Below are positions 1-42,698 of a DNA stretch of 42,698 nucleotides, piece after piece. Made by a program: the position numbers and the translations under genes. How positions within the stretch are numbered: position 1 is the first letter of the stretch; the number at the start of each line of letters is the position of its first letter. The notes beneath the pieces were generated by a model. The model saw nothing but the letters and a program-made list of their open reading frames with translations. It was not told where the DNA came from and searched no databases. This DNA comes from a virus: positions 1 to 42,698 of the IMG/VR virus record IMGVR_UViG_3300045996_000520, one strand, 5' to 3'.

Positions 1-127
1 CACAAAAGAAGCCTGGGATAACAACTGGCCGGTCGTTGCGGCATACGCAGGCGGCCTTGCAGCGGGAGGCGGCGGGGCCAGCGGTGCAGCTGGTGGCGCC
101 AGTGGAGCCGGCAACGCTGCGGCAGGC
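1..127. repeat. Left copy of 127-bp terminal direct repeat
   Basis: Bases 1-127 are identical to bases 42572-42698. The repeat lies inside one reading frame that continues without a break when the ends are joined. This is what a circular molecule, or a circularly permuted terminally redundant phage genome, gives when assembled with a fixed overlap. 127 is a common maximum k-mer length, so the repeat is more likely an assembly overlap than a biological terminal repeat. Confidence 0.95.
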
Positions 128-475
128 GGTGGATATGCGATGTCTGCCGGAGATGCGGCAGCACTCGAAGCCGCAAGCGCATCCGGTGGTGGCGTTGTCA
201 ACGCTGGCATGGGCATGAGCGCTCCGGCTGCTGGGGGCGGGGCTAACTGGATGAGCCTCGCGGGGCAGGGGATTGGCTTGCTGGGTCAGGCTGGCGGTCA
301 GCAGCAACCCGCTTCTGCGGCTCCCGCTCCGCAACAGCAGCAGCCTAACGATTCGTTACAACGTCGTGTCGCGCAACAAAAGCGCATCCAGCAACTGCGA
401 CAGAAGCAGCGCAAGACATTGGGCGAGCAGCAGGAGCTGCAGGAACTGATGCGCAATCAGACGGGGCAGATGTAA
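1..475 (+). CDS. Internal virion / DNA-ejection protein, 3' part (wraps from 42318)
   Basis: This is the C-terminal part of a gene that starts at 42318 and crosses the sequence ends. After joining, the first complete codon here is at position 2, and the full protein is 242 residues. The N-terminal third is mixed in composition. The middle is a Gly/Ala-rich low-complexity stretch that could contact or cross membranes. The C-terminus is Gln-rich and likely coiled-coil. It sits between a Gln/Gly-rich 319-residue virion protein and two more proteins of similar character, an order typical of the ejection proteins of short-tailed phages. The stop overlaps the next start (TAATG). The exact function is inferred from position and composition only. 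Confidence 0.7.
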   Translation, partial: TKEAWDNNWPVVAAYAGGLAAGGGGASGAAGGASGAGNAAAGGGYAMSAGDAAALEAASASGGGVVNAGMGMSAPAAGGGANWMSLAGQGIGLLGQAGGQQQPASAAPAPQQQQPNDSLQRRVAQQKRIQQLRQKQRKTLGEQQELQELMRNQTGQM

Positions 476-1554
476 TGGGCAAGCTCGACGAATACTTCAA
501 TCGCGGCATGGGCGGCCTCATCGGCTCGACCGGCAGTTATGGTGGGCTGCTGGGCGACGATGAGAAGAAAGCCGCCAATCAGGCCGCACAGATGGCGCTT
601 GCGGCACAACTGCTCGATGCGGGCGGATACAGCGATCAGCGTGTGGGAATTGGCCAAGCCCTCGGTCGTGGCATGTCTGCGGCAAGTCAGGCGCGTCAGG
701 GCTCTGTCGATCAATCGTTGCAGTCTGCATTGCTTCGAAAGCAGATGGCTGCGCTCGATCAGAAGACAAGCAACGAGCCGAACTCCGTTCGTGAATACCA
801 ATACGCCAAACAGAACGGGTTCGAGGGCAGCTTCCAGGATTGGGTGATCGCTGGCGGGCAGAATTCGCGACCCTCTGCTGTTCAGGAATGGGACTTCTAC
901 AACAAGCTCCCGAACGAGGAGAAGCTGAAGTACTTGGAGATGAAGCGTAACCCTGGCATCGACATCAAGAGCGTCGGTGGCGTTCCTACTGCAATCGACG
1001 CATCACGCGCTGGTGGTATCAATCAAACGGCGCTGTCATCGCTTCCAATCGAGACCGGCGCTGCTGGTGCGATCAAGCAGGCCGAAGCCCAAGGCGGCGC
1101 AATCGGCAAAGGCTCTGGCGAGATTCAGGCGGGAATTCAGAAGAAGGGCTCTGATGCTGTCGGAACGAAGTCGGCTATCGAGCAGGCTCGCGAGATCATT
1201 CCGAAGGCAACAGGCAGCGCTGGTGGCGCCGCATATGACGCCACGCTTGCGGGTTTCGGAACCGCTACAGAAGGCGCGAAGGCGATTGCAAAGCTCAAGG
1301 TACTGCAAGCGAACCTCATGACGAACATGCCTCGCATGGAAGGTCCGCAGTCAGATCGCGACGTGGATTTGTATCGCGAGGCAGCGGGTCAGATCGGCGA
1401 TCCGAAGATCCCGCAGGAGATCAAGCTCGAGGCGCTGCAGACGATCGAAGAGCTTCAGAATAGGTATCAGGAACGCGCCGGCATGTCCTCGCCTTCTTCA
1501 CCGAAGACTCCCAAGCGGGTCAAGGTCGACGCGAGCGGTAAGGTCATCCAGTAA
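475..1554 (+). CDS. Putative internal virion / DNA-ejection protein (359 aa)
   Basis: This 359-residue protein starts at an ATG overlapping the upstream stop (TAATG) and is translationally coupled to it. It is rich in Ala, Gly and Gln with long helical stretches and no recognisable enzyme motif. It lies second in a run of three such genes (wrapped 242 aa, this one, 466 aa) between the tail hub genes and the fibre genes. P22-like and BPP-1-like podoviruses place their ejection proteins here. I infer that it is packaged in the virion and released with DNA. An alternative is a tail-assembly chaperone; no catalytic residues argue for either. Confidence 0.6.
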   Translation: MGKLDEYFNRGMGGLIGSTGSYGGLLGDDEKKAANQAAQMALAAQLLDAGGYSDQRVGIGQALGRGMSAASQARQGSVDQSLQSALLRKQMAALDQKTSNEPNSVREYQYAKQNGFEGSFQDWVIAGGQNSRPSAVQEWDFYNKLPNEEKLKYLEMKRNPGIDIKSVGGVPTAIDASRAGGINQTALSSLPIETGAAGAIKQAEAQGGAIGKGSGEIQAGIQKKGSDAVGTKSAIEQAREIIPKATGSAGGAAYDATLAGFGTATEGAKAIAKLKVLQANLMTNMPRMEGPQSDRDVDLYREAAGQIGDPKIPQEIKLEALQTIEELQNRYQERAGMSSPSSPKTPKRVKVDASGKVIQ

Positions 1555-2954
1555 TGGAAATCGAACTTCCAGACGGCACGATCCTTGATGCTCCAGACGA
1601 TGCAGATCCGTCTGCAGTCGCTAAAGCCTATATGGCCAATCAGAAACCTTCCCGTCGTCCGTGGGGTGAGGAACTCAAGCGCGGTGCCGGCCTCACTGCT
1701 CGTGCTGGTCTAAATGCTGTTGCAGCACTGCCTACCATGGCGATGGATCTCGGTGTCGGCGTGCGCAACCTGTTCCCGAATCAGAACTATGAGATGCCGT
1801 CCGAGATGTGGCGCAAGGGCCTAACCGAGATGGGCCTGCCTGAGCCGGAAGGCTTGGGCGAAAAAGGATTGTCGATCGCAACTGAGATGATCGCGGGCGG
1901 CAAGCTTCCATTGCCGCAGGCCAAGGTTCAGGCACCGGCCAACTTCTCGCCGCAGATGACCGTGCGCGCGAACACGCTTGCTAATGCACAGAAGGAAGGT
2001 CTGGTCGTTCCTCCGTCATCGTCCAACCCGACGACGATAAATCGCTTGCTCGAATCACTAGGCGGAAAGGTTGCTACCCAACAAGACGCATCGATGCGCA
2101 ACCAGGGTGTCGCGAACGCACTCGCCAATAAGGCGATCGGTCGTCCACAAGGAGCGTTGATCTCCGAGGATGCGCTGCAGACTGTTCGCAACAACGCCTA
2201 CAACCAAGCTTATAAGCCCGTGAAAGGCATTGGCACGTTGCGTCTGGATTCGAAGTTCGCCCAGCAACTCGACGACACGACCGCGACAATCGACAAGGTC
2301 GCTAAGCAGTTCCCGAAACTAGCGAACACTCAACTGTCGGAGACGATTCAGTCGCTCAAGTCTCAATCGATCGATTCGGATGTAGCTGTCGATACGATTG
2401 CAGTGCTGCGTGATCGTGCAAAGGACGCTTATCGTCAAGGCGATAGCGAGGCAGGGAAGGCATACAAGAAAGTTGCCAAGGCGTTTGAGGATGCCATTGA
2501 GCGCAGCCTCACCCGGCGCGGTAAGGACGCGGCAAAGGTTCTAGAAGACTTCCGCAGTGGTCGGCAGCTCATCGCCAAGACGCACAGCATCGAGGACGCG
2601 CTGAACGAAGGCACCGGTAACGTGTCGATGCGCAAGCTTGCTCAACAACTGGGCAAGGGCAAGCCGTTGTCTGGTGAGCTCGAGACGATGGGTCGATTTG
2701 GCCAAGCCTTTCCGAAGGCCGCGCAAGAGATCACCGATAGCCCGGTGAACCATCTCGACATGGCTTTTAGCGCTGGTGTTGCGGGGCTTTCAGGAAATCC
2801 AGCGGCGCTGGCCTATCCGTTCTCTCGGCAGGGGGCGCGGCAATTACTGCTCTCTCAGAAAGGCCAGAAGCTAGCAACGCCGTCGCTGTGGGAAGACTCG
2901 CCGCGTGCAGCGTCAGGCGCGCTCTACGGACTGCACGGCCTACTCAACCAGTGA
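1554..2954 (+). CDS. Putative internal virion / DNA-ejection protein (466 aa)
   Basis: The 466-residue product starts at an ATG overlapping the previous stop (TAATG). The N-terminus carries a short ELPDGTILDAPDDAD segment followed by a K-A-Y motif. This small module recurs at the start of large ejection proteins and virion-associated lysozymes of podoviruses. After residue 40 the protein is helical and Gln/Lys-rich, with a hydrophobic AGVAGLSGNPAALAYPF segment near the C-terminus. No lytic transglycosylase catalytic motif is visible. It is the last gene of the ejection cluster. Its 3' end overlaps by 15 bp the end of a minus-strand gene at 2940. Confidence 0.6.
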   Translation: MEIELPDGTILDAPDDADPSAVAKAYMANQKPSRRPWGEELKRGAGLTARAGLNAVAALPTMAMDLGVGVRNLFPNQNYEMPSEMWRKGLTEMGLPEPEGLGEKGLSIATEMIAGGKLPLPQAKVQAPANFSPQMTVRANTLANAQKEGLVVPPSSSNPTTINRLLESLGGKVATQQDASMRNQGVANALANKAIGRPQGALISEDALQTVRNNAYNQAYKPVKGIGTLRLDSKFAQQLDDTTATIDKVAKQFPKLANTQLSETIQSLKSQSIDSDVAVDTIAVLRDRAKDAYRQGDSEAGKAYKKVAKAFEDAIERSLTRRGKDAAKVLEDFRSGRQLIAKTHSIEDALNEGTGNVSMRKLAQQLGKGKPLSGELETMGRFGQAFPKAAQEITDSPVNHLDMAFSAGVAGLSGNPAALAYPFSRQGARQLLLSQKGQKLATPSLWEDSPRAASGALYGLHGLLNQ

Positions 2955-3065
2955 ACTAGAGAAGGCGTAGAGGATGGGCATGGCGAGGATGCCTGCCCAG
3001 ATGTTGATGAATCCGATCCCTACGCAGATCAGGCCGCACGCAATGACGATGGCGACGTTCTTCAT
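2940..3065 (-). CDS. Small one-helix membrane protein (41 aa)
   Basis: The ATG at 3065 overlaps the TGA of the lipoprotein gene at 3062-3340 (ATGA), so the two are translationally coupled. The 41-residue product begins MKNVAIVIACGLICVGIGF and is mostly one hydrophobic segment of about 25 residues, followed by a short polar tail. Its 3' end runs 15 bp into the convergent 466-aa virion gene. Together with the lipoprotein it forms a two-gene minus-strand cassette inside the late plus-strand region, typical of lysogenic-conversion genes. Function unknown. Confidence 0.6.
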   Translation of the reverse strand: MKNVAIVIACGLICVGIGFINIWAGILAMPILYAFSSSLVE

Positions 3066-3340
3066 TTGCACGCGATCAACAGCGTGCGCTTGGCAATTGT
3101 TCCGCCCGCGCCGCCGTACTGAGTGACGGCTGCCGAGTAATTCTTGTCCTCGTTGCGAGTGACGACATCGTAGCCGCGAGCCTTACAGGTCTCGCCGGCC
3201 TTCGCATAGCAGTCGTTCCAGCTGAGGTCTGTTCCAGAGCATTCGATCGCATGGCCCTGTCTTCCATCTGGAAGGTAGACGGTTTTCTGCGTCGCGCAGC
3301 CGGCCAAGAGCAGGGCGAGTAGTAGAAGTCTCATTGGCAT
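3062..3340 (-). CDS. Small secreted lipoprotein (92 aa)
   Basis: The 92-residue protein has a short basic start, a run of leucines and an LLAGC lipobox at residues 12-15, so it should be lipidated and inserted in the cell envelope. The mature part has four cysteines after the lipobox cysteine and a YLPDGRQGHAIECSG segment like that of many small proteobacterial lipoproteins of unknown function. Start choice between residues 1 and 3 is open. The gene is opposite to the late genes, and only 18 bp separate its start from the divergent fibre gene at 3359. Its promoter must therefore lie in fibre coding sequence. Envelope modification in the lysogen, such as superinfection exclusion, is an inference; a spanin role seems less likely because it is on the wrong strand. 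Confidence 0.75.
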   Translation of the reverse strand: MPMRLLLLALLLAGCATQKTVYLPDGRQGHAIECSGTDLSWNDCYAKAGETCKARGYDVVTRNEDKNYSAAVTQYGGAGGTIAKRTLLIACK

Positions 3341-3358
3341 CCATTTTAGAGAGTATCC

Positions 3359-4132
3359 ATGCCAGTTACATCGTATTCCAGAACTCCAGCAAACAACAAT
3401 GCAGCCTCGCCAAACGGCGCCCCTGAAGGATGGGCTCCGAGCGCAGTCAACGACACGATCCGACAGATTATGACGGATATCGTGAACGAATCTGCGAAGG
3501 CCCAGGCATCCGTGCTGGGATCTGTTGCGGGCACAAACACCGTCACTGGTGGGCTTTCCCCTGCGCTCGATGCATACGCTGCGGGGACGCGATTGGTGTT
3601 CACTCCTGCAAATACGAACACCGGCGCAGTAACGCTCAACATCGATTCGCTAGGCGCGCTCGATGTGCAGAAATTCAACGGCAACGCGCTCGCTGCTGGC
3701 GACCTTATTGCAGGCATTCCGGCAATGTTGGTTCTCGATAGCGGTGCAGATGATTGGATTCTGTTGAATCCACAGGTGCTGCTGCAAAGCGGCGGGTTTG
3801 AGGTTGGCTACCGCGGTGTTCCTAGCCGAGACATCACTGCATCTGATAACACCGCAGCGTCAGATAACGGCCGCATCGTGAACTGTGGCGGTGCTGGCGG
3901 CTACACCTTTACGGTTGATTCGGACTTTGGTGTCGCCGGGTACATCATGACGCTCCTTAATGCTTCGGGCGGCAGTGTGACCATCGCCGAAACGCTCGCC
4001 GGAAACTTGAACTGGCTCAACGGGGCTGGCGCCCTGGTCACTGGCTCGCGAACACTTGCGGTGGGTGGCGTTGCGACGATCTGGATGGCAACCGCTACCG
4101 CTGCGTATTTGTGGGGCTCGGGGATTACATGA
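3359..4132 (+). CDS. Tail fibre / appendage protein (257 aa)
   Basis: The 257-residue protein starts at an ATG preceded by GAGAG. The first 40 residues (YSRTPANNNAASPNGAPEG, then a NDTIRQIM motif) match the N-terminal attachment segment common in phage tail fibre and appendage proteins. The rest is Gly/Ala/Thr-rich with predicted beta structure (TLAVGGVATIWM) and no enzymatic motif. The next gene starts inside its stop codon (ATGA). Position after the ejection proteins and before lysis genes fits a host-contact structure. Whether it is the distal receptor-binding protein or a connector to it cannot be told. Confidence 0.7.
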   Translation: MPVTSYSRTPANNNAASPNGAPEGWAPSAVNDTIRQIMTDIVNESAKAQASVLGSVAGTNTVTGGLSPALDAYAAGTRLVFTPANTNTGAVTLNIDSLGALDVQKFNGNALAAGDLIAGIPAMLVLDSGADDWILLNPQVLLQSGGFEVGYRGVPSRDITASDNTAASDNGRIVNCGGAGGYTFTVDSDFGVAGYIMTLLNASGGSVTIAETLAGNLNWLNGAGALVTGSRTLAVGGVATIWMATATAAYLWGSGIT

Positions 4133-4527
4133 GCGGAATCGCCCAGGCCGCATTATCGGCTTCCGAGAGTGTTATCAGCTACACAGTTACCGTCGCAGCT
4201 TTACTGGACGTCAGTGGCAATAACATCGGGAATGGATTTATTTCAGGCTCAGGTGGTGCTGTTTCAGGATCAACCTTTCGTGGGCTTACGATCACCGAAG
4301 TTGCATACATCTCTCTCGGCGGTAGCTTCAATATTCAGCTCACCGGGTCTGTGAATAAAACTCATCTGCGTCGAGTCAGAGTGCAGGCTGCCAATGGCAC
4401 TTTTCAGAATCTATCTGTGCATTCAGCGAGCTTCGATAATTCAGGCGGAAACTCTCGATGGACATGGACGGCTTCCAATGTCTGGGTGCTCAACGGAACC
4501 GATAGGTCTTTGACCATCACCTACTGA
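4129..4527 (+). CDS. Putative tail fibre-associated protein (132 aa)
   Basis: The start is ATG 4129 overlapping the fibre stop (ATGA); a longer in-frame GTG at 4111 is less likely. The 132-residue product is Ser/Thr/Gly-rich with alternating hydrophobic residues throughout, suggesting an all-beta fold like phage fibre tips or carbohydrate-binding modules. No specific family is recognised. Coupling to the fibre gene suggests a virion protein or a fibre assembly partner. The 3' end overlaps the end of the convergent minus-strand gene by 11 bp. Confidence 0.6.
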   Translation: MSGIAQAALSASESVISYTVTVAALLDVSGNNIGNGFISGSGGAVSGSTFRGLTITEVAYISLGGSFNIQLTGSVNKTHLRRVRVQAANGTFQNLSVHSASFDNSGGNSRWTWTASNVWVLNGTDRSLTITY

Positions 4528-4864
4528 ACGGACGCCAGCGCACGTTCAAGCTGACCGAGTTGACGCCAAAGTCTTTGTTACTGACCAAGCTCGACACGTG
4601 AAGCAATTCTAGCGACCACGCCAGTCGCCCGATCTCTACGTCATAGCCGATCGCAAAGCGCCCGTAAGGATTGCCGCCCAGCTGATCTTCGTAGTTGCGA
4701 AGGCCGGTCATCTGGTTCGTAACACCCGCGTTCGACATGACCGGAGAGATTGTTGTCTCTGAGTAGTAGCGCGTGGGGTGGAAATCCTGCGCCTGTACGC
4801 CTGTTTCTACGTAAAGCCCCGACCAACTGAAGCACGCAATGAGCGTGGCCAATGTGCATTCCAT
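4517..4864 (-). CDS. Putative outer-membrane protein, likely lysogenic-conversion gene (115 aa)
   Basis: The start at 4864 is chosen because GAGGG lies about 10 bases upstream of the ATG; an upstream in-frame codon at 4918 has no such site and lies in the operator. The product begins with a signal-peptide-like segment (MECTLATLIACFSWSGLYV, ending near VQA). It continues with alternating polar and hydrophobic residues and ends SVSLNVRWRPFSR, resembling the last strand of an outer-membrane beta barrel. It is a lone minus-strand gene within the late plus-strand block with its own upstream palindrome. This fits a gene expressed in the lysogen to alter the cell surface. That role is inferred. Confidence 0.6.
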   Translation of the reverse strand: MECTLATLIACFSWSGLYVETGVQAQDFHPTRYYSETTISPVMSNAGVTNQMTGLRNYEDQLGGNPYGRFAIGYDVEIGRLAWSLELLHVSSLVSNKDFGVNSVSLNVRWRPFSR

Positions 4865-4892
4865 GTTCTCAACTCCCTCTGTGTTATCAATT

Positions 4893-4911
4893 TGATATCG
4901 CAGTGATATCA
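4893..4911 (-). promoter_or_regulatory. Operator-like palindrome upstream of the outer-membrane protein gene
   Basis: TGATATC-GCAGT-GATATCA is a perfect 7-bp inverted repeat with a 5-bp spacer. Its right part also forms the exact palindrome GTGATATCAC, and a related GTGTTATCA half-site lies at 4881-4889. It sits 29 bp before the minus-strand start at 4864, where a promoter would lie. It differs from the CACC-N4-GGTG operators of the phage immunity region, so a different regulator, perhaps a host one, is suggested. No clear -35/-10 pair could be fixed. Confidence 0.45.
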
Positions 4912-4962
4912 CGACCATTGCTCAAGCAACAACCATGCGCTGCAGCAGGATGATTTAGTTAA

Positions 4963-5349
4963 ATGCTCCCACTTGTTCCGCCCGACAGTCAGAACGAGAA
5001 ACAACACCGCACTGTCATCGCCACCGCTGTAAACCAGCTCATCAAAACGAAGCTTACGTTCTACGGGCAGAGCTCGACTGCTCCGGCCATCACAAACGGC
5101 ACAACGATTTCAACAGCAGCCACCGGAACGGCCCGAGTAGCCCCTGGCGGCAACGTCACGGGAATCATTCTTGAGGCGGGCACGGAAGGCGCGCAAGTCG
5201 TGATGGTCGTGAATGAGTCGGCGTTCACAGTGACCTTCGCAGCGGCAGGCACGAGCAATGTCGCAGACGGTACATCCAGCGTGATCTCGGCGAACAGGTG
5301 CGCGCTGTTCGTGTGGGACTCATCCACCTCGCGCTGGTATCGCAACTGA
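4963..5349 (+). CDS. Putative virion structural protein (128 aa)
   Basis: The 128-residue protein starts at ATG 4963 with AGCAGGA upstream. It has a helical first 35 residues, then Thr/Ala/Gly-rich beta-type sequence ending in SANRCALFVWDSSTSRWYRN. The C-terminal W-D-x(5)-R-W-Y pattern is common in phage fibre or baseplate-associated proteins that display beta domains. It lies between the fibre genes and the lysis cassette and overlaps the holin start (TGATG). Role inferred; no family confidently named. Confidence 0.6.
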   Translation: MLPLVPPDSQNEKQHRTVIATAVNQLIKTKLTFYGQSSTAPAITNGTTISTAATGTARVAPGGNVTGIILEAGTEGAQVVMVVNESAFTVTFAAAGTSNVADGTSSVISANRCALFVWDSSTSRWYRN

Positions 5350-5528
5350 TGAACGAGCACGCAAAAGAAGTCCTGGCCGGTGTTGGCACCGCAGGCTCAT
5401 GGGCTATCTGGGGCTATTCCTTGAATCAGTTGAACGAACTGCTGACGACGGTATCGCTCATTGCGGCAACCGTTGCATCGATCGCTGCAGCGGTCTACTA
5501 CATCAGCAATAGGAAGCGCAGGGGATGA
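5349..5528 (+). CDS. Holin-like small membrane protein (59 aa)
   Basis: The start is ATG 5349, overlapping the previous stop (TGATG). The 59-residue product has an N-terminal region with a short hydrophobic stretch (VLAGVGTAGSWAIWGYSL) and a strong membrane segment (VSLIAATVASIAAAVYYI). It ends in a basic tail (SNRKRRG). This small two-segment topology with charged tail is typical of holins, which form membrane holes at the end of the lytic cycle. It is coupled directly to the endolysin gene (ATGA overlap at 5525), which supports the assignment. Confidence 0.75.
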   Translation: MNEHAKEVLAGVGTAGSWAIWGYSLNQLNELLTTVSLIAATVASIAAAVYYISNRKRRG

Positions 5529-5866
5529 CCCTTTCAGAAAAGCAGCGGTTGTTCACGAAGTTGCTCGGTCAACTGATCGACTGGGCGTATCAAAACGGGT
5601 TCGAGCTCACGTTCGGAGAGGCGTGGCGAACTCCAGAACAGGCAAAGCTCAATGCTGATCGTGGTGTTGGCATACGTAACAGCCTCCACGGTGAGCGCCT
5701 GGCTGTGGATCTCAATCTGTTTGTTGCCGGTGTGTATATCGATAGCACGGAAGGTCATCGCCGCTTGGGCGAGCACTGGGAAAGCCTCCACCCCAGTTGT
5801 CGATGGGGCGGACGATTCAAAGACGGCAACCACTACAGCTTCAGCCCAGACGGAGTCCGAGCATGA
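5525..5866 (+). CDS. Endolysin, peptidase M15 type
   Basis: The 113-residue enzyme should cleave peptide bonds in peptidoglycan stem peptides (L-alanyl-D-glutamate / D-Ala-D-Ala carboxypeptidase-like M15 family). It matches the family in length. Residues 52-65 contain the S-x-H-x(4)-A-x-D metal-binding signature (His55, Asp62), and residues 91-105 contain CRWGGRFKDGNH with His103 as the third zinc ligand. There is no signal peptide or membrane anchor, so access to the cell wall must depend on the holin. It is flanked by two holin-like genes with ATGA overlaps on both sides. Confidence 0.9.
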   Translation: MTLSEKQRLFTKLLGQLIDWAYQNGFELTFGEAWRTPEQAKLNADRGVGIRNSLHGERLAVDLNLFVAGVYIDSTEGHRRLGEHWESLHPSCRWGGRFKDGNHYSFSPDGVRA

Positions 5867-6066
5867 GCGCGAACACAGTTGATCGAAAGGTAGCGGCCGG
5901 CGTGGCCGTGGGTGGCGTCGTGTCCGTCATCGCGTGGGCGGTGGAGACGTTCACGAGCGTGAAGCTCTCAGCGGATGCAGCGATCGGCCTGACGGCCGCG
6001 CTCACCTTCATTGTTCAGTATCTGGTTCCTAACAAGGAGATCGACCTCAATGATCAAGCTGGCTAA
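5863..6066 (+). CDS. Second holin-like membrane protein (67 aa)
   Basis: The start is ATG 5863 within the endolysin stop (ATGA). The 67-residue product has two hydrophobic segments, about residues 11-27 (AAGVAVGGVVSVIAWAV) and 40-56 (AIGLTAALTFIVQYLVP). Between them is a short polar loop. This layout is common in phage proteins annotated as holins. With the 59-aa protein before the endolysin, the phage has two candidate membrane proteins in one cassette; one may be the holin and the other an antiholin. Which is which cannot be told from sequence. Confidence 0.65.
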   Translation: MSANTVDRKVAAGVAVGGVVSVIAWAVETFTSVKLSADAAIGLTAALTFIVQYLVPNKEIDLNDQAG

Positions 6067-6469
6067 GTTCATTCCCGTTTTGGGTGCGATCGTTCTCACT
6101 TTGGGTTGCGCATCAAATCCCGTCTCACCGACCACACAAATCGCACTTCAGGAAGTCACGGCAATCGCAGTTCGCCGCGCTGTGGCTGACTCGCCTCGAG
6201 CTGCGGAGAAGATCGCGAACATTCGCGCCGTAGCCGCTCAGCTGGCCGCTGTTACGTCGATCACGACGGTGGCGGAGCTGCGTACGGTTGTGGATGCAGA
6301 GGTCGCCAAGCTCGGTCTGAACGCTGTGGATGCGGCCGATGCGAAGTCTCTGCTGAACATCCTCCAGGCGCTGCTGACAGAGCGCATCGGCACCGACATC
6401 AACGCTGATGCGCTGGTGCGGGTGAATGAGTTCGTGGCGATGGTCGTCGCTGCGCTGCCGCCTGTGTGA
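6050..6469 (+). CDS. Phage lipoprotein of the lysis cassette (139 aa)
   Basis: The start is ATG 6050 with AAGGAG about 10 bases upstream. An N-terminal signal (MIKLAKFIPVLGAIVLTLGC) ends in an LTLGC lipobox, so the mature protein should be a lipoprotein. The rest is Ala/Val-rich and mostly helical. It overlaps the end of the holin-like gene by 17 bp. A lipoprotein at the end of a Gram-negative lysis cassette could act as an outer-membrane spanin subunit. However, it is larger than Rz1-type proteins and not Pro-rich, and no inner-membrane partner is obvious. The spanin role is only a possibility. Confidence 0.65.
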   Translation: MIKLAKFIPVLGAIVLTLGCASNPVSPTTQIALQEVTAIAVRRAVADSPRAAEKIANIRAVAAQLAAVTSITTVAELRTVVDAEVAKLGLNAVDAADAKSLLNILQALLTERIGTDINADALVRVNEFVAMVVAALPPV

Positions 6470-6690
6470 TGCCGAAGAAAGCAAAGCGAGTGATCCAGAT
6501 GTGGGATCACTCGTTCTATCTCGACAACTTCTCCCAGCACGTCTGCTGCCATTGCTCCCTTGTCCATGACGTCGAATATACGGTCGAGAACGGCCGCATA
6601 TTCACGCGGTGGAAAGAGAACAAACGCGAGACCCGAGAACTCAGGGCCAAGGATGGCATCAAGGTGAAGCGTGCCAGCAAAGATCAGTGA
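6469..6690 (+). CDS. Conserved small phage protein with Cys/His cluster (73 aa)
   Basis: The start is ATG 6469, overlapping the lipoprotein stop (TGATG); an in-frame GTG one codon upstream is possible. The product is basic with a FSQHVCCHCSLVHDVEY segment (residues 22-38) holding three Cys and two His that could bind zinc. The C-terminus is Lys/Arg/Glu-rich. No function is known to me. Overlap on both sides places it in the same transcript as the lysis genes and the phosphoesterase. Confidence 0.6.
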   Translation: MPKKAKRVIQMWDHSFYLDNFSQHVCCHCSLVHDVEYTVENGRIFTRWKENKRETRELRAKDGIKVKRASKDQ

Positions 6691-7630
6691 TAGAGATTTT
6701 TCGGCTAAATGGAAGCAACACGGCTCGCCAGTCGAAGTTGCTCAGGCGACCGGGCTAACGATCCGGCAGGTTTATAAGAGGCGCGCGGGCCTCGCAAAGA
6801 AAGGCGTCATCCTGTCGACCATCTCATCGCGCGGCATCGATACACCCCATTCCCCGGTGTTGCAGTTCGAGCGGCGCCGCAAGTTCACGGTCAAGGATGG
6901 CATCGTCGTCATCTTCTCAGACCCGCACTGGCTGCCGGATCATTCGACCACGGCGCACGATGCGCTCGAGACCGTTGTACGAAAGCTCAAGCCGGACGGC
7001 GTGATCTGTGGTGGCGATGCGGTCGACGGCGACACGATCTCACGCTATGACCCAACGCGCGGACACCACAAGCGGTTCAGCGTTCGCGAAGAACTCGACT
7101 GCGTCAAAGAGCATTTCGATTCGCTCGACAAGGTGATGGATAGAGCCTGCCCGAAGGCATTCCGGTCTTGGATACTAGGAAATCATGACGTAAGGCTTTC
7201 GCGCTTTGTAGCTACAAAAGCACCAGAGCTGGCGAACATGCCGTATGCACGCCTTGAAGAATGGGTGCCGCGCTGGCCGTTGTCGTGGACGGCTGAGATC
7301 AACAGCGGTACGGATGGAATGACTGTCGTTCGCCATCGCAACCAGGCCGGAATGCTACACCTCCAAGGCCAGAAGGCGGGCTGCCACTACGTTCACGGCC
7401 ACCTTCACAAACTCAACGTCCACACGCTCGCGACGTTCGCCGGGTTCCGCTACAGCGTCGATACTGGCTCGCTGGCTGATCCGGAAAGCGAAGGCTTCGA
7501 CTATGGCGAGGGTGGGCCCAATCACTGCCAGGGCTTCGCGGTGCTCACGTATCGCAACTACAAGTTGATGCTGCCGGAGCTCGCGTACGTTCAGGATGGA
7601 AAGGCGTACTTTCGAGGGGAGGCACTGTGA
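6671..7630 (+). CDS. Calcineurin-like metallophosphoesterase with N-terminal HTH-like segment
   Basis: The 319-residue protein starts at GTG 6671 preceded by AAGGTGAAGC. Residues 1-50 look like a helix-turn-helix segment (SPVEVAQATGLTIRQVYKRR). From about residue 70 it shows the metallophosphoesterase motifs in order: FSDPHW (D-x-H), GGDAVDG (GD), GNHD (GNH[D/E]) and GHLH near residue 245. These residues bind two metal ions and cleave phosphoester bonds; the substrate is unknown, with nucleic acid or a nucleotide likely. It lies at the end of the late operon after lysis genes, coupled to DUF3310 (GTGA). Confidence 0.85.
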   Translation: MPAKISDRDFSAKWKQHGSPVEVAQATGLTIRQVYKRRAGLAKKGVILSTISSRGIDTPHSPVLQFERRRKFTVKDGIVVIFSDPHWLPDHSTTAHDALETVVRKLKPDGVICGGDAVDGDTISRYDPTRGHHKRFSVREELDCVKEHFDSLDKVMDRACPKAFRSWILGNHDVRLSRFVATKAPELANMPYARLEEWVPRWPLSWTAEINSGTDGMTVVRHRNQAGMLHLQGQKAGCHYVHGHLHKLNVHTLATFAGFRYSVDTGSLADPESEGFDYGEGGPNHCQGFAVLTYRNYKLMLPELAYVQDGKAYFRGEAL

Positions 7631-7890
7631 GTCCGTTCACCGAACAGGTCGGCGGCGACCACTATAAGAACTTCGCCATTCAGCCGGCCGAGTTCCTGAG
7701 AGCCAACAAGGTGCCGCATCTCGAAGGCGAGATCATCTATCGCGTACTGCGACACTCGCAGAAGAACGGCCGAGAGGACCTGCAAAAGGCAATACACTCG
7801 CTCCAGCTGCTGATCGAGATGGACTATCCTACCGATCCTCAATCTCCAGCAGCCTCGACATCAACTGCTCCGCCTGCCTCTGCAGCCTAA
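7627..7890 (+). CDS. DUF3310 family protein
   Basis: The start is GTG 7627 overlapping the phosphoesterase stop. Residues 8-68 carry the DUF3310 pattern: GGDHYKNFAIQPAEFLRAN, a R-x-x-R-H-x-x-K-N-G segment and a helical KAIHSLQLLIE stretch. The family is widespread in phages and is described as nucleotide-kinase-like or of unknown function. The Pro/Ser/Ala-rich last 20 residues are probably disordered. It is the last plus-strand gene before the attachment region, and its 3' end overlaps convergent minus-strand genes. Confidence 0.85.
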   Translation: MSPFTEQVGGDHYKNFAIQPAEFLRANKVPHLEGEIIYRVLRHSQKNGREDLQKAIHSLQLLIEMDYPTDPQSPAASTSTAPPASAA

Positions 7891-7999
7891 CGGCTTCCTC
7901 CACCTTCCCCGCCTGCGATAGCTCGATCGCGCGTTCCAGTATCTCCCGGCACTGCAGGCTCAGCCTCACGTGCTCGGCTAGCTGGTCTTGTATATCCAT
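7829..7999 (-). CDS. Small helical protein overlapping the DUF3310 3' end (56 aa)
   Basis: A 56-codon frame from ATG 7999 to TAG 7829 encodes an acidic, amphipathic, helix-forming protein (REILERAIELSQAGKVEEAV and a QAEQLMSRLLEIED tail) that looks like a small coiled coil or one TPR-like hairpin. It overlaps the 3' part of another minus-strand frame (7887-8126) and 62 bp of the plus-strand DUF3310 gene. The ribosome site is weak, so translation may be coupled to the upstream minus-strand gene. Composition makes it convincing; function unknown. Confidence 0.5.
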   Translation of the reverse strand: MDIQDQLAEHVRLSLQCREILERAIELSQAGKVEEAVRLQRQAEQLMSRLLEIEDR

Positions 8000-8126
8000 C
8001 CTGGGAAGATTCGCACGGAATCCACTGCAGCGCCGTCTTGCACACCAGCGGCTCTCGCGGTTTGAAGTAGACCAGCACCAGCAGAGCTACCAGCAGTAGC
8101 CCCATCGTCCAGTTAAAGACCCGCAT
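7887..8126 (-). CDS. Small membrane-anchored protein next to attP (79 aa)
   Basis: ATG 8126 has an excellent ribosome site (GGAGG, 7 bases upstream). The product starts with a membrane segment (MGLLLVALLVLVYF, about residues 8-21), followed by a short cysteine-containing region and a charged, possibly disordered tail. The frame stays open upstream through the tRNA-derived attP, but that part is antisense tRNA sequence and is not included. The C-terminal third overlaps a different frame (7829-7999), so the true 3' end is less certain. Lying between attP and late genes, it would end up near one prophage end. Confidence 0.5.
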   Translation of the reverse strand: MRVFNWTMGLLLVALLVLVYFKPREPLVCKTALQWIPCESSQDGYTRPASRAREAEPAVPGDTGTRDRAIAGGEGGGSR

Positions 8127-8301
8127 TCCCCGCCCTCCATGACGGTGATCTGTAGTCAGATTGCCTATCGTCGCATCCCGTCCAAAACGAAAAGCCCGAC
8201 CTAACAGAATCAGACACATATATAGGTGTTGACTGGTCAAGGATTCTGGACGCTCCAAACCTCCTTTCTCTTTGTAATCAACGTCATGTAACAGATTGCA
8301 C

Positions 8302-8353
8302 CTACCGCCTCCTAAGCGGTAGGTCGCAGGTTCAACTCCTGCCGGGCGCACCA
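8302..8353 (+). other. attP: attP core: 3' half of a tRNA-Arg(CCU) gene
   Basis: The segment folds as the 3' part of a tRNA. Anticodon stem ACCGC/GCGGT (8304-8308, 8316-8320) encloses loop CTCCTAA with anticodon CCT. Variable loop AGGTC follows, then T arm GCAGG-TTCAACT-CCTGC (8326-8342), acceptor strand CGGGCGC, A, and encoded CCA (8351-8353). The 5' half is absent: no GCGCCCG acceptor strand or D arm lies upstream. A tRNA 3' half next to an integrase stop codon is the classic attP design. Integration would restore the host tRNA-Arg(CCU) gene. T7 follows at 8354-8360. Confidence 0.88.
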
Positions 8354-8358
8354 TTTTT

Positions 8359-9354
8359 TTATTCCTTCCGTCCAAAATCATTTGCTCTGTCCAATATCCT
8401 GAGCGCTTTCGATCGTTGCGGCAACCGTCGGTAGTGTTTACGCGTCACTCGAACATCACCGTGGCCGAGGCGGTCAGCGGCTTCTTGATCGGTGTCTGCT
8501 TCGCTTGCCGACTTCGCGCGGATGTCATGGAAGTGGAAGTCATCGACGAAGCCAGCGGCCTTGCATTTGCGTCGTAGACGTTGCCATTGGCTCTGGAAGC
8601 CGTTCGCAGTGTAGGGCTGCCCCTTGCGGTTACAGACCAGATAGCGCCTCACCTGCGGCCTCTCACGAAGCAGGGCTTGAACCGTCAAGCGAAGCTCGTC
8701 ATTCCATTCGACCAGCTGAAACTTGCCGGTCTTGCCGCGCTCGAACTGAATTCCTTCGTCGACGAGATGCCGGCGCTCCAGTGTTCTGATGGTGCCCTCA
8801 TCAATGCCGGTGATATACGAGATGTCCATCGCGTAGCCGATCATTGGTTGAGCTCGCTCGCGAACGAAAAGAAATGCCTCGTCGGTGACGTAATGGTCAC
8901 GGGCTTTCGATTCTGGAAACTTGAGCCCGAAGCATGGGTTCTCGTGCTTGATCACTCCGTCCTGACGGGCGAAGGTGAGCATCGCAGATAAGCAACGCAC
9001 CTCCTTCTTTGCCTGCTCGATCTCGCCTCTAGCGCGCCAGTAACGCCACACGTGATGCGGCTCAATGTCTGCGGGGCGCATGTGGCCGAACGTGGGCTCG
9101 AGCATCGACCATTCCTGCCGGCGATTCTTCTGTGTCTTGGCTGCCTTCTTGTGCAGCTCCGCTATCTGATACCTCGCCCACAGTGCCGACACCGTTTCTG
9201 TAGCGTCGGCGCCCTCAACGATCTTCGCCCAGGTCTTCAGGCCATCGGGTAGGGCGATCCATTCCTCAGTTCCTGGCTTGACGTAGTAGAGCTTCCCGCG
9301 CCGCTCGTACACCCGTGGTGGAAGGTGTTTGTTCTTGCGTCGGTTGCGCCCCAT
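8359..9354 (-). CDS. int: Tyrosine recombinase (attP-proximal integrase), first catalytic Arg absent
   Basis: The 331-residue protein has a basic N-terminal segment, a SAM-like core-binding domain (about 50-145) and a tyrosine-recombinase catalytic domain. Visible catalytic residues are Lys208 (GKTGK), His276-Asp-Ile-Arg279, His298 (LGHGD) and Tyr308 (RKHYRR). The position of the first catalytic Arg, normally in T-G-x-R-x-G, reads TGIDEGTI with Asp185. That loss should impair strand cleavage in a typical enzyme. The gene ends 6 bp from attP, as usual for the enzyme using it. It starts at an ATG overlapping the DUF4224 stop (TAATG). Confidence 0.85.
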   Translation of the reverse strand: MGRNRRKNKHLPPRVYERRGKLYYVKPGTEEWIALPDGLKTWAKIVEGADATETVSALWARYQIAELHKKAAKTQKNRRQEWSMLEPTFGHMRPADIEPHHVWRYWRARGEIEQAKKEVRCLSAMLTFARQDGVIKHENPCFGLKFPESKARDHYVTDEAFLFVRERAQPMIGYAMDISYITGIDEGTIRTLERRHLVDEGIQFERGKTGKFQLVEWNDELRLTVQALLRERPQVRRYLVCNRKGQPYTANGFQSQWQRLRRKCKAAGFVDDFHFHDIRAKSASEADTDQEAADRLGHGDVRVTRKHYRRLPQRSKALRILDRANDFGRKE

Positions 9355-9572
9355 TAGCCTGCTCTCCTGACTTTCGTGAAGTCAGGCTCGGTGCGGCGTT
9401 CAGTCGTCCGAGCCTTCATCGCGCTGAGAGCATCGCGCGATACCCGGATCTTGTTCAACCCATTGCGGTAGCACTTGATCCCGTTGTCGGTGAGCCAACG
9501 CTGCTGAGCAGTAGGACGGACGTACCCGGTCAGGTCGCGAAGTTCGTCATCTGAGAGCCACGGTTGCGTCAT
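9354..9572 (-). CDS. DUF4224 family protein, candidate excisionase
   Basis: The 72-residue protein begins MTQPWLSDDELRDLTGYVRP with a QQRWL motif, the pattern of DUF4224. This family of small phage proteins is usually encoded just upstream of a tyrosine integrase. The middle (IRVSRDALSAM) fits a winged-helix DNA-binding fold. Its stop overlaps the integrase start (TAATG), so the two are co-translated. A role as recombination directionality factor is suggested by size and position, not shown. Confidence 0.75.
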   Translation of the reverse strand: MTQPWLSDDELRDLTGYVRPTAQQRWLTDNGIKCYRNGLNKIRVSRDALSAMKARTTERRTEPDFTKVRRAG

Positions 9573-9575
9573 AAT

Positions 9576-9662
9576 TTACAGAAGACAAAGCTTTGCCCTT
9601 TTCCCCGTGATCCCATCTAGGGATGAGCCTTCTCGGCTCCGGGTACTCTGCGTTCCCCGCAT
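9576..9662 (-). CDS. Possible short leader ORF (28 aa)
   Basis: ATG 9662 is preceded by GAGAGGAATCAAGC, a good ribosome site, and the frame ends 3 bp before the DUF4224 start. The product is basic and Ser/Arg-rich with no recognised motif. It may be a leader peptide or simply a chance frame. The 161 bp between it and the upstream recombinase stop (9663-9823) hold no other convincing gene. Confidence 0.22.
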   Translation of the reverse strand: MRGTQSTRSREGSSLDGITGKRAKLCLL

Positions 9663-9823
9663 GCTTGATTCCTCTCGGATCACGGGCCAGGTCGCAATGG
9701 GCTCAGCGTTGCCTGAATTGTTTTCAAATACCTGCGGAGCGCATGACTTCTCTACAAGGCGCTGCTTTTTTGACGGGCGGGCACAGCACGGAGCCCCACG
9801 AACTTTCGCGCGTCGGGCGGCTG

Positions 9824-10645
9824 TTACATCAGCGGATCGGTCGTCTCTATCCCTCTCCGATAAACGCGGCGCGTCATCTGGAGCGAGCTGTGACCAAGGA
9901 GCTTGGAGGCTTCCTCGATCGTCTTGCATTTGGTCGCGCACATCGCGCGGATGTCGTGGAACGTAAAGCGCGCATTTCCGCTGGCCACCCAACGGCGCAT
10001 CTGTCTTTGCCAGATCGAGCGAAATCCATCCGGCGTATATGGAACGCCGCTCTCGTTGAGGATCACCACATCGCGCGGGTTTCCCTTCGCAGGCAGAGCG
10101 GAACACTTGCCGAGAATCTTTTTCAGCGCGGGCGTCAGCGTGATCGCAAGGCGTTTCCCAGTCTTGCCTTGCTGGATATGCCACGCACCGTCTCTGATCG
10201 TGTCCCAGCGCAAACCAAGCAAGTCGCCCTGGCGCTGGCCGGTGATGAGAGCGAGATCCATCGCGAGCTGTACGCGATACGGGGCCGACGCTCTGAATGC
10301 GTTGAATTCCTCGTCCGTCACGAGCCTGTCGCGCGGCTTCGACGGATGTCGCCACACATCGCGGCAGACGTTCCGGTCTAGCCAGTACCAGCGCTGCACG
10401 GCTTGGGAAAATGCCGCGGACAGCACCGCTAGCATCTTGTTGCGGTTCTGCTTGCCGCGCCCAGGAACCTCGATGAACTCGCAGAAGTCTCTCGGCTTGA
10501 GTTCCGCCGCATCCCGCTCGCCGAACCAGCGGCGCAGATGTGCGATGTGTTTGTGATAGTCCCGCTGTGTCGTTGGCGCCAGATCGGCGAAGCAGTCGCG
10601 GGTGTAACGGTCGAGAATTCGATTGACTGTGTAGCACTCTTGCAT
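9824..10645 (-). CDS. Second tyrosine recombinase with complete catalytic set
   Basis: The 273-residue enzyme, counted from ATG 10645, carries the full tyrosine-recombinase signature: Arg138 (TGQRQGD), Lys161 (GKTGK), His230-Asp-Ile-Arg233, His252 (LGHSS) and Tyr262 (VYRRG). The N-terminal core-binding domain spans about residues 10-95. A GTG at 10687 would add 14 residues but crosses a hairpin. It shares GKTGK and HDIRA segments with the 331-aa integrase, so the two belong to one broad subfamily. It lies 179 bp upstream of the start codon of the DUF4224-integrase pair on the same strand. It could be the active integrase, a resolvase, or a remnant of another element. Confidence 0.88.
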   Translation of the reverse strand: MQECYTVNRILDRYTRDCFADLAPTTQRDYHKHIAHLRRWFGERDAAELKPRDFCEFIEVPGRGKQNRNKMLAVLSAAFSQAVQRWYWLDRNVCRDVWRHPSKPRDRLVTDEEFNAFRASAPYRVQLAMDLALITGQRQGDLLGLRWDTIRDGAWHIQQGKTGKRLAITLTPALKKILGKCSALPAKGNPRDVVILNESGVPYTPDGFRSIWQRQMRRWVASGNARFTFHDIRAMCATKCKTIEEASKLLGHSSLQMTRRVYRRGIETTDPLM

Positions 10646-10674
10646 ACCTGTAAAGGTATACAGTGGAAACACTG
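10644..10674 (-). promoter_or_regulatory. Inverted repeats over the start of the second recombinase
   Basis: Two perfect inverted repeats abut here. ATACCT-GTAA-AGGTAT (10644-10659) overlaps the ATG at 10645, and CAGTG-GAAA-CACTG (10661-10674) has a GAAA tetraloop. On the RNA they could occlude the ribosome site; as DNA, the first looks like an operator. Neither resembles the CACC-N4-GGTG immunity operators, so independent control of this recombinase is suggested. Confidence 0.4.
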
Positions 10675-10856
10675 TGCTGTTGATCACTCAACATATTGCT
10701 GAGGTCTTTTTTCTCGACCCACGTGCAAGATGCGCCAGCGCCTGAATCGCGTGTCATCACAGTGCATGCTTCACGGCAATGCAATTCACACTCGCCGGCA
10801 TACTCGAACGAGTAGCCAGTAGCGCTGCGGAAGATCATGACGAGGGCGTAGATCAT
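10646..10856 (-). other. 5' part of a small coupled ORF that lacks a natural end
   Basis: ATG 10856 lies within the stop of the preceding gene (ATGA), like other true genes of this operon. The first 50 or so codons look genuine: a hydrophobic MIYALVMIF start, then three cysteines and CTWVEKK, a pattern seen in small phage proteins. The frame, however, stays open for 426 codons through the recombinase gene in another frame, which is not credible. I infer that the original 3' end was lost, probably when the recombinase segment joined here. Confidence 0.4.
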
Positions 10857-11023
10857 TTCTTTTTGTACGCCGCTTTGCAGTATGGCGGAAGATAGCCACG
10901 AGCCTTCGCCAGCGCTCGCGAGTCAGGCGCAATCGGCCTTCCTTTCTCATCCATGCACGCTAGTACAAACTCGTCGAATGCTTCCGACAGTTTGCGCAGT
11001 GCGATCTCTTCGACTGTTTTCAT
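10853..11023 (-). CDS. Small hypothetical phage protein (56 aa)
   Basis: This 56-residue basic protein starts at ATG 11023. It has a helical N-terminal half (VEEIALRKLSEAFDEFVLAC) and a Lys-rich end (YCKAAYKKK). A tight ATGA overlap with the next frame and operon position support it. Function unknown. Confidence 0.6.
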   Translation of the reverse strand: MKTVEEIALRKLSEAFDEFVLACMDEKGRPIAPDSRALAKARGYLPPYCKAAYKKK

Positions 11024-11041
11024 GCGTGTCCTTCTGCGCTG

Positions 11042-11224
11042 TTACCTGGTCTGTTTTTCGCGCTCTTCCATTTCGCGAACTGCTGCATTCACCGCGTACT
11101 GAAGATCGCGCAGCGCTTCCTGATTCTTGACTGTGATCGACTCCTTGACCGAGTCGTTGTGGTGAACATCGAACTGCCACCATCCATAACCGGATACTTG
11201 AATCTGACCAACTCGCTTATCCAT
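11042..11224 (-). CDS. Small hypothetical phage protein (60 aa)
   Basis: ATG 11224 is preceded by GGGAGTGAGCA. The product has a beta-type first half (QIQVSGYGWWQFDV) and a charged helical second half (REMEEREKQ). It overlaps the previous gene by 8 bp. Unrecognised; probably an early accessory protein. Confidence 0.65.
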   Translation of the reverse strand: MDKRVGQIQVSGYGWWQFDVHHNDSVKESITVKNQEALRDLQYAVNAAVREMEEREKQTR

Positions 11225-11519
11225 TGCTCACTCCCGTCGGTTGTGCCGTTCGCTCAAGGTACTGAGCCGCGCGTCTCATCGTTTCGCAGACAATCGGTTT
11301 CGCGCTCACCGACGACATCGCCGCATAAAGAGCGCCGGCTAACTCATTCGCCTCAGTAGGAGCCGTGCTCGGTTCTTGTGCTGGCTTAAGCCACTCAATG
11401 AAGGCTGCGACGTCTTTCGCATCCAGCGCGATGCGCCAGCCGTTCGGACTGTCCTGCATGCAGATGTCGCCTGTCTCGTGGACGAAGGCGATGAAGTTCT
11501 CTCGCTCGAAGTCGCTCAT
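11217..11519 (-). CDS. Hypothetical phage protein (100 aa)
   Basis: The start is ATG 11519, within the stop of the preceding small membrane gene (ATGA). Residues 1-45 (DFERENFIAFVHETGDICMQ, then a NGWRIALDAKDVAAFIEWLK segment) look like a small mixed alpha/beta domain. The second half is helical. No family is recognised. Confidence 0.65.
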   Translation of the reverse strand: MSDFERENFIAFVHETGDICMQDSPNGWRIALDAKDVAAFIEWLKPAQEPSTAPTEANELAGALYAAMSSVSAKPIVCETMRRAAQYLERTAQPTGVSNG

Positions 11520-11662
11520 GGCGTACCTGGGTTTGTGTTGCCACCTGTGATCTTTCGCAATGCCCACGGCAGCAATATCGCGAACGTGACGTACAGAGTG
11601 CACCCCGCCATATAGAGCACGACGGCGTAGTACATCACGATGAATACGGCAAGCTTAGTCAT
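11516..11662 (-). CDS. Small membrane protein (48 aa)
   Basis: ATG 11662 is preceded by AGGAGGGAGCTGACCA, one of the strongest ribosome sites in the operon. The product is almost all hydrophobic: LAVFIVMYYAVVLYMAG and YVTFAILLPWAL, with a short polar tail, so one or two membrane spans. Its stop overlaps the next start. Unknown role; small early membrane proteins often block superinfection or sense infection. Confidence 0.65.
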   Translation of the reverse strand: MTKLAVFIVMYYAVVLYMAGCTLYVTFAILLPWALRKITGGNTNPGTP

Positions 11663-11690
11663 TGGTCAGCTCCCTCCTGAGGAATAGCTC

Positions 11691-11846
11691 TCACGCGAAC
11701 GTGCCGCGTTTGGGTTTATCGAAAGACTCACCGTCGCACTTTTCGCAGACCCACCCAACGCGCGATAGGTACTGCCACCATATGTGACGGCAGTAGCGCC
11801 TCGGAGGTCGAAGCGGTTTTCGCAACCCTGGGGTTGGCCAAATCAT
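11691..11846 (-). CDS. Small putative zinc-binding protein (51 aa)
   Basis: ATG 11846 has GGAG 7 bases upstream and lies in the stop of the preceding gene (ATGA). It is basic, with YCRHIWWQYL and VCEKCDG giving a C-x2-C plus C/H pair suited to zinc. Unrecognised. An upstream in-frame start at 11894 is less likely because it lies inside the previous gene. Confidence 0.55.
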   Translation of the reverse strand: MIWPTPGLRKPLRPPRRYCRHIWWQYLSRVGWVCEKCDGESFDKPKRGTFA

Positions 11847-12019
11847 GTAGCCGCTCCGGGTGGAGGATCTAGTTCGAACTCTGCGACGTCCCATTCCAGG
11901 GATGGATGGGCCTCCCGATCAGCCTCGCACGCAGCCTGGGCTGCCTCGTAGTTCGAGTAGATGCCGATGATTGCGAACCCCTCGTAATCGAGCTCGCGCT
12001 TCGCGACGTAGACCTTCAT
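11843..12019 (-). CDS. Small hypothetical phage protein (58 aa)
   Basis: The frame ATG 12019 to TGA 11843 encodes an acidic protein with KVYVAKRELDYEGFAIIGIY at the start and a helical YEAAQAACEADREAHPS middle. This pattern is common in small phage early proteins of unknown function. The stop overlaps the next start (ATGA). Confidence 0.65.
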   Translation of the reverse strand: MKVYVAKRELDYEGFAIIGIYSNYEAAQAACEADREAHPSLEWDVAEFELDPPPGAAT

Positions 12020-12035
12020 GTCGTACTACCTTCGT

Positions 12036-12161
12036 TCAGATGTCCTGACCTTCGACACAGCGTTTGTGCGCATCCCATCCGGTCCAGTAGCCATGCGCGG
12101 CGCCGGCCCACCAGACGAACACCCAGCTGAGAATTACCAGAGAGATTTGGACGCCGCTCAT
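12036..12161 (-). CDS. Small membrane protein (41 aa)
   Basis: Starting at ATG 12161 with GAGG upstream, the 41-residue product has one Trp-rich membrane segment (VQISLVILSWVFVWWAGAA) and a polar C-terminus. Unrecognised; another of several tiny membrane proteins in this operon. Confidence 0.55.
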   Translation of the reverse strand: MSGVQISLVILSWVFVWWAGAAHGYWTGWDAHKRCVEGQDI

Positions 12162-12181
12162 GCTCAGTTCTACCTCACGGG

Positions 12182-12382
12182 CTAGCCGATAGCCGAAAGC
12201 TTCGGAGTGTCTGCGGTCATGTCCTCGATAACCGCCGCCGACAGCTTCTGTATGGCCCATGTCATCGCGAGCTGACATGCCTCGCGACACGAGGCCCCCT
12301 CGAACTCGAATCCGTCGACGTGAACGTGGCCGTCTGACCTGATCGTGACGGAGCCTTCAGAAATCATTTTCGGCCAAGGCAT
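12182..12382 (-). CDS. Small hypothetical phage protein (66 aa)
   Basis: The start at 12382 is chosen because GGAG lies 7 bases upstream; an ATG two codons earlier overlaps the site. The product shows VTIRSDGHVHVDGFEFEG, a small beta-hairpin pattern, then a Cys-containing helix (CREACQLAMTWAIQKL). Seen in many phage early operons in my recollection, but without a function. Confidence 0.65.
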   Translation of the reverse strand: MPWPKMISEGSVTIRSDGHVHVDGFEFEGASCREACQLAMTWAIQKLSAAVIEDMTADTPKLSAIG

Positions 12383-12418
12383 TCTCATCTCCTGTAGCTG
12401 GGTTGCAATTCGGAACTG

Positions 12419-12547
12419 TCATTCAAAAGGCGGGCAGGGCCGACACGTCTTCGGGCGCGTGCTGCCACCGATGGGCCTCGTTAGCCCGGGTATAACGTGA
12501 GTGCAGACGAGGCGCGCCGTACTCACAACCACTTGCCCATTGAACAT
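12419..12547 (-). CDS. Possible small Cys-containing protein (42 aa)
   Basis: The frame ATG 12547 to TGA 12419 follows the 39-aa membrane protein gene after 5 bp. It is basic and Pro-rich and ends TCRPCPPFE with a C-x2-C pair. The ribosome site is weak. Position in a tight gene series favours it; sequence alone is not convincing. Confidence 0.4.
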   Translation of the reverse strand: MFNGQVVVSTARLVCTHVIPGLTRPIGGSTRPKTCRPCPPFE

Positions 12548-12552
12548 CTTCG

Positions 12553-12672
12553 TCACTCGCAGTTGTGCAGGCCGTAAAGAACACGCCCACGCTCGAACAT
12601 ATCGACGATCCACGCCCAGACGTATCCGGCTCCCAGGAACGGCAGGGACAGAAAGAATTTCATCCAACTCAT
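12553..12672 (-). CDS. Small membrane protein (39 aa)
   Basis: ATG 12672 lies in the stop of the preceding gene (ATGA). The 39-residue product is one membrane segment (MKFFLSLPFLGAGYVWAWIVDMF) with a short basic tail. Unrecognised. Confidence 0.55.
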   Translation of the reverse strand: MSWMKFFLSLPFLGAGYVWAWIVDMFERGRVLYGLHNCE

Positions 12673-12890
12673 CGCGCTACTTCCTTGCCCAGAGCGAGCT
12701 CGGCTGCGATGCAATCAACAAGCGCGCCGTAGCAGAATCCGCCCATGTCGGTCTCGTGCTGGTCGGTGCCGCCGCGGAATGCGATGCGGATAACCTCGTC
12801 GGGGCCGCAGCCATATGGCGCCTTGAAGATCGCTGTGGCGATTCTCTCGGCCAGTTCTCGATGTTGTTTCTTCATGTCGCTGAGTTCCAT
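12669..12890 (-). CDS. Hypothetical phage protein (73 aa)
   Basis: The start at 12890 is uncertain (12875 is an alternative); the longer frame to 13019 would run through a hairpin and the preceding gene. The product has a helical KKQHRELAERIATAIF start, then APYGCGPDEVIRIAFRGG and a Cys-containing C-terminal helix. Unrecognised, but of the type common in phage early operons. Confidence 0.6.
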   Translation of the reverse strand: MELSDMKKQHRELAERIATAIFKAPYGCGPDEVIRIAFRGGTDQHETDMGGFCYGALVDCIAAELALGKEVAR

Positions 12891-12899
12891 TAGAGAGCA

Positions 12900-12969
12900 G
12901 CTCGCTTGCACGGCAATGGACTCTCCACCGAGCGAAAGCCCACCTGGCGGCTCGTCCGTGCAAGCGAGC
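12900..12969 (-). other. Long-range perfect inverted repeat between two early genes
   Basis: GCTCGCTTGCACGG (12900-12913) is repeated in exact inverted form at 12956-12969, enclosing 42 bases. It lies in one of the few gaps of a very tightly packed operon, between the 96-aa and 73-aa genes. As RNA it would form a 14-bp stem. There is no following U run, so an attenuator, processing site or small structured RNA is more likely than a terminator. Confidence 0.5.
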
Positions 12970-12976
12970 GCCCGCA

Positions 12977-13267
12977 TTACGCTGCAGCCTTCGCTTGGCC
13001 TACCTGATACGGCATCCACGAGCAGAAGAAACCGTTCTCGGGCTTCGGCTCATCCGGCTGAATCAGCGGCACGCTCGTACGGGCGTGTCCGTTGCCGTTG
13101 TGATCGATCACGTGCAGGTTGACCATATCTCCGTCGCCCCACACATAGGCGACGATCGCTGCGCATGGTTGCGTCGGATCGCTCGCGGTGAATCCCGCCG
13201 TGGCCGAATTGCTTGAAGGCGTGAACCACACAACGCGGCCCACTGTAGGTTTGATCTTCGTCGTCAT
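12977..13267 (-). CDS. Hypothetical phage protein (96 aa)
   Basis: GAGGAGACG precedes two tandem ATGs; the second (13267) is better spaced. The product begins with KIKPTVGRVVWFTP and contains CAAIVAYVWGDGDMVNLHVID, a small all-beta domain. It ends in a Trp/Pro segment (GFFCSWMPYQVGQ). This is a recurrent phage early protein type of unknown function. Confidence 0.65.
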   Translation of the reverse strand: MTTKIKPTVGRVVWFTPSSNSATAGFTASDPTQPCAAIVAYVWGDGDMVNLHVIDHNGNGHARTSVPLIQPDEPKPENGFFCSWMPYQVGQAKAAA

Positions 13268-13292
13268 CATCGTCTCCTCTGTGGTAAGAACA

Positions 13293-13925
13293 TCAACTAG
13301 AAGCTGCTCTTATGCCGCGAGCGATGAGTTCTGCGACTTTGGTGACGACTGCGTTGCCGAGCTGCTTACGTCGGTGTGTCCAATCGGGAAGCTCATCATC
13401 CGTTCCCAATCGCTCGGGTGACGAATCCCAAGACTCTGCAAGCTCATCCGCCACTTTCCGACCCTCCCGCTGCCACCACCCCGACAGCTTCCGTAGCTGC
13501 TCGCAGTCGGCGTTGGCAATAACGAACGCTCTAGCTCGCTCGTGGACCGCTCCAACGTTTGAGGCTCGCACTCGAAGGCACACAGAGGCATACCCGAGCG
13601 TCCACAACTCGCGCCGCAGTTCGGGCACCCATGCGCGCCAGCGATGCCCGGTGTTTTCGACAACAAGCCAATCAGGCTGTAAAGCGCCTTGCTCTTGGGC
13701 CCACTCAATCCAGAGCGCTTCCCGGCCGGTGATAAATCCTGACAAGGGAAGCCCGCGGAGATGATTAACGTTGGGGTAGCGGGGGACGCCAGGCCATCGA
13801 TGCTCGAGCACTCGCTGGCAGCGCTCGTCTGACTCGCAGAATGCGATGGTCTTGATGTCGGCTCTTTCGAATCCAAGCGAGAATCCTCCGATGCCGGAAA
13901 ACAAATCTATGTGAGACCAGTTCAT
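13293..13925 (-). pseudogene. DNA cytosine-5 methyltransferase split over two reading frames
   Basis: Family motifs of a C5 DNA methyltransferase appear in order but alternate between two frames. Frame A has motif I (DLFSGIGGFSLGFE), ENT (13658-13650), VGAVHERARAFVIANA (13556-13509) and QLGNAVV (13364-13344). Frame B has the catalytic SAGFPCQDLS (GFPCQ at 13753-13739), LLPTPTASSYGS (13522-13487) and MMSFPIGHTD (13399-13370). Segments normally lying between motifs appear shortened at each switch. Both frames stay open, giving 210- and 188-residue ORFs. Neither holds a complete enzyme, so this looks like a decayed gene with several compensating deletions. It would have methylated cytosine in phage DNA against host restriction. 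Confidence 0.75.
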
Positions 13926-13939
13926 CGACGCAGCGCGGC

Positions 13940-14173
13940 TCAATCGCTAGTCCAGTAGTCGGTGATGGCAGTGACGGCATCTGCGACCGTGCCGGTCTTC
14001 AGATCGTCCCAGTCGCTCTCATCGAACCAACTGCCTGCCGTATCTTCCGGAACGCCCATCTCAACGAACGCATCGACGAAGGCACTGCGAAACGCGGCTT
14101 TGTGTGCTGCATCGGTCGGCATTGGCGTAAGTCCGGCGCCGGCACCCATCACGCTTGGTTCGTCGTCACTCAT
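13940..14173 (-). CDS. Small acidic hypothetical protein (77 aa)
   Basis: ATG 14173 has GGGGAG upstream. The product is strongly acidic (many Asp/Glu) with helical AAFRSAFVDAFVEMG and a Trp-containing WFDESDWDDLKTG segment. Acidic small early proteins can mimic DNA and inhibit host nucleases, but nothing specific is visible here. Unrecognised. Confidence 0.6.
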   Translation of the reverse strand: MSDDEPSVMGAGAGLTPMPTDAAHKAAFRSAFVDAFVEMGVPEDTAGSWFDESDWDDLKTGTVADAVTAITDYWTSD

Positions 14174-14195
14174 CGAGCTACTCCCCGGTTCAGTG

Positions 14196-14390
14196 CTATT
14201 CGCAGAGATTTGGCCGATGCTTCGGCGGCGCTGGTTCCGTTTCCGTAGTGAGTTTCGTCACGTCGATCTTCGCGAGCAGGTTGCGAAGATTCTCAACGTC
14301 TTCGGCGCATCTCAAAACGATGCGGGCACCGTCGACCTGTTCGCATACGACTATCCCGGCCATCGTCGTGATAAGTGAAAAAGTCTGCAC
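14196..14390 (-). CDS. Small hypothetical protein (64 aa)
   Basis: GTG 14390 is preceded by GGGAGAGTAAGC and lies directly after the upstream stop, so it is preferred over an internal ATG at 14360. The product has MAGIVVCEQVDGARIVLRCAE and a helix (DVENLRNLLAKID), then a Pro/Thr-rich tail. Unrecognised. Confidence 0.55.
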   Translation of the reverse strand: MQTFSLITTMAGIVVCEQVDGARIVLRCAEDVENLRNLLAKIDVTKLTTETEPAPPKHRPNLCE

Positions 14391-14392
14391 GC

Positions 14393-14605
14393 TTACTCTC
14401 CCGGAGTGAGCCTGGGCGACATGCCAGCCGGCGCAAGCCGAATACATCGGCCGCAGGTCGCCTTGTTGTTCGTACCGCCGACGATCTGAACCGAGTCGCC
14501 CTTGACGGTGTCTGCTTCGCTATCGATGCGCGGGTTTCGAGCTGATCGAATGCCGCAAAGCGTCTTGCCGCCGTCGAACGAAACCCAGTAGTGAACGGCG
14601 CTCAT
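14393..14605 (-). CDS. Small putative zinc-ribbon protein (70 aa)
   Basis: The start is ATG 14605, inside the stop of the preceding gene (ATGA) with AAGGTAG upstream. The first part (SAVHYWVSFDGGKTLCGIRS) and a later ATCGRC motif provide three Cys and one His suited to one zinc ion. This layout is frequent in small phage proteins of unknown role. Confidence 0.65.
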   Translation of the reverse strand: MSAVHYWVSFDGGKTLCGIRSARNPRIDSEADTVKGDSVQIVGGTNNKATCGRCIRLAPAGMSPRLTPGE

Positions 14606-15156
14606 GCGCTCACTACCTTCGTTGGAGCGCTTCGCCCGCAGTTCATGACCCAATGCGAGAGGAAGTCGACGCCGGTGCCGAGGAGCGACGCCTTTCGCTC
14701 GTCTCCGCGGTCTGCGTAGTCACACATGAGCTTGCAGAGGAACTCGCTCGCCGCCGCAACGTGATCGGGCGAGTACTTATCGAAATAGTCATCTCTCGGC
14801 GGTGGAGTGGCTATGGTGCTTCGTATAATCGCGGACGCCGCGTCCAGATCACCGCGCGACGGTTGAGGCCATGACAGGCGGTCGGCGAGCTGCTCACGCC
14901 GCGCAGCCTCATCTGATGTGCTCGCAGGCGGTTCGGGAGTAGTTCTTTGCTCTTGCAGTATCTTTACGTGTTGCTCACACGCTTCGAGCATGCCTTGCAG
15001 CGCTTCCTTTGTGTGCTCCAGGTCTTTCGCGGCCTCGACTGCCTGATCGACGTCCTTTGCGTATTCACGACCCTCCGGCAACGGGCAGGCGCGCATCCAC
15101 TCGGCAACCTCGACGAGCCACGTGGACAGGTAATTCGATGAAATTGAGTCCGTCAT
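14602..15156 (-). CDS. Hypothetical phage protein with coiled coil (184 aa)
   Basis: The start is ATG 15156 overlapping the preceding stop (ATGA); the longer frame to 15270 lies within that gene. The product has a helical first 80 residues (a long EGREYAKDVDQAVEAAKDLE segment then EALQGMLEACEQHVKILQEQ), likely coiled-coil. A Pro/Thr linker follows, then a second helical domain. No catalytic motif is visible. Unrecognised. Confidence 0.6.
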   Translation of the reverse strand: MTDSISSNYLSTWLVEVAEWMRACPLPEGREYAKDVDQAVEAAKDLEHTKEALQGMLEACEQHVKILQEQRTTPEPPASTSDEAARREQLADRLSWPQPSRGDLDAASAIIRSTIATPPPRDDYFDKYSPDHVAAASEFLCKLMCDYADRGDERKASLLGTGVDFLSHWVMNCGRSAPTKVVSA

Positions 15157-15401
15157 GATCTGTGGAACTCCGTTACTCGATCGCCCAGCGTTCGCATCTC
15201 GCGCACCATGTTCTTGATCGTCTCTGCGTTCGTCTTTGCCTGGAACTCGAATAAGTTGCGCGAGAAACATGCATTCTTGAACATCGCCAACGCCTCACGC
15301 TTGCGGCCGGCGCGCAGATGGCGAATGAAAACCAGCTGTTCAAAGGCGCTGACGTCGTCCGTAGCGCAGTCCTCTGCGGTGTGCTGTGGATCGGCGCTCA
15401 T
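15153..15401 (-). CDS. Hypothetical phage protein (82 aa)
   Basis: ATG 15401 has GGAG 10 bases upstream and lies in the previous stop (ATGA). The product is mostly helical (FEQLVFIRHLRAGRKREALA and NAETIKNMVREMRTLGDR) with basic patches. Unrecognised. Confidence 0.6.
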   Translation of the reverse strand: MSADPQHTAEDCATDDVSAFEQLVFIRHLRAGRKREALAMFKNACFSRNLFEFQAKTNAETIKNMVREMRTLGDRVTEFHRS

Positions 15402-15553
15402 TGCTTCAATCTCCGATTCTTGAATGCATCGCAGAATCGGCAACGAAGGGCTTCCATTGGCTTGCCCGTCAAAGTCGTGAAGAAGGGGCGAACGACCATC
15501 CAGCTATGGCGTCGCTTGCAGACCTTCTTCTCAGCAGTGTTCGGGTCACTCAT
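15398..15553 (-). CDS. Small putative zinc-binding protein (51 aa)
   Basis: The start is ATG 15553 overlapping the DUF1364 stop, with GAAGGTAG upstream. It is very basic, with VCKRRHSW and RCRFCDAFKNRR segments giving C/H plus C-x2-C ligands. A nucleic-acid-binding zinc protein is plausible. Unrecognised. Confidence 0.6.
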   Translation of the reverse strand: MSDPNTAEKKVCKRRHSWMVVRPFFTTLTGKPMEALRCRFCDAFKNRRLKQ

Positions 15554-15858
15554 GCGGCTACCTTCGCCAGCAGGTGCGGCGCCTTCTCGAGGATGTACGC
15601 CTGCGTGCGGATCATTCCTTCGAGCAGGCACTGGCGAACGAACTCGCGGTCCAGGTGCGTGAAGCGACGGCGGTCGACCGCGTCATGACAGTTGAAGCAG
15701 CCGAACGCGATGAACAGATCCGGCATCTTCTTCCCCGTGCCGTGGTAGCCGGGCAGGGTGACGTGACACGCAACCGTCTGCTCCGGATCGTGCGAGCACA
15801 CGGCGTCGATGCGGATCATGCAAGGCTTGCCGTTGGCGAAGTCAGTTAGTGCGCTCAT
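15550..15858 (-). CDS. DUF1364 / YbcO-like putative nuclease
   Basis: The 102-residue protein shows the YbcO (DUF1364) pattern: GKPCMIRIDAVCSHDPEQTV, then CHVTLPGYHGTGKKMPDLF, a C-x-x-C-H-D-x-x-D-R motif (CFNCHDAVDRR) and a conserved helical end with MIRTQAYI. The family is an HNH-like metal-binding nuclease found in lambdoid recombination regions. It follows NinB with a 17-bp overlap, the usual company. Function as a recombination nuclease is inferred from family and context. Confidence 0.85.
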   Translation of the reverse strand: MSALTDFANGKPCMIRIDAVCSHDPEQTVACHVTLPGYHGTGKKMPDLFIAFGCFNCHDAVDRRRFTHLDREFVRQCLLEGMIRTQAYILEKAPHLLAKVAA

Positions 15859-16237
15859 CTGGGTCCTCTATGTAGATGCCGTGCTCTGCCATGCGCTGCT
15901 GAATAAATGCGACGTACTCCGCAAACTCAGTCGTCGATAGCTTCGAGCTCCGACGCACGGGACGTAGACGCTTACGGCCAAGGCCCTCCAACGTCTCCCA
16001 TCCGCTCCACTCGCCGAGGCAATATTCGTGTACGTCATCTGCAGACCAACCGGGCAATCGCTCGCAGATAGTCTTGTAGACGTAGCCCCACAAAAATCGA
16101 TTCTGTTCATCACTGCGCCTCGGCTTTTTCTCAGTGATCTCGACTCGCCACTCTCTGTCCTTTGAGAGAGCGGAGAGGAACGCAACGATGCGCGCCAAAC
16201 TCCGCTCTCCCTTGGGCAGATTTAGTACCTCAGCCAT
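15842..16237 (-). CDS. ninB: NinB-like recombination protein
   Basis: The 131-residue protein carries the NinB/Orf pattern: EWRVEITEKKPRRSDEQNRF, LWGYVYKTI, and PGWSADDVHEYCLGEW, ending in a helical FIQQRMAEHG. Lambda NinB (Orf) binds single-stranded DNA and helps load annealing proteins in RecBCD-independent recombination. It lies directly after the ERF and SSB-tip genes (ATG 16237 overlapping the previous stop by one base). This gives a complete annealing-type recombination block. Confidence 0.88.
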   Translation of the reverse strand: MAEVLNLPKGERSLARIVAFLSALSKDREWRVEITEKKPRRSDEQNRFLWGYVYKTICERLPGWSADDVHEYCLGEWSGWETLEGLGRKRLRPVRRSSKLSTTEFAEYVAFIQQRMAEHGIYIEDPDERTN

Positions 16238-16488
16238 CAGAACGGGATGTCGTCGTCAAAGCCTGCGGAATCGGTGACCGGCGCTTGAGCGCGTCGCTGC
16301 TCCGTCTGCGCTTCCTTCGGCTTGAATGAGAGCGAGAAGAAACGACCGTTTGTGCCTTCCTTCACCCATGCGCTGATCCAGTACGGCTTACCTTCGATTA
16401 GGCACTGCCCCGTGTGAGTCGGATGCGTGTCCTTCTCTTTGCGCTGGTTGGCACCTAACGTGCCGCTGTTGTCTCGACGTTCACTCAC
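16237..16488 (-). CDS. Small protein ending in an SSB-like C-terminal tip (83 aa)
   Basis: The start is GTG 16488, inside the ERF stop (GTGA). Residues 25-57 (GQCLIEGKPYWISAWVKEG then RFFSLSFKP) form a compact beta-rich domain. A disordered linker follows, and the C-terminus is GFDDDIPF. That tip is nearly identical to the acidic tail by which bacterial SSB recruits recombination and replication proteins. It lacks the rest of an SSB of normal length (about 170 aa). I infer a single-strand-binding or SSB-mimic role in phage recombination; the domain itself is unrecognised. Confidence 0.7.
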   Translation of the reverse strand: MSERRDNSGTLGANQRKEKDTHPTHTGQCLIEGKPYWISAWVKEGTNGRFFSLSFKPKEAQTEQRRAQAPVTDSAGFDDDIPF

Positions 16489-17126
16489 GCTGCAACCCTC
16501 TCACCACGTTTTGCCATCAGATCTTTGATCGTGTCCTTCACCGGGCCGTTCAGCTTCGTCCACACGGCGGTCACGAATGCCTCGCCGCCCTGACGGACTT
16601 CATCCCAGATCTCGAGCACGTTTTTGTCTTCCGTAATCGCCTTGTTGATCCGATTCATGTACTCGGTGGCTTTCTTGGAATCCTGACGATCCCAGCCTTC
16701 AGGCTTCGGGCTGTGGATGTCCTTGTTCGTATCCTTGCCGCTGGCCGCGTTGCCGTCGTCGTCGACCTGAGCCACGCCCACAGCCGCCGCAAGGGCGTAG
16801 CGGCGCCCGTAAGTGATCGCTGAGCCCATCGCTTGCGGGCTGTCGTCCTTCGGGTTCAGGCGCAGTCTTGAGCGCATCCACTGGCCCGATGCGTGGGCGA
16901 GGGTGGTGATGACGAACACGCCGCTGTCATCGGCCTCGGTCTGCTGAATGACGGCCAGACCGTTCTCAGAAAGGGCGGTCCGGCATGCGTCCCACACGCT
17001 CGCCAGGTCCGCATACTTCGACTTGAAGAAGGGATTGGCGGAGTCCTTGAGGGCTCCGGTGATCTTGCCTTGCGCCTTCGCTAGCGCTCCGGCAAGTTCG
17101 TTGATCTGCTCTGATTGCTCGCTCAC
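16485..17126 (-). CDS. erf: ERF-family single-strand annealing protein
   Basis: The start GTG 17126 overlaps the stop of the previous gene (GTGA) and has GGAG upstream. The frame continues to 17306 but that part is not family-like. The 213-residue product shows the ERF core: NELAGALAKAQGKITGALKD, NPFFKSKYADLASVWD, then GLAVIQQTE, RLRLNPKDDSPQAMGSAITY and GRRYALAAAVGV. ERF proteins form rings that anneal complementary strands and circularise phage DNA after infection. Position before NinB and YbcO agrees. Confidence 0.9.
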   Translation of the reverse strand: MSEQSEQINELAGALAKAQGKITGALKDSANPFFKSKYADLASVWDACRTALSENGLAVIQQTEADDSGVFVITTLAHASGQWMRSRLRLNPKDDSPQAMGSAITYGRRYALAAAVGVAQVDDDGNAASGKDTNKDIHSPKPEGWDRQDSKKATEYMNRINKAITEDKNVLEIWDEVRQGGEAFVTAVWTKLNGPVKDTIKDLMAKRGERVAA

Positions 17127-17332
17127 GCTGTTGCTCCAATTCTTGCCATTGCCGTTCGTCGGACACGGTCGATCCTCCACTGCGCGAGGTTCACAACCGC
17201 ACGGTCGGGGTTCTGGTTGTGCCAGGTGACCAGCTTGCGATTGACCTCGGTCGTCTTCTTGTTGAGTCCGACCCGCACGCGCCACATGCGTTCCTGCAGA
17301 TCGCACTCGCGAAAATACTGCTCGTAGTTCAT
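17123..17332 (-). CDS. Small hypothetical protein (69 aa)
   Basis: ATG 17332 lies in the stop of the preceding gene (ATGA). The product is basic and helical, with YEQYFRECDLQERMWRVRVG and WRIDRVRRTAMARIG segments. It directly precedes erf. Unrecognised. Confidence 0.65.
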   Translation of the reverse strand: MNYEQYFRECDLQERMWRVRVGLNKKTTEVNRKLVTWHNQNPDRAVVNLAQWRIDRVRRTAMARIGATA

Positions 17333-17643
17333 TGCTCGTCCTCGATCTCGAAGAACTTGACGCCGTACTTCAGGTACTCACGCGCCACGCACAGTCCGAC
17401 GGCGGTGTAGTCGCCGGCTCGAAGGTGGGCGCGGATCTCATCCGGCTTCACGTCGGTTAGCGCGTCCATCACGTAGCCGTTCGGGTCGTCCTTCATTGCG
17501 ACGTACCGATCGGCGTAGTAGTGCTGCTGCTCGCGCGTCAGGCCGTTGAACGTGCGCTCGGCATCGCTCACGCGCTTGATGGGGCGCAACAGGGCCTCAA
17601 ACTGGTGGTCGAGGACTTCGAGGAATGCTTTGTCGACACTCAT
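17329..17643 (-). CDS. Hypothetical phage protein (104 aa)
   Basis: The product starts at ATG 17643 within the preceding stop. It is helical with FLEVLDHQFEALLRPIKR, LTREQQHYYADRYVAM and a C-terminal REYLKYGVKFFEIEDEQ. No motif is recognised; probably an early accessory of the recombination block. Confidence 0.65.
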   Translation of the reverse strand: MSVDKAFLEVLDHQFEALLRPIKRVSDAERTFNGLTREQQHYYADRYVAMKDDPNGYVMDALTDVKPDEIRAHLRAGDYTAVGLCVAREYLKYGVKFFEIEDEQ

Positions 17644-17828
17644 GCGGCCTCCAACTGACGCAGCATTTCGAGCTGCTGTTCTTCGGGCATCGCCATGATT
17701 CCGCTAATGTCGATGGCCTCTTTCGTCTCGCGACTGACGGCGACCGGGCTGCGCGGATGCATCAGCATTTCCCGGCGCGCCATGGCGATCAGGTGCTCGG
17801 CTTCGTCTGCGTATTGGTCGATGAACAT
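17640..17828 (-). CDS. Small hypothetical protein (62 aa)
   Basis: AGGAG upstream fixes the start at ATG 17828 rather than the longer frame to 17951. The product is acidic and helical, with QYADEAEHLIAMARREML and a PEEQQLEMLRQLEAA end. Unrecognised. Confidence 0.6.
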   Translation of the reverse strand: MFIDQYADEAEHLIAMARREMLMHPRSPVAVSRETKEAIDISGIMAMPEEQQLEMLRQLEAA

Positions 17829-17847
17829 CACATTTCTCCTGTTCGGG

Positions 17848-18024
17848 TCATCGCTCGACATTGCCGAGCGGCTTGCATTCGTACTTGACGGTGCCTTCGA
17901 CAAAGGCACCGTACCGCTTGCAGCTGTCTTCGACGCTCTCGGTGCCAGCACTGAATCCGGTCATGAAGATCGCGATCGCTACAGCTGTAGCGACAAAACC
18001 TAAGAGGGCACTAATTCCGTCCAT
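17848..18024 (-). CDS. Small membrane protein (58 aa)
   Basis: ATG 18024 has GGAGCG upstream. One membrane segment (ISALLGFVATAVAIAIFMTG) is followed by about 35 residues with two cysteines (SCKRYGAFV, YECKPLG). These could form a disulphide outside the cytoplasm. Unrecognised. Confidence 0.6.
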   Translation of the reverse strand: MDGISALLGFVATAVAIAIFMTGFSAGTESVEDSCKRYGAFVEGTVKYECKPLGNVER

Positions 18025-18051
18025 ACGCGCTCCGTTCGTGTGTGCTGTGCA

Positions 18052-18327
18052 TCAGCCGGGCAACGGGAAATTCCCCGTCTTGCGGTTGTGGTGGATGTCG
18101 GCGACCAAGTGACGCGCAGCCTTCAGTCGATCTTTGTAGGGACCGTTCATGTTCGCGGCATGCCACTTAATCGCATCTTCTCGACGACACATCGGGCACG
18201 GCACGTCGTCATCGCGGTCGTACAGGTTGCCGTCGCTGTCGCAGTGATCTGCATCGAACAGACGCCCCTCGATGCAGACCGAGTCCGGATAGCGAGCGCC
18301 AAATTCGTAGCCTTGGTAGTTGCACAT
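18052..18327 (-). CDS. Putative zinc-binding early protein (91 aa)
   Basis: The start at 18327 is supported by GGAGCG about 12 bases upstream. The product has five cysteines and several histidines, including DDVPCPMCRREDAIKWH and a basic helix KDRLKAARHLVADIHHNRK. A zinc-stabilised small domain is likely. Unrecognised function. Confidence 0.65.
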   Translation of the reverse strand: MCNYQGYEFGARYPDSVCIEGRLFDADHCDSDGNLYDRDDDVPCPMCRREDAIKWHAANMNGPYKDRLKAARHLVADIHHNRKTGNFPLPG

Positions 18328-18343
18328 ACCCGAGTTCGCTCCG

Positions 18344-18544
18344 TTATCGAGCCCGCAGGGTGAGGAGCGCCCCACCCTGTTGGGCTGTCGTAGTGAGGGA
18401 CGGCACTGCGAGCGCGACGGGTGTCCGGGTTCCACTCCCACGGGTCCGCAATGGGCCTAAGCTCTCGCAGAAGCTTTCGGCTCGAATGGCTCTGCCACGT
18501 GCGCTAGGCACGCTCGCCCTCTTCGTGGTGCATTCGATTTTCAT
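18344..18544 (-). CDS. Possible small basic protein (66 aa)
   Basis: ATG 18544 overlaps the stop of the preceding gene (ATGA). The product is Arg/Ala/Thr-rich (a LRTRGSGTRTPVALAVP segment) with few acidic residues, so it is less convincing as a folded protein. It fills what would otherwise be a 200-bp gap between coupled genes. Confidence 0.4.
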   Translation of the reverse strand: MKIECTTKRASVPSARGRAIRAESFCESLGPLRTRGSGTRTPVALAVPSLTTTAQQGGALLTLRAR

Positions 18545-18822
18545 GCTGCTTTTCTGCTGGCCGCACCGTTGCGCACGGTCAACCGCGGCGACGCACGCTG
18601 AACTCTGCTGCGCACATGGCAGCGAACGACGTACAGATGACCCTCGGCGCTCTCGCGATCCGACGCGCCGTATTCGCGATCCGGCCAACTCACGATCCAG
18701 CTACGCAATCCCGGATAGCGCGCGTATGGCGTGATCGTTCCGCCGCGCTCGCGAGCAAGGCGCAGGATTCGGCGCGGATCTTCTTCGCGCCAGTTCGAAT
18801 GCATGCTGTATGCGGATGCCAT
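18541..18822 (-). CDS. Small basic hypothetical protein (93 aa)
   Basis: ATG 18822 has AGGAG 9 bases upstream. The first 60 residues (PRRILRLARERGGTITPYAR, then GLRSWIVSWPDREYG) look like a small globular alpha/beta domain. The C-terminal third is Arg-rich and may be disordered. Unrecognised. Confidence 0.6.
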   Translation of the reverse strand: MASAYSMHSNWREEDPRRILRLARERGGTITPYARYPGLRSWIVSWPDREYGASDRESAEGHLYVVRCHVRSRVQRASPRLTVRNGAASRKAA

Positions 18823-18852
18823 GTGTTGAACTCCTGCTGATTTGGTAGTGAG

Positions 18853-19005
18853 CTAGTCGCAGAAGATGCAGGCGACCGGCGCGCTGTCTTCTTTGCGCTC
18901 TAGCCACTTCGTGTCGTTGCACTCTTCGCAGTGCGGAGCAGGCTCGATTGCCGGCTTCTCGAAAGGAGCCAGCAGGATGTCTTTGGCGAGTTGTTGGATA
19001 TCCAT
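18853..19005 (-). CDS. Small zinc-ribbon protein (50 aa)
   Basis: The frame ATG 19005 to TAG 18853 encodes a 50-residue acidic protein with two C-x2-C pairs (HCEECND and ACIFCD). They are separated by a short charged loop, a four-Cys zinc ribbon. The N-terminus is a helix (DIQQLAKDILLAPFEK). Function unknown; nucleic-acid or protein binding is plausible. Confidence 0.6.
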   Translation of the reverse strand: MDIQQLAKDILLAPFEKPAIEPAPHCEECNDTKWLERKEDSAPVACIFCD

Positions 19006-19037
19006 CTTTAGGTTCTCGTGTTGTGCTGGTTTTAGGT

Positions 19038-19199
19038 TTAGTTGATGCGCTCGAGCTTTCCAGCGGCGGTGATGCGGTACTCGCGGATGGCTCCCATCAC
19101 CGTGTGCATCGCGATGTAGCCATCGCCGTCACGACCAACGATCGTCAGGAGCTTCCCGCTGATCGTCACTTCGCTTCCGACTTTGTATTTCGTTGCCAT
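19038..19199 (-). CDS. Small beta-rich hypothetical protein (53 aa)
   Basis: ATG 19199 has GGGAG upstream. The product shows KYKVGSEVTISGKLLTIVGR and GYIAMHTVMGAIREYRIT, regular beta strands of an SH3-like or KOW-like small barrel. It is the second gene of the leftward operon. Unrecognised. Confidence 0.6.
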   Translation of the reverse strand: MATKYKVGSEVTISGKLLTIVGRDGDGYIAMHTVMGAIREYRITAAGKLERIN

Positions 19200-19215
19200 C
19201 GTGCTCACTCCCGAT

Positions 19216-19338
19216 CTATCTGTGCTTCCGGACCTGCAAACCCGCGATCACTTGTGCGATCAGCTTCTTTGCTGCCTCGAGGTTTCCGGCTTCGATCGCG
19301 ACCAGTGCCGCTCGCAGAACCCGTATCGCCTCGCTCAT
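19216..19338 (-). CDS. First gene of the leftward early operon (40 aa)
   Basis: ATG 19338 lies about 14 bp after the -10 of the proposed left promoter, so the leader would be very short. The 40-residue product is a pair of amphipathic helices (SEAIRVLRAALVAIEAGNLE, then AAKKLIAQVIAGLQV). Unknown role; by position it would be among the first phage proteins made. Confidence 0.5.
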   Translation of the reverse strand: MSEAIRVLRAALVAIEAGNLEAAKKLIAQVIAGLQVRKHR

Positions 19339-19351
19339 CACCATGGATTGC

Positions 19352-19392
19352 ATTGAACACCATCTGGTGTAAGCTGTCAACACCAAATGGTG
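19352..19392 (-). promoter_or_regulatory. Left early promoter with two operators (pL/OL-like)
   Basis: On the minus strand TTGACA (19380-19375, perfect -35) is separated by 17 bp from TTCAAT (19357-19352, -10). Operator CACC-ATCT-GGTG (19358-19369) fills the spacer and CACC-AAAT-GGTG (19381-19392) abuts the -35. The same CACC-N4-GGTG pattern occurs three times beside cro. Repressor bound here would shut off the leftward operon, as at lambda OL. The site pair also lies upstream of the plus-strand HNH gene at 19414. Confidence 0.75.
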
Positions 19393-19413
19393 AAATTACC
19401 AACGAGGCTCGAG

Positions 19414-19914
19414 ATGACGCAGAAATTGAGACTTTGGTGGGATTACGACAGCGACACCTGGCGGGAGGGTCAGGGGTTTAGCCAGAACGGCAACTGGCGT
19501 GACGACTTGGGGGCGTTCAAGTCGAAGTGGCTTACAAGGTGTTCCGTGTGCGGGGTTCAGCAGCTCACGGGGGTGAATCGCCCTTGTCGTTGCGCAGAAT
19601 GCAAGACAAGGCACGCGGCGCTGGCAGTCTCATTGCGAGGTCCTGCGCATGCTGCGGTAATGGCTGCCGTCCAGTTGGGTCAGCTGCCTAGACTAGATGG
19701 AGCCGTTTCATGCGTTGATTGTGGGCAGCCGGCGCACGTGTATGACCACAGGGAGTACGCCAAGCCACTAGATGTGGTCCCGGTATGTCGCTCCTGCAAT
19801 TTCCGGAGGGGGCCAGCAAAGGAAATGGCGCCCCACGTTAGAAAACGTTGGAACGTAGGGCACTCGGTGCGGCTTAGGCGCGCTTCCGGCGCCGGGACTG
19901 GATCTTGCGAATAG
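19414..19914 (+). CDS. HNH-type endonuclease-like zinc protein (166 aa)
   Basis: The start ATG 19414 has GAGG 7 bases upstream; an ATG at 19387 would lie inside an operator. The product has an N-terminal WWDYDSDTWREGQGF region and a Cys cluster (CSVCGV, CRCAEC). A C-terminal HNH-like motif follows: CVDCGQPAHVYDHREYAKPL, then VPVCRSCNFRRG. These bind zinc and a catalytic metal with His in the DHR segment. It is not at the terminase, so a cos or packaging role is unlikely; homing or early nuclease roles are possible. Its end overlaps the repressor end by 41 bp, tail to tail. Confidence 0.7.
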   Translation: MTQKLRLWWDYDSDTWREGQGFSQNGNWRDDLGAFKSKWLTRCSVCGVQQLTGVNRPCRCAECKTRHAALAVSLRGPAHAAVMAAVQLGQLPRLDGAVSCVDCGQPAHVYDHREYAKPLDVVPVCRSCNFRRGPAKEMAPHVRKRWNVGHSVRLRRASGAGTGSCE

Positions 19915-20248
19915 CCTCAAGGGCTTCGCGCATTTCCTCTCGGTCGAGGTCGTCGAGCGCTATGCGCAGGTCATCCTTGACCCGACTACGCCGGTTCTCA
20001 TCCTGTCGCAGCGGGCTGTCCGGTATGTCGAGCTGACCCATTACTAGGCCGGCTCGTTCCTCGATCTTTCTAGCGACTTTTTCGCCGAAGGACTTCCCGC
20101 TGTTTGTTCTCAGCAGGTCACTGAAGTAGTTGGGCCTTGGGTTCGCCTCATCGTACACACGAGCAAAGTGCGACCGGTTTCCGCCGAAATCGCGCTCGAT
20201 CAACCTGAAAAGGTTGGCGCGACGCACGTCGGCGATCTGGTTTTCCAT
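19874..20248 (-). CDS. Phage repressor with helix-turn-helix (CI-like, short form)
   Basis: The start ATG 20248 is chosen because the longer frame would run through all three right operators. The 124-residue product has a HTH domain (ANLFRLIERDFGGNRSHFAR then YFSDLLRTNSGKSFGEKVAR and IEERAGLVMGQLD) typical of CI-type repressors. The C-terminal 45 residues are helical and charged, not the S24 autoprotease of lambda CI, so RecA-triggered self-cleavage is not expected. It is divergent from the Cro-like gene across the operator cluster, as in lambda. Confidence 0.8.
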   Translation of the reverse strand: MENQIADVRRANLFRLIERDFGGNRSHFARVYDEANPRPNYFSDLLRTNSGKSFGEKVARKIEERAGLVMGQLDIPDSPLRQDENRRSRVKDDLRIALDDLDREEMREALEAIRKIQSRRRKRA

Positions 20249-20270
20249 CTCGCCATTGTCACCGCCAGCT

Positions 20271-20328
20271 AACCAATTGGTGAATTCTCCATTTGGTGTT
20301 GCTTTATTCAACACCGTATGGTGATAAT
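20271..20328. promoter_or_regulatory. Right operator cluster and divergent promoters (OR-like)
   Basis: Three related sites occur: AACC-AATT-GGTG (20271-20282), CTCC-ATTT-GGTG (20287-20298) and CACC-GTAT-GGTG (20312-20323), with centres 16 and 25 bp apart. Rightward -10 GATAAT (20323-20328) overlaps the last site; its -35 (TTGCTT, 20299-20304) is weak. Leftward -35 TTGAAT (20312-20307) and -10 GAGAAT (20290-20285) could drive the repressor. The rightward start point would fall near 20335, almost on the cro ATG, suggesting a leaderless or nearly leaderless cro mRNA. Confidence 0.7.
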
Positions 20329-20330
20329 GC

Positions 20331-20585
20331 ATGGGCATGGAACTCGTCGAATTTTTCAAGTCGCTGCCCGCCCCAGACCGTGAGTCGTTCGCTGAACGTT
20401 GCGGTACTTCGCTCGGGCATTTGCGGAACGTCGCGTACAAGACGCGACCGTGCTCGGAATCCTTGGCGATAAACATCGAGCGCGAATCTGGCGGCAAGGT
20501 TCGCTGCGAGGGGCTTTGTCCATCAGTGGATTGGAAATACATCCGCGGTTCGGCTGCGCTCCAGACGAGGCGCAGATGTGGCTGA
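20331..20585 (+). CDS. cro: Cro / YdaS-like HTH regulator
   Basis: The 84-residue protein (82 if ATG 20337 is used) has a HTH (LPAPDRESFAERCGTSLGHL then RNVAYKTRPCSESLAINIER). It ends its domain with VRCEGLCPSVDWKYIRG, the signature seen in YdaS/Cro-like phage regulators. It is divergent from the repressor with operators in between, and leads the rightward replication operon. It would repress the repressor promoter and commit to lytic growth. No good ribosome site is visible, consistent with leaderless translation. Confidence 0.8.
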   Translation: MGMELVEFFKSLPAPDRESFAERCGTSLGHLRNVAYKTRPCSESLAINIERESGGKVRCEGLCPSVDWKYIRGSAALQTRRRCG

Positions 20586-20922
20586 GAACTGGGCATCGAC
20601 TAGTACTCCATGTGCTGTATAGAACTACAGGCACGGAGTGTACGCCCGGATAAGTCAGGTTCTGACCTGATTTCGGTAAAGCGTGAAGAGGCGACGAACT
20701 GATTGACTTTGATTTTTCTTGGGACAGTTGCGTCATCAACGAGAGAGCACCGTCACATCCTATAGGAATTTGTGAACCACTTCGCAAAATCGGCGCGCAC
20801 GTTTGAGGAGATGTTTGAGTTCCCTCACGACTTTTTGCCGTTTTCTTGCTCACGCATTCGCTCATCTCTGCACCTAACAAGTTTCGGTTTCTACTAGTTC
20901 CGATCTCGCCAAGAAAATCATC
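20586..20922 (+). other. Leader-like stretch between cro and the RHH gene
   Basis: No confident gene lies in these 337 bp. They include the inverted repeat TCAGGT-TCTG-ACCTGA (20655-20670), followed by ATTTCGG. A 35-codon frame ending about 20816 (contains DFDFSWDSCVINERAP) has only non-standard start codons. A short ATG frame near 20812 also exists. In lambda the matching position carries nutR and tR1, so an antitermination or attenuation leader is possible. Confidence 0.4.
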
Positions 20923-21186
20923 GTGGCAATACCGCTCAAAGACTTTCGCCTCGGCATCTCCGAAACGATCGACATCATGCTCGATGCACAAGCGTCGGCC
21001 TTCGGCAAAGACAAGGCTGCAATCGCTCGTGAGGTGCTCGCTGAATGGGCGCGTAAGAAAATCCATGAGCACAAGGTAATGGCAAAGCGTCTTGCCGCAA
21101 ACGGAATGCAGCCGGAACTGTTCGGCGACGAGACGGAAGATGATGGAGCGAGTGCCAAGTCGTTGAATCAACGAGGCACGAAATGA
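20923..21186 (+). CDS. Ribbon-helix-helix-like regulator (87 aa)
   Basis: The start is GTG 20923; the upstream site is weak. Residues 1-55 (IPLKDFRLGISETIDIMLDA then AAIAREVLAEWARKKI) follow a short strand-helix-helix pattern resembling Arc/MetJ-type DNA-binding proteins. The C-terminal 30 residues are acidic. Its place after cro suggests a CII-like or early regulator; that is inferred from position. Its stop overlaps the next start (ATGA). Confidence 0.6.
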   Translation: MAIPLKDFRLGISETIDIMLDAQASAFGKDKAAIAREVLAEWARKKIHEHKVMAKRLAANGMQPELFGDETEDDGASAKSLNQRGTK

Positions 21187-21362
21187 ATCAGCCATTCGTC
21201 GAATTGGATCTCGAATCACAGATCGACTGGCAGGCGCACCAGTTGCACACAGCCAAGACACCCGACGAGCGCAGAGTCGCATGGGATCGGCTAAAGCGAC
21301 TGCACAGCCTTCGTACGCCTGAGCACGTCGAGCAGATGGAACTTGCCAGGGGCTTGCGTTGA
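21183..21362 (+). CDS. Small hypothetical protein (59 aa)
   Basis: ATG 21183 overlaps the RHH gene stop, and the frame ends at 21362 over the TTG start of the replication gene. The product is helical with WQAHQLHTAKTPDERRVAWD and RLKRLHSLRTPEHVEQ. Unrecognised; the tight coupling on both sides supports it. Confidence 0.65.
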   Translation: MNQPFVELDLESQIDWQAHQLHTAKTPDERRVAWDRLKRLHSLRTPEHVEQMELARGLR

Positions 21363-22132
21363 GCGGGTACACGCCAGCATTCAACTCGCTCTACACCGGC
21401 TCTCTCCACGGCAGGTGGCCTACGGCCGCAGTGTGGGCAAGCCTGCTTCCGCTTGCCGATGCACGTGGCCATATCGACATGAGTTTTCCGGCGATCTCCA
21501 CAATGACCGGTTGGCCATTGGAGCTGCTTCGGCAGGGTATTGAAGAACTCGAGAAACCCGATCCAGATTCACGCTCGCAAGCGGAGGAGGGGCGCCGCCT
21601 TGTTCGACTTGATCCGGCTCGGTCTTGGGGCTGGAGACTTGTCAATCACAGTCTGTACCGCGAGAGAGCGCGAGACAAACAGCGCACTGAAGATGGCAGG
21701 AATGCGACTAAGGTGCGGAATTGGCGAGAAAAACAGAAAGAGCCAGTAACCGAATGTAACCCGGCGTTACCCGTCGTAACTTCGGGAACCCTCTCAGACT
21801 CAGACACAGACACAAACAAGAATAAAGATACGTCGAGTTCCTCGACCGGTGAGGTGTTCGAGCACTGGAGACGGGTCTTCAAAAAAGGTCGATGCGTTCT
21901 CGACCCGAAGCGCACGAAATTCATCCGAGTCGCCCTGAAGAACTATTCCGTTGACGAACTGAAGCGCTGTATCGACGGCTACCGCAAGAGCGATTGGCAC
22001 GCGGGCAAGAACGAGACTGGCAAGGTGTACGACGAGATCTCGCTGTTCCTGCGCGACGCCGAACACATCGAGAGAGGGATATCGATTCAGAACGGAACTG
22101 GGCGCAAGGACCCATACGCCCATGCCCAATGA
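21359..22132 (+). CDS. Phage replication initiator, O-like
   Basis: The start is TTG 21359 inside the preceding stop, with AGGGG upstream. The 257-residue product has an N-terminal winged-helix-like domain (FNSLYTGSLHGRWPTAAVWA to GIEELEKPDPDSRS, about 1-75). A RLVRLDPARSWGWRLVNHSL segment follows, then a charged Ser/Thr/Asp-rich linker and a C-terminal helical domain (FEHWRRVFKKG, VYDEISLFLRDAEHIERG). This two-domain plan is that of lambda O-type origin-binding proteins, which recruit a helicase. Regular 10-bp spaced repeats lie inside the gene, as the lambda origin does. Confidence 0.75.
   Translation: MSGYTPAFNSLYTGSLHGRWPTAAVWASLLPLADARGHIDMSFPAISTMTGWPLELLRQGIEELEKPDPDSRSQAEEGRRLVRLDPARSWGWRLVNHSLYRERARDKQRTEDGRNATKVRNWREKQKEPVTECNPALPVVTSGTLSDSDTDTNKNKDTSSSSTGEVFEHWRRVFKKGRCVLDPKRTKFIRVALKNYSVDELKRCIDGYRKSDWHAGKNETGKVYDEISLFLRDAEHIERGISIQNGTGRKDPYAHAQ
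21746..21780 (+). repeat. Candidate replication origin: four GTAAC-type repeats at 10-bp spacing
   Basis: GTAAC occurs at 21746, 21756 and 21776 and its reverse complement GTTAC at 21766, each exactly 10 bp apart and so on one face of the helix. A stretch low in G, with runs of CAGACA and AAACAAGAATAAAGATA (about 21797-21831), follows. Iterons next to an easily melted region inside the initiator gene match the lambda ori plan. The repeats fall in a linker-coding part of the gene where sequence is least constrained. Confidence 0.5.
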
Positions 22133-22490
22133 ACTCGACATCCTTCGCGTCCTCCGGCGTCGTGGTCAGTGCCCAACGATGACCGTGTTCGTCACCGAAT
22201 GCTGGGCATGGGCTGACAAGCTCGAAGACCTCGGGTGCCTTGCGATCCGAGTGCGCAACTGCGATGACTGGCAGCACGACTGGTCGCCGCTCGCCGGCCT
22301 CTCGGTGATCCTGCTGCAACGTGCCGGCGACTACGCCTCGATCGGTCAGCAGATCCTCGCGGCCAATCCTGCCGACTTCGAAACCTTCACCCTGCGCCAC
22401 GGCGCGCGTCACGTGTGTGGCAAGCGGTTGCCATATCGCGAGATGTGCCGCCGCGACGAACTCCTTGCACAGCACCTGGTGTCCGCATGA
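22122..22490 (+). CDS. Hypothetical protein of the replication operon (122 aa)
   Basis: ATG 22122 overlaps the end of the initiator gene and its stop overlaps the helicase start (ATGA). The product begins with a short winged-helix-like part (LDILRVLRRRGQCPTMTVFV) and continues with mixed alpha/beta sequence with three Trp. No catalytic motif is visible. It might be a DNA-binding helper for helicase loading; that is a guess from position. Confidence 0.6.
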   Translation: MPNELDILRVLRRRGQCPTMTVFVTECWAWADKLEDLGCLAIRVRNCDDWQHDWSPLAGLSVILLQRAGDYASIGQQILAANPADFETFTLRHGARHVCGKRLPYREMCRRDELLAQHLVSA

Positions 22491-23413
22491 ACGCAATCGC
22501 ACGAACGATCGCAAAGGTTCGGATTCAGGAAACACCGATCGATTGGGATCGCTATGTGCTGACCACTGACGACGTGGAGCGATTCGTCGATCCCTCAACG
22601 CTGGTGAGCAAGGTCAGCGACGTGCTGCACGCTCGTGGAGCTCGCGAAGGCATCGGCCTGCCGTGGCCGGATGTTGGCGAGAAGGTTCGCATCCGCCGCG
22701 CCAAACTTGCGATGTGGGCCGGCATCAACTTCCACGGCAAAACCACGATGCTGAAGCAGCTCGCGCTGCACATGGTTGCGAACGGGGAGAAGGTCTGCGT
22801 TGCCAGTCTCGAGGAGGACTGCGAAGAGACGATGGCCGACATGGTGCGCATGGCGATTCCAGATACCGATGTACGAGAGTCGGACGACTGGATTGACGTC
22901 GTCGGCGGTTGGATGTCCGGGAAGCTGTGGCTGTACAACCAGACGCGGATGATGGACCCGCAACGCATCCTTGCGCTGATGGCATACGCAGCGAAGGAGA
23001 AGGGCTGTACGCATTTCATTCTCGACTCGCTGATGCGCACTGGCATTGCGCAGGACGACTACGAAGGCCAGCGCGTGTTTGCCAATCAGCTCGACAACTA
23101 TGCCCGCATGCTGAACATGGGCGTTCACCTCGTGCATCACATCGTCAAGGTGGATGAGACGCAGATACCCGGCCGCGAATCTATCCGCGGTACCGGCGCC
23201 CTCGTTGACAACTCATCGCAGGTGTTCATCGTGTGGCGAGACGTGAACGAGGACAAGTCGTTCGATGCACCGGACGGTCTGTTGATCGTCGCGAAGAACC
23301 GCGGCATTCGGCCGGCGAACTGGATCGGCAAGCTGAATCTGTTTCAGCACTCAAGCGGCCAGTTCATGCGCATGCGCCACTATCAACCCATCAAGTACAT
23401 CCCAGGCACATGA
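22487..23413 (+). CDS. DnaB-like / RecA-fold replicative ATPase
   Basis: The start ATG 22487 lies in the previous stop (ATGA). The 308-residue protein has Walker A GINFHGKTT (79-87), a E-E-D segment after VCVASLEED, Walker B FILDSLMR, and a RGTGALVDNSSQVFIVWRD region matching DnaB/Twinkle C-terminal domains. It lacks the DnaB N-terminal domain and any primase motif. It probably acts as the phage helicase or a helicase-like loader after the O-like protein. Confidence 0.82.
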   Translation: MNAIARTIAKVRIQETPIDWDRYVLTTDDVERFVDPSTLVSKVSDVLHARGAREGIGLPWPDVGEKVRIRRAKLAMWAGINFHGKTTMLKQLALHMVANGEKVCVASLEEDCEETMADMVRMAIPDTDVRESDDWIDVVGGWMSGKLWLYNQTRMMDPQRILALMAYAAKEKGCTHFILDSLMRTGIAQDDYEGQRVFANQLDNYARMLNMGVHLVHHIVKVDETQIPGRESIRGTGALVDNSSQVFIVWRDVNEDKSFDAPDGLLIVAKNRGIRPANWIGKLNLFQHSSGQFMRMRHYQPIKYIPGT

Positions 23414-23583
23414 GCAGACCGCGAGGACCGGCTAGACGGTATCGAGACATGAATCCGTTCATCGCTCTCCTAATTCGCGACATGTACTTCATCGGCAAGA
23501 TGAAGCAGCGCGAGATAGGTCGGATGTTCGGCAAGAGTCAGGGCCATATATCTCGGGTGATAAGCGGGAAGGTGTGGGAATGA
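23410..23583 (+). CDS. Small HTH protein (57 aa)
   Basis: ATG 23410 overlaps the helicase stop. The product is basic with a clear helix-turn-helix (MKQREIGRMFGKSQGHISRV) of the sigma-factor or resolvase type near the C-terminus. Probably a DNA-binding regulator; target unknown. Confidence 0.7.
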   Translation: MSRPRGPARRYRDMNPFIALLIRDMYFIGKMKQREIGRMFGKSQGHISRVISGKVWE

Positions 23584-23864
23584 AGACCCTATACAAACAC
23601 GTCTGCAAGCGCTGCAGTGTCGAATTCCACCGTGAGAAGAACGGTAACAAATACGACTACTGCTCGAAATCGTGTGCGTTCAAAGAGCGGCTAACGTATC
23701 AACCGGCGAGGCTTGAGGAGCTGGCGCGTGCCGGAACGAAGGCCGGCGATATCGCAGCAGAACTCGATCTCAGACGCTCCTCAGTGAAGTTGGCCTTGGT
23801 TCGGCACGATCTGCATCGCGTGTGGCAGCTCGCACGATTCAAGAAATGCCGCGAGGCTGCGTGA
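23580..23864 (+). CDS. Zinc-finger plus HTH protein (94 aa)
   Basis: The start is ATG 23580 in the preceding stop. Residues 8-35 (VCKRCSVEFH then YCSKSCAFKERL) have four cysteines in two pairs. Residues 45-75 (RLEELARAGTKAGDIAAELD then RRSSVKLALVRHDL) form a HTH. Likely a DNA-binding protein of the replication region; function unrecognised. Confidence 0.7.
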   Translation: MKTLYKHVCKRCSVEFHREKNGNKYDYCSKSCAFKERLTYQPARLEELARAGTKAGDIAAELDLRRSSVKLALVRHDLHRVWQLARFKKCREAA

Positions 23865-24169
23865 GCTTTAATCGCTACGCGAAGCGCCCGGACACTGTCA
23901 CGGACAGCATCGTGCGTGACCTGCGCAAAGTGGGCTTCGATGTGACTTTCATCGGCCTACCGGTCGACTTGTTGGTGCGTCATGAGAAATGGGGGCGCAA
24001 CGTGTTCAAGCTGCTCGAGGTGAAAAGCGAGCGCTTGAAGCGATCGGGCGAAGTGAAGCTGGACAAGCGCCAACAAGAGCAAGCCGATTTCTGCGCGAAG
24101 CATGGCGTGCCTTACGTCACGAGCACATTCGAGGCGTTGCTCGCCCTCGGTGAGACGGTGGACCTGTGA
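23861..24169 (+). CDS. Putative PD-(D/E)xK-type nuclease (102 aa)
   Basis: The start is GTG 23861 overlapping the previous stop. A D...E-V-K arrangement is visible: VDLLVRHE (Asp near 35), then FKLLEVKSE (E-x-K near 50). A basic DKRQQEQADFCAKHGVPYVT segment follows, as in small VRR-NUC or Holliday-junction-resolvase-like phage nucleases. Length fits a single-domain nuclease. It may resolve recombination intermediates before packaging. Confidence 0.7.
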   Translation: MSFNRYAKRPDTVTDSIVRDLRKVGFDVTFIGLPVDLLVRHEKWGRNVFKLLEVKSERLKRSGEVKLDKRQQEQADFCAKHGVPYVTSTFEALLALGETVDL

Positions 24170-24318
24170 ACGAGCAAGAGCAGATAGACGCAGAGACTCG
24201 ACAAACGCACGCGCAAAACGAACTGGATTTTCTGGCCGACCTACATCGGTCTGTTGGCGGGGATGATTTACGTAACAGTGAGGGTGTGCACCAATGGCAG
24301 CATGTGAGGCAATCGTGA
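24166..24318 (+). CDS. Small hypothetical protein (50 aa)
   Basis: GTG 24166 lies in the nuclease stop (GTGA) and the frame ends over the GTG of the next gene. The product is acidic and Gln/His-rich with helical NELDFLADLHRSVGGDDLR. Coupling on both sides supports translation; unrecognised. Confidence 0.55.
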   Translation: MNEQEQIDAETRQTHAQNELDFLADLHRSVGGDDLRNSEGVHQWQHVRQS

Positions 24319-24698
24319 GCGAAGACATCAAGGCTCGGGACAGGCGAGTCGTCAACCATATGGACCCGGAGACGAAGGTCGTTCACGGAAGGCTGGAGGC
24401 GTGGGGCGCGTGGGCGAAGGATGCCGAAATTCGTGCGTGGCCATCAGCAACGATCACGGAGCGCATGAGGGGCGGTCGCTCGACAGTCCCTCCCATTGCT
24501 ATGCCTGACGACATTGCCGCCATCGACGCGGCCGTATGCCGTCTGAATGCAATCGATCGGCAGGCGATTCAGCTCTACTACATCAAGTGGGCGCCGATCG
24601 ATGTGCACGCTCGTAAGATGCACATGCGAGTTCGTCAATATCAGAACGTCCTGCGCCGCTCGCGCTGGCGGTTGGCGATGTTTTTGGGGTTGTTGTGA
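24315..24698 (+). CDS. Q-like late antiterminator / sigma-70-region-4-like regulator
   Basis: The start is GTG 24315 (overlapping the previous stop) or ATG 24294. Residues 15-30 (DPETKVVHGRLEAWGAWAKD) and the C-terminal half (IAAIDAAVCRLNAIDRQAIQ then IDVHARKMHMRVRQYQNVLR) match small phage Q-type antitermination proteins and region-4-like HTH proteins. It is near the end of the rightward operon, about 435 bp before a strong terminator at the head of the late genes. That is the position of Q in lambdoid phages, so late-gene control is likely. Confidence 0.72.
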   Translation: MSEDIKARDRRVVNHMDPETKVVHGRLEAWGAWAKDAEIRAWPSATITERMRGGRSTVPPIAMPDDIAAIDAAVCRLNAIDRQAIQLYYIKWAPIDVHARKMHMRVRQYQNVLRRSRWRLAMFLGLL

Positions 24699-24723
24699 AA
24701 GCGGAGTCGACTGGAGTGGGTAC

Positions 24724-24945
24724 ATGAAAATCAGAATCACGAAGGCAGATGGCAAGAGCGTCGAAGTGACGGACGTCTATTCGGTCCGGGTGATCGAGTG
24801 CGCCCGTATGGATATCATCCGATCGCAGTTGTTCGGCGACAGCGGCGGAAACTATTTCCGCCTTGAACTGGACGGTCCAAATAACGACTTGGTCGTCAGC
24901 GACTCGAATATTCCGTCGCCGTTCCCGCCGATCGCTATTGGCTAA
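24724..24945 (+). CDS. Small hypothetical protein (73 aa)
   Basis: ATG 24724 has GGAGTGGGT upstream. The product is beta-rich (KIRITKADGKSVEVTDVYSV then GNYFRLELDGPNNDLVVSD) and ends with a Pro-rich tail. It lies between the Q-like gene and the late terminator. Unrecognised. The following 187 bp (24946-25132) hold no gene and may carry the late promoter; only weak -35 TTGTAC / -10 GATAGT elements at 24965-24993 are seen. Confidence 0.6.
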   Translation: MKIRITKADGKSVEVTDVYSVRVIECARMDIIRSQLFGDSGGNYFRLELDGPNNDLVVSDSNIPSPFPPIAIG

Positions 24946-25132
24946 CACACAGCGCAAAATAAATTTGTACGCAACGCAAATGGTATGGATAGTCATCTAC
25001 GGTCGCAGAACGACCCGGCTTCTTAGCCGTACGCCGCTTCACAGACACACGCACGCAACTACGCCTTAGCTGTTCGACAGCGGCCCTTTAACCACGCTCC
25101 CGGAACGCCTCCCCAAATCCGGCTGAGCACTT

Positions 25133-25161
25133 AGCCCAGGCATACCACCTGGGCTTTTTTT
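25133..25161 (+). terminator. Strong intrinsic terminator at the head of the late region
   Basis: AGCCCAGG-CATACCA-CCTGGGCT forms a perfect 8-bp GC-rich stem with a 7-base loop, followed by seven T. It ends 14 bp before the first late gene. Placed after a Q-like gene, it matches the lambda plan in which a late transcript stops early unless Q antiterminates it. Confidence 0.88.
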
Positions 25162-25175
25162 CGCCTGAGGTTTTC

Positions 25176-25598
25176 ATGTCGCCATTCGCAAAGTTCACCG
25201 CGATCGTTCTCGGTGCTGTTGTTCTCGGCCTCGCATCGTTCAGTGCATTTTCGCAGTCTGTCCCCGGCTCGCTGAAAATCGACTGGGTGCAGCCCACGGT
25301 GAGCGTCGATGGCTTGCCGCTGACCGGTAGCAATTCGCTCACGGGCATTGAGGTGTACATCTCGACTGCACCGATCCCGGATAACTTCACTGGTGCCGCC
25401 ACGGTCATTGTGAGCGGCGCAGCGACGACTACGACACAGACGGTGCAGGTCGCTAACGGCTCGACCGTTTACGTGCGCCTGAGGGCTATCAACACGGCTG
25501 GCAAGAGCGCATTGACCAATCAAATATCGAAGCTCGTGCAAGTCAGCGCGGTTCCCGGCGTTCCGACGTCCGTCACGATCACGCTGACGATTGGATGA
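25176..25598 (+). CDS. Secreted fibronectin-type-III-like protein (140 aa)
   Basis: The start is ATG 25176 with GAGG upstream. Residues 1-27 form a signal peptide (basic start, then FTAIVLGAVVLGLASFSAF, likely cut near FSQ). The rest is an FN3-like beta domain: LKIDWVQPTVSVDGLPL, then GIEVYISTAPIPDN and STVYVRLRAINTAGKSALTN. A signal peptide is unusual for a virion protein, suggesting an exported or membrane-retained product. It is the first gene after the late terminator. It might act at the host surface or be an appendage that recruits sugars; function unknown. Confidence 0.6.
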   Translation: MSPFAKFTAIVLGAVVLGLASFSAFSQSVPGSLKIDWVQPTVSVDGLPLTGSNSLTGIEVYISTAPIPDNFTGAATVIVSGAATTTTQTVQVANGSTVYVRLRAINTAGKSALTNQISKLVQVSAVPGVPTSVTITLTIG

Positions 25599-25807
25599 AA
25601 CCGCTCGGCAAGGGTCGCTGGCTCACGCCAGAGGACTCCGCCCGAGTGTGGGCAACGACACAAGTGCCGCTGAAGCACGTTCGCGCTGATGTTCCTGACG
25701 CTGTTTACGAGCCCTGCTTTCCTCGCGACAAGCTGATTGAGGCTATCGCCAAGCGCCTTTACCGCATTGCGGGGATGCATACGGCGCCGCGCGACTGGTA
25801 TCGCTGA
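25595..25807 (+). CDS. Small hypothetical protein (70 aa)
   Basis: ATG 25595 overlaps the preceding stop (ATGA) and the stop overlaps the next start (TGATG). The product is mixed, with KGRWLTPEDSARVWATTQV and a helical KLIEAIAKRLYRIAG. Unrecognised; coupled to the late appendage genes. Confidence 0.6.
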   Translation: MKPLGKGRWLTPEDSARVWATTQVPLKHVRADVPDAVYEPCFPRDKLIEAIAKRLYRIAGMHTAPRDWYR

Positions 25808-26508
25808 TGTCGGTGTTGATTCTGCGCAGCAGTGGCGGATCTGAATTCCGCACGAGCTACAGCACTGGCTTTGCTGCGGACGAGAGCCCCTATTCCGATG
25901 GTGGAGTCTGGTCTCGCACCGATCTCAACAGTAAGCCGATCATCTCCACCGGTGGCATCTGCATCGGCACGCAGGATGGTACAGGCGGGTATGACGATTC
26001 GCAGGGCAGCGTCACGGGGTTCGATCCGACTGCTCGGCTGAGAGCCGAGGCGACGTTGTTTCGCAGCGGGTCGATCAACGCCGAAAACCACGAAGTAGAG
26101 CTCTGCTTTCGAACTGTCGAGACAACCACGACGACGAAGAAGTACGAGGGCCTGTGGGATCGCGGTGGGCAGTTCGTCTGGATCAAGTGGCTCGGCAATC
26201 ACAACTTCGATCAGTTCATTCAGTGCCCCGTGACTTCCGGGTCTGGCTCTAGCCCGACTCCGCAAGACGATTGGCGCATTCGATGCGAGTGCGAAACGGT
26301 CGGTAGCACTGTGGTTCTACGTGGTTGGTATGCGACGGCCGCAGATCCGACCACGTGGAACCTGATGGCGATCTCTGAAGACGATGGGACGGTCGGCGGA
26401 GTTGGCGCCTATCTGTCTGGAATGCCCGGAGTCGGCATGTACATCCCGAACACCAGCGCAAACCCCGCGCACTTCGGGCTCAAAGATTATTCAGTGACGA
26501 CGTTCTGA
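25807..26508 (+). CDS. Putative virion appendage protein, lectin-like (233 aa)
   Basis: The start is ATG 25807 overlapping the previous stop. The product is Gly/Ser/Thr-rich with beta segments (FRTSYSTGFAADESPYSDGG, ENHEVELCFRTVETT, WRIRCECETVGSTVVLRGWY). This resembles a concanavalin-like or LamG-like fold used for sugar binding on phage surfaces. The next gene has the same character, suggesting a duplicated module. Assigned by composition and context only. Confidence 0.5.
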   Translation: MSVLILRSSGGSEFRTSYSTGFAADESPYSDGGVWSRTDLNSKPIISTGGICIGTQDGTGGYDDSQGSVTGFDPTARLRAEATLFRSGSINAENHEVELCFRTVETTTTTKKYEGLWDRGGQFVWIKWLGNHNFDQFIQCPVTSGSGSSPTPQDDWRIRCECETVGSTVVLRGWYATAADPTTWNLMAISEDDGTVGGVGAYLSGMPGVGMYIPNTSANPAHFGLKDYSVTTF

Positions 26509-26509
26509 G

Positions 26510-27103
26510 ATGGCTTCCGATAATTTCACACGAGCGGACGAAAACCCGCTCGCCTCGCCGTGGGTGACGATGACGGGCCTGGGTACTGCGCTCCAGGTAA
26601 TCAGCAACAGATGCCGCTCGCAGAACACCGGGTCTTCTGCCGCATCTGCATCGCTCTACAGCTCGAGCTCGTCGCTCACCTCGAAGCTAACGCTTTCCGC
26701 GGTTGGCAATCCTGGCATCGGTAACTCGGACGCTGGTCCGATCGTGTGCGGCAACGCGTCTGCCGGCACTGGCTATTTGCTCGACAACGATTTCGACAGC
26801 GGCTGGAACATCTTCAAGCTGCCTGGTTACAGCTCGGTCGTATCGACTGCCTCTGCAAATTGGGCGATCGGTGTTGTCGCTGAGATTCGCCGCGAGGGCA
26901 ATGACCTCGTTGGCTACAAAGACGGCGTGGAGTTCATTCGAGGAACCGACACCGATTACATGACCGGTGTTCCTGGTGCTTTTATTTATCAGGGCCCAAC
27001 TGCATACAGCCTGTGGGACGACGGCGGCGGCGCGGCTGCCACAATTTACAACCGAACCATATTTGGAAGTCCGATTTTTAACAGCAGAGTAGTGCGTGGG
27101 TAA
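26510..27103 (+). CDS. Putative virion appendage protein, lectin-like (197 aa)
   Basis: ATG 26510 follows the previous stop by one base. The start DNFTRADENPLASPWVTM resembles the opening strand of concanavalin-like phage and bacterial surface domains. Later segments (AIGVVAEIRREGNDLVGYKD) fit a beta sandwich. Its general plan resembles the preceding gene. A role in binding host surface glycans is inferred. The end overlaps the next GTG start by 8 bp. Confidence 0.5.
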   Translation: MASDNFTRADENPLASPWVTMTGLGTALQVISNRCRSQNTGSSAASASLYSSSSSLTSKLTLSAVGNPGIGNSDAGPIVCGNASAGTGYLLDNDFDSGWNIFKLPGYSSVVSTASANWAIGVVAEIRREGNDLVGYKDGVEFIRGTDTDYMTGVPGAFIYQGPTAYSLWDDGGGAAATIYNRTIFGSPIFNSRVVRG

Positions 27104-28445
27104 ATACATTGGCTCCTGGAAAATCGACGATATCTTGCAACACAAGATACAGACGTCGTCGGTTACCACAGGGGCCGCAACTGATGCAGATGCCGCTCCA
27201 ACGTGGAGACTGTACGAGGACGGCACAACCACGCCGGTAACGACCGGCTCTTACACGACCTTCAACTCTCTCGCGGGCTTCTACAACGCCGCCATCACCC
27301 TTGCCGCATCGATTGGCTACGAGAAGGGCAAAAACTACTATATCCGCTACGCAGCAACGGTCGCTTCGATCATCGGCGCTGACGTAGATACGTTCCAAAT
27401 TGAAGCAGAGGTTGATTCCAATTCAGTCTCTGTCACGGTCAACGCAAATGTCGCATCGATCACGGCCGGCGCCATCTCAGCAAATGCGTTCACCACGGGT
27501 GCGCTGCAGTCTCTGACGCTTGGCAGCGTGCTTGGTGCTGTGACTGTTGGCTCCACTGCAGCGAGCGCCATCGCCGCATCGGTATCGGTGAACTCCACTG
27601 CTGTTGCTGCGATTGCTGATGCCGTATGGAACGAGACCGCCGCGGCATACAGCACGGCCGGCAGCATGGGCTATCAGCTCTCGCAAGCTGAGACCGTGGG
27701 CGCCATTGTCAATGCCATCTGGGACGAGCCGAAATCCAACCATACGACGGCCGATACATACGGCGAATACCTCGACGGAACAATCACTGGGATTGCTGGC
27801 GGGTCTGCCGATACAACGGTGAGTGCAACTGCGCTCGCTGCGATTGCTGATGCAGTCTGGGACGAGCCCAAGGCTGGACATACGACGGCCGACACATATG
27901 GCGAATACTTAGACGGGACTGTCACGGGAATCTCTGGCGGGGCTGGAGATACGACAGTCAGTGCTACAGCCGCTTCTGCCATTGCCTCGGCGGTGTGGAA
28001 CGCAACCGGCTCAGCGCACACGAGTGCGGGGAGTTTCGGCGCTCGCCTGAACGTATCAATCAACAGCATGACGGCCAATGCGATCGGTCCTGTCACGCTC
28101 GGCTCAACTTCACAGTCCGCACTGGTGAGCGCGATCACGGCTGGGTCTATTGGTGCGGTGACTGTCGGCTCCACGTCCTCGAGTGCTATCGCAACTGCGA
28201 CACAGGCCCTCGCGCTCACACTCGGGTCAACTGCAGTGGCAGCAATTCAGAGCGGCCTCGCATCGCAAGCCAGCCTCGACACGCTCGACAACTTCGTAGA
28301 CACCGAGGTTGCAGCGATCAAGGCGAAGACAGACCTGCTGACGTTTAACACCGCAGGCTCTGTCGCATCGAACATCACGCACGTTATCAACGACCCCGTC
28401 CAGACCAACGGCGCCACAGATACCAACTGGGGCGGCGCGCCGTAA
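27096..28445 (+). CDS. Repetitive virion protein, tail-fibre-like (449 aa)
   Basis: The start is GTG 27096 overlapping the previous gene. Residues 1-110 form a beta-rich head (KYIGSWKIDDILQHKIQT, then YYIRYAATVASIIGADVDTF). The middle consists of Ala/Ser/Thr-rich repeats: IADAVWDEPKAGHTTADTY-type units of 46 residues, about two full and two partial copies. Phages use such repeats as rigid spacers. The end is again mixed. It is probably a structural appendage or fibre shaft. No enzymatic motif is visible. Confidence 0.65.
   Translation: MGKYIGSWKIDDILQHKIQTSSVTTGAATDADAAPTWRLYEDGTTTPVTTGSYTTFNSLAGFYNAAITLAASIGYEKGKNYYIRYAATVASIIGADVDTFQIEAEVDSNSVSVTVNANVASITAGAISANAFTTGALQSLTLGSVLGAVTVGSTAASAIAASVSVNSTAVAAIADAVWNETAAAYSTAGSMGYQLSQAETVGAIVNAIWDEPKSNHTTADTYGEYLDGTITGIAGGSADTTVSATALAAIADAVWDEPKAGHTTADTYGEYLDGTVTGISGGAGDTTVSATAASAIASAVWNATGSAHTSAGSFGARLNVSINSMTANAIGPVTLGSTSQSALVSAITAGSIGAVTVGSTSSSAIATATQALALTLGSTAVAAIQSGLASQASLDTLDNFVDTEVAAIKAKTDLLTFNTAGSVASNITHVINDPVQTNGATDTNWGGAP
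27721..27996 (+). repeat. Tandem 138-bp coding repeat
   Basis: Two 138-bp units (27721-27858 and 27859-27996) encode the same 46-residue pattern (WDEP..., TTADTYGEYLDGT, TGI-GG, DTTVSATA). They differ mainly at third codon positions, so the duplication is old. Partial copies flank them around 27600 and 28000. Recombination here would change the spacer length of the encoded protein. Confidence 0.75.
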
Positions 28446-29084
28446 ATGGGCTGGGCTTCAGGCGCATGGGCTACTGGCGCATGGCGTGGCACAGCGTGGG
28501 CAACAGCGGATGCTCTGGTAGAGGTACCGGATGTTGTCGGTGAGACCAAGGCAGCAGGCACTGTAACCCTCGAAGGCGATGGGTTCGTTGTTGCGGTTAG
28601 CGAGGAATACAGCAGCTCGATCCCTGCGGGGATCATCATCTCGCAGAGCCCGACAGCCGGAACGCAAACGTTCTCCGGCACAGTTGTTCGCATTGTCGTA
28701 TCGCTGGGTGAACGCTCTGATGGCGCCGGCAGCAACAAGAAACGCCGCCGCTATTACGTTGAGGTTGATGGCCAAGCGTTCGAGGTCGACAGCGCCCAGC
28801 AGGCGAGTCGCATTCTCGAGCGCGCTAGAGAGCTTGCAGTTGAGGCAGCACAGGAAGCCGCCAAGAAGGTCGAAGTCAAGGCAGCGCGAGCCACGAAGCC
28901 GCGGCCCATCAAGCTCCAAGCTCCGAAGATCTCAGCAAGTCCTGAGCTCAAGTTAGACCTTGCTCCGATACGCCAAGAGATCGCACAGATCTACGACAGC
29001 GCAGCGGCTCTCGCAGAGATGCGGGTGTTACTGCAGCGCGCGATGGATGAGGACGAGGAAGAGACCATTCTGTTGTTGATGTGA
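28446..29084 (+). CDS. Virion protein with PASTA-like domain and helical tail (212 aa)
   Basis: The start is ATG 28446, next to the previous stop. Residues 25-88 form a PASTA-like domain: VEVPDVVGETKAAGTVTLEG, FVVAVSEEYSSSIPAGIIIS, QSPTAGTQ, VVRIVVSLG. PASTA domains bind peptidoglycan or muropeptides in bacterial kinases and penicillin-binding proteins. The C-terminal half is basic then coiled-coil (ASRILERARELAVEAAQEAA) and ends very acidic. An anchor or cell-wall contact role is a reasonable guess. Confidence 0.65.
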   Translation: MGWASGAWATGAWRGTAWATADALVEVPDVVGETKAAGTVTLEGDGFVVAVSEEYSSSIPAGIIISQSPTAGTQTFSGTVVRIVVSLGERSDGAGSNKKRRRYYVEVDGQAFEVDSAQQASRILERARELAVEAAQEAAKKVEVKAARATKPRPIKLQAPKISASPELKLDLAPIRQEIAQIYDSAAALAEMRVLLQRAMDEDEEETILLLM

Positions 29085-29392
29085 CGAATTGCGCGAAAGC
29101 GCTACAGAGCGAAGGGTTCCGGTTGGGCGCCCCATATCCGCAAGCATGTCTATGCCCGGATGGTTCGAGAGAACGAGGGCCACCTTGAACAAGTGGCAAA
29201 CCGGTGGCAGTCGGGAAAGACCGGCGCATCTCAAATTGAGTGCAACTCGCCGTCGTCCCCGGAGATGGGGTGATGCGTACACGATCTGCACCTCCGGGTG
29301 ACCGTTGTGGTCGGACTGGGTGCAACTCCCAGCGATGGCGTGATTTTTAGTGACCAAGCTTTCTAGCAGTCACAAGAGGATATGTTGAATCA
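29085..29392 (+). other. Gene-poor gap before the terminase genes
   Basis: These 308 bp hold no gene with a standard start and convincing product. The 3' part has two hairpin-like elements, GAGT-GCA-ACTC (29239-29249) and CTGGG-TGCAACT-CCCAG (29317-29333), the latter shortly before ATTTTTAG. They share GTGCAACTC. Possible roles include a processing or attenuation site, or a packaging (pac) sequence, which often lies near the small terminase gene. Confidence 0.4.
29088..29273 (+). CDS. Possible small protein without a standard start codon (61 aa)
   Basis: A frame directly after the previous stop, from ATT 29088 to TGA 29273, reads like a real basic protein: ARKRYRAKGSGWAPHIRKHV, then ENEGHLEQVANRWQSGKTGA. 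It has no ATG, GTG or TTG before an internal Met at codon 25. It might use ATT, arise by readthrough of the previous stop (same frame), or be a decayed gene. Low confidence. Confidence 0.3.
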   Translation: MARKRYRAKGSGWAPHIRKHVYARMVRENEGHLEQVANRWQSGKTGASQIECNSPSSPEMG

Positions 29393-29686
29393 ATGGGCGC
29401 ACCGGTAGGGAATCAGAACGCAGCCAAGGCGAAGGTTTGGCATGCCGCAATCCTGCGTGCGTTGGACAAGCGCGGCGCAGGTGATCGCGTAGCGGCACTG
29501 GATGAGTTGGCGGGGAAACTTCTTGAGCTTGTAGCTACAGGCGACCTCGCGGCACTGAAGGAATTTGGCGATCGGATGGACGGCAAACCCGCTCAGGCGG
29601 TTGCTGTCTCTGGTGATGGCGAAGGCGGACCAATTCAGCACTCGCTGACCGTGGGCTATGTTGATCCAGCTCCCGCGGAAACTTGA
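29393..29686 (+). CDS. terS: Terminase small subunit (DUF5681-like)
   Basis: The 97-residue protein begins MGAPVGNQNAAKAKVWHAAI and continues ALDELAGKLLELVATGDLAA and KEFGDRMDGKPAQA. This is the small phage protein pattern found directly before large terminases of podoviruses. It should recognise packaging-initiation DNA and regulate the large subunit. AGAGG lies upstream. It overlaps terL by 29 bp. Confidence 0.72.
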   Translation: MGAPVGNQNAAKAKVWHAAILRALDKRGAGDRVAALDELAGKLLELVATGDLAALKEFGDRMDGKPAQAVAVSGDGEGGPIQHSLTVGYVDPAPAET

Positions 29687-30914
29687 GCCGTTACGGCATT
29701 CCAAGCGCTACAAGATCATTCGAGGTGGGCGCGGCTCTAGTAAGAGCTGGAGTGTCGCGCGTCAGTTACTGATCGATGCAGCGGAGAAGCCGCTACGCAT
29801 CCTGTGCGCTCGTGAGATTCAGAACACGATTGCAGAGTCCGTTCATCGTTTGCTGTCTGACCAGATAGCAGCAATGGGCTTGGCTGACTTCTACCGCATC
29901 CAGGACAAGGTGATCACTGGCCGCAATGGCAGTGAGTTTGTGTTCCAGGGCATTCGCGGTCTGGACGTCGTGAAGATCAAGTCCTTCGAGGGCGTTGATC
30001 GCGTTTGGGTCGAAGAGGCGCAGGTTGTCACCAAGAAGTCTTGGGACATCTTGGAGCCGACGATTCGAAAACCAGGCTCTGAGATTTGGGTGACGTTCAA
30101 CCCAGAGCTTGATACGGACGAGACTTGGCAGCGCTTCGTCGAAAACGCGCCGGGCGATGCTGTCGTGATTGAGATGAACTGGCGTGACAACCCTTGGTTC
30201 CCGCCAGAGCTAGAAACGCTTCGCAAGCAATGGTTAGCACGCGACCCAGAAGGCTACGAAACCGTATGGGAGGGCAAGTGCAGGCCCGCGGTAGAGGGCG
30301 CGATCTACCGCAAAGAGATCGAGACAATGACGCGCGACAAGCGTCTGCGTCAGGTCCCTTACGATCCATTGCTCAAGGCCCACACGGTGTGGGATCTGGG
30401 CTGGAACGATCTCACCTCCATCATCATGGTGCAGCGCTGTGGCGGTGAGCTGAGAATTATCGACTTCATCGAGGAGTCGCATCAGACGCTGCCTGATTAC
30501 GTCCAGCAGCTCAAAGAGCGCAAGTACAACTGGGGCACTGACTATCTGCCCCATGACGGCGACAGCGCCCGCCTGGAGTCCTCTGGGCTCTCAGCGCGCG
30601 ACATCCTCACGAAGCTTGGCCGCAACGTCTCCATCATCCCAAAGGGCGATGTAGAGGCTGGCATCAAGGCCGCGCGCGTGGTGTTCGGCCGCTGCTATTT
30701 CGACAAGGACAAGGCCACAGGGCTGGTCGGCCATCTCAAGCGCTATCGCCGACAGATCAACCAGACGACCTTGGAGCCTCAAGGCCCGCTGCACGATGAG
30801 CACAGCCACGCAGCGGACGCCTTTAGATATCTGACCATGGTTGCGGACAAGTTCACGAATGACGACGACGGCTGGAATCGCAAGCTTAAGTATTCGAACG
30901 CAGGAATCGTTTAG
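29658..30914 (+). CDS. terL: Terminase large subunit
   Basis: The 418-residue DNA-packaging motor has Walker A GGRGSSKS (23-30), Walker B VWVEEA (116-121) and a WVTFNPE coupling segment. The C-terminal nuclease domain has acidic residues in HTVWDLGWNDLTSI, LPHDGD and HEHSHAADAFRY-type motifs. Length is normal for the PBSX/Terminase_3-like family. It uses ATP to pump DNA into the prohead and cuts it. With the permuted-looking ends, a headful mode is plausible. The stop overlaps the portal GTG (TAGTG). Confidence 0.95.
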   Translation: MLIQLPRKLEPLRHSKRYKIIRGGRGSSKSWSVARQLLIDAAEKPLRILCAREIQNTIAESVHRLLSDQIAAMGLADFYRIQDKVITGRNGSEFVFQGIRGLDVVKIKSFEGVDRVWVEEAQVVTKKSWDILEPTIRKPGSEIWVTFNPELDTDETWQRFVENAPGDAVVIEMNWRDNPWFPPELETLRKQWLARDPEGYETVWEGKCRPAVEGAIYRKEIETMTRDKRLRQVPYDPLLKAHTVWDLGWNDLTSIIMVQRCGGELRIIDFIEESHQTLPDYVQQLKERKYNWGTDYLPHDGDSARLESSGLSARDILTKLGRNVSIIPKGDVEAGIKAARVVFGRCYFDKDKATGLVGHLKRYRRQINQTTLEPQGPLHDEHSHAADAFRYLTMVADKFTNDDDGWNRKLKYSNAGIV

Positions 30915-33223
30915 TGCCTGATACAGACCGCCTACTTGCTGCCATTGATGCCGCAGAGGCGGACTCCTATGGCTCAGATTCAGACGGTGATCTGTCCTCT
31001 GAGCGCGCCCATGCGGTAGATCAATACCTCGGCAAGCGCACGATCTCGGCGCCCGATGGTCGTTCACAGGTCAATGACCGATCTGTCTACGAGACCATTC
31101 AGTGGATCAAGCCATCGCTCACGCGCATCTTTGCCAATGGCGATGATGTCGTAGAACTGCCGCCTGTTGGCCCCGAGGATGAGGCGGCTGCCAAGCAAGA
31201 GTCTCAGTACCTCAATCACATCGTTCTGCAGAAGAACAATTGGTTCGAGACGTTCGACACGGCGAGTTCCGATGCGCTGCTCACGAAAGCGGGCTACCTG
31301 TATCCGTACAAGAAGGTTCGCCGGCAAGTAGAGATTGAGAAGTACGAGCGCCAGACTCAGGAATCGCTCGCGCTGATCATGGAAGACGAGCCTGACATCG
31401 TGGACCTGGAAGAGTACCCAGACCCCGATTACAAGGAGCCGCCTCCGCAGATTGATCCGATGACCGGCGTGCCCATGCCGCCCCCGCCTGCTCCGATGCT
31501 GTACGACCTTCAGGTCAGGCAGGTTAAGGAGGACGTTCACTTCTGCATCGAGGTGTTACCGCCCGAGCGCTGCAAGATCGCAGAGACGACGAAGACGGTA
31601 CAGCTCAAGGACTCGTCCTACTTCGAGTACTACGACTACCAGACGATCTCAGAGCTGCGCCAAGACGGCTTTGAGGTTGAGGACGACATCTCGGACGGGG
31701 ATGGCACGGACACCGAAGAGGACATTGCTCGCGATCAGTACAGCGAGAGCAACTGGACGGCCGATAAGCCAGCTGATCCGTCCATGCGTCGGGTCAAATG
31801 CCGCTGGATCTGGATCAGGCACGACTACGACGAGGACGGCATTGCAGAACTGCAGTACGTCATTCGCGTAGGTCAGCACATCCTGCATCGTGAGGAAGTA
31901 AACCGCATTCCGATTGCGGTGCTGTGTCCAGACCCGTTGCCCCATCGTCACGTTGGCCTGTGCCCAGCGGATAGCGTGGGCGAGATCCAGGACATCAAGA
32001 CGGTGATCCTGCGTCAGGGCTTGGACAACCTGCAGCTGTCCAACAACCCTCGCACCTACGTCAATCCCTCGATGGTGAACCTCGACGACGTGCTCGTATC
32101 GCGCCCGGGTGGTGTTGTTCGCGGTAAGGGCATCTTCGGCCAGGACATTGCACCGATGCCGGTGCCGTTCGTGTTCCCGCAAGCAATGGAAGGCTTGGAG
32201 TACATGGACCAGATCCGTGAGAACCGCACGGGCACCAATCGCTACTTCACTGGCATCGACCAGAACGCCATGAACAAGACGGCGACTGGCATTCAGCAGC
32301 TGTCAACGATGGCGGCGCAGCGCGTCGAGCAGATCGCGCGTCATTTCGCCAACGGCATCGAGGAGCTGTTCTCAATCCTTCACGAGATCATCATGAAGGG
32401 CGGGCACAAGAACGATGTCGTCAAGCTCTCTGGCCAGTGGGTAGAGATCGACCCGACGCAGTGGAAGAAGCGCACTGATTTCCGCATCTCGGTTGGATAT
32501 GCGGCTGGCAACAAGGACGCACTGGTTGCGCGTCTCACGATGATCGCGCAGATGCAAGAGCGCGCGATGGCTGGTGGCCTGCCGATCGTGCGACCTGAGA
32601 ATCTTTACGAGACTGCGATGGAGCTGACTAAGGCCAGTGACTTTTCGGCGCCGAACCGCTTCTGGACCGACCCAAAGACTGTTCCCCCGCCGCAGCCGCC
32701 TCAGCCGGATATCACGGTCATGGCCGCCGAGCAGGAGAACACCAAGCGCACGATCACGGCGAAACAGCTGGATGTCGAGCAGAAGGAGCGCGACAGCATC
32801 CGGGACTTCGAGCTGAAGAAGTTCGAGATAGAAACCCAGGCGCAGTCCGCCATGGAAGCCGAGCGCTTGCGCATCGAAAGCGCGCACAGCCTGGAGGACA
32901 AGAAGGCCAACAATCAGGCAGGGCTCAAAGCCATCGAAGGTCATCACGCATCGCAGCTCGAAGAAAAGCGCCTTTCGCACAAGACCGACACGAACAAGAT
33001 CAGCTCGCAGGTCGATGAACTCTCGCAGACCGTGGCTGAAGGGCGCGAGGTGATCGGCGAACTGCAGCAGCTCATCAAGACCCTCGTTACGGCCAAGCGA
33101 CAGATCCGCAGGGGCAAGGACGGACGCGCAGAAGGCGTGGATATCGTCGGTGATGACGGCGCTGTTATCGCCTCTCAGAAGGTACAGCGAGGCCCTGATG
33201 GGCGCGCGATCGGTACGGCATGA
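30914..33223 (+). CDS. Portal protein, podovirus (P22-like) type
   Basis: The start is GTG 30914 overlapping the terL stop. The 769-residue length fits P22-like and related podovirus portals. Conserved stretches include YLGKRTISAPDGRSQVNDRS, SVYETIQWIKPSLTRIFANG, GLCPADSVGEIQDIKTVI and NRTGTNRYFTGIDQNAMNKT. The C-terminal 150 residues are a long charged coiled coil, as in the barrel of P22 portal. Twelve copies should form the DNA channel at one capsid vertex. Confidence 0.93.
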   Translation: MPDTDRLLAAIDAAEADSYGSDSDGDLSSERAHAVDQYLGKRTISAPDGRSQVNDRSVYETIQWIKPSLTRIFANGDDVVELPPVGPEDEAAAKQESQYLNHIVLQKNNWFETFDTASSDALLTKAGYLYPYKKVRRQVEIEKYERQTQESLALIMEDEPDIVDLEEYPDPDYKEPPPQIDPMTGVPMPPPPAPMLYDLQVRQVKEDVHFCIEVLPPERCKIAETTKTVQLKDSSYFEYYDYQTISELRQDGFEVEDDISDGDGTDTEEDIARDQYSESNWTADKPADPSMRRVKCRWIWIRHDYDEDGIAELQYVIRVGQHILHREEVNRIPIAVLCPDPLPHRHVGLCPADSVGEIQDIKTVILRQGLDNLQLSNNPRTYVNPSMVNLDDVLVSRPGGVVRGKGIFGQDIAPMPVPFVFPQAMEGLEYMDQIRENRTGTNRYFTGIDQNAMNKTATGIQQLSTMAAQRVEQIARHFANGIEELFSILHEIIMKGGHKNDVVKLSGQWVEIDPTQWKKRTDFRISVGYAAGNKDALVARLTMIAQMQERAMAGGLPIVRPENLYETAMELTKASDFSAPNRFWTDPKTVPPPQPPQPDITVMAAEQENTKRTITAKQLDVEQKERDSIRDFELKKFEIETQAQSAMEAERLRIESAHSLEDKKANNQAGLKAIEGHHASQLEEKRLSHKTDTNKISSQVDELSQTVAEGREVIGELQQLIKTLVTAKRQIRRGKDGRAEGVDIVGDDGAVIASQKVQRGPDGRAIGTA

Positions 33224-33507
33224 GCGACCTTGCTACTGATATTGATCGAGGAGCAAGAGCCCAGACTCTGCTCGCCAATCCCACTCTCTCCGAGGCTTTT
33301 GAGTTGGTCGCTCAGGCGATCCACCAAGCATGGGAGGCGTGCCCCGTGCGTGACGCGGAGGGACAGCAGGTCCTCAAGTTGCAATTGAAGTTACTCGGCG
33401 ATGTTCGAGCCAATCTCGAGCAAGCCATCACCGACGGAAAGTTGGCATCGATCGAAGTCGACCGCCGTCACAAAGCCAAGCTCTCGGACTTCAGAGTCCA
33501 AAGGTAA
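33220..33507 (+). CDS. Small head-region protein (95 aa)
   Basis: ATG 33220 lies in the portal stop (ATGA). The product is helical (NPTLSEAFELVAQAIHQAWE, LQLKLLGDVRANLEQAITDG) and basic at the end. A small helical gene between portal and scaffold is common in this phage group; it may aid head assembly. Function unknown. Confidence 0.65.
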   Translation: MSDLATDIDRGARAQTLLANPTLSEAFELVAQAIHQAWEACPVRDAEGQQVLKLQLKLLGDVRANLEQAITDGKLASIEVDRRHKAKLSDFRVQR

Positions 33508-33510
33508 TCC

Positions 33511-34440
33511 ATGCTCGAACAGACCTCGCCTGAGCAACCCTCCGGGGACTCGGGTTCTCTCCCGTTGGAAGATCGTGTTAGCAATGCGCTATTCGGTACG
33601 CCGAAACCGCAAGCAAAGGCTCCGCAGCAAGAGCCAGAACAGACGCAAGAAGCGCCTGAAGTTGAGGCTACACAGGAAGCATCCGAGCCGGTAGAGGAGA
33701 CGTTCGAGTACGAAGCAGAGGGTGAGAAGTACATTCTCCCCAAGAAGCTCGAGAAGAGCTTCATGCAAGAGCGTGACTACACGCAAAAATCCCAGGCACT
33801 CGCCGACCAGCGGCGACTCGTAGAACACCGCGAGCAGCAATTCCGCATCCGGGAACTGCAAGTGAAGTTCGATGGCGAAGTCGCGAACGAGGTTCGGCAA
33901 CTCCAGATGATCGACCAGATCTTAGATCAGCCGATCGATTGGAGATCCATGTCAACGGATGAAGCACTCCGGCACAAGCTGGAGCTCGACGGCTTGGAGA
34001 AACAGAAGGCCAAGCTACGCGAGACGCTTCAGCAGAAGTGGGGTCAGTTTCAGCAGCAGACAAAGCAGCAACGCGATGAACTGCTGAACACGGCACGCGA
34101 GACGCTGAAGAAGCGCATTCCGAACTGGAGCGATGACATCGCGAAGCAGATTCGCGAGCACGCAAGGAACGAAGGCTACAACGAAGTCGAGTTGAGCTCC
34201 GTCGAAGACCCGCGCCAAGCAATCACGCTGTGGAAGGCGATGCAGTTCGATCAACTGCAAGCGAAGGCCACACCCGCTGTGACGCAGGCGAGGGCTGTCA
34301 AGACGACCTCGGCAAAACCGATGCCTCCGGCCACCAAAGACTATTTGAATTACCGCAAAGCGCTCTCTAAGACCGCCGAGAATTCGCCCGAAAGGCGAAA
34401 GGTGGTTGAGGGCCGCGTTGCCTCAATCTTTTCGAGGTAG
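33511..34440 (+). CDS. Scaffolding protein
   Basis: The 309-residue protein has an acidic, Pro/Gln/Glu-rich disordered N-terminal third. A EKYILPKKLEKSFMQERDYT-type segment typical of podovirus scaffolds follows, then long coiled coil (QREQ and KQKAKLRETLQQKWGQ stretches). The end is basic (SPERRKVVEGRVASIFSR), the usual capsid-binding tail. It lies directly before the major capsid gene (3-bp gap), the standard place. It would guide prohead assembly and then leave. Confidence 0.88.
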   Translation: MLEQTSPEQPSGDSGSLPLEDRVSNALFGTPKPQAKAPQQEPEQTQEAPEVEATQEASEPVEETFEYEAEGEKYILPKKLEKSFMQERDYTQKSQALADQRRLVEHREQQFRIRELQVKFDGEVANEVRQLQMIDQILDQPIDWRSMSTDEALRHKLELDGLEKQKAKLRETLQQKWGQFQQQTKQQRDELLNTARETLKKRIPNWSDDIAKQIREHARNEGYNEVELSSVEDPRQAITLWKAMQFDQLQAKATPAVTQARAVKTTSAKPMPPATKDYLNYRKALSKTAENSPERRKVVEGRVASIFSR

Positions 34441-34443
34441 AAA

Positions 34444-35460
34444 ATGGCACAGATTACCGGTACTACGTGGACGCACGCCACGGCTAACTCTCAGACCTAC
34501 GCATCCAACATCCGCGAGGATGTCGAGGATGTGATCTGGGAACTGGACCCCATGGATACGTGGGCGCTCACGAACCTGGAGCGCACGAAGGCGCAAAGCA
34601 CGTTCCACGAATGGCTGGCAGATGATCTTGCAGCGGCTGGCGCGAACCTCATCCGCGAAGGTGACGATGCAACTTACGTCACGGCTGCCCCGGCTCGCCG
34701 CCTGGGTAACTATCTGCAGATCAGCAACAAGACCTTCATCGTGTCCGACACGTTGGAGGCGGTGAACAAGATCGGCCGCGAGAAGGAAACGGGCCGACTC
34801 GGCACGAAGCTCCTGAAAGAGTTGAAGCGCGACATGGAATACGCGCTGGTTCGTAACCAAGCGTCCTCGCTCGGTCAGGAAGCCACTGCGCGCGCCTCTG
34901 CGGGCATGGAGAGCTGGATTGAAGGTCCAACGACCACGACGGCAGGTGAGCTTGCGAACGTTGTGTCCGCAACGACCAACGCCGCTTCCCACACGACTCC
35001 TGGCTTTGCCTCTGGCACGGTCGCAGCGCCTACGGACGGCACGACTGGCGCCCTTACGGTGGGCCAGCTCAATGCGGCTCTCGGTGGTTCGTGGCAGGAC
35101 GGTGGCGATCCGCGCGTGATCCTGGTGGGCGCACGGCAGAAGGCTGTGATCGACCAGTTCACGGGTGTCGCAACTCGCTTCGTCGATACGAGCCCGCGCA
35201 AGCAGGCCCCGATCATCGGCGCCGCGAATATGTACGTCTCGAGCTACGGCTCACCGCACGTGGTGACGCTGTCTCGCTACGTGCGTGACTCGGTCGTGCT
35301 GTGCATCGATCCGGACTACTGGGCGGTTGCCTTCCTGCGTAACCCGCAGATCAAAGATCTCGCCAAGACCGGCGATGCAACGAAGAAGTTGCTGGTCACG
35401 GAGTTCGGTTTGGTATGTCGAAACCCCAAGGCTTCTTCGAAAGTCGTTGGCTGCGCGTGA
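34444..35460 (+). CDS. Major capsid protein (SU10-type, DUF5309)
   Basis: The 338-residue protein shows the SU10-like (DUF5309) pattern: AQITGTTWTHATANSQTYAS, then WELDPMDTWALTNLERTKA, FHEWLADDLAAAGANL, RRLGNYLQISNKTFIVSDTL, EAVNKIGREKE and LKELKRDMEYALVRNQ. It is a HK97-fold shell protein expected in several hundred copies. It follows the scaffold gene. The next gene overlaps its 3' end. Confidence 0.92.
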   Translation: MAQITGTTWTHATANSQTYASNIREDVEDVIWELDPMDTWALTNLERTKAQSTFHEWLADDLAAAGANLIREGDDATYVTAAPARRLGNYLQISNKTFIVSDTLEAVNKIGREKETGRLGTKLLKELKRDMEYALVRNQASSLGQEATARASAGMESWIEGPTTTTAGELANVVSATTNAASHTTPGFASGTVAAPTDGTTGALTVGQLNAALGGSWQDGGDPRVILVGARQKAVIDQFTGVATRFVDTSPRKQAPIIGAANMYVSSYGSPHVVTLSRYVRDSVVLCIDPDYWAVAFLRNPQIKDLAKTGDATKKLLVTEFGLVCRNPKASSKVVGCA

Positions 35461-35969
35461 TCTGCATAGTTGGTCACGGGCCTTCGATCCTTACGGGTCG
35501 CGGGTCCGTGATCGACTCTATGCAGGTGGTCAGGCTGAAGCATGGTCTAGCGATCAAGCCAAAGCCTGATCCGATTCACTGGGGGGCGCGCACGGATTTC
35601 CTCTGTGCGCGTTCTCTCGTGTATCGCGATGAGAAACACAAAGAGAAGTTCTGGCACTTCAACGATGACCCCGAGTGGTTGTCGTACTTCTCACGATTCG
35701 AGCCGCGACACCCAAAGCCATCCACAGGCTTGAGTGCAGTGTTCTGCGCCATCGAGCGCGGCTACGACGATATCGCACTGATCGGCTTCGACCGATTGCT
35801 AAACCTCGATGACACGAAGAGCAGGCGCTGGAACGAGCCGAGCATGTACAGCATGTACGGCCACGACCAACGCGCCGAACACGAATGCCTGAAGAGTCTG
35901 CCGATAAGGATCACTGACCTTGGCCAAGTTTCTCGACTGGGACCCGCTGCGGGGAGTTCAGCAGCTTGA
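35457..35969 (+). CDS. Glycosyltransferase-like protein, sialyltransferase-type (170 aa)
   Basis: The start GTG 35457 lies in the capsid stop (GTGA); an ATG at 35415 would overlap the capsid gene by 46 bp. The product begins MICIVGHGPSILTGRGSVID and SMQVVRLKHG, which resembles the V-G-x-G-P-S nucleotide-sugar loop of GT29/GT42 sialyltransferase-like enzymes. A later IALIGFDRLLNLDD and YSMYGHDQRAEHECL fit the C-terminal half with a His. It is shorter than usual for the family. It starts a cluster with two more glycosyltransferase-like genes and a methyltransferase. Confidence 0.65.
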   Translation: MICIVGHGPSILTGRGSVIDSMQVVRLKHGLAIKPKPDPIHWGARTDFLCARSLVYRDEKHKEKFWHFNDDPEWLSYFSRFEPRHPKPSTGLSAVFCAIERGYDDIALIGFDRLLNLDDTKSRRWNEPSMYSMYGHDQRAEHECLKSLPIRITDLGQVSRLGPAAGSSAA

Positions 35970-36264
35970 AGATACGACTGACGTAGCGGGCCGTGGGGCG
36001 CTGCAGATCCATTATCGCCAGGACGTTGAACCGATCCTCGAGCTCGCGAAATACGAGCGCTTAAACGGCCTGAGCGACAAGGCAGGCAAGAAGCAAGACC
36101 TGTACCTGTACGCGCGCATTCCGCCCGTAATCATCCTCAAGCTCAAGTACGAGCACGGCGTCGACATCTTCAAACGCGATCACCTCAAGCGCGCGATGGA
36201 GATCATCAACCGGGACTACCCCGCGTTGAAGTGCACTGAGAAGCAACACTTTCTGAAGAACTAA
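35920..36264 (+). CDS. Conserved hypothetical head-region protein (114 aa)
   Basis: The start is TTG 35920, with AAGGA upstream, overlapping the previous gene by 50 bp. The product has AKFLDWDPLRGVQQLEDTTD, IHYRQDVEPILELAKYERLN, LYLYARIPPVIILKLKYEHG and a basic C-terminus. To my recollection such proteins accompany capsid genes in podoviruses, but no function is known. Its position inside the glycosyltransferase cluster may be incidental. Confidence 0.65.
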   Translation: MAKFLDWDPLRGVQQLEDTTDVAGRGALQIHYRQDVEPILELAKYERLNGLSDKAGKKQDLYLYARIPPVIILKLKYEHGVDIFKRDHLKRAMEIINRDYPALKCTEKQHFLKN

Positions 36265-37659
36265 ATGGCTCAAGTCCTCCAATTGCAGGCACAGAAGAAA
36301 GACGAGACCTACGTCTCACGCGTCCGCAAGCTCATGGAGGCTGGCGAGGTTGACGACGCCTACAAGATCCTTGATGAGATCTTGATGAAAGATCCGACCA
36401 ATGCACAGGCGCTGTGCTTGGCCTCGGACATCATGAAGAAGGCGAAGAAACTGCCGATCGCGTACTCCCTCGCGAAACAGGCGGCAAGCATCTGTCCCGA
36501 ACGACCAGAGCCATGGAATGCGGTCGGGCACGCTGCACAGTTGCTGTGGCGACTGGATGAGGCGCAGCAGGCATATCGCAAGGCACTGCAGCGCGCCGTA
36601 TCGAAAGAGCAGAAGACGCTCTACAAAAACAACATGGCCTCCGTCCATCTCGACGCAGGCGAATTCACGAAGGCGGAGAAGCCTTGTCGTGAAGCCCTGG
36701 AGCTGATGGAGGACAACAACACCCGGCACAACCTGGGGCTGTCCTTGCTGGCTCAGCGACGATGGAAAGAGGCATGGCCGAATTACTCGGCATCGATCGG
36801 CTCGCCCCGGCGCCTCAATTACAAGTACATGAAGCCGGCTGAACCGACATGGACCGGCGAGAAGGGGCAGAAGATCGTTGTATACGGTGAGCAGGGGCTA
36901 GGTGATGAGATATGCGCCGCCTCGATGCTCCCTGATGCGATTCGTGATTCACGCGAAGTAATCATTGATTGCGATCATCGGCTCGCTAATCTGTTCAAGC
37001 GATCGTTCCCGCAGGCGAAGGTCTACGGAACGCGCTGGAAGAAAGAAATCGCGTGGGCAGAGGATGACCGCAAGATCGATGCGTCCGTCTCTGCGTTCGA
37101 ACTCGGCAAGATTTATCGCAACGCCGATGAGGACTTTCCAGGCACGCCATATCTCACGCCAGACCCCGAACGCGTGCTGATGTGGAAAGCGCTGTTCGCC
37201 ACGAAGAAGAAGCCGGTCATCGGCATCGCCTGGACCGGTGGCGTTTGGCACAACGCCTCGATGCATCGACAGCTCCCGATCGCTGAGTGGAAGCCTCTCT
37301 TCGATGCCGTAGACGCTCATTGGGTGTCGCTGCAATACAAGGACGCATCCAAGGACATCGTAGGTACCCCAGTCGTCCAGTACGCGCACGCAACGCTGAC
37401 GCAGGACTACGACGACACCGCCGCACTGGTCGCCTCCTGTGACCTCGTGATTGGCGTGCAAACGAGTGTTCATCACCTGGCAGGTGCGCTGGGTGTTCCC
37501 TCTTGGGTCTTCATCCCCAAGGTTTCCCAGTGGCGCTATGGAGAAGGCTTCACCACTGTCCCCTGGTATCGCTCGATGAAGCTGTATCACCAGCAGGGCG
37601 GCCAATGGCCAATAAAGAGCATCGCGAATGACCTTAAGTCCCACTTTCATCAGTCCTGA
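36265..37659 (+). CDS. TPR-glycosyltransferase fusion (GT9-like)
   Basis: The start is ATG 36265, directly after the previous stop. The 464-residue product has about four TPR-type helix pairs in residues 10-180 (AGEVDDAYKILDEILMKDPT, PWNAVGHAAQLLWRLDEAQQ). The rest is a glycosyltransferase domain: KIVVYGEQGLGDEICAASML, VIIDCDHRLANLFKRSFPQA, GIAWTGG, WVSLQYKD, and DLVIGVQTSVHHLAGALGVP. The latter motifs match heptosyltransferase (GT9) enzymes. TPR-GT fusions often glycosylate proteins, as O-GlcNAc transferases do, so a phage virion protein is a plausible target. Confidence 0.85.
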   Translation: MAQVLQLQAQKKDETYVSRVRKLMEAGEVDDAYKILDEILMKDPTNAQALCLASDIMKKAKKLPIAYSLAKQAASICPERPEPWNAVGHAAQLLWRLDEAQQAYRKALQRAVSKEQKTLYKNNMASVHLDAGEFTKAEKPCREALELMEDNNTRHNLGLSLLAQRRWKEAWPNYSASIGSPRRLNYKYMKPAEPTWTGEKGQKIVVYGEQGLGDEICAASMLPDAIRDSREVIIDCDHRLANLFKRSFPQAKVYGTRWKKEIAWAEDDRKIDASVSAFELGKIYRNADEDFPGTPYLTPDPERVLMWKALFATKKKPVIGIAWTGGVWHNASMHRQLPIAEWKPLFDAVDAHWVSLQYKDASKDIVGTPVVQYAHATLTQDYDDTAALVASCDLVIGVQTSVHHLAGALGVPSWVFIPKVSQWRYGEGFTTVPWYRSMKLYHQQGGQWPIKSIANDLKSHFHQS

Positions 37660-38200
37660 GTACAGGGCTCAGCAAGAGCACCTGCACAACACGACTAACT
37701 ACGGCATAGCATCGATCAAGTACGCAGCACTCGTCACGCAGATCATCGACAAGCTCGAGATCACGCATCTACTCGACTACGGCTGTGGCAAGCGGATGAA
37801 CCTCGCTAAGCACATCAAGCCCAAGCACAAGCTCACGTACCAAGCGTACGACGCGGGCGTTCCGGAGCTTTCAGAGCCACCGGCACCCGCTCAGTTGGTG
37901 TGCTGCATCGACGTGTTAGAGCACATAGAGCCCGAATACCTGGACAACGTGTTGGATCATCTGCACTCACTCACCGAGGCGGTTGCCTTCCTGACGATCC
38001 ACACGGGACCCGCTGCGAAGGTGCTGCCTGACGGGCGCAATGCACACCTGATCCAGCAGCCGATGGAGTGGTGGCTGCCGAAGATCATCCAGCGCTTTGA
38101 GATCCAGACGATTCAGGCAACGCATGCGAATGCGTTCCACTGCATCGTTCATCCGAAGACGAAGATCGAAGCCGTGGACGGTACGAAACTTTCAGCATGA
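37628..38200 (+). CDS. SAM-dependent methyltransferase-like protein (190 aa)
   Basis: The start is ATG 37628, overlapping the TPR-glycosyltransferase by 32 bp. Residues 48-57 (LLDYGCGKRM) match the glycine-rich SAM-binding loop of class I methyltransferases, and VCCIDVLEHIEPEYL matches the second motif. The rest is helical and beta sequence of normal length for a small-molecule or sugar methyltransferase. Being coupled between two glycosyltransferases, it may methylate the glycan or its carrier. Confidence 0.8.
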   Translation: MTLSPTFISPEYRAQQEHLHNTTNYGIASIKYAALVTQIIDKLEITHLLDYGCGKRMNLAKHIKPKHKLTYQAYDAGVPELSEPPAPAQLVCCIDVLEHIEPEYLDNVLDHLHSLTEAVAFLTIHTGPAAKVLPDGRNAHLIQQPMEWWLPKIIQRFEIQTIQATHANAFHCIVHPKTKIEAVDGTKLSA

Positions 38201-38880
38201 GCGTAATACCCTGCTACGTCGGCTTCGATCAACGCGAGGCAACTGCATATCACGTGTGGTGTCAGAGCGTGATTGAGCGATCCTCGCAGCCGGTCGCTTT
38301 CATTCCCTTGCATGGACCGCTGTTGCAAAACTTCGACGGTCAGCAGGACGGCACCAATGCGTTCATCTATTCGCGCTTTCTGGTTCCGTACCTGTGTGGC
38401 TACGAGGGCTTTGCGTTATTCGTGGATGGCGACATGGTGGTGCTGGAAGATATCGCGAAGCTGTGGGAGCTGCGTGATCCATCGAAAGCGCTCCAAGTCG
38501 TGAAGCACGATTACAAGACCAAGAACCCGCGCAAGTACATCGGCACTCCGATGGAGTCTGACAACCTCGACTATCCAGGCAAGAACCGCTCGTCTGTGAT
38601 GCTGTTCAACTGCGCACACCCGAAGAACCGCAGGCTCACCAAGGAGCTTGTCGGAGAGGCGGGCGGACAATTCCTGCATCGCTTCTCCTGGTTGTCGGAT
38701 GAGGACATTGGCGAATTGCCACCGCAATGGAACGCACTTGCACTGGAGCAGGATCTGTCATGCGCATCGTTGATCCACTACACCTGCGGCATACCGGCGT
38801 TCGATCACTACCAGCATAGCGATGGCGCTGACCACTGGCATCGCGCCAAGCGCAACGCAATGCACGTTGTAGGTGAGTAA
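38197..38880 (+). CDS. Glycosyltransferase family 8-like protein (227 aa)
   Basis: ATG 38197 lies in the methyltransferase stop (ATGA). The product shows CYVGFDQREATAYHVWCQSV at the start, TNAFIYSRFLVPYLCGYEG, and the metal-binding D-x-D in LFVDGDMVVLEDI (77-79). WNALALEQDLSCASLIHYT-type sequence follows near the end. These fit GT8-type, metal-dependent retaining transferases. Length is that of a catalytic domain without anchor. The stop overlaps the adaptor start (TAATG). Confidence 0.82.
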   Translation: MSVIPCYVGFDQREATAYHVWCQSVIERSSQPVAFIPLHGPLLQNFDGQQDGTNAFIYSRFLVPYLCGYEGFALFVDGDMVVLEDIAKLWELRDPSKALQVVKHDYKTKNPRKYIGTPMESDNLDYPGKNRSSVMLFNCAHPKNRRLTKELVGEAGGQFLHRFSWLSDEDIGELPPQWNALALEQDLSCASLIHYTCGIPAFDHYQHSDGADHWHRAKRNAMHVVGE

Positions 38881-39500
38881 TGGCGATTATCTCGGATTAC
38901 GCAACACTGCAGACGGCGGTGGGGGATTGGCTTGCCCGCAGTGACCTGAGCTCGTTCATCCCTAACTTCATCCAGAACTGGGAATCGGACTTCTACCGAG
39001 ATCCCGAGAACTGGGCCTCGTGGATGGAATCTGCGCTAAGCGTCACGATCACCAACAGCGTCGCCGCAGTCCCGGACGACTATCTCGGCCTAAAGATTGG
39101 TTACATCTCTGGCCAGACATCGCCGCCGCTCAAGCGCATCTCACTCGACCAGCTTTACCAGCGCTATCCGCGTGCTGTGAGTGGCGGGCAAGCCGCGTAT
39201 GTCGCTCGTAACGGCGCCAATCTCGAGTTTGGCCCGATCCCTGGTAGTGGGACGCTCGTCGGCACCTACTACGCAAAGCCAACGCTCATCCGCGATGACA
39301 GCGACGGAATCAACTTCCTGATCACCGATTGCCCGGACCTCTGTGTCTATGGCTCGCTCATCGCCGCGGAGCCGTTCGTGAAGAACGACAAGCGCCTTGG
39401 GCTGTGGCAGCAGATGTACGCAGGTGCATTGCAGTCGTATCGCAAGCGCTTCAAGGAAGAAGACTACAGCGGCTCGCCGCCAAATACGGTTGTCGTCTAG
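38880..39500 (+). CDS. Head-tail adaptor protein (P22 gp4-like)
   Basis: The 206-residue protein starts at ATG 38880. It begins SDYATLQTAVGDWLARSDLS and FIPNFIQNWESDFYRDPENW and continues DDYLGLKIGYISG, KRISLDQLYQRYPR, YYAKPTLI, and PDLCVYGSLIAAEPFVKNDK. This is the pattern of podovirus tail accessory or adaptor proteins that bind below the portal. Directly followed by a gp10-like gene with TAGTG overlap, it marks the start of the tail machine. Confidence 0.82.
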   Translation: MAIISDYATLQTAVGDWLARSDLSSFIPNFIQNWESDFYRDPENWASWMESALSVTITNSVAAVPDDYLGLKIGYISGQTSPPLKRISLDQLYQRYPRAVSGGQAAYVARNGANLEFGPIPGSGTLVGTYYAKPTLIRDDSDGINFLITDCPDLCVYGSLIAAEPFVKNDKRLGLWQQMYAGALQSYRKRFKEEDYSGSPPNTVVV

Positions 39501-40978
39501 TGCTCGTAGAAGACGGTCGAGTAATGTTCGGCGAGTGGCTGCCGGATCTGCCAGAGCTCGATAACCCCGGCTTAGTGGAAGCTCGCAACTGCATCCCGGT
39601 GGATGACTACTACACGGACTTTCCGGAGTTGTCGCCGTCTGGCTCTACGCTTGCCTCAACCGTGCTTGGTGCGTTCGCGGCGGTGGACAACATCGGCGAG
39701 CCAGAAATTTACGCAGGCACGGCGACTAACATTTACGAGCGTGTCGGCACCGCCTGGACCGCTCGTTCTGCTGTAACCCTCAGTGCCGCCGCTTACTGGC
39801 AGTTCGCACAGTTCGACGACAAAGTCTTCGCCACCGACTACAACGACGACGTTCGTTACAAGACCATTGGATCGGCGTCGGATTTTACAACGCACGGATC
39901 AGCTCCAAACGCCCGTCAGATCGGCGTTATCAATCGCTTCCTCTTTCTTGGGGATCTCGATCAAGGGTCCGGTTCTGTTCCCTACGCGGTGCAGTGGTCG
40001 TCCATTAACGATCCGACTGACTTCCCAACGCCTGGCACCTCCACTGCACGGGCAGAGCAAGCGGGCCAGCAGTACCTACAGGCCGAGCATGGAGCTGTAA
40101 CCGCAATTGCTGGCGGGCAGTTCTGGGGCATGGTGTTTCAGAAGCGAGCCATCACACGCTTCTCCTACGTTGGCGGCGACATCGTTTTCCAGATCGACAA
40201 CTTCGAGCGCTCTCGCGGGTGTTGGGCGCCGCGGTCACATATCCAGGTCGGCAATGTCTCGTACTTCTTCGCGCATGATGGTGTGTATGCGACGGACGGG
40301 CAGGTCGTAAGCCCAATCGGAGACGGCAAGGTCAATCGCTGGCTTACCAGCCGCTTGAATCAAGGTGGCCTAGACGATGTGACGTCCGGTGTCGACTGGG
40401 AGAACAAGTGCGTTTACTGGCTGTTTCCGACAGTCGGCTCCACCCCGGACACGCTGTTGATCTACAGCCTCGTACGCAATCGCTTTGCGTGGGCACAACA
40501 GTCCGCTCAGATGGTCTTTCCTGCGCTGACTGTCGGCATTGATATGGACAGCATGGACGCGTTGTACCCGAGTCTTGATGCGTTGGGCCTCACGCTCGAT
40601 TCATCTTTGTGGCAGGGCGGCGTTCCGTCGGTGATGGGCTTCGAGGGCGATCAGCTCGGCGCGTTCAACGGGAGTTCTCTCTCCGCTGTTTTTGAGACCG
40701 GTGAGCGCGATGAAAACCCCTTTGGCTATCTCTTCATTCGCGGCATCCGTCCGCTCGTAACTGGAAGCCCGACCGGCGTCTCTGTGTCTATCGCCACGCG
40801 AAACACGCTGGACAACGCATCCAGGACATTCGGAACGGATGTCACTCGCACCTCGCGCACTGGCGTGTGTGATTTCAGAACACAAGGCCGATATGTGTCT
40901 TCGCGACTCACGCTCGCGGGCGGATTCGAACGCGCCATGGGCCTTGGATTCGATGTAGAGGCCGGCGACCAAGTGTGA
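39500..40978 (+). CDS. Tail hub / packaged-DNA stabilisation protein (P22 gp10-like)
   Basis: The start is GTG 39500 inside the adaptor stop; upstream in-frame TTG at 39329 is within the adaptor gene. The 492-residue protein shows VMFGEWLPDLPELDNPGLVE, ARNCIPVDDYYTDFPEL, VFATDYNDDVRYKTIG, QWSSINDPTDFPTPGTSTA and YFFAHDGVYATDGQVVSPIG. This is a six-bladed propeller-like pattern matching P22 gp10-type tail proteins. It closes the portal-adaptor channel and holds packaged DNA. Confidence 0.85.
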   Translation: MLVEDGRVMFGEWLPDLPELDNPGLVEARNCIPVDDYYTDFPELSPSGSTLASTVLGAFAAVDNIGEPEIYAGTATNIYERVGTAWTARSAVTLSAAAYWQFAQFDDKVFATDYNDDVRYKTIGSASDFTTHGSAPNARQIGVINRFLFLGDLDQGSGSVPYAVQWSSINDPTDFPTPGTSTARAEQAGQQYLQAEHGAVTAIAGGQFWGMVFQKRAITRFSYVGGDIVFQIDNFERSRGCWAPRSHIQVGNVSYFFAHDGVYATDGQVVSPIGDGKVNRWLTSRLNQGGLDDVTSGVDWENKCVYWLFPTVGSTPDTLLIYSLVRNRFAWAQQSAQMVFPALTVGIDMDSMDALYPSLDALGLTLDSSLWQGGVPSVMGFEGDQLGAFNGSSLSAVFETGERDENPFGYLFIRGIRPLVTGSPTGVSVSIATRNTLDNASRTFGTDVTRTSRTGVCDFRTQGRYVSSRLTLAGGFERAMGLGFDVEAGDQV

Positions 40979-41361
40979 TTTGCAAGATTGACTCTGACCA
41001 GATCGAAAAGAACTGGTCAGAGATTGAGCCGTTTCTTGAGTTCGGCTCACTCGAATGGACGCCGCAGTACGTGAAGCAAGAGCTGATCGCTGCACGAGCT
41101 CAGCTTTTCTGTATCGCCGACAGCCGCATTCGCGGAATCGTCATCACGCAAATCATCACACAGCCCCACAAGTGGGGGCTTCTTTGGATTGCATCGGGTC
41201 GTGGCCTGAAAGAAGGCATGGCGATGTTGCTAGAGCACATCGAGCCATGGCTGTGGGCGCAGGGCTGTGAATTTATACAGATCGTTGGGCGTAGAGGCTG
41301 GAAGGTTTTGCCTGGCTACAAAGCGAGGAACGTTGAGATGTTCGTAAAGGTGAAGCAATGA
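40975..41361 (+). CDS. GNAT-like small protein (128 aa)
   Basis: The start is GTG 40975 in the gp10-like stop. The product has a mixed alpha/beta layout (TPQYVKQELIAARAQLFCIA, IRGIVITQII, GLLWIASGRGLKEGMAMLLE, HIEPWLWAQGCEFIQIVGRR) like small GNAT acetyltransferases of podoviruses. The acetyl-CoA loop is not clear, so it may be structural. It lies between tail hub and ejection genes, where similar ORFs occur in T7-like and P22-like phages. Confidence 0.6.
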   Translation: MICKIDSDQIEKNWSEIEPFLEFGSLEWTPQYVKQELIAARAQLFCIADSRIRGIVITQIITQPHKWGLLWIASGRGLKEGMAMLLEHIEPWLWAQGCEFIQIVGRRGWKVLPGYKARNVEMFVKVKQ

Positions 41362-42317
41362 GTAGCGGCGGCTCGAAGAACCAGAACGTTACGCAGACGA
41401 GCAATCCTCCTGCATATCTTCAGCCATATCTGACTGAGGCCGCGACCGGTGCTGCGGGCCAGTATCACCAGGGGCCGATGCAGTACTACCCCGGCGAAAC
41501 CGTTGTCCCATTCGCGGGCGAGACGAACGCTGCGTTGGGCGGAATTGCATCGCGTGCGCAGAACGGTTCGCAGGTCAATCAGGCTGCATCGAGCTACGCG
41601 GCAAACACACTTGGGAAGACCCCGACGACGCAGTACGGCTCTGCACAAAATCCCTTTGCGACCTCAGCAAACCCCTTCGGCGGCGCGAGCAATCCTTACC
41701 TCGATAGAACGTTCAACAAAGCAGCGGACTCGGTACAGAACAGGCTTTCGTCACAGTTCGCCGGCAGTGGCCGCAATGTAGATGCATCGCGTGCTGCGCA
41801 GTCATCCGAGATGAACGACCTTGCGACGAACATCTATGGCGGTGCGTATGAGAACGAACGCAACCGGCAGCTCCAATACGGATCACAGCAGTTAGGAATC
41901 GGCGCGCAGGGCTACGAGCTCGAGCGCGATCGTGGTGCGAACGACATTCAGCAGCAGCGCCAGCAACAGCTCGGCGTCGCAGGCATGGCCTCGGGCATCG
42001 CGAATCAGGACTACGTTGACCTCGATCGACTACGCGGTGTTGGCGCAGAGCGTGAAGACTTGACTGGGCGGCAGATGGAAGACGCTGCAGCCCGGTGGGA
42101 CTACGGACAGCAGGCTCCTGGCCTTGCGCTCGATCAGTACATCACGCGCCTGCAAGGTCAGCCTGGGTCGCAGGTGTCCACGTCGACGCCGATCTATCGC
42201 AATCAAGCTGCGGGCGGACTCGGCGGTGCGATGGCTGGCCAGCAGATTGGCAGTCAGTTTGGATACGGCGGGTACGGCGCTGCTCTTGGTGGTCTGCTTG
42301 GGTACTTCGGAGGGTAA
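41358..42317 (+). CDS. Putative internal virion / ejection protein (319 aa)
   Basis: ATG 41358 lies in the previous stop (ATGA). The product is Gln/Gly/Ala/Asn-rich, with QTSNPPAYLQPYLTEAATGA near the start, helical AADSVQNRLSSQFAGSGRNV, and a Gly-rich C-terminal end (GAMAGQQIGSQFGYGGYGAA). This composition with repeated glycines and a hydrophobic end is typical of podovirus ejection proteins. It is the first of four such genes. Confidence 0.65.
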   Translation: MSSGGSKNQNVTQTSNPPAYLQPYLTEAATGAAGQYHQGPMQYYPGETVVPFAGETNAALGGIASRAQNGSQVNQAASSYAANTLGKTPTTQYGSAQNPFATSANPFGGASNPYLDRTFNKAADSVQNRLSSQFAGSGRNVDASRAAQSSEMNDLATNIYGGAYENERNRQLQYGSQQLGIGAQGYELERDRGANDIQQQRQQQLGVAGMASGIANQDYVDLDRLRGVGAEREDLTGRQMEDAAARWDYGQQAPGLALDQYITRLQGQPGSQVSTSTPIYRNQAAGGLGGAMAGQQIGSQFGYGGYGAALGGLLGYFGG

Positions 42318-42698
42318 ATGAGCTTCTTCGAAGACGCATTCCTGTGGCCGCAAAAATTGACGAGCGGCAGCGGACGCAAAGGCTTGCTCGATGACATCAA
42401 GAACGGCACCGGTGCCGCCAGTATGGGCAGCCCACTACATGGCCTCACTGCCGGGTACAAAATTCACGAGCTGATGTCGCCGTCGGTCCACAACTGGGAT
42501 CGCTTGCAGGACTTCCGCGACAACGGTTCAGACGGAATGCTGTCTCGCTCGCGCGACCAGTTCCACGACTACACAAAAGAAGCCTGGGATAACAACTGGC
42601 CGGTCGTTGCGGCATACGCAGGCGGCCTTGCAGCGGGAGGCGGCGGGGCCAGCGGTGCAGCTGGTGGCGCCAGTGGAGCCGGCAACGCTGCGGCAGGC
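42318..42698 (+). CDS. Internal virion / DNA-ejection protein, 5' part (continues at base 1)
   Basis: ATG 42318 follows the previous stop. The frame continues past 42571 into the repeat and, after joining the ends, to the stop at 475, giving 242 residues in all. The first 85 residues (MSFFEDAFLWPQKLTSG, then DNGSDGMLSRSRDQFHDYTK) precede the Gly/Ala-rich region. The last 127 bases are the same as bases 1-127 and must be counted once. Confidence 0.75.
   Translation, partial: MSFFEDAFLWPQKLTSGSGRKGLLDDIKNGTGAASMGSPLHGLTAGYKIHELMSPSVHNWDRLQDFRDNGSDGMLSRSRDQFHDYTKEAWDNNWPVVAAYAGGLAAGGGGASGAAGGASGAGNAAAG
42572..42698. repeat. Right copy of 127-bp terminal direct repeat
   Basis: Identical to bases 1-127; removing one copy gives a 42,571-bp circle with an intact gene across the joint. 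Confidence 0.95.

Follow-up and report, generated by a model that had tools for sequence, protein, structure and literature searches.

Gene content points to a probable virion-protein glycosylation cassette behind the capsid gene of SU10-type phages

Gene order within the head operon

The window analysed here is the whole 42,698-nucleotide stretch of IMG/VR virus record IMGVR_UViG_3300045996_000520, which carries a head module of SU10 type. Its portal (PF23899, E 3.6e-167), major capsid protein (MCP; 34444..35460, PF17236, E 8.7e-76) and head-tail adaptor (38880..39500, PF24175, E 1.8e-25) each score far above the Pfam cut-off. Between the MCP and adaptor genes, at 35457-38880, lies a block of five genes which, like the two genes flanking it, are all on the + strand. 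The first encodes a small sialyltransferase-fold protein of 170 aa with a GTG start (35457..35969), and its ORF overlaps the MCP stop by 4 bases. It is followed by a 114-aa protein with a TTG start (35920..36264; phrog_3982, 4.8e-5), a 464-aa FlmG-type protein consisting of TPR and GT-B glycosyltransferase parts (TPR-GT; 36265..37659; TPR_2, 6.6e-10), a SAM-dependent methyltransferase with a DYGCGK motif (37628..38200; PF13489, 5.8e-8) and a GT8-type glycosyltransferase with a DxD motif (38197..38880; PF01501, 1.6e-5). The adaptor marks the end of the block. All six neighbouring junctions from the MCP through the adaptor overlap or abut, in agreement with the first-pass annotation, which had placed the ORFs at these positions and described three glycosyltransferase-type proteins and a methyltransferase as translationally interlocked with the head genes.

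No sigma-70-like promoter was found across 33-40 kb. In comparison with a close relative, dN/dS ranges from 0.03 to 0.11 for all five genes between the MCP and the adaptor, indicating purifying selection, and the block recurs at the equivalent place, beside SU10-type capsid genes, in dozens of IMG/VR contigs, as the synteny search proposed in the earlier annotation anticipated. Because of this selection and recurrence, the cassette is not a chance arrangement. The phage also carries an integrase gene and is thus probably temperate, which makes the position of the cassette in a presumably late operon informative; from this position, the cassette would be expressed late.

The 114-aa protein had been suggested as a carrier or target. 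This idea was rejected, as SU10-type phages whose MCP-adaptor interval lacks sugar genes have homologues of it at the equivalent site. By the same comparison, it is an ordinary core protein of the head operon, outside the sugar machinery.

A TPR-glycosyltransferase of FlmG-like architecture

The TPR-GT, the central enzyme of the block, is a single soluble protein, with TPR repeats at the N-terminus (aa ~11-177) and a GT-B domain at the C-terminus (aa ~200-464), an architecture similar to that of FlmG. Its AF2 model (pLDDT 94) comprises TPR helices and an alpha/beta glycosyltransferase domain. In Foldseek, protein O-glycosyltransferase folds rank first, with SPINDLY, OGT and the GT9 structure 3tov among the matches, but TM-scores are merely 0.3-0.4 and much of the OGT/SPINDLY score comes from the TPR repeats. 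OGT and SPINDLY, which are protein O-GlcNAc or O-fucosyl transferases, share with the phage protein a TPR superhelix joined to GT-B; however, the phage catalytic domain appears nearer to GT9 and features an Asp of the GLGD motif (D214) which is invariant among its relatives. Layout and fold together uphold the earlier grouping of the TPR-GT with soluble protein O-glycosyltransferases.

FlmG itself is a soluble flagellin O-glycosyltransferase of Caulobacter crescentus with an N-terminal TPR and a C-terminal GT-B domain (PMC7591256). The phage TPR-GT profile is homologous to TPR-GTs from flagellin loci of Caulobacteraceae, matching FlmG-length proteins of 603 and 596 aa in Phenylobacterium (E 2.5e-88 and 1.1e-76), whose genes are 1.1-2.2 kb from flagellin genes. 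Moreover, six bacterial chromosomes have the trio of methyltransferase, GT8 and TPR-GT next to flagellin genes, in one case with FliD located between two flagellins, and the phage methyltransferase is 57% identical to that of a Tepidimonas flagellin locus. Unlike FlmG, the phage TPR-GT is shorter, resides in a head operon and is paired with a capsid gene rather than with flagellin. Transfer of pseudaminic acid to Thr/Ser is a mark of the FlmG-like class; NeuB, the pseudaminic-acid synthase, is absent from the window, so a pseudaminic-acid donor would have to be supplied by the host.

Accessory enzymes

Assignment of the TPR-GT to GT9 and of the small sialyltransferase-like protein to GT29 fared unevenly: the window proteins alone fall below the Pfam cut-offs, whereas their relatives and folds support both families. 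The catalytic domain of the TPR-GT reaches 15.8 bits against a Glyco_transf_9 cut-off of 22, while 16 of 41 TPR-GT relatives match this family at E <= 0.01 (best 2.4e-6). Likewise, the sialyltransferase-like protein obtains 11.7 bits for PF00777 against a cut-off of 23, and 5 of 14 members of its family match PF00777 (best 6.1e-6). The AF2 model of this protein (pLDDT 82) has sialyltransferases as its top 13 PDB matches in Foldseek (CstII, GT29). H136 and E141 are invariant in the family, and its HD-x3-E motif aligns on that of ST3Gal I (2wml). A sialyltransferase fold does not imply sialic acid as the donor. A tblastn search against cultured phages returned no match for this protein.

The GT8-type enzyme lies just above the Pfam Glyco_transf_8 cut-off (25.1 bits vs 24.3); PF01501 is matched by 30 of the 46 family members (best 4.9e-9), and both Asp residues of the DxD motif, D77 and D79, are invariant across the 46 sequences. 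As for the methyltransferase, its HEN1-like matches span just ~35 residues around the N-terminal SAM-binding region. None of the four enzymes has a membrane segment, the maximum 19-residue hydropathy being 1.03-1.22.

Coupling to the capsid lineage

On the capsid tree, the distribution of the TPR-GT (44 capsids with the gene, 26 without) is explained by 1 change, while shuffles average 21.2 changes and 0/500 are as low. No loss of the TPR-GT was found on this tree within the cassette-bearing capsid clade. On the tree, the gene was thus gained or lost only once, and it is a constant component of a single SU10-type head clade.

Pairwise distances of the TPR-GT correlate with those of the MCP at r 0.935-0.936, while MCP correlations with portal, scaffold and adaptor are 0.889, 0.884 and 0.705. 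The MCP-TPR-GT correlation does not significantly exceed the MCP-portal one (bootstrap -0.017 to 0.119), and the TPR-GT therefore behaves as a core head gene, without singling out the MCP as target. The TPR and glycosyltransferase parts do not differ in how they track the MCP. The accessory enzymes are tied to the MCP more weakly than the TPR-GT (methyltransferase 0.59, GT8 0.50, sialyltransferase-like 0.66), and the three genes are exchangeable parts of the cassette.

A segment of the MCP at aa 157-205 (SWIEGPTTTT...TDGTTGALT; 34912..35058, + strand) has a higher Thr/Ser content when the phage carries the cassette than when it does not. Mean S+T is 14.6 in the presence of GT8, 11.8 in its absence and 9.5 without the cassette; given that the cassette changes once on the tree, this comparison represents one event and is confounded by phylogeny. 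The composition faintly hints at the segment as a candidate O-glycan acceptor.

Related arrangements in other phages

Unrelated phages with HK97-type or DUF6260-type capsid genes also have sugar genes immediately after them. The Manatee Spring podovirus MW202512 shares the order MCP, TPR-GT, methyltransferase, GT8 and adaptor at 30-41% identity, but has an inserted HNH gene, and neither the sialyltransferase-like gene nor a homologue of the 114-aa protein was found there. In Tetraselmis viridis virus S20 and the IMG/VR contigs L017, L019 and L020, sialyltransferase-like, glycosyltransferase or methyltransferase genes come immediately after the gene for the capsid; connector genes lie downstream of them in S20 and L019. 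These four differ from the window in having an HK97-type capsid and siphovirus-type head-tail genes, and a TPR-GT of the cassette family was not detected in them. Comparable genes follow a tail protein in Caulobacter phage CcrColossus, and some enzyme relatives in large phages are located away from capsid genes. When searched with local HMMs built for the cassette families, the annotated sialyltransferase or glycosyltransferase genes of CcrColossus, S20 and DLP6 gave no match and are consequently regarded as the same kind of enzyme and not as homologues.

To our knowledge, few phages, chiefly mycobacteriophages, have been shown to carry a glycosylated virion. Glycans are reported on the virion of mycobacteriophages such as Che8, which encode glycosyltransferases (Freeman et al. 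2023, doi 10.1016/j.chom.2023.05.028, as described in PMC11652166, PMC12619734 and PMC11256854), and they occur on capsid and tail-tube subunits alike (PMC12619734, citing that study). As proposed here, the phage-encoded enzymes there presumably act on the capsid or tail of the phage itself. Mycobacteriophages nonetheless belong to a different head lineage, and in a related F1 mycobacteriophage the glycosyltransferase genes are located towards the 3' end of the genome and not between capsid and adaptor (PMC11256854); furthermore, the glycans are demonstrated in those phages and predicted here.

Discussion

Decoration of the virion by its own enzymes is the reading which the gene content and gene order best support. 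The block is probably a FlmG-like cassette for O-glycosylation of a virion protein, with a head protein as the target, most likely the MCP. In the model that we infer for linkage, target, order of sugar addition, donor, methylation and function of the glycan, the TPR part would bind a newly synthesised head protein, in all likelihood the MCP encoded immediately upstream, and the TPR-GT would place the initial sugar on Thr/Ser, using a nucleotide sugar produced by the host. The GT8-type and sialyltransferase-fold enzymes would extend or cap this sugar and the methyltransferase would methylate the glycan, so that the mature capsid would end up with a short, partly methylated glycan.

It is rather unlikely that the target of these enzymes is not the MCP but a different virion protein, such as the adaptor, portal or a tail protein. 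The cassette abuts the adaptor as tightly as the MCP, distances of the TPR-GT correlate with those of portal (0.904) and scaffold (0.895) as well, and both the gene position in CcrColossus and the tail-tube glycans described for mycobacteriophages would fit such a target. Against the adaptor in particular, its correlation with the TPR-GT is the weakest (0.72) and drops to a partial value of 0.24 once the MCP is accounted for, and the fact that sugar genes follow the capsid gene again in HK97-type phages, which are unrelated, favours the MCP.

The bacterial relatives beside flagellin genes suggest that the phage enzymes could have been acquired as flagellin-directed ones, which would then modify a protein on the host surface, most obviously flagellin, for instance masking a receptor late in infection. 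This is improbable: for a gene that masks a receptor, one would predict repeated gain and loss, and expression in the lysogen or early in infection, whereas the TPR-GT is interlocked with head genes and shows no loss in the capsid clade, and the viral loci yielded no flagellin gene.

Conversion of the O-antigen or envelope, in which LPS or cell-wall sugars of the host would be the substrate, is an equally poor prospect and was rejected. The probable temperate lifestyle would suit it, as would LPS-enzyme relatives among the three folds (WaaF, E 0.0076; WbbM, 1e-5; CstII). However, membrane glycosyltransferases and flippases are typical of clusters for serotype conversion, and the cassette encodes no membrane proteins; TPR and GT-B parts are, moreover, the architecture of protein-directed enzymes, and the genes are in the head operon.

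Hydroxymethylated bases usually derive from a thymidylate-synthase-type gene, and none was found in the window (PF00303). Modification of phage DNA bases, a known hypermodification role of phage glycosyltransferases (Pyle et al. 2024, cited in PMC12619734), is therefore rejected as highly improbable, the head-operon location and the protein-binding TPR domain arguing against it as well.

Virion self-decoration by a FlmG-like cassette would tie phage glycosylation to a defined enzyme class, the TPR O-glycosyltransferases, and to a capsid clade with a single gain or loss of the TPR-GT. It also provides a precise substrate hypothesis. A more tentative proposal, which may well prove wrong, is that this whole SU10-type clade made capsid glycosylation a constitutive step of head morphogenesis, having acquired a flagellin-type (FlmG-like) O-glycosyltransferase at the site between capsid and adaptor genes and kept it while swapping the elaborating enzymes; the sugar may then serve assembly or stability and not optional camouflage. 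Sugar enzymes directly behind the capsid gene recur in unrelated head types and, if the reading is true, capsid sugar coats would be a widespread and predictable trait of phages, with a bearing on stability, adsorption and immune recognition.

Organisation of the head module

The window, an IMG/VR virus record, carries a SU10-type head module composed of terminase (29658-30914), portal, scaffold, major capsid protein (MCP, 34444-35460) and adaptor (38880-39500). The gap between MCP and adaptor is occupied by five same-strand ORFs, and every neighbouring pair is overlapped or abutted. A sialyltransferase-like gene (35457-35969) starts with the GTG at 35457, within the MCP stop, and overlaps by 50 bases, from 35920, the ORF of a 114-aa protein (35920-36264). 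This directly abuts (36264/36265) a gene combining TPR repeats with a GT-B glycosyltransferase domain (TPR-GT, 36265-37659), followed by a Methyltransf_23-type SAM methyltransferase (37628-38200; 32-base overlap from 37628), a GT8 enzyme with an invariant DxD (38197-38880; ATGA at 38197) and the adaptor (TAATG at 38880). A scan limited to consensus matching detected no sigma-70-like promoter in 33-40 kb of the window. Compared with the close relative L009, all five genes have dN/dS values of 0.03-0.11, near those of the MCP fragment (0.05) and the adaptor (0.06), which indicates that they are real, maintained genes.

Elsewhere, the window encodes a tyrosine-type integrase (8362-9354, minus strand; phrog_1 match, 1.1e-34), an Erf-like annealing protein (16488-17306, minus strand) and a NinB/Orf recombination mediator (15845-16237, minus strand), from which the phage carrying this SU10-type head is probably temperate.

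Predicted functions of the gap genes

The TPR-GT model (pLDDT 94) matches the folds of SPINDLY, of bacterial and human OGT and of one GT9 structure, and 16 of its 41 relatives match GT9. For the 35457-35969 family, the PDB matches of a 14-relative profile are mostly sialyltransferases with weak E-values, and GT29 is matched by five of the 14 (best 6.1e-6). The first 13 fold matches of the AF2 model (pLDDT 82) are GT42 and GT29 sialyltransferases (E 2e-3 to 1.5e-2, TM about 0.5), and the invariant HD-x3-E of the family aligns on that of ST3Gal I. The product is predicted to be a minimal sialyltransferase-fold protein, a designation of fold which does not imply sialic acid as donor.

The 114-aa protein had been suggested in the first-pass annotation as a possible carrier or target, but this role is not sustained by its distribution. 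Its profile matches a protein of about 105 aa that lies between MCP and adaptor in 11 SU10-type phages from the annotated collection (E 1e-6 to 4e-28); for nine of these phages the annotation lists no glycosyltransferase there. As judged by homology, it is a core head gene and not a sugar gene. Cassette-free relatives (L166 11057-11404, L174 7721-8558, L181 11009-11984, L185 4869-5564) carry one or two small Thr/Ser-rich ORFs of 91-131 aa between MCP and the 114-aa homologue; the one tested had no Pfam match. These are possibly decoration or fibre proteins in a slot filled elsewhere by sugar genes.

Conservation across SU10-type capsids

The synteny search suggested in the first-pass annotation was seeded with the MCP only, the 80 nearest capsids being chosen without bias to sugar genes, and the TPR-GT block was found to recur beside SU10-type capsid genes. 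Where enough downstream sequence was available, the TPR-GT lies in the gap of MCPs at least about 45% identical, but at most of the remoter capsid loci the MCP, the 114-aa homologue and the adaptor occur with no TPR-GT among them. On a maximum-likelihood tree of 70 MCPs, including loci found via sugar genes, its presence requires one change (support 94/90; shuffled mean 21.2, none of 500 shuffles as low). MCP and TPR-GT distances correlate at r = 0.936. The corresponding value is lower for MCP and adaptor (0.705; bootstrap difference 0.073 to 0.383) and similar for MCP and portal (0.889, not significantly different). The accessory genes follow the MCP more loosely (methyltransferase 0.59, GT8 0.50, sialyltransferase-like 0.66); their order varies, and in some relatives they are absent, replaced or supplemented; among the additions and substitutes are GT9-type extras, further methyltransferases (FkbM-type and others) and a radical-SAM protein. 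These comparisons therefore identify the TPR-GT as a constant core and the remaining enzymes as a variable elaboration set.

In one subgroup the head genes separate the cassette into two parts, the GT8 homologue lying upstream of the portal and not in the capsid-adaptor gap (L130 3149-3856, L142 3859-4566, L147 4271-4954 and related loci). The radical-SAM/SPASM protein within the cassette of one relative (L072 11110-12039) hints at further modification chemistry.

Sugar genes near other capsid genes

Sialyltransferase-like, GT8 or methyltransferase genes also lie directly 3' of the capsid gene in unrelated phages, namely in HK97-type loci (L017, L019, L020) and Tetraselmis viridis virus S20, and behind a DUF6260-type capsid gene (L102). 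When 24 other records were tested, sugar genes were located within about 1 to 7 kb downstream of the HK97-type capsid gene in all five where one was found. In Caulobacter phage CcrColossus, a comparable set is instead placed after a tail protein. Two Manatee Spring phages encode a single Anp1-like glycosyltransferase flanked by the 114-aa homologue and the adaptor gene (L109 2367-3011, L113 6302-6931), apparently a separate acquisition at the same site.

In the same capsid-adaptor gap, Sinorhizobium phage phiM5 (L110 7349-8659) has a GDSL/SGNH hydrolase which, according to its annotation, was found in the virion proteome. Two 20-kb loci (L094, L089), with no Phage_capsid match in their records, show, on either side of methyltransferase and GT8 homologues, long runs of medium-sized ORFs that share one strand and have no annotation, possibly larger sugar islands.

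Bacterial relatives and flagellin loci

Scanning bacterial genomes with the methyltransferase profile yielded 80 chromosomal loci, mainly from Beta- and Alphaproteobacteria, at which no SU10-type head genes were detected. TPR-GT and GT8 homologues occur at many, and all three genes at 22. In six of these 22 a flagellin gene adjoins the trio, although three of the six are similar to one another and hence not fully independent; Tepidimonas charontis has the gene order methyltransferase, GT8, TPR-GT, flagellin, FliD, flagellin. Seven flagellin genes were observed in the 1.2 Mb scanned, against about 0.7 expected by chance (from 80 matches per about 147 Mb of genomes). At most of the bacterial loci, among them those closest to the phage GT8, no flagellin gene is seen.

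In Phenylobacterium genomes, the phage TPR-GT profile matches TPR-GTs of 596-603 aa (E 1e-76 to 1e-88) located 1.1-2.2 kb from flagellin arrays. They resemble, in length, architecture and setting, the published description of FlmG, the soluble Caulobacter crescentus O-glycosyltransferase of 596 residues whose TPR part binds flagellin (PMC7591256).

Proposed role of the cassette

Mycobacteriophages provide known cases of virion glycosylation (Freeman et al. 2023, as reported in citing papers). For the cassette between capsid and adaptor, a partial literature search found no prior description.

The MCP is the most likely target, being encoded just upstream and more abundant than any other surface protein. 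Its Thr/Ser-rich segment at aa 157-205 is a candidate acceptor, whose association with the cassette amounts to one phylogenetic transition. Portal, adaptor or a tail protein could be modified instead, and the MCP is not decisively set apart from these by co-variation or by position. Action on flagellin, LPS or DNA is less consistent with the position of the cassette, the lack of membrane proteins among its enzymes and the lack of a thymidylate-synthase-type gene in the window.

The best supported reading is that a FlmG-like enzyme, made late, would O-glycosylate a head protein in the cytoplasm, and that the accessory enzymes would then variably elaborate and methylate the glycan, steps which beyond gene content we infer.
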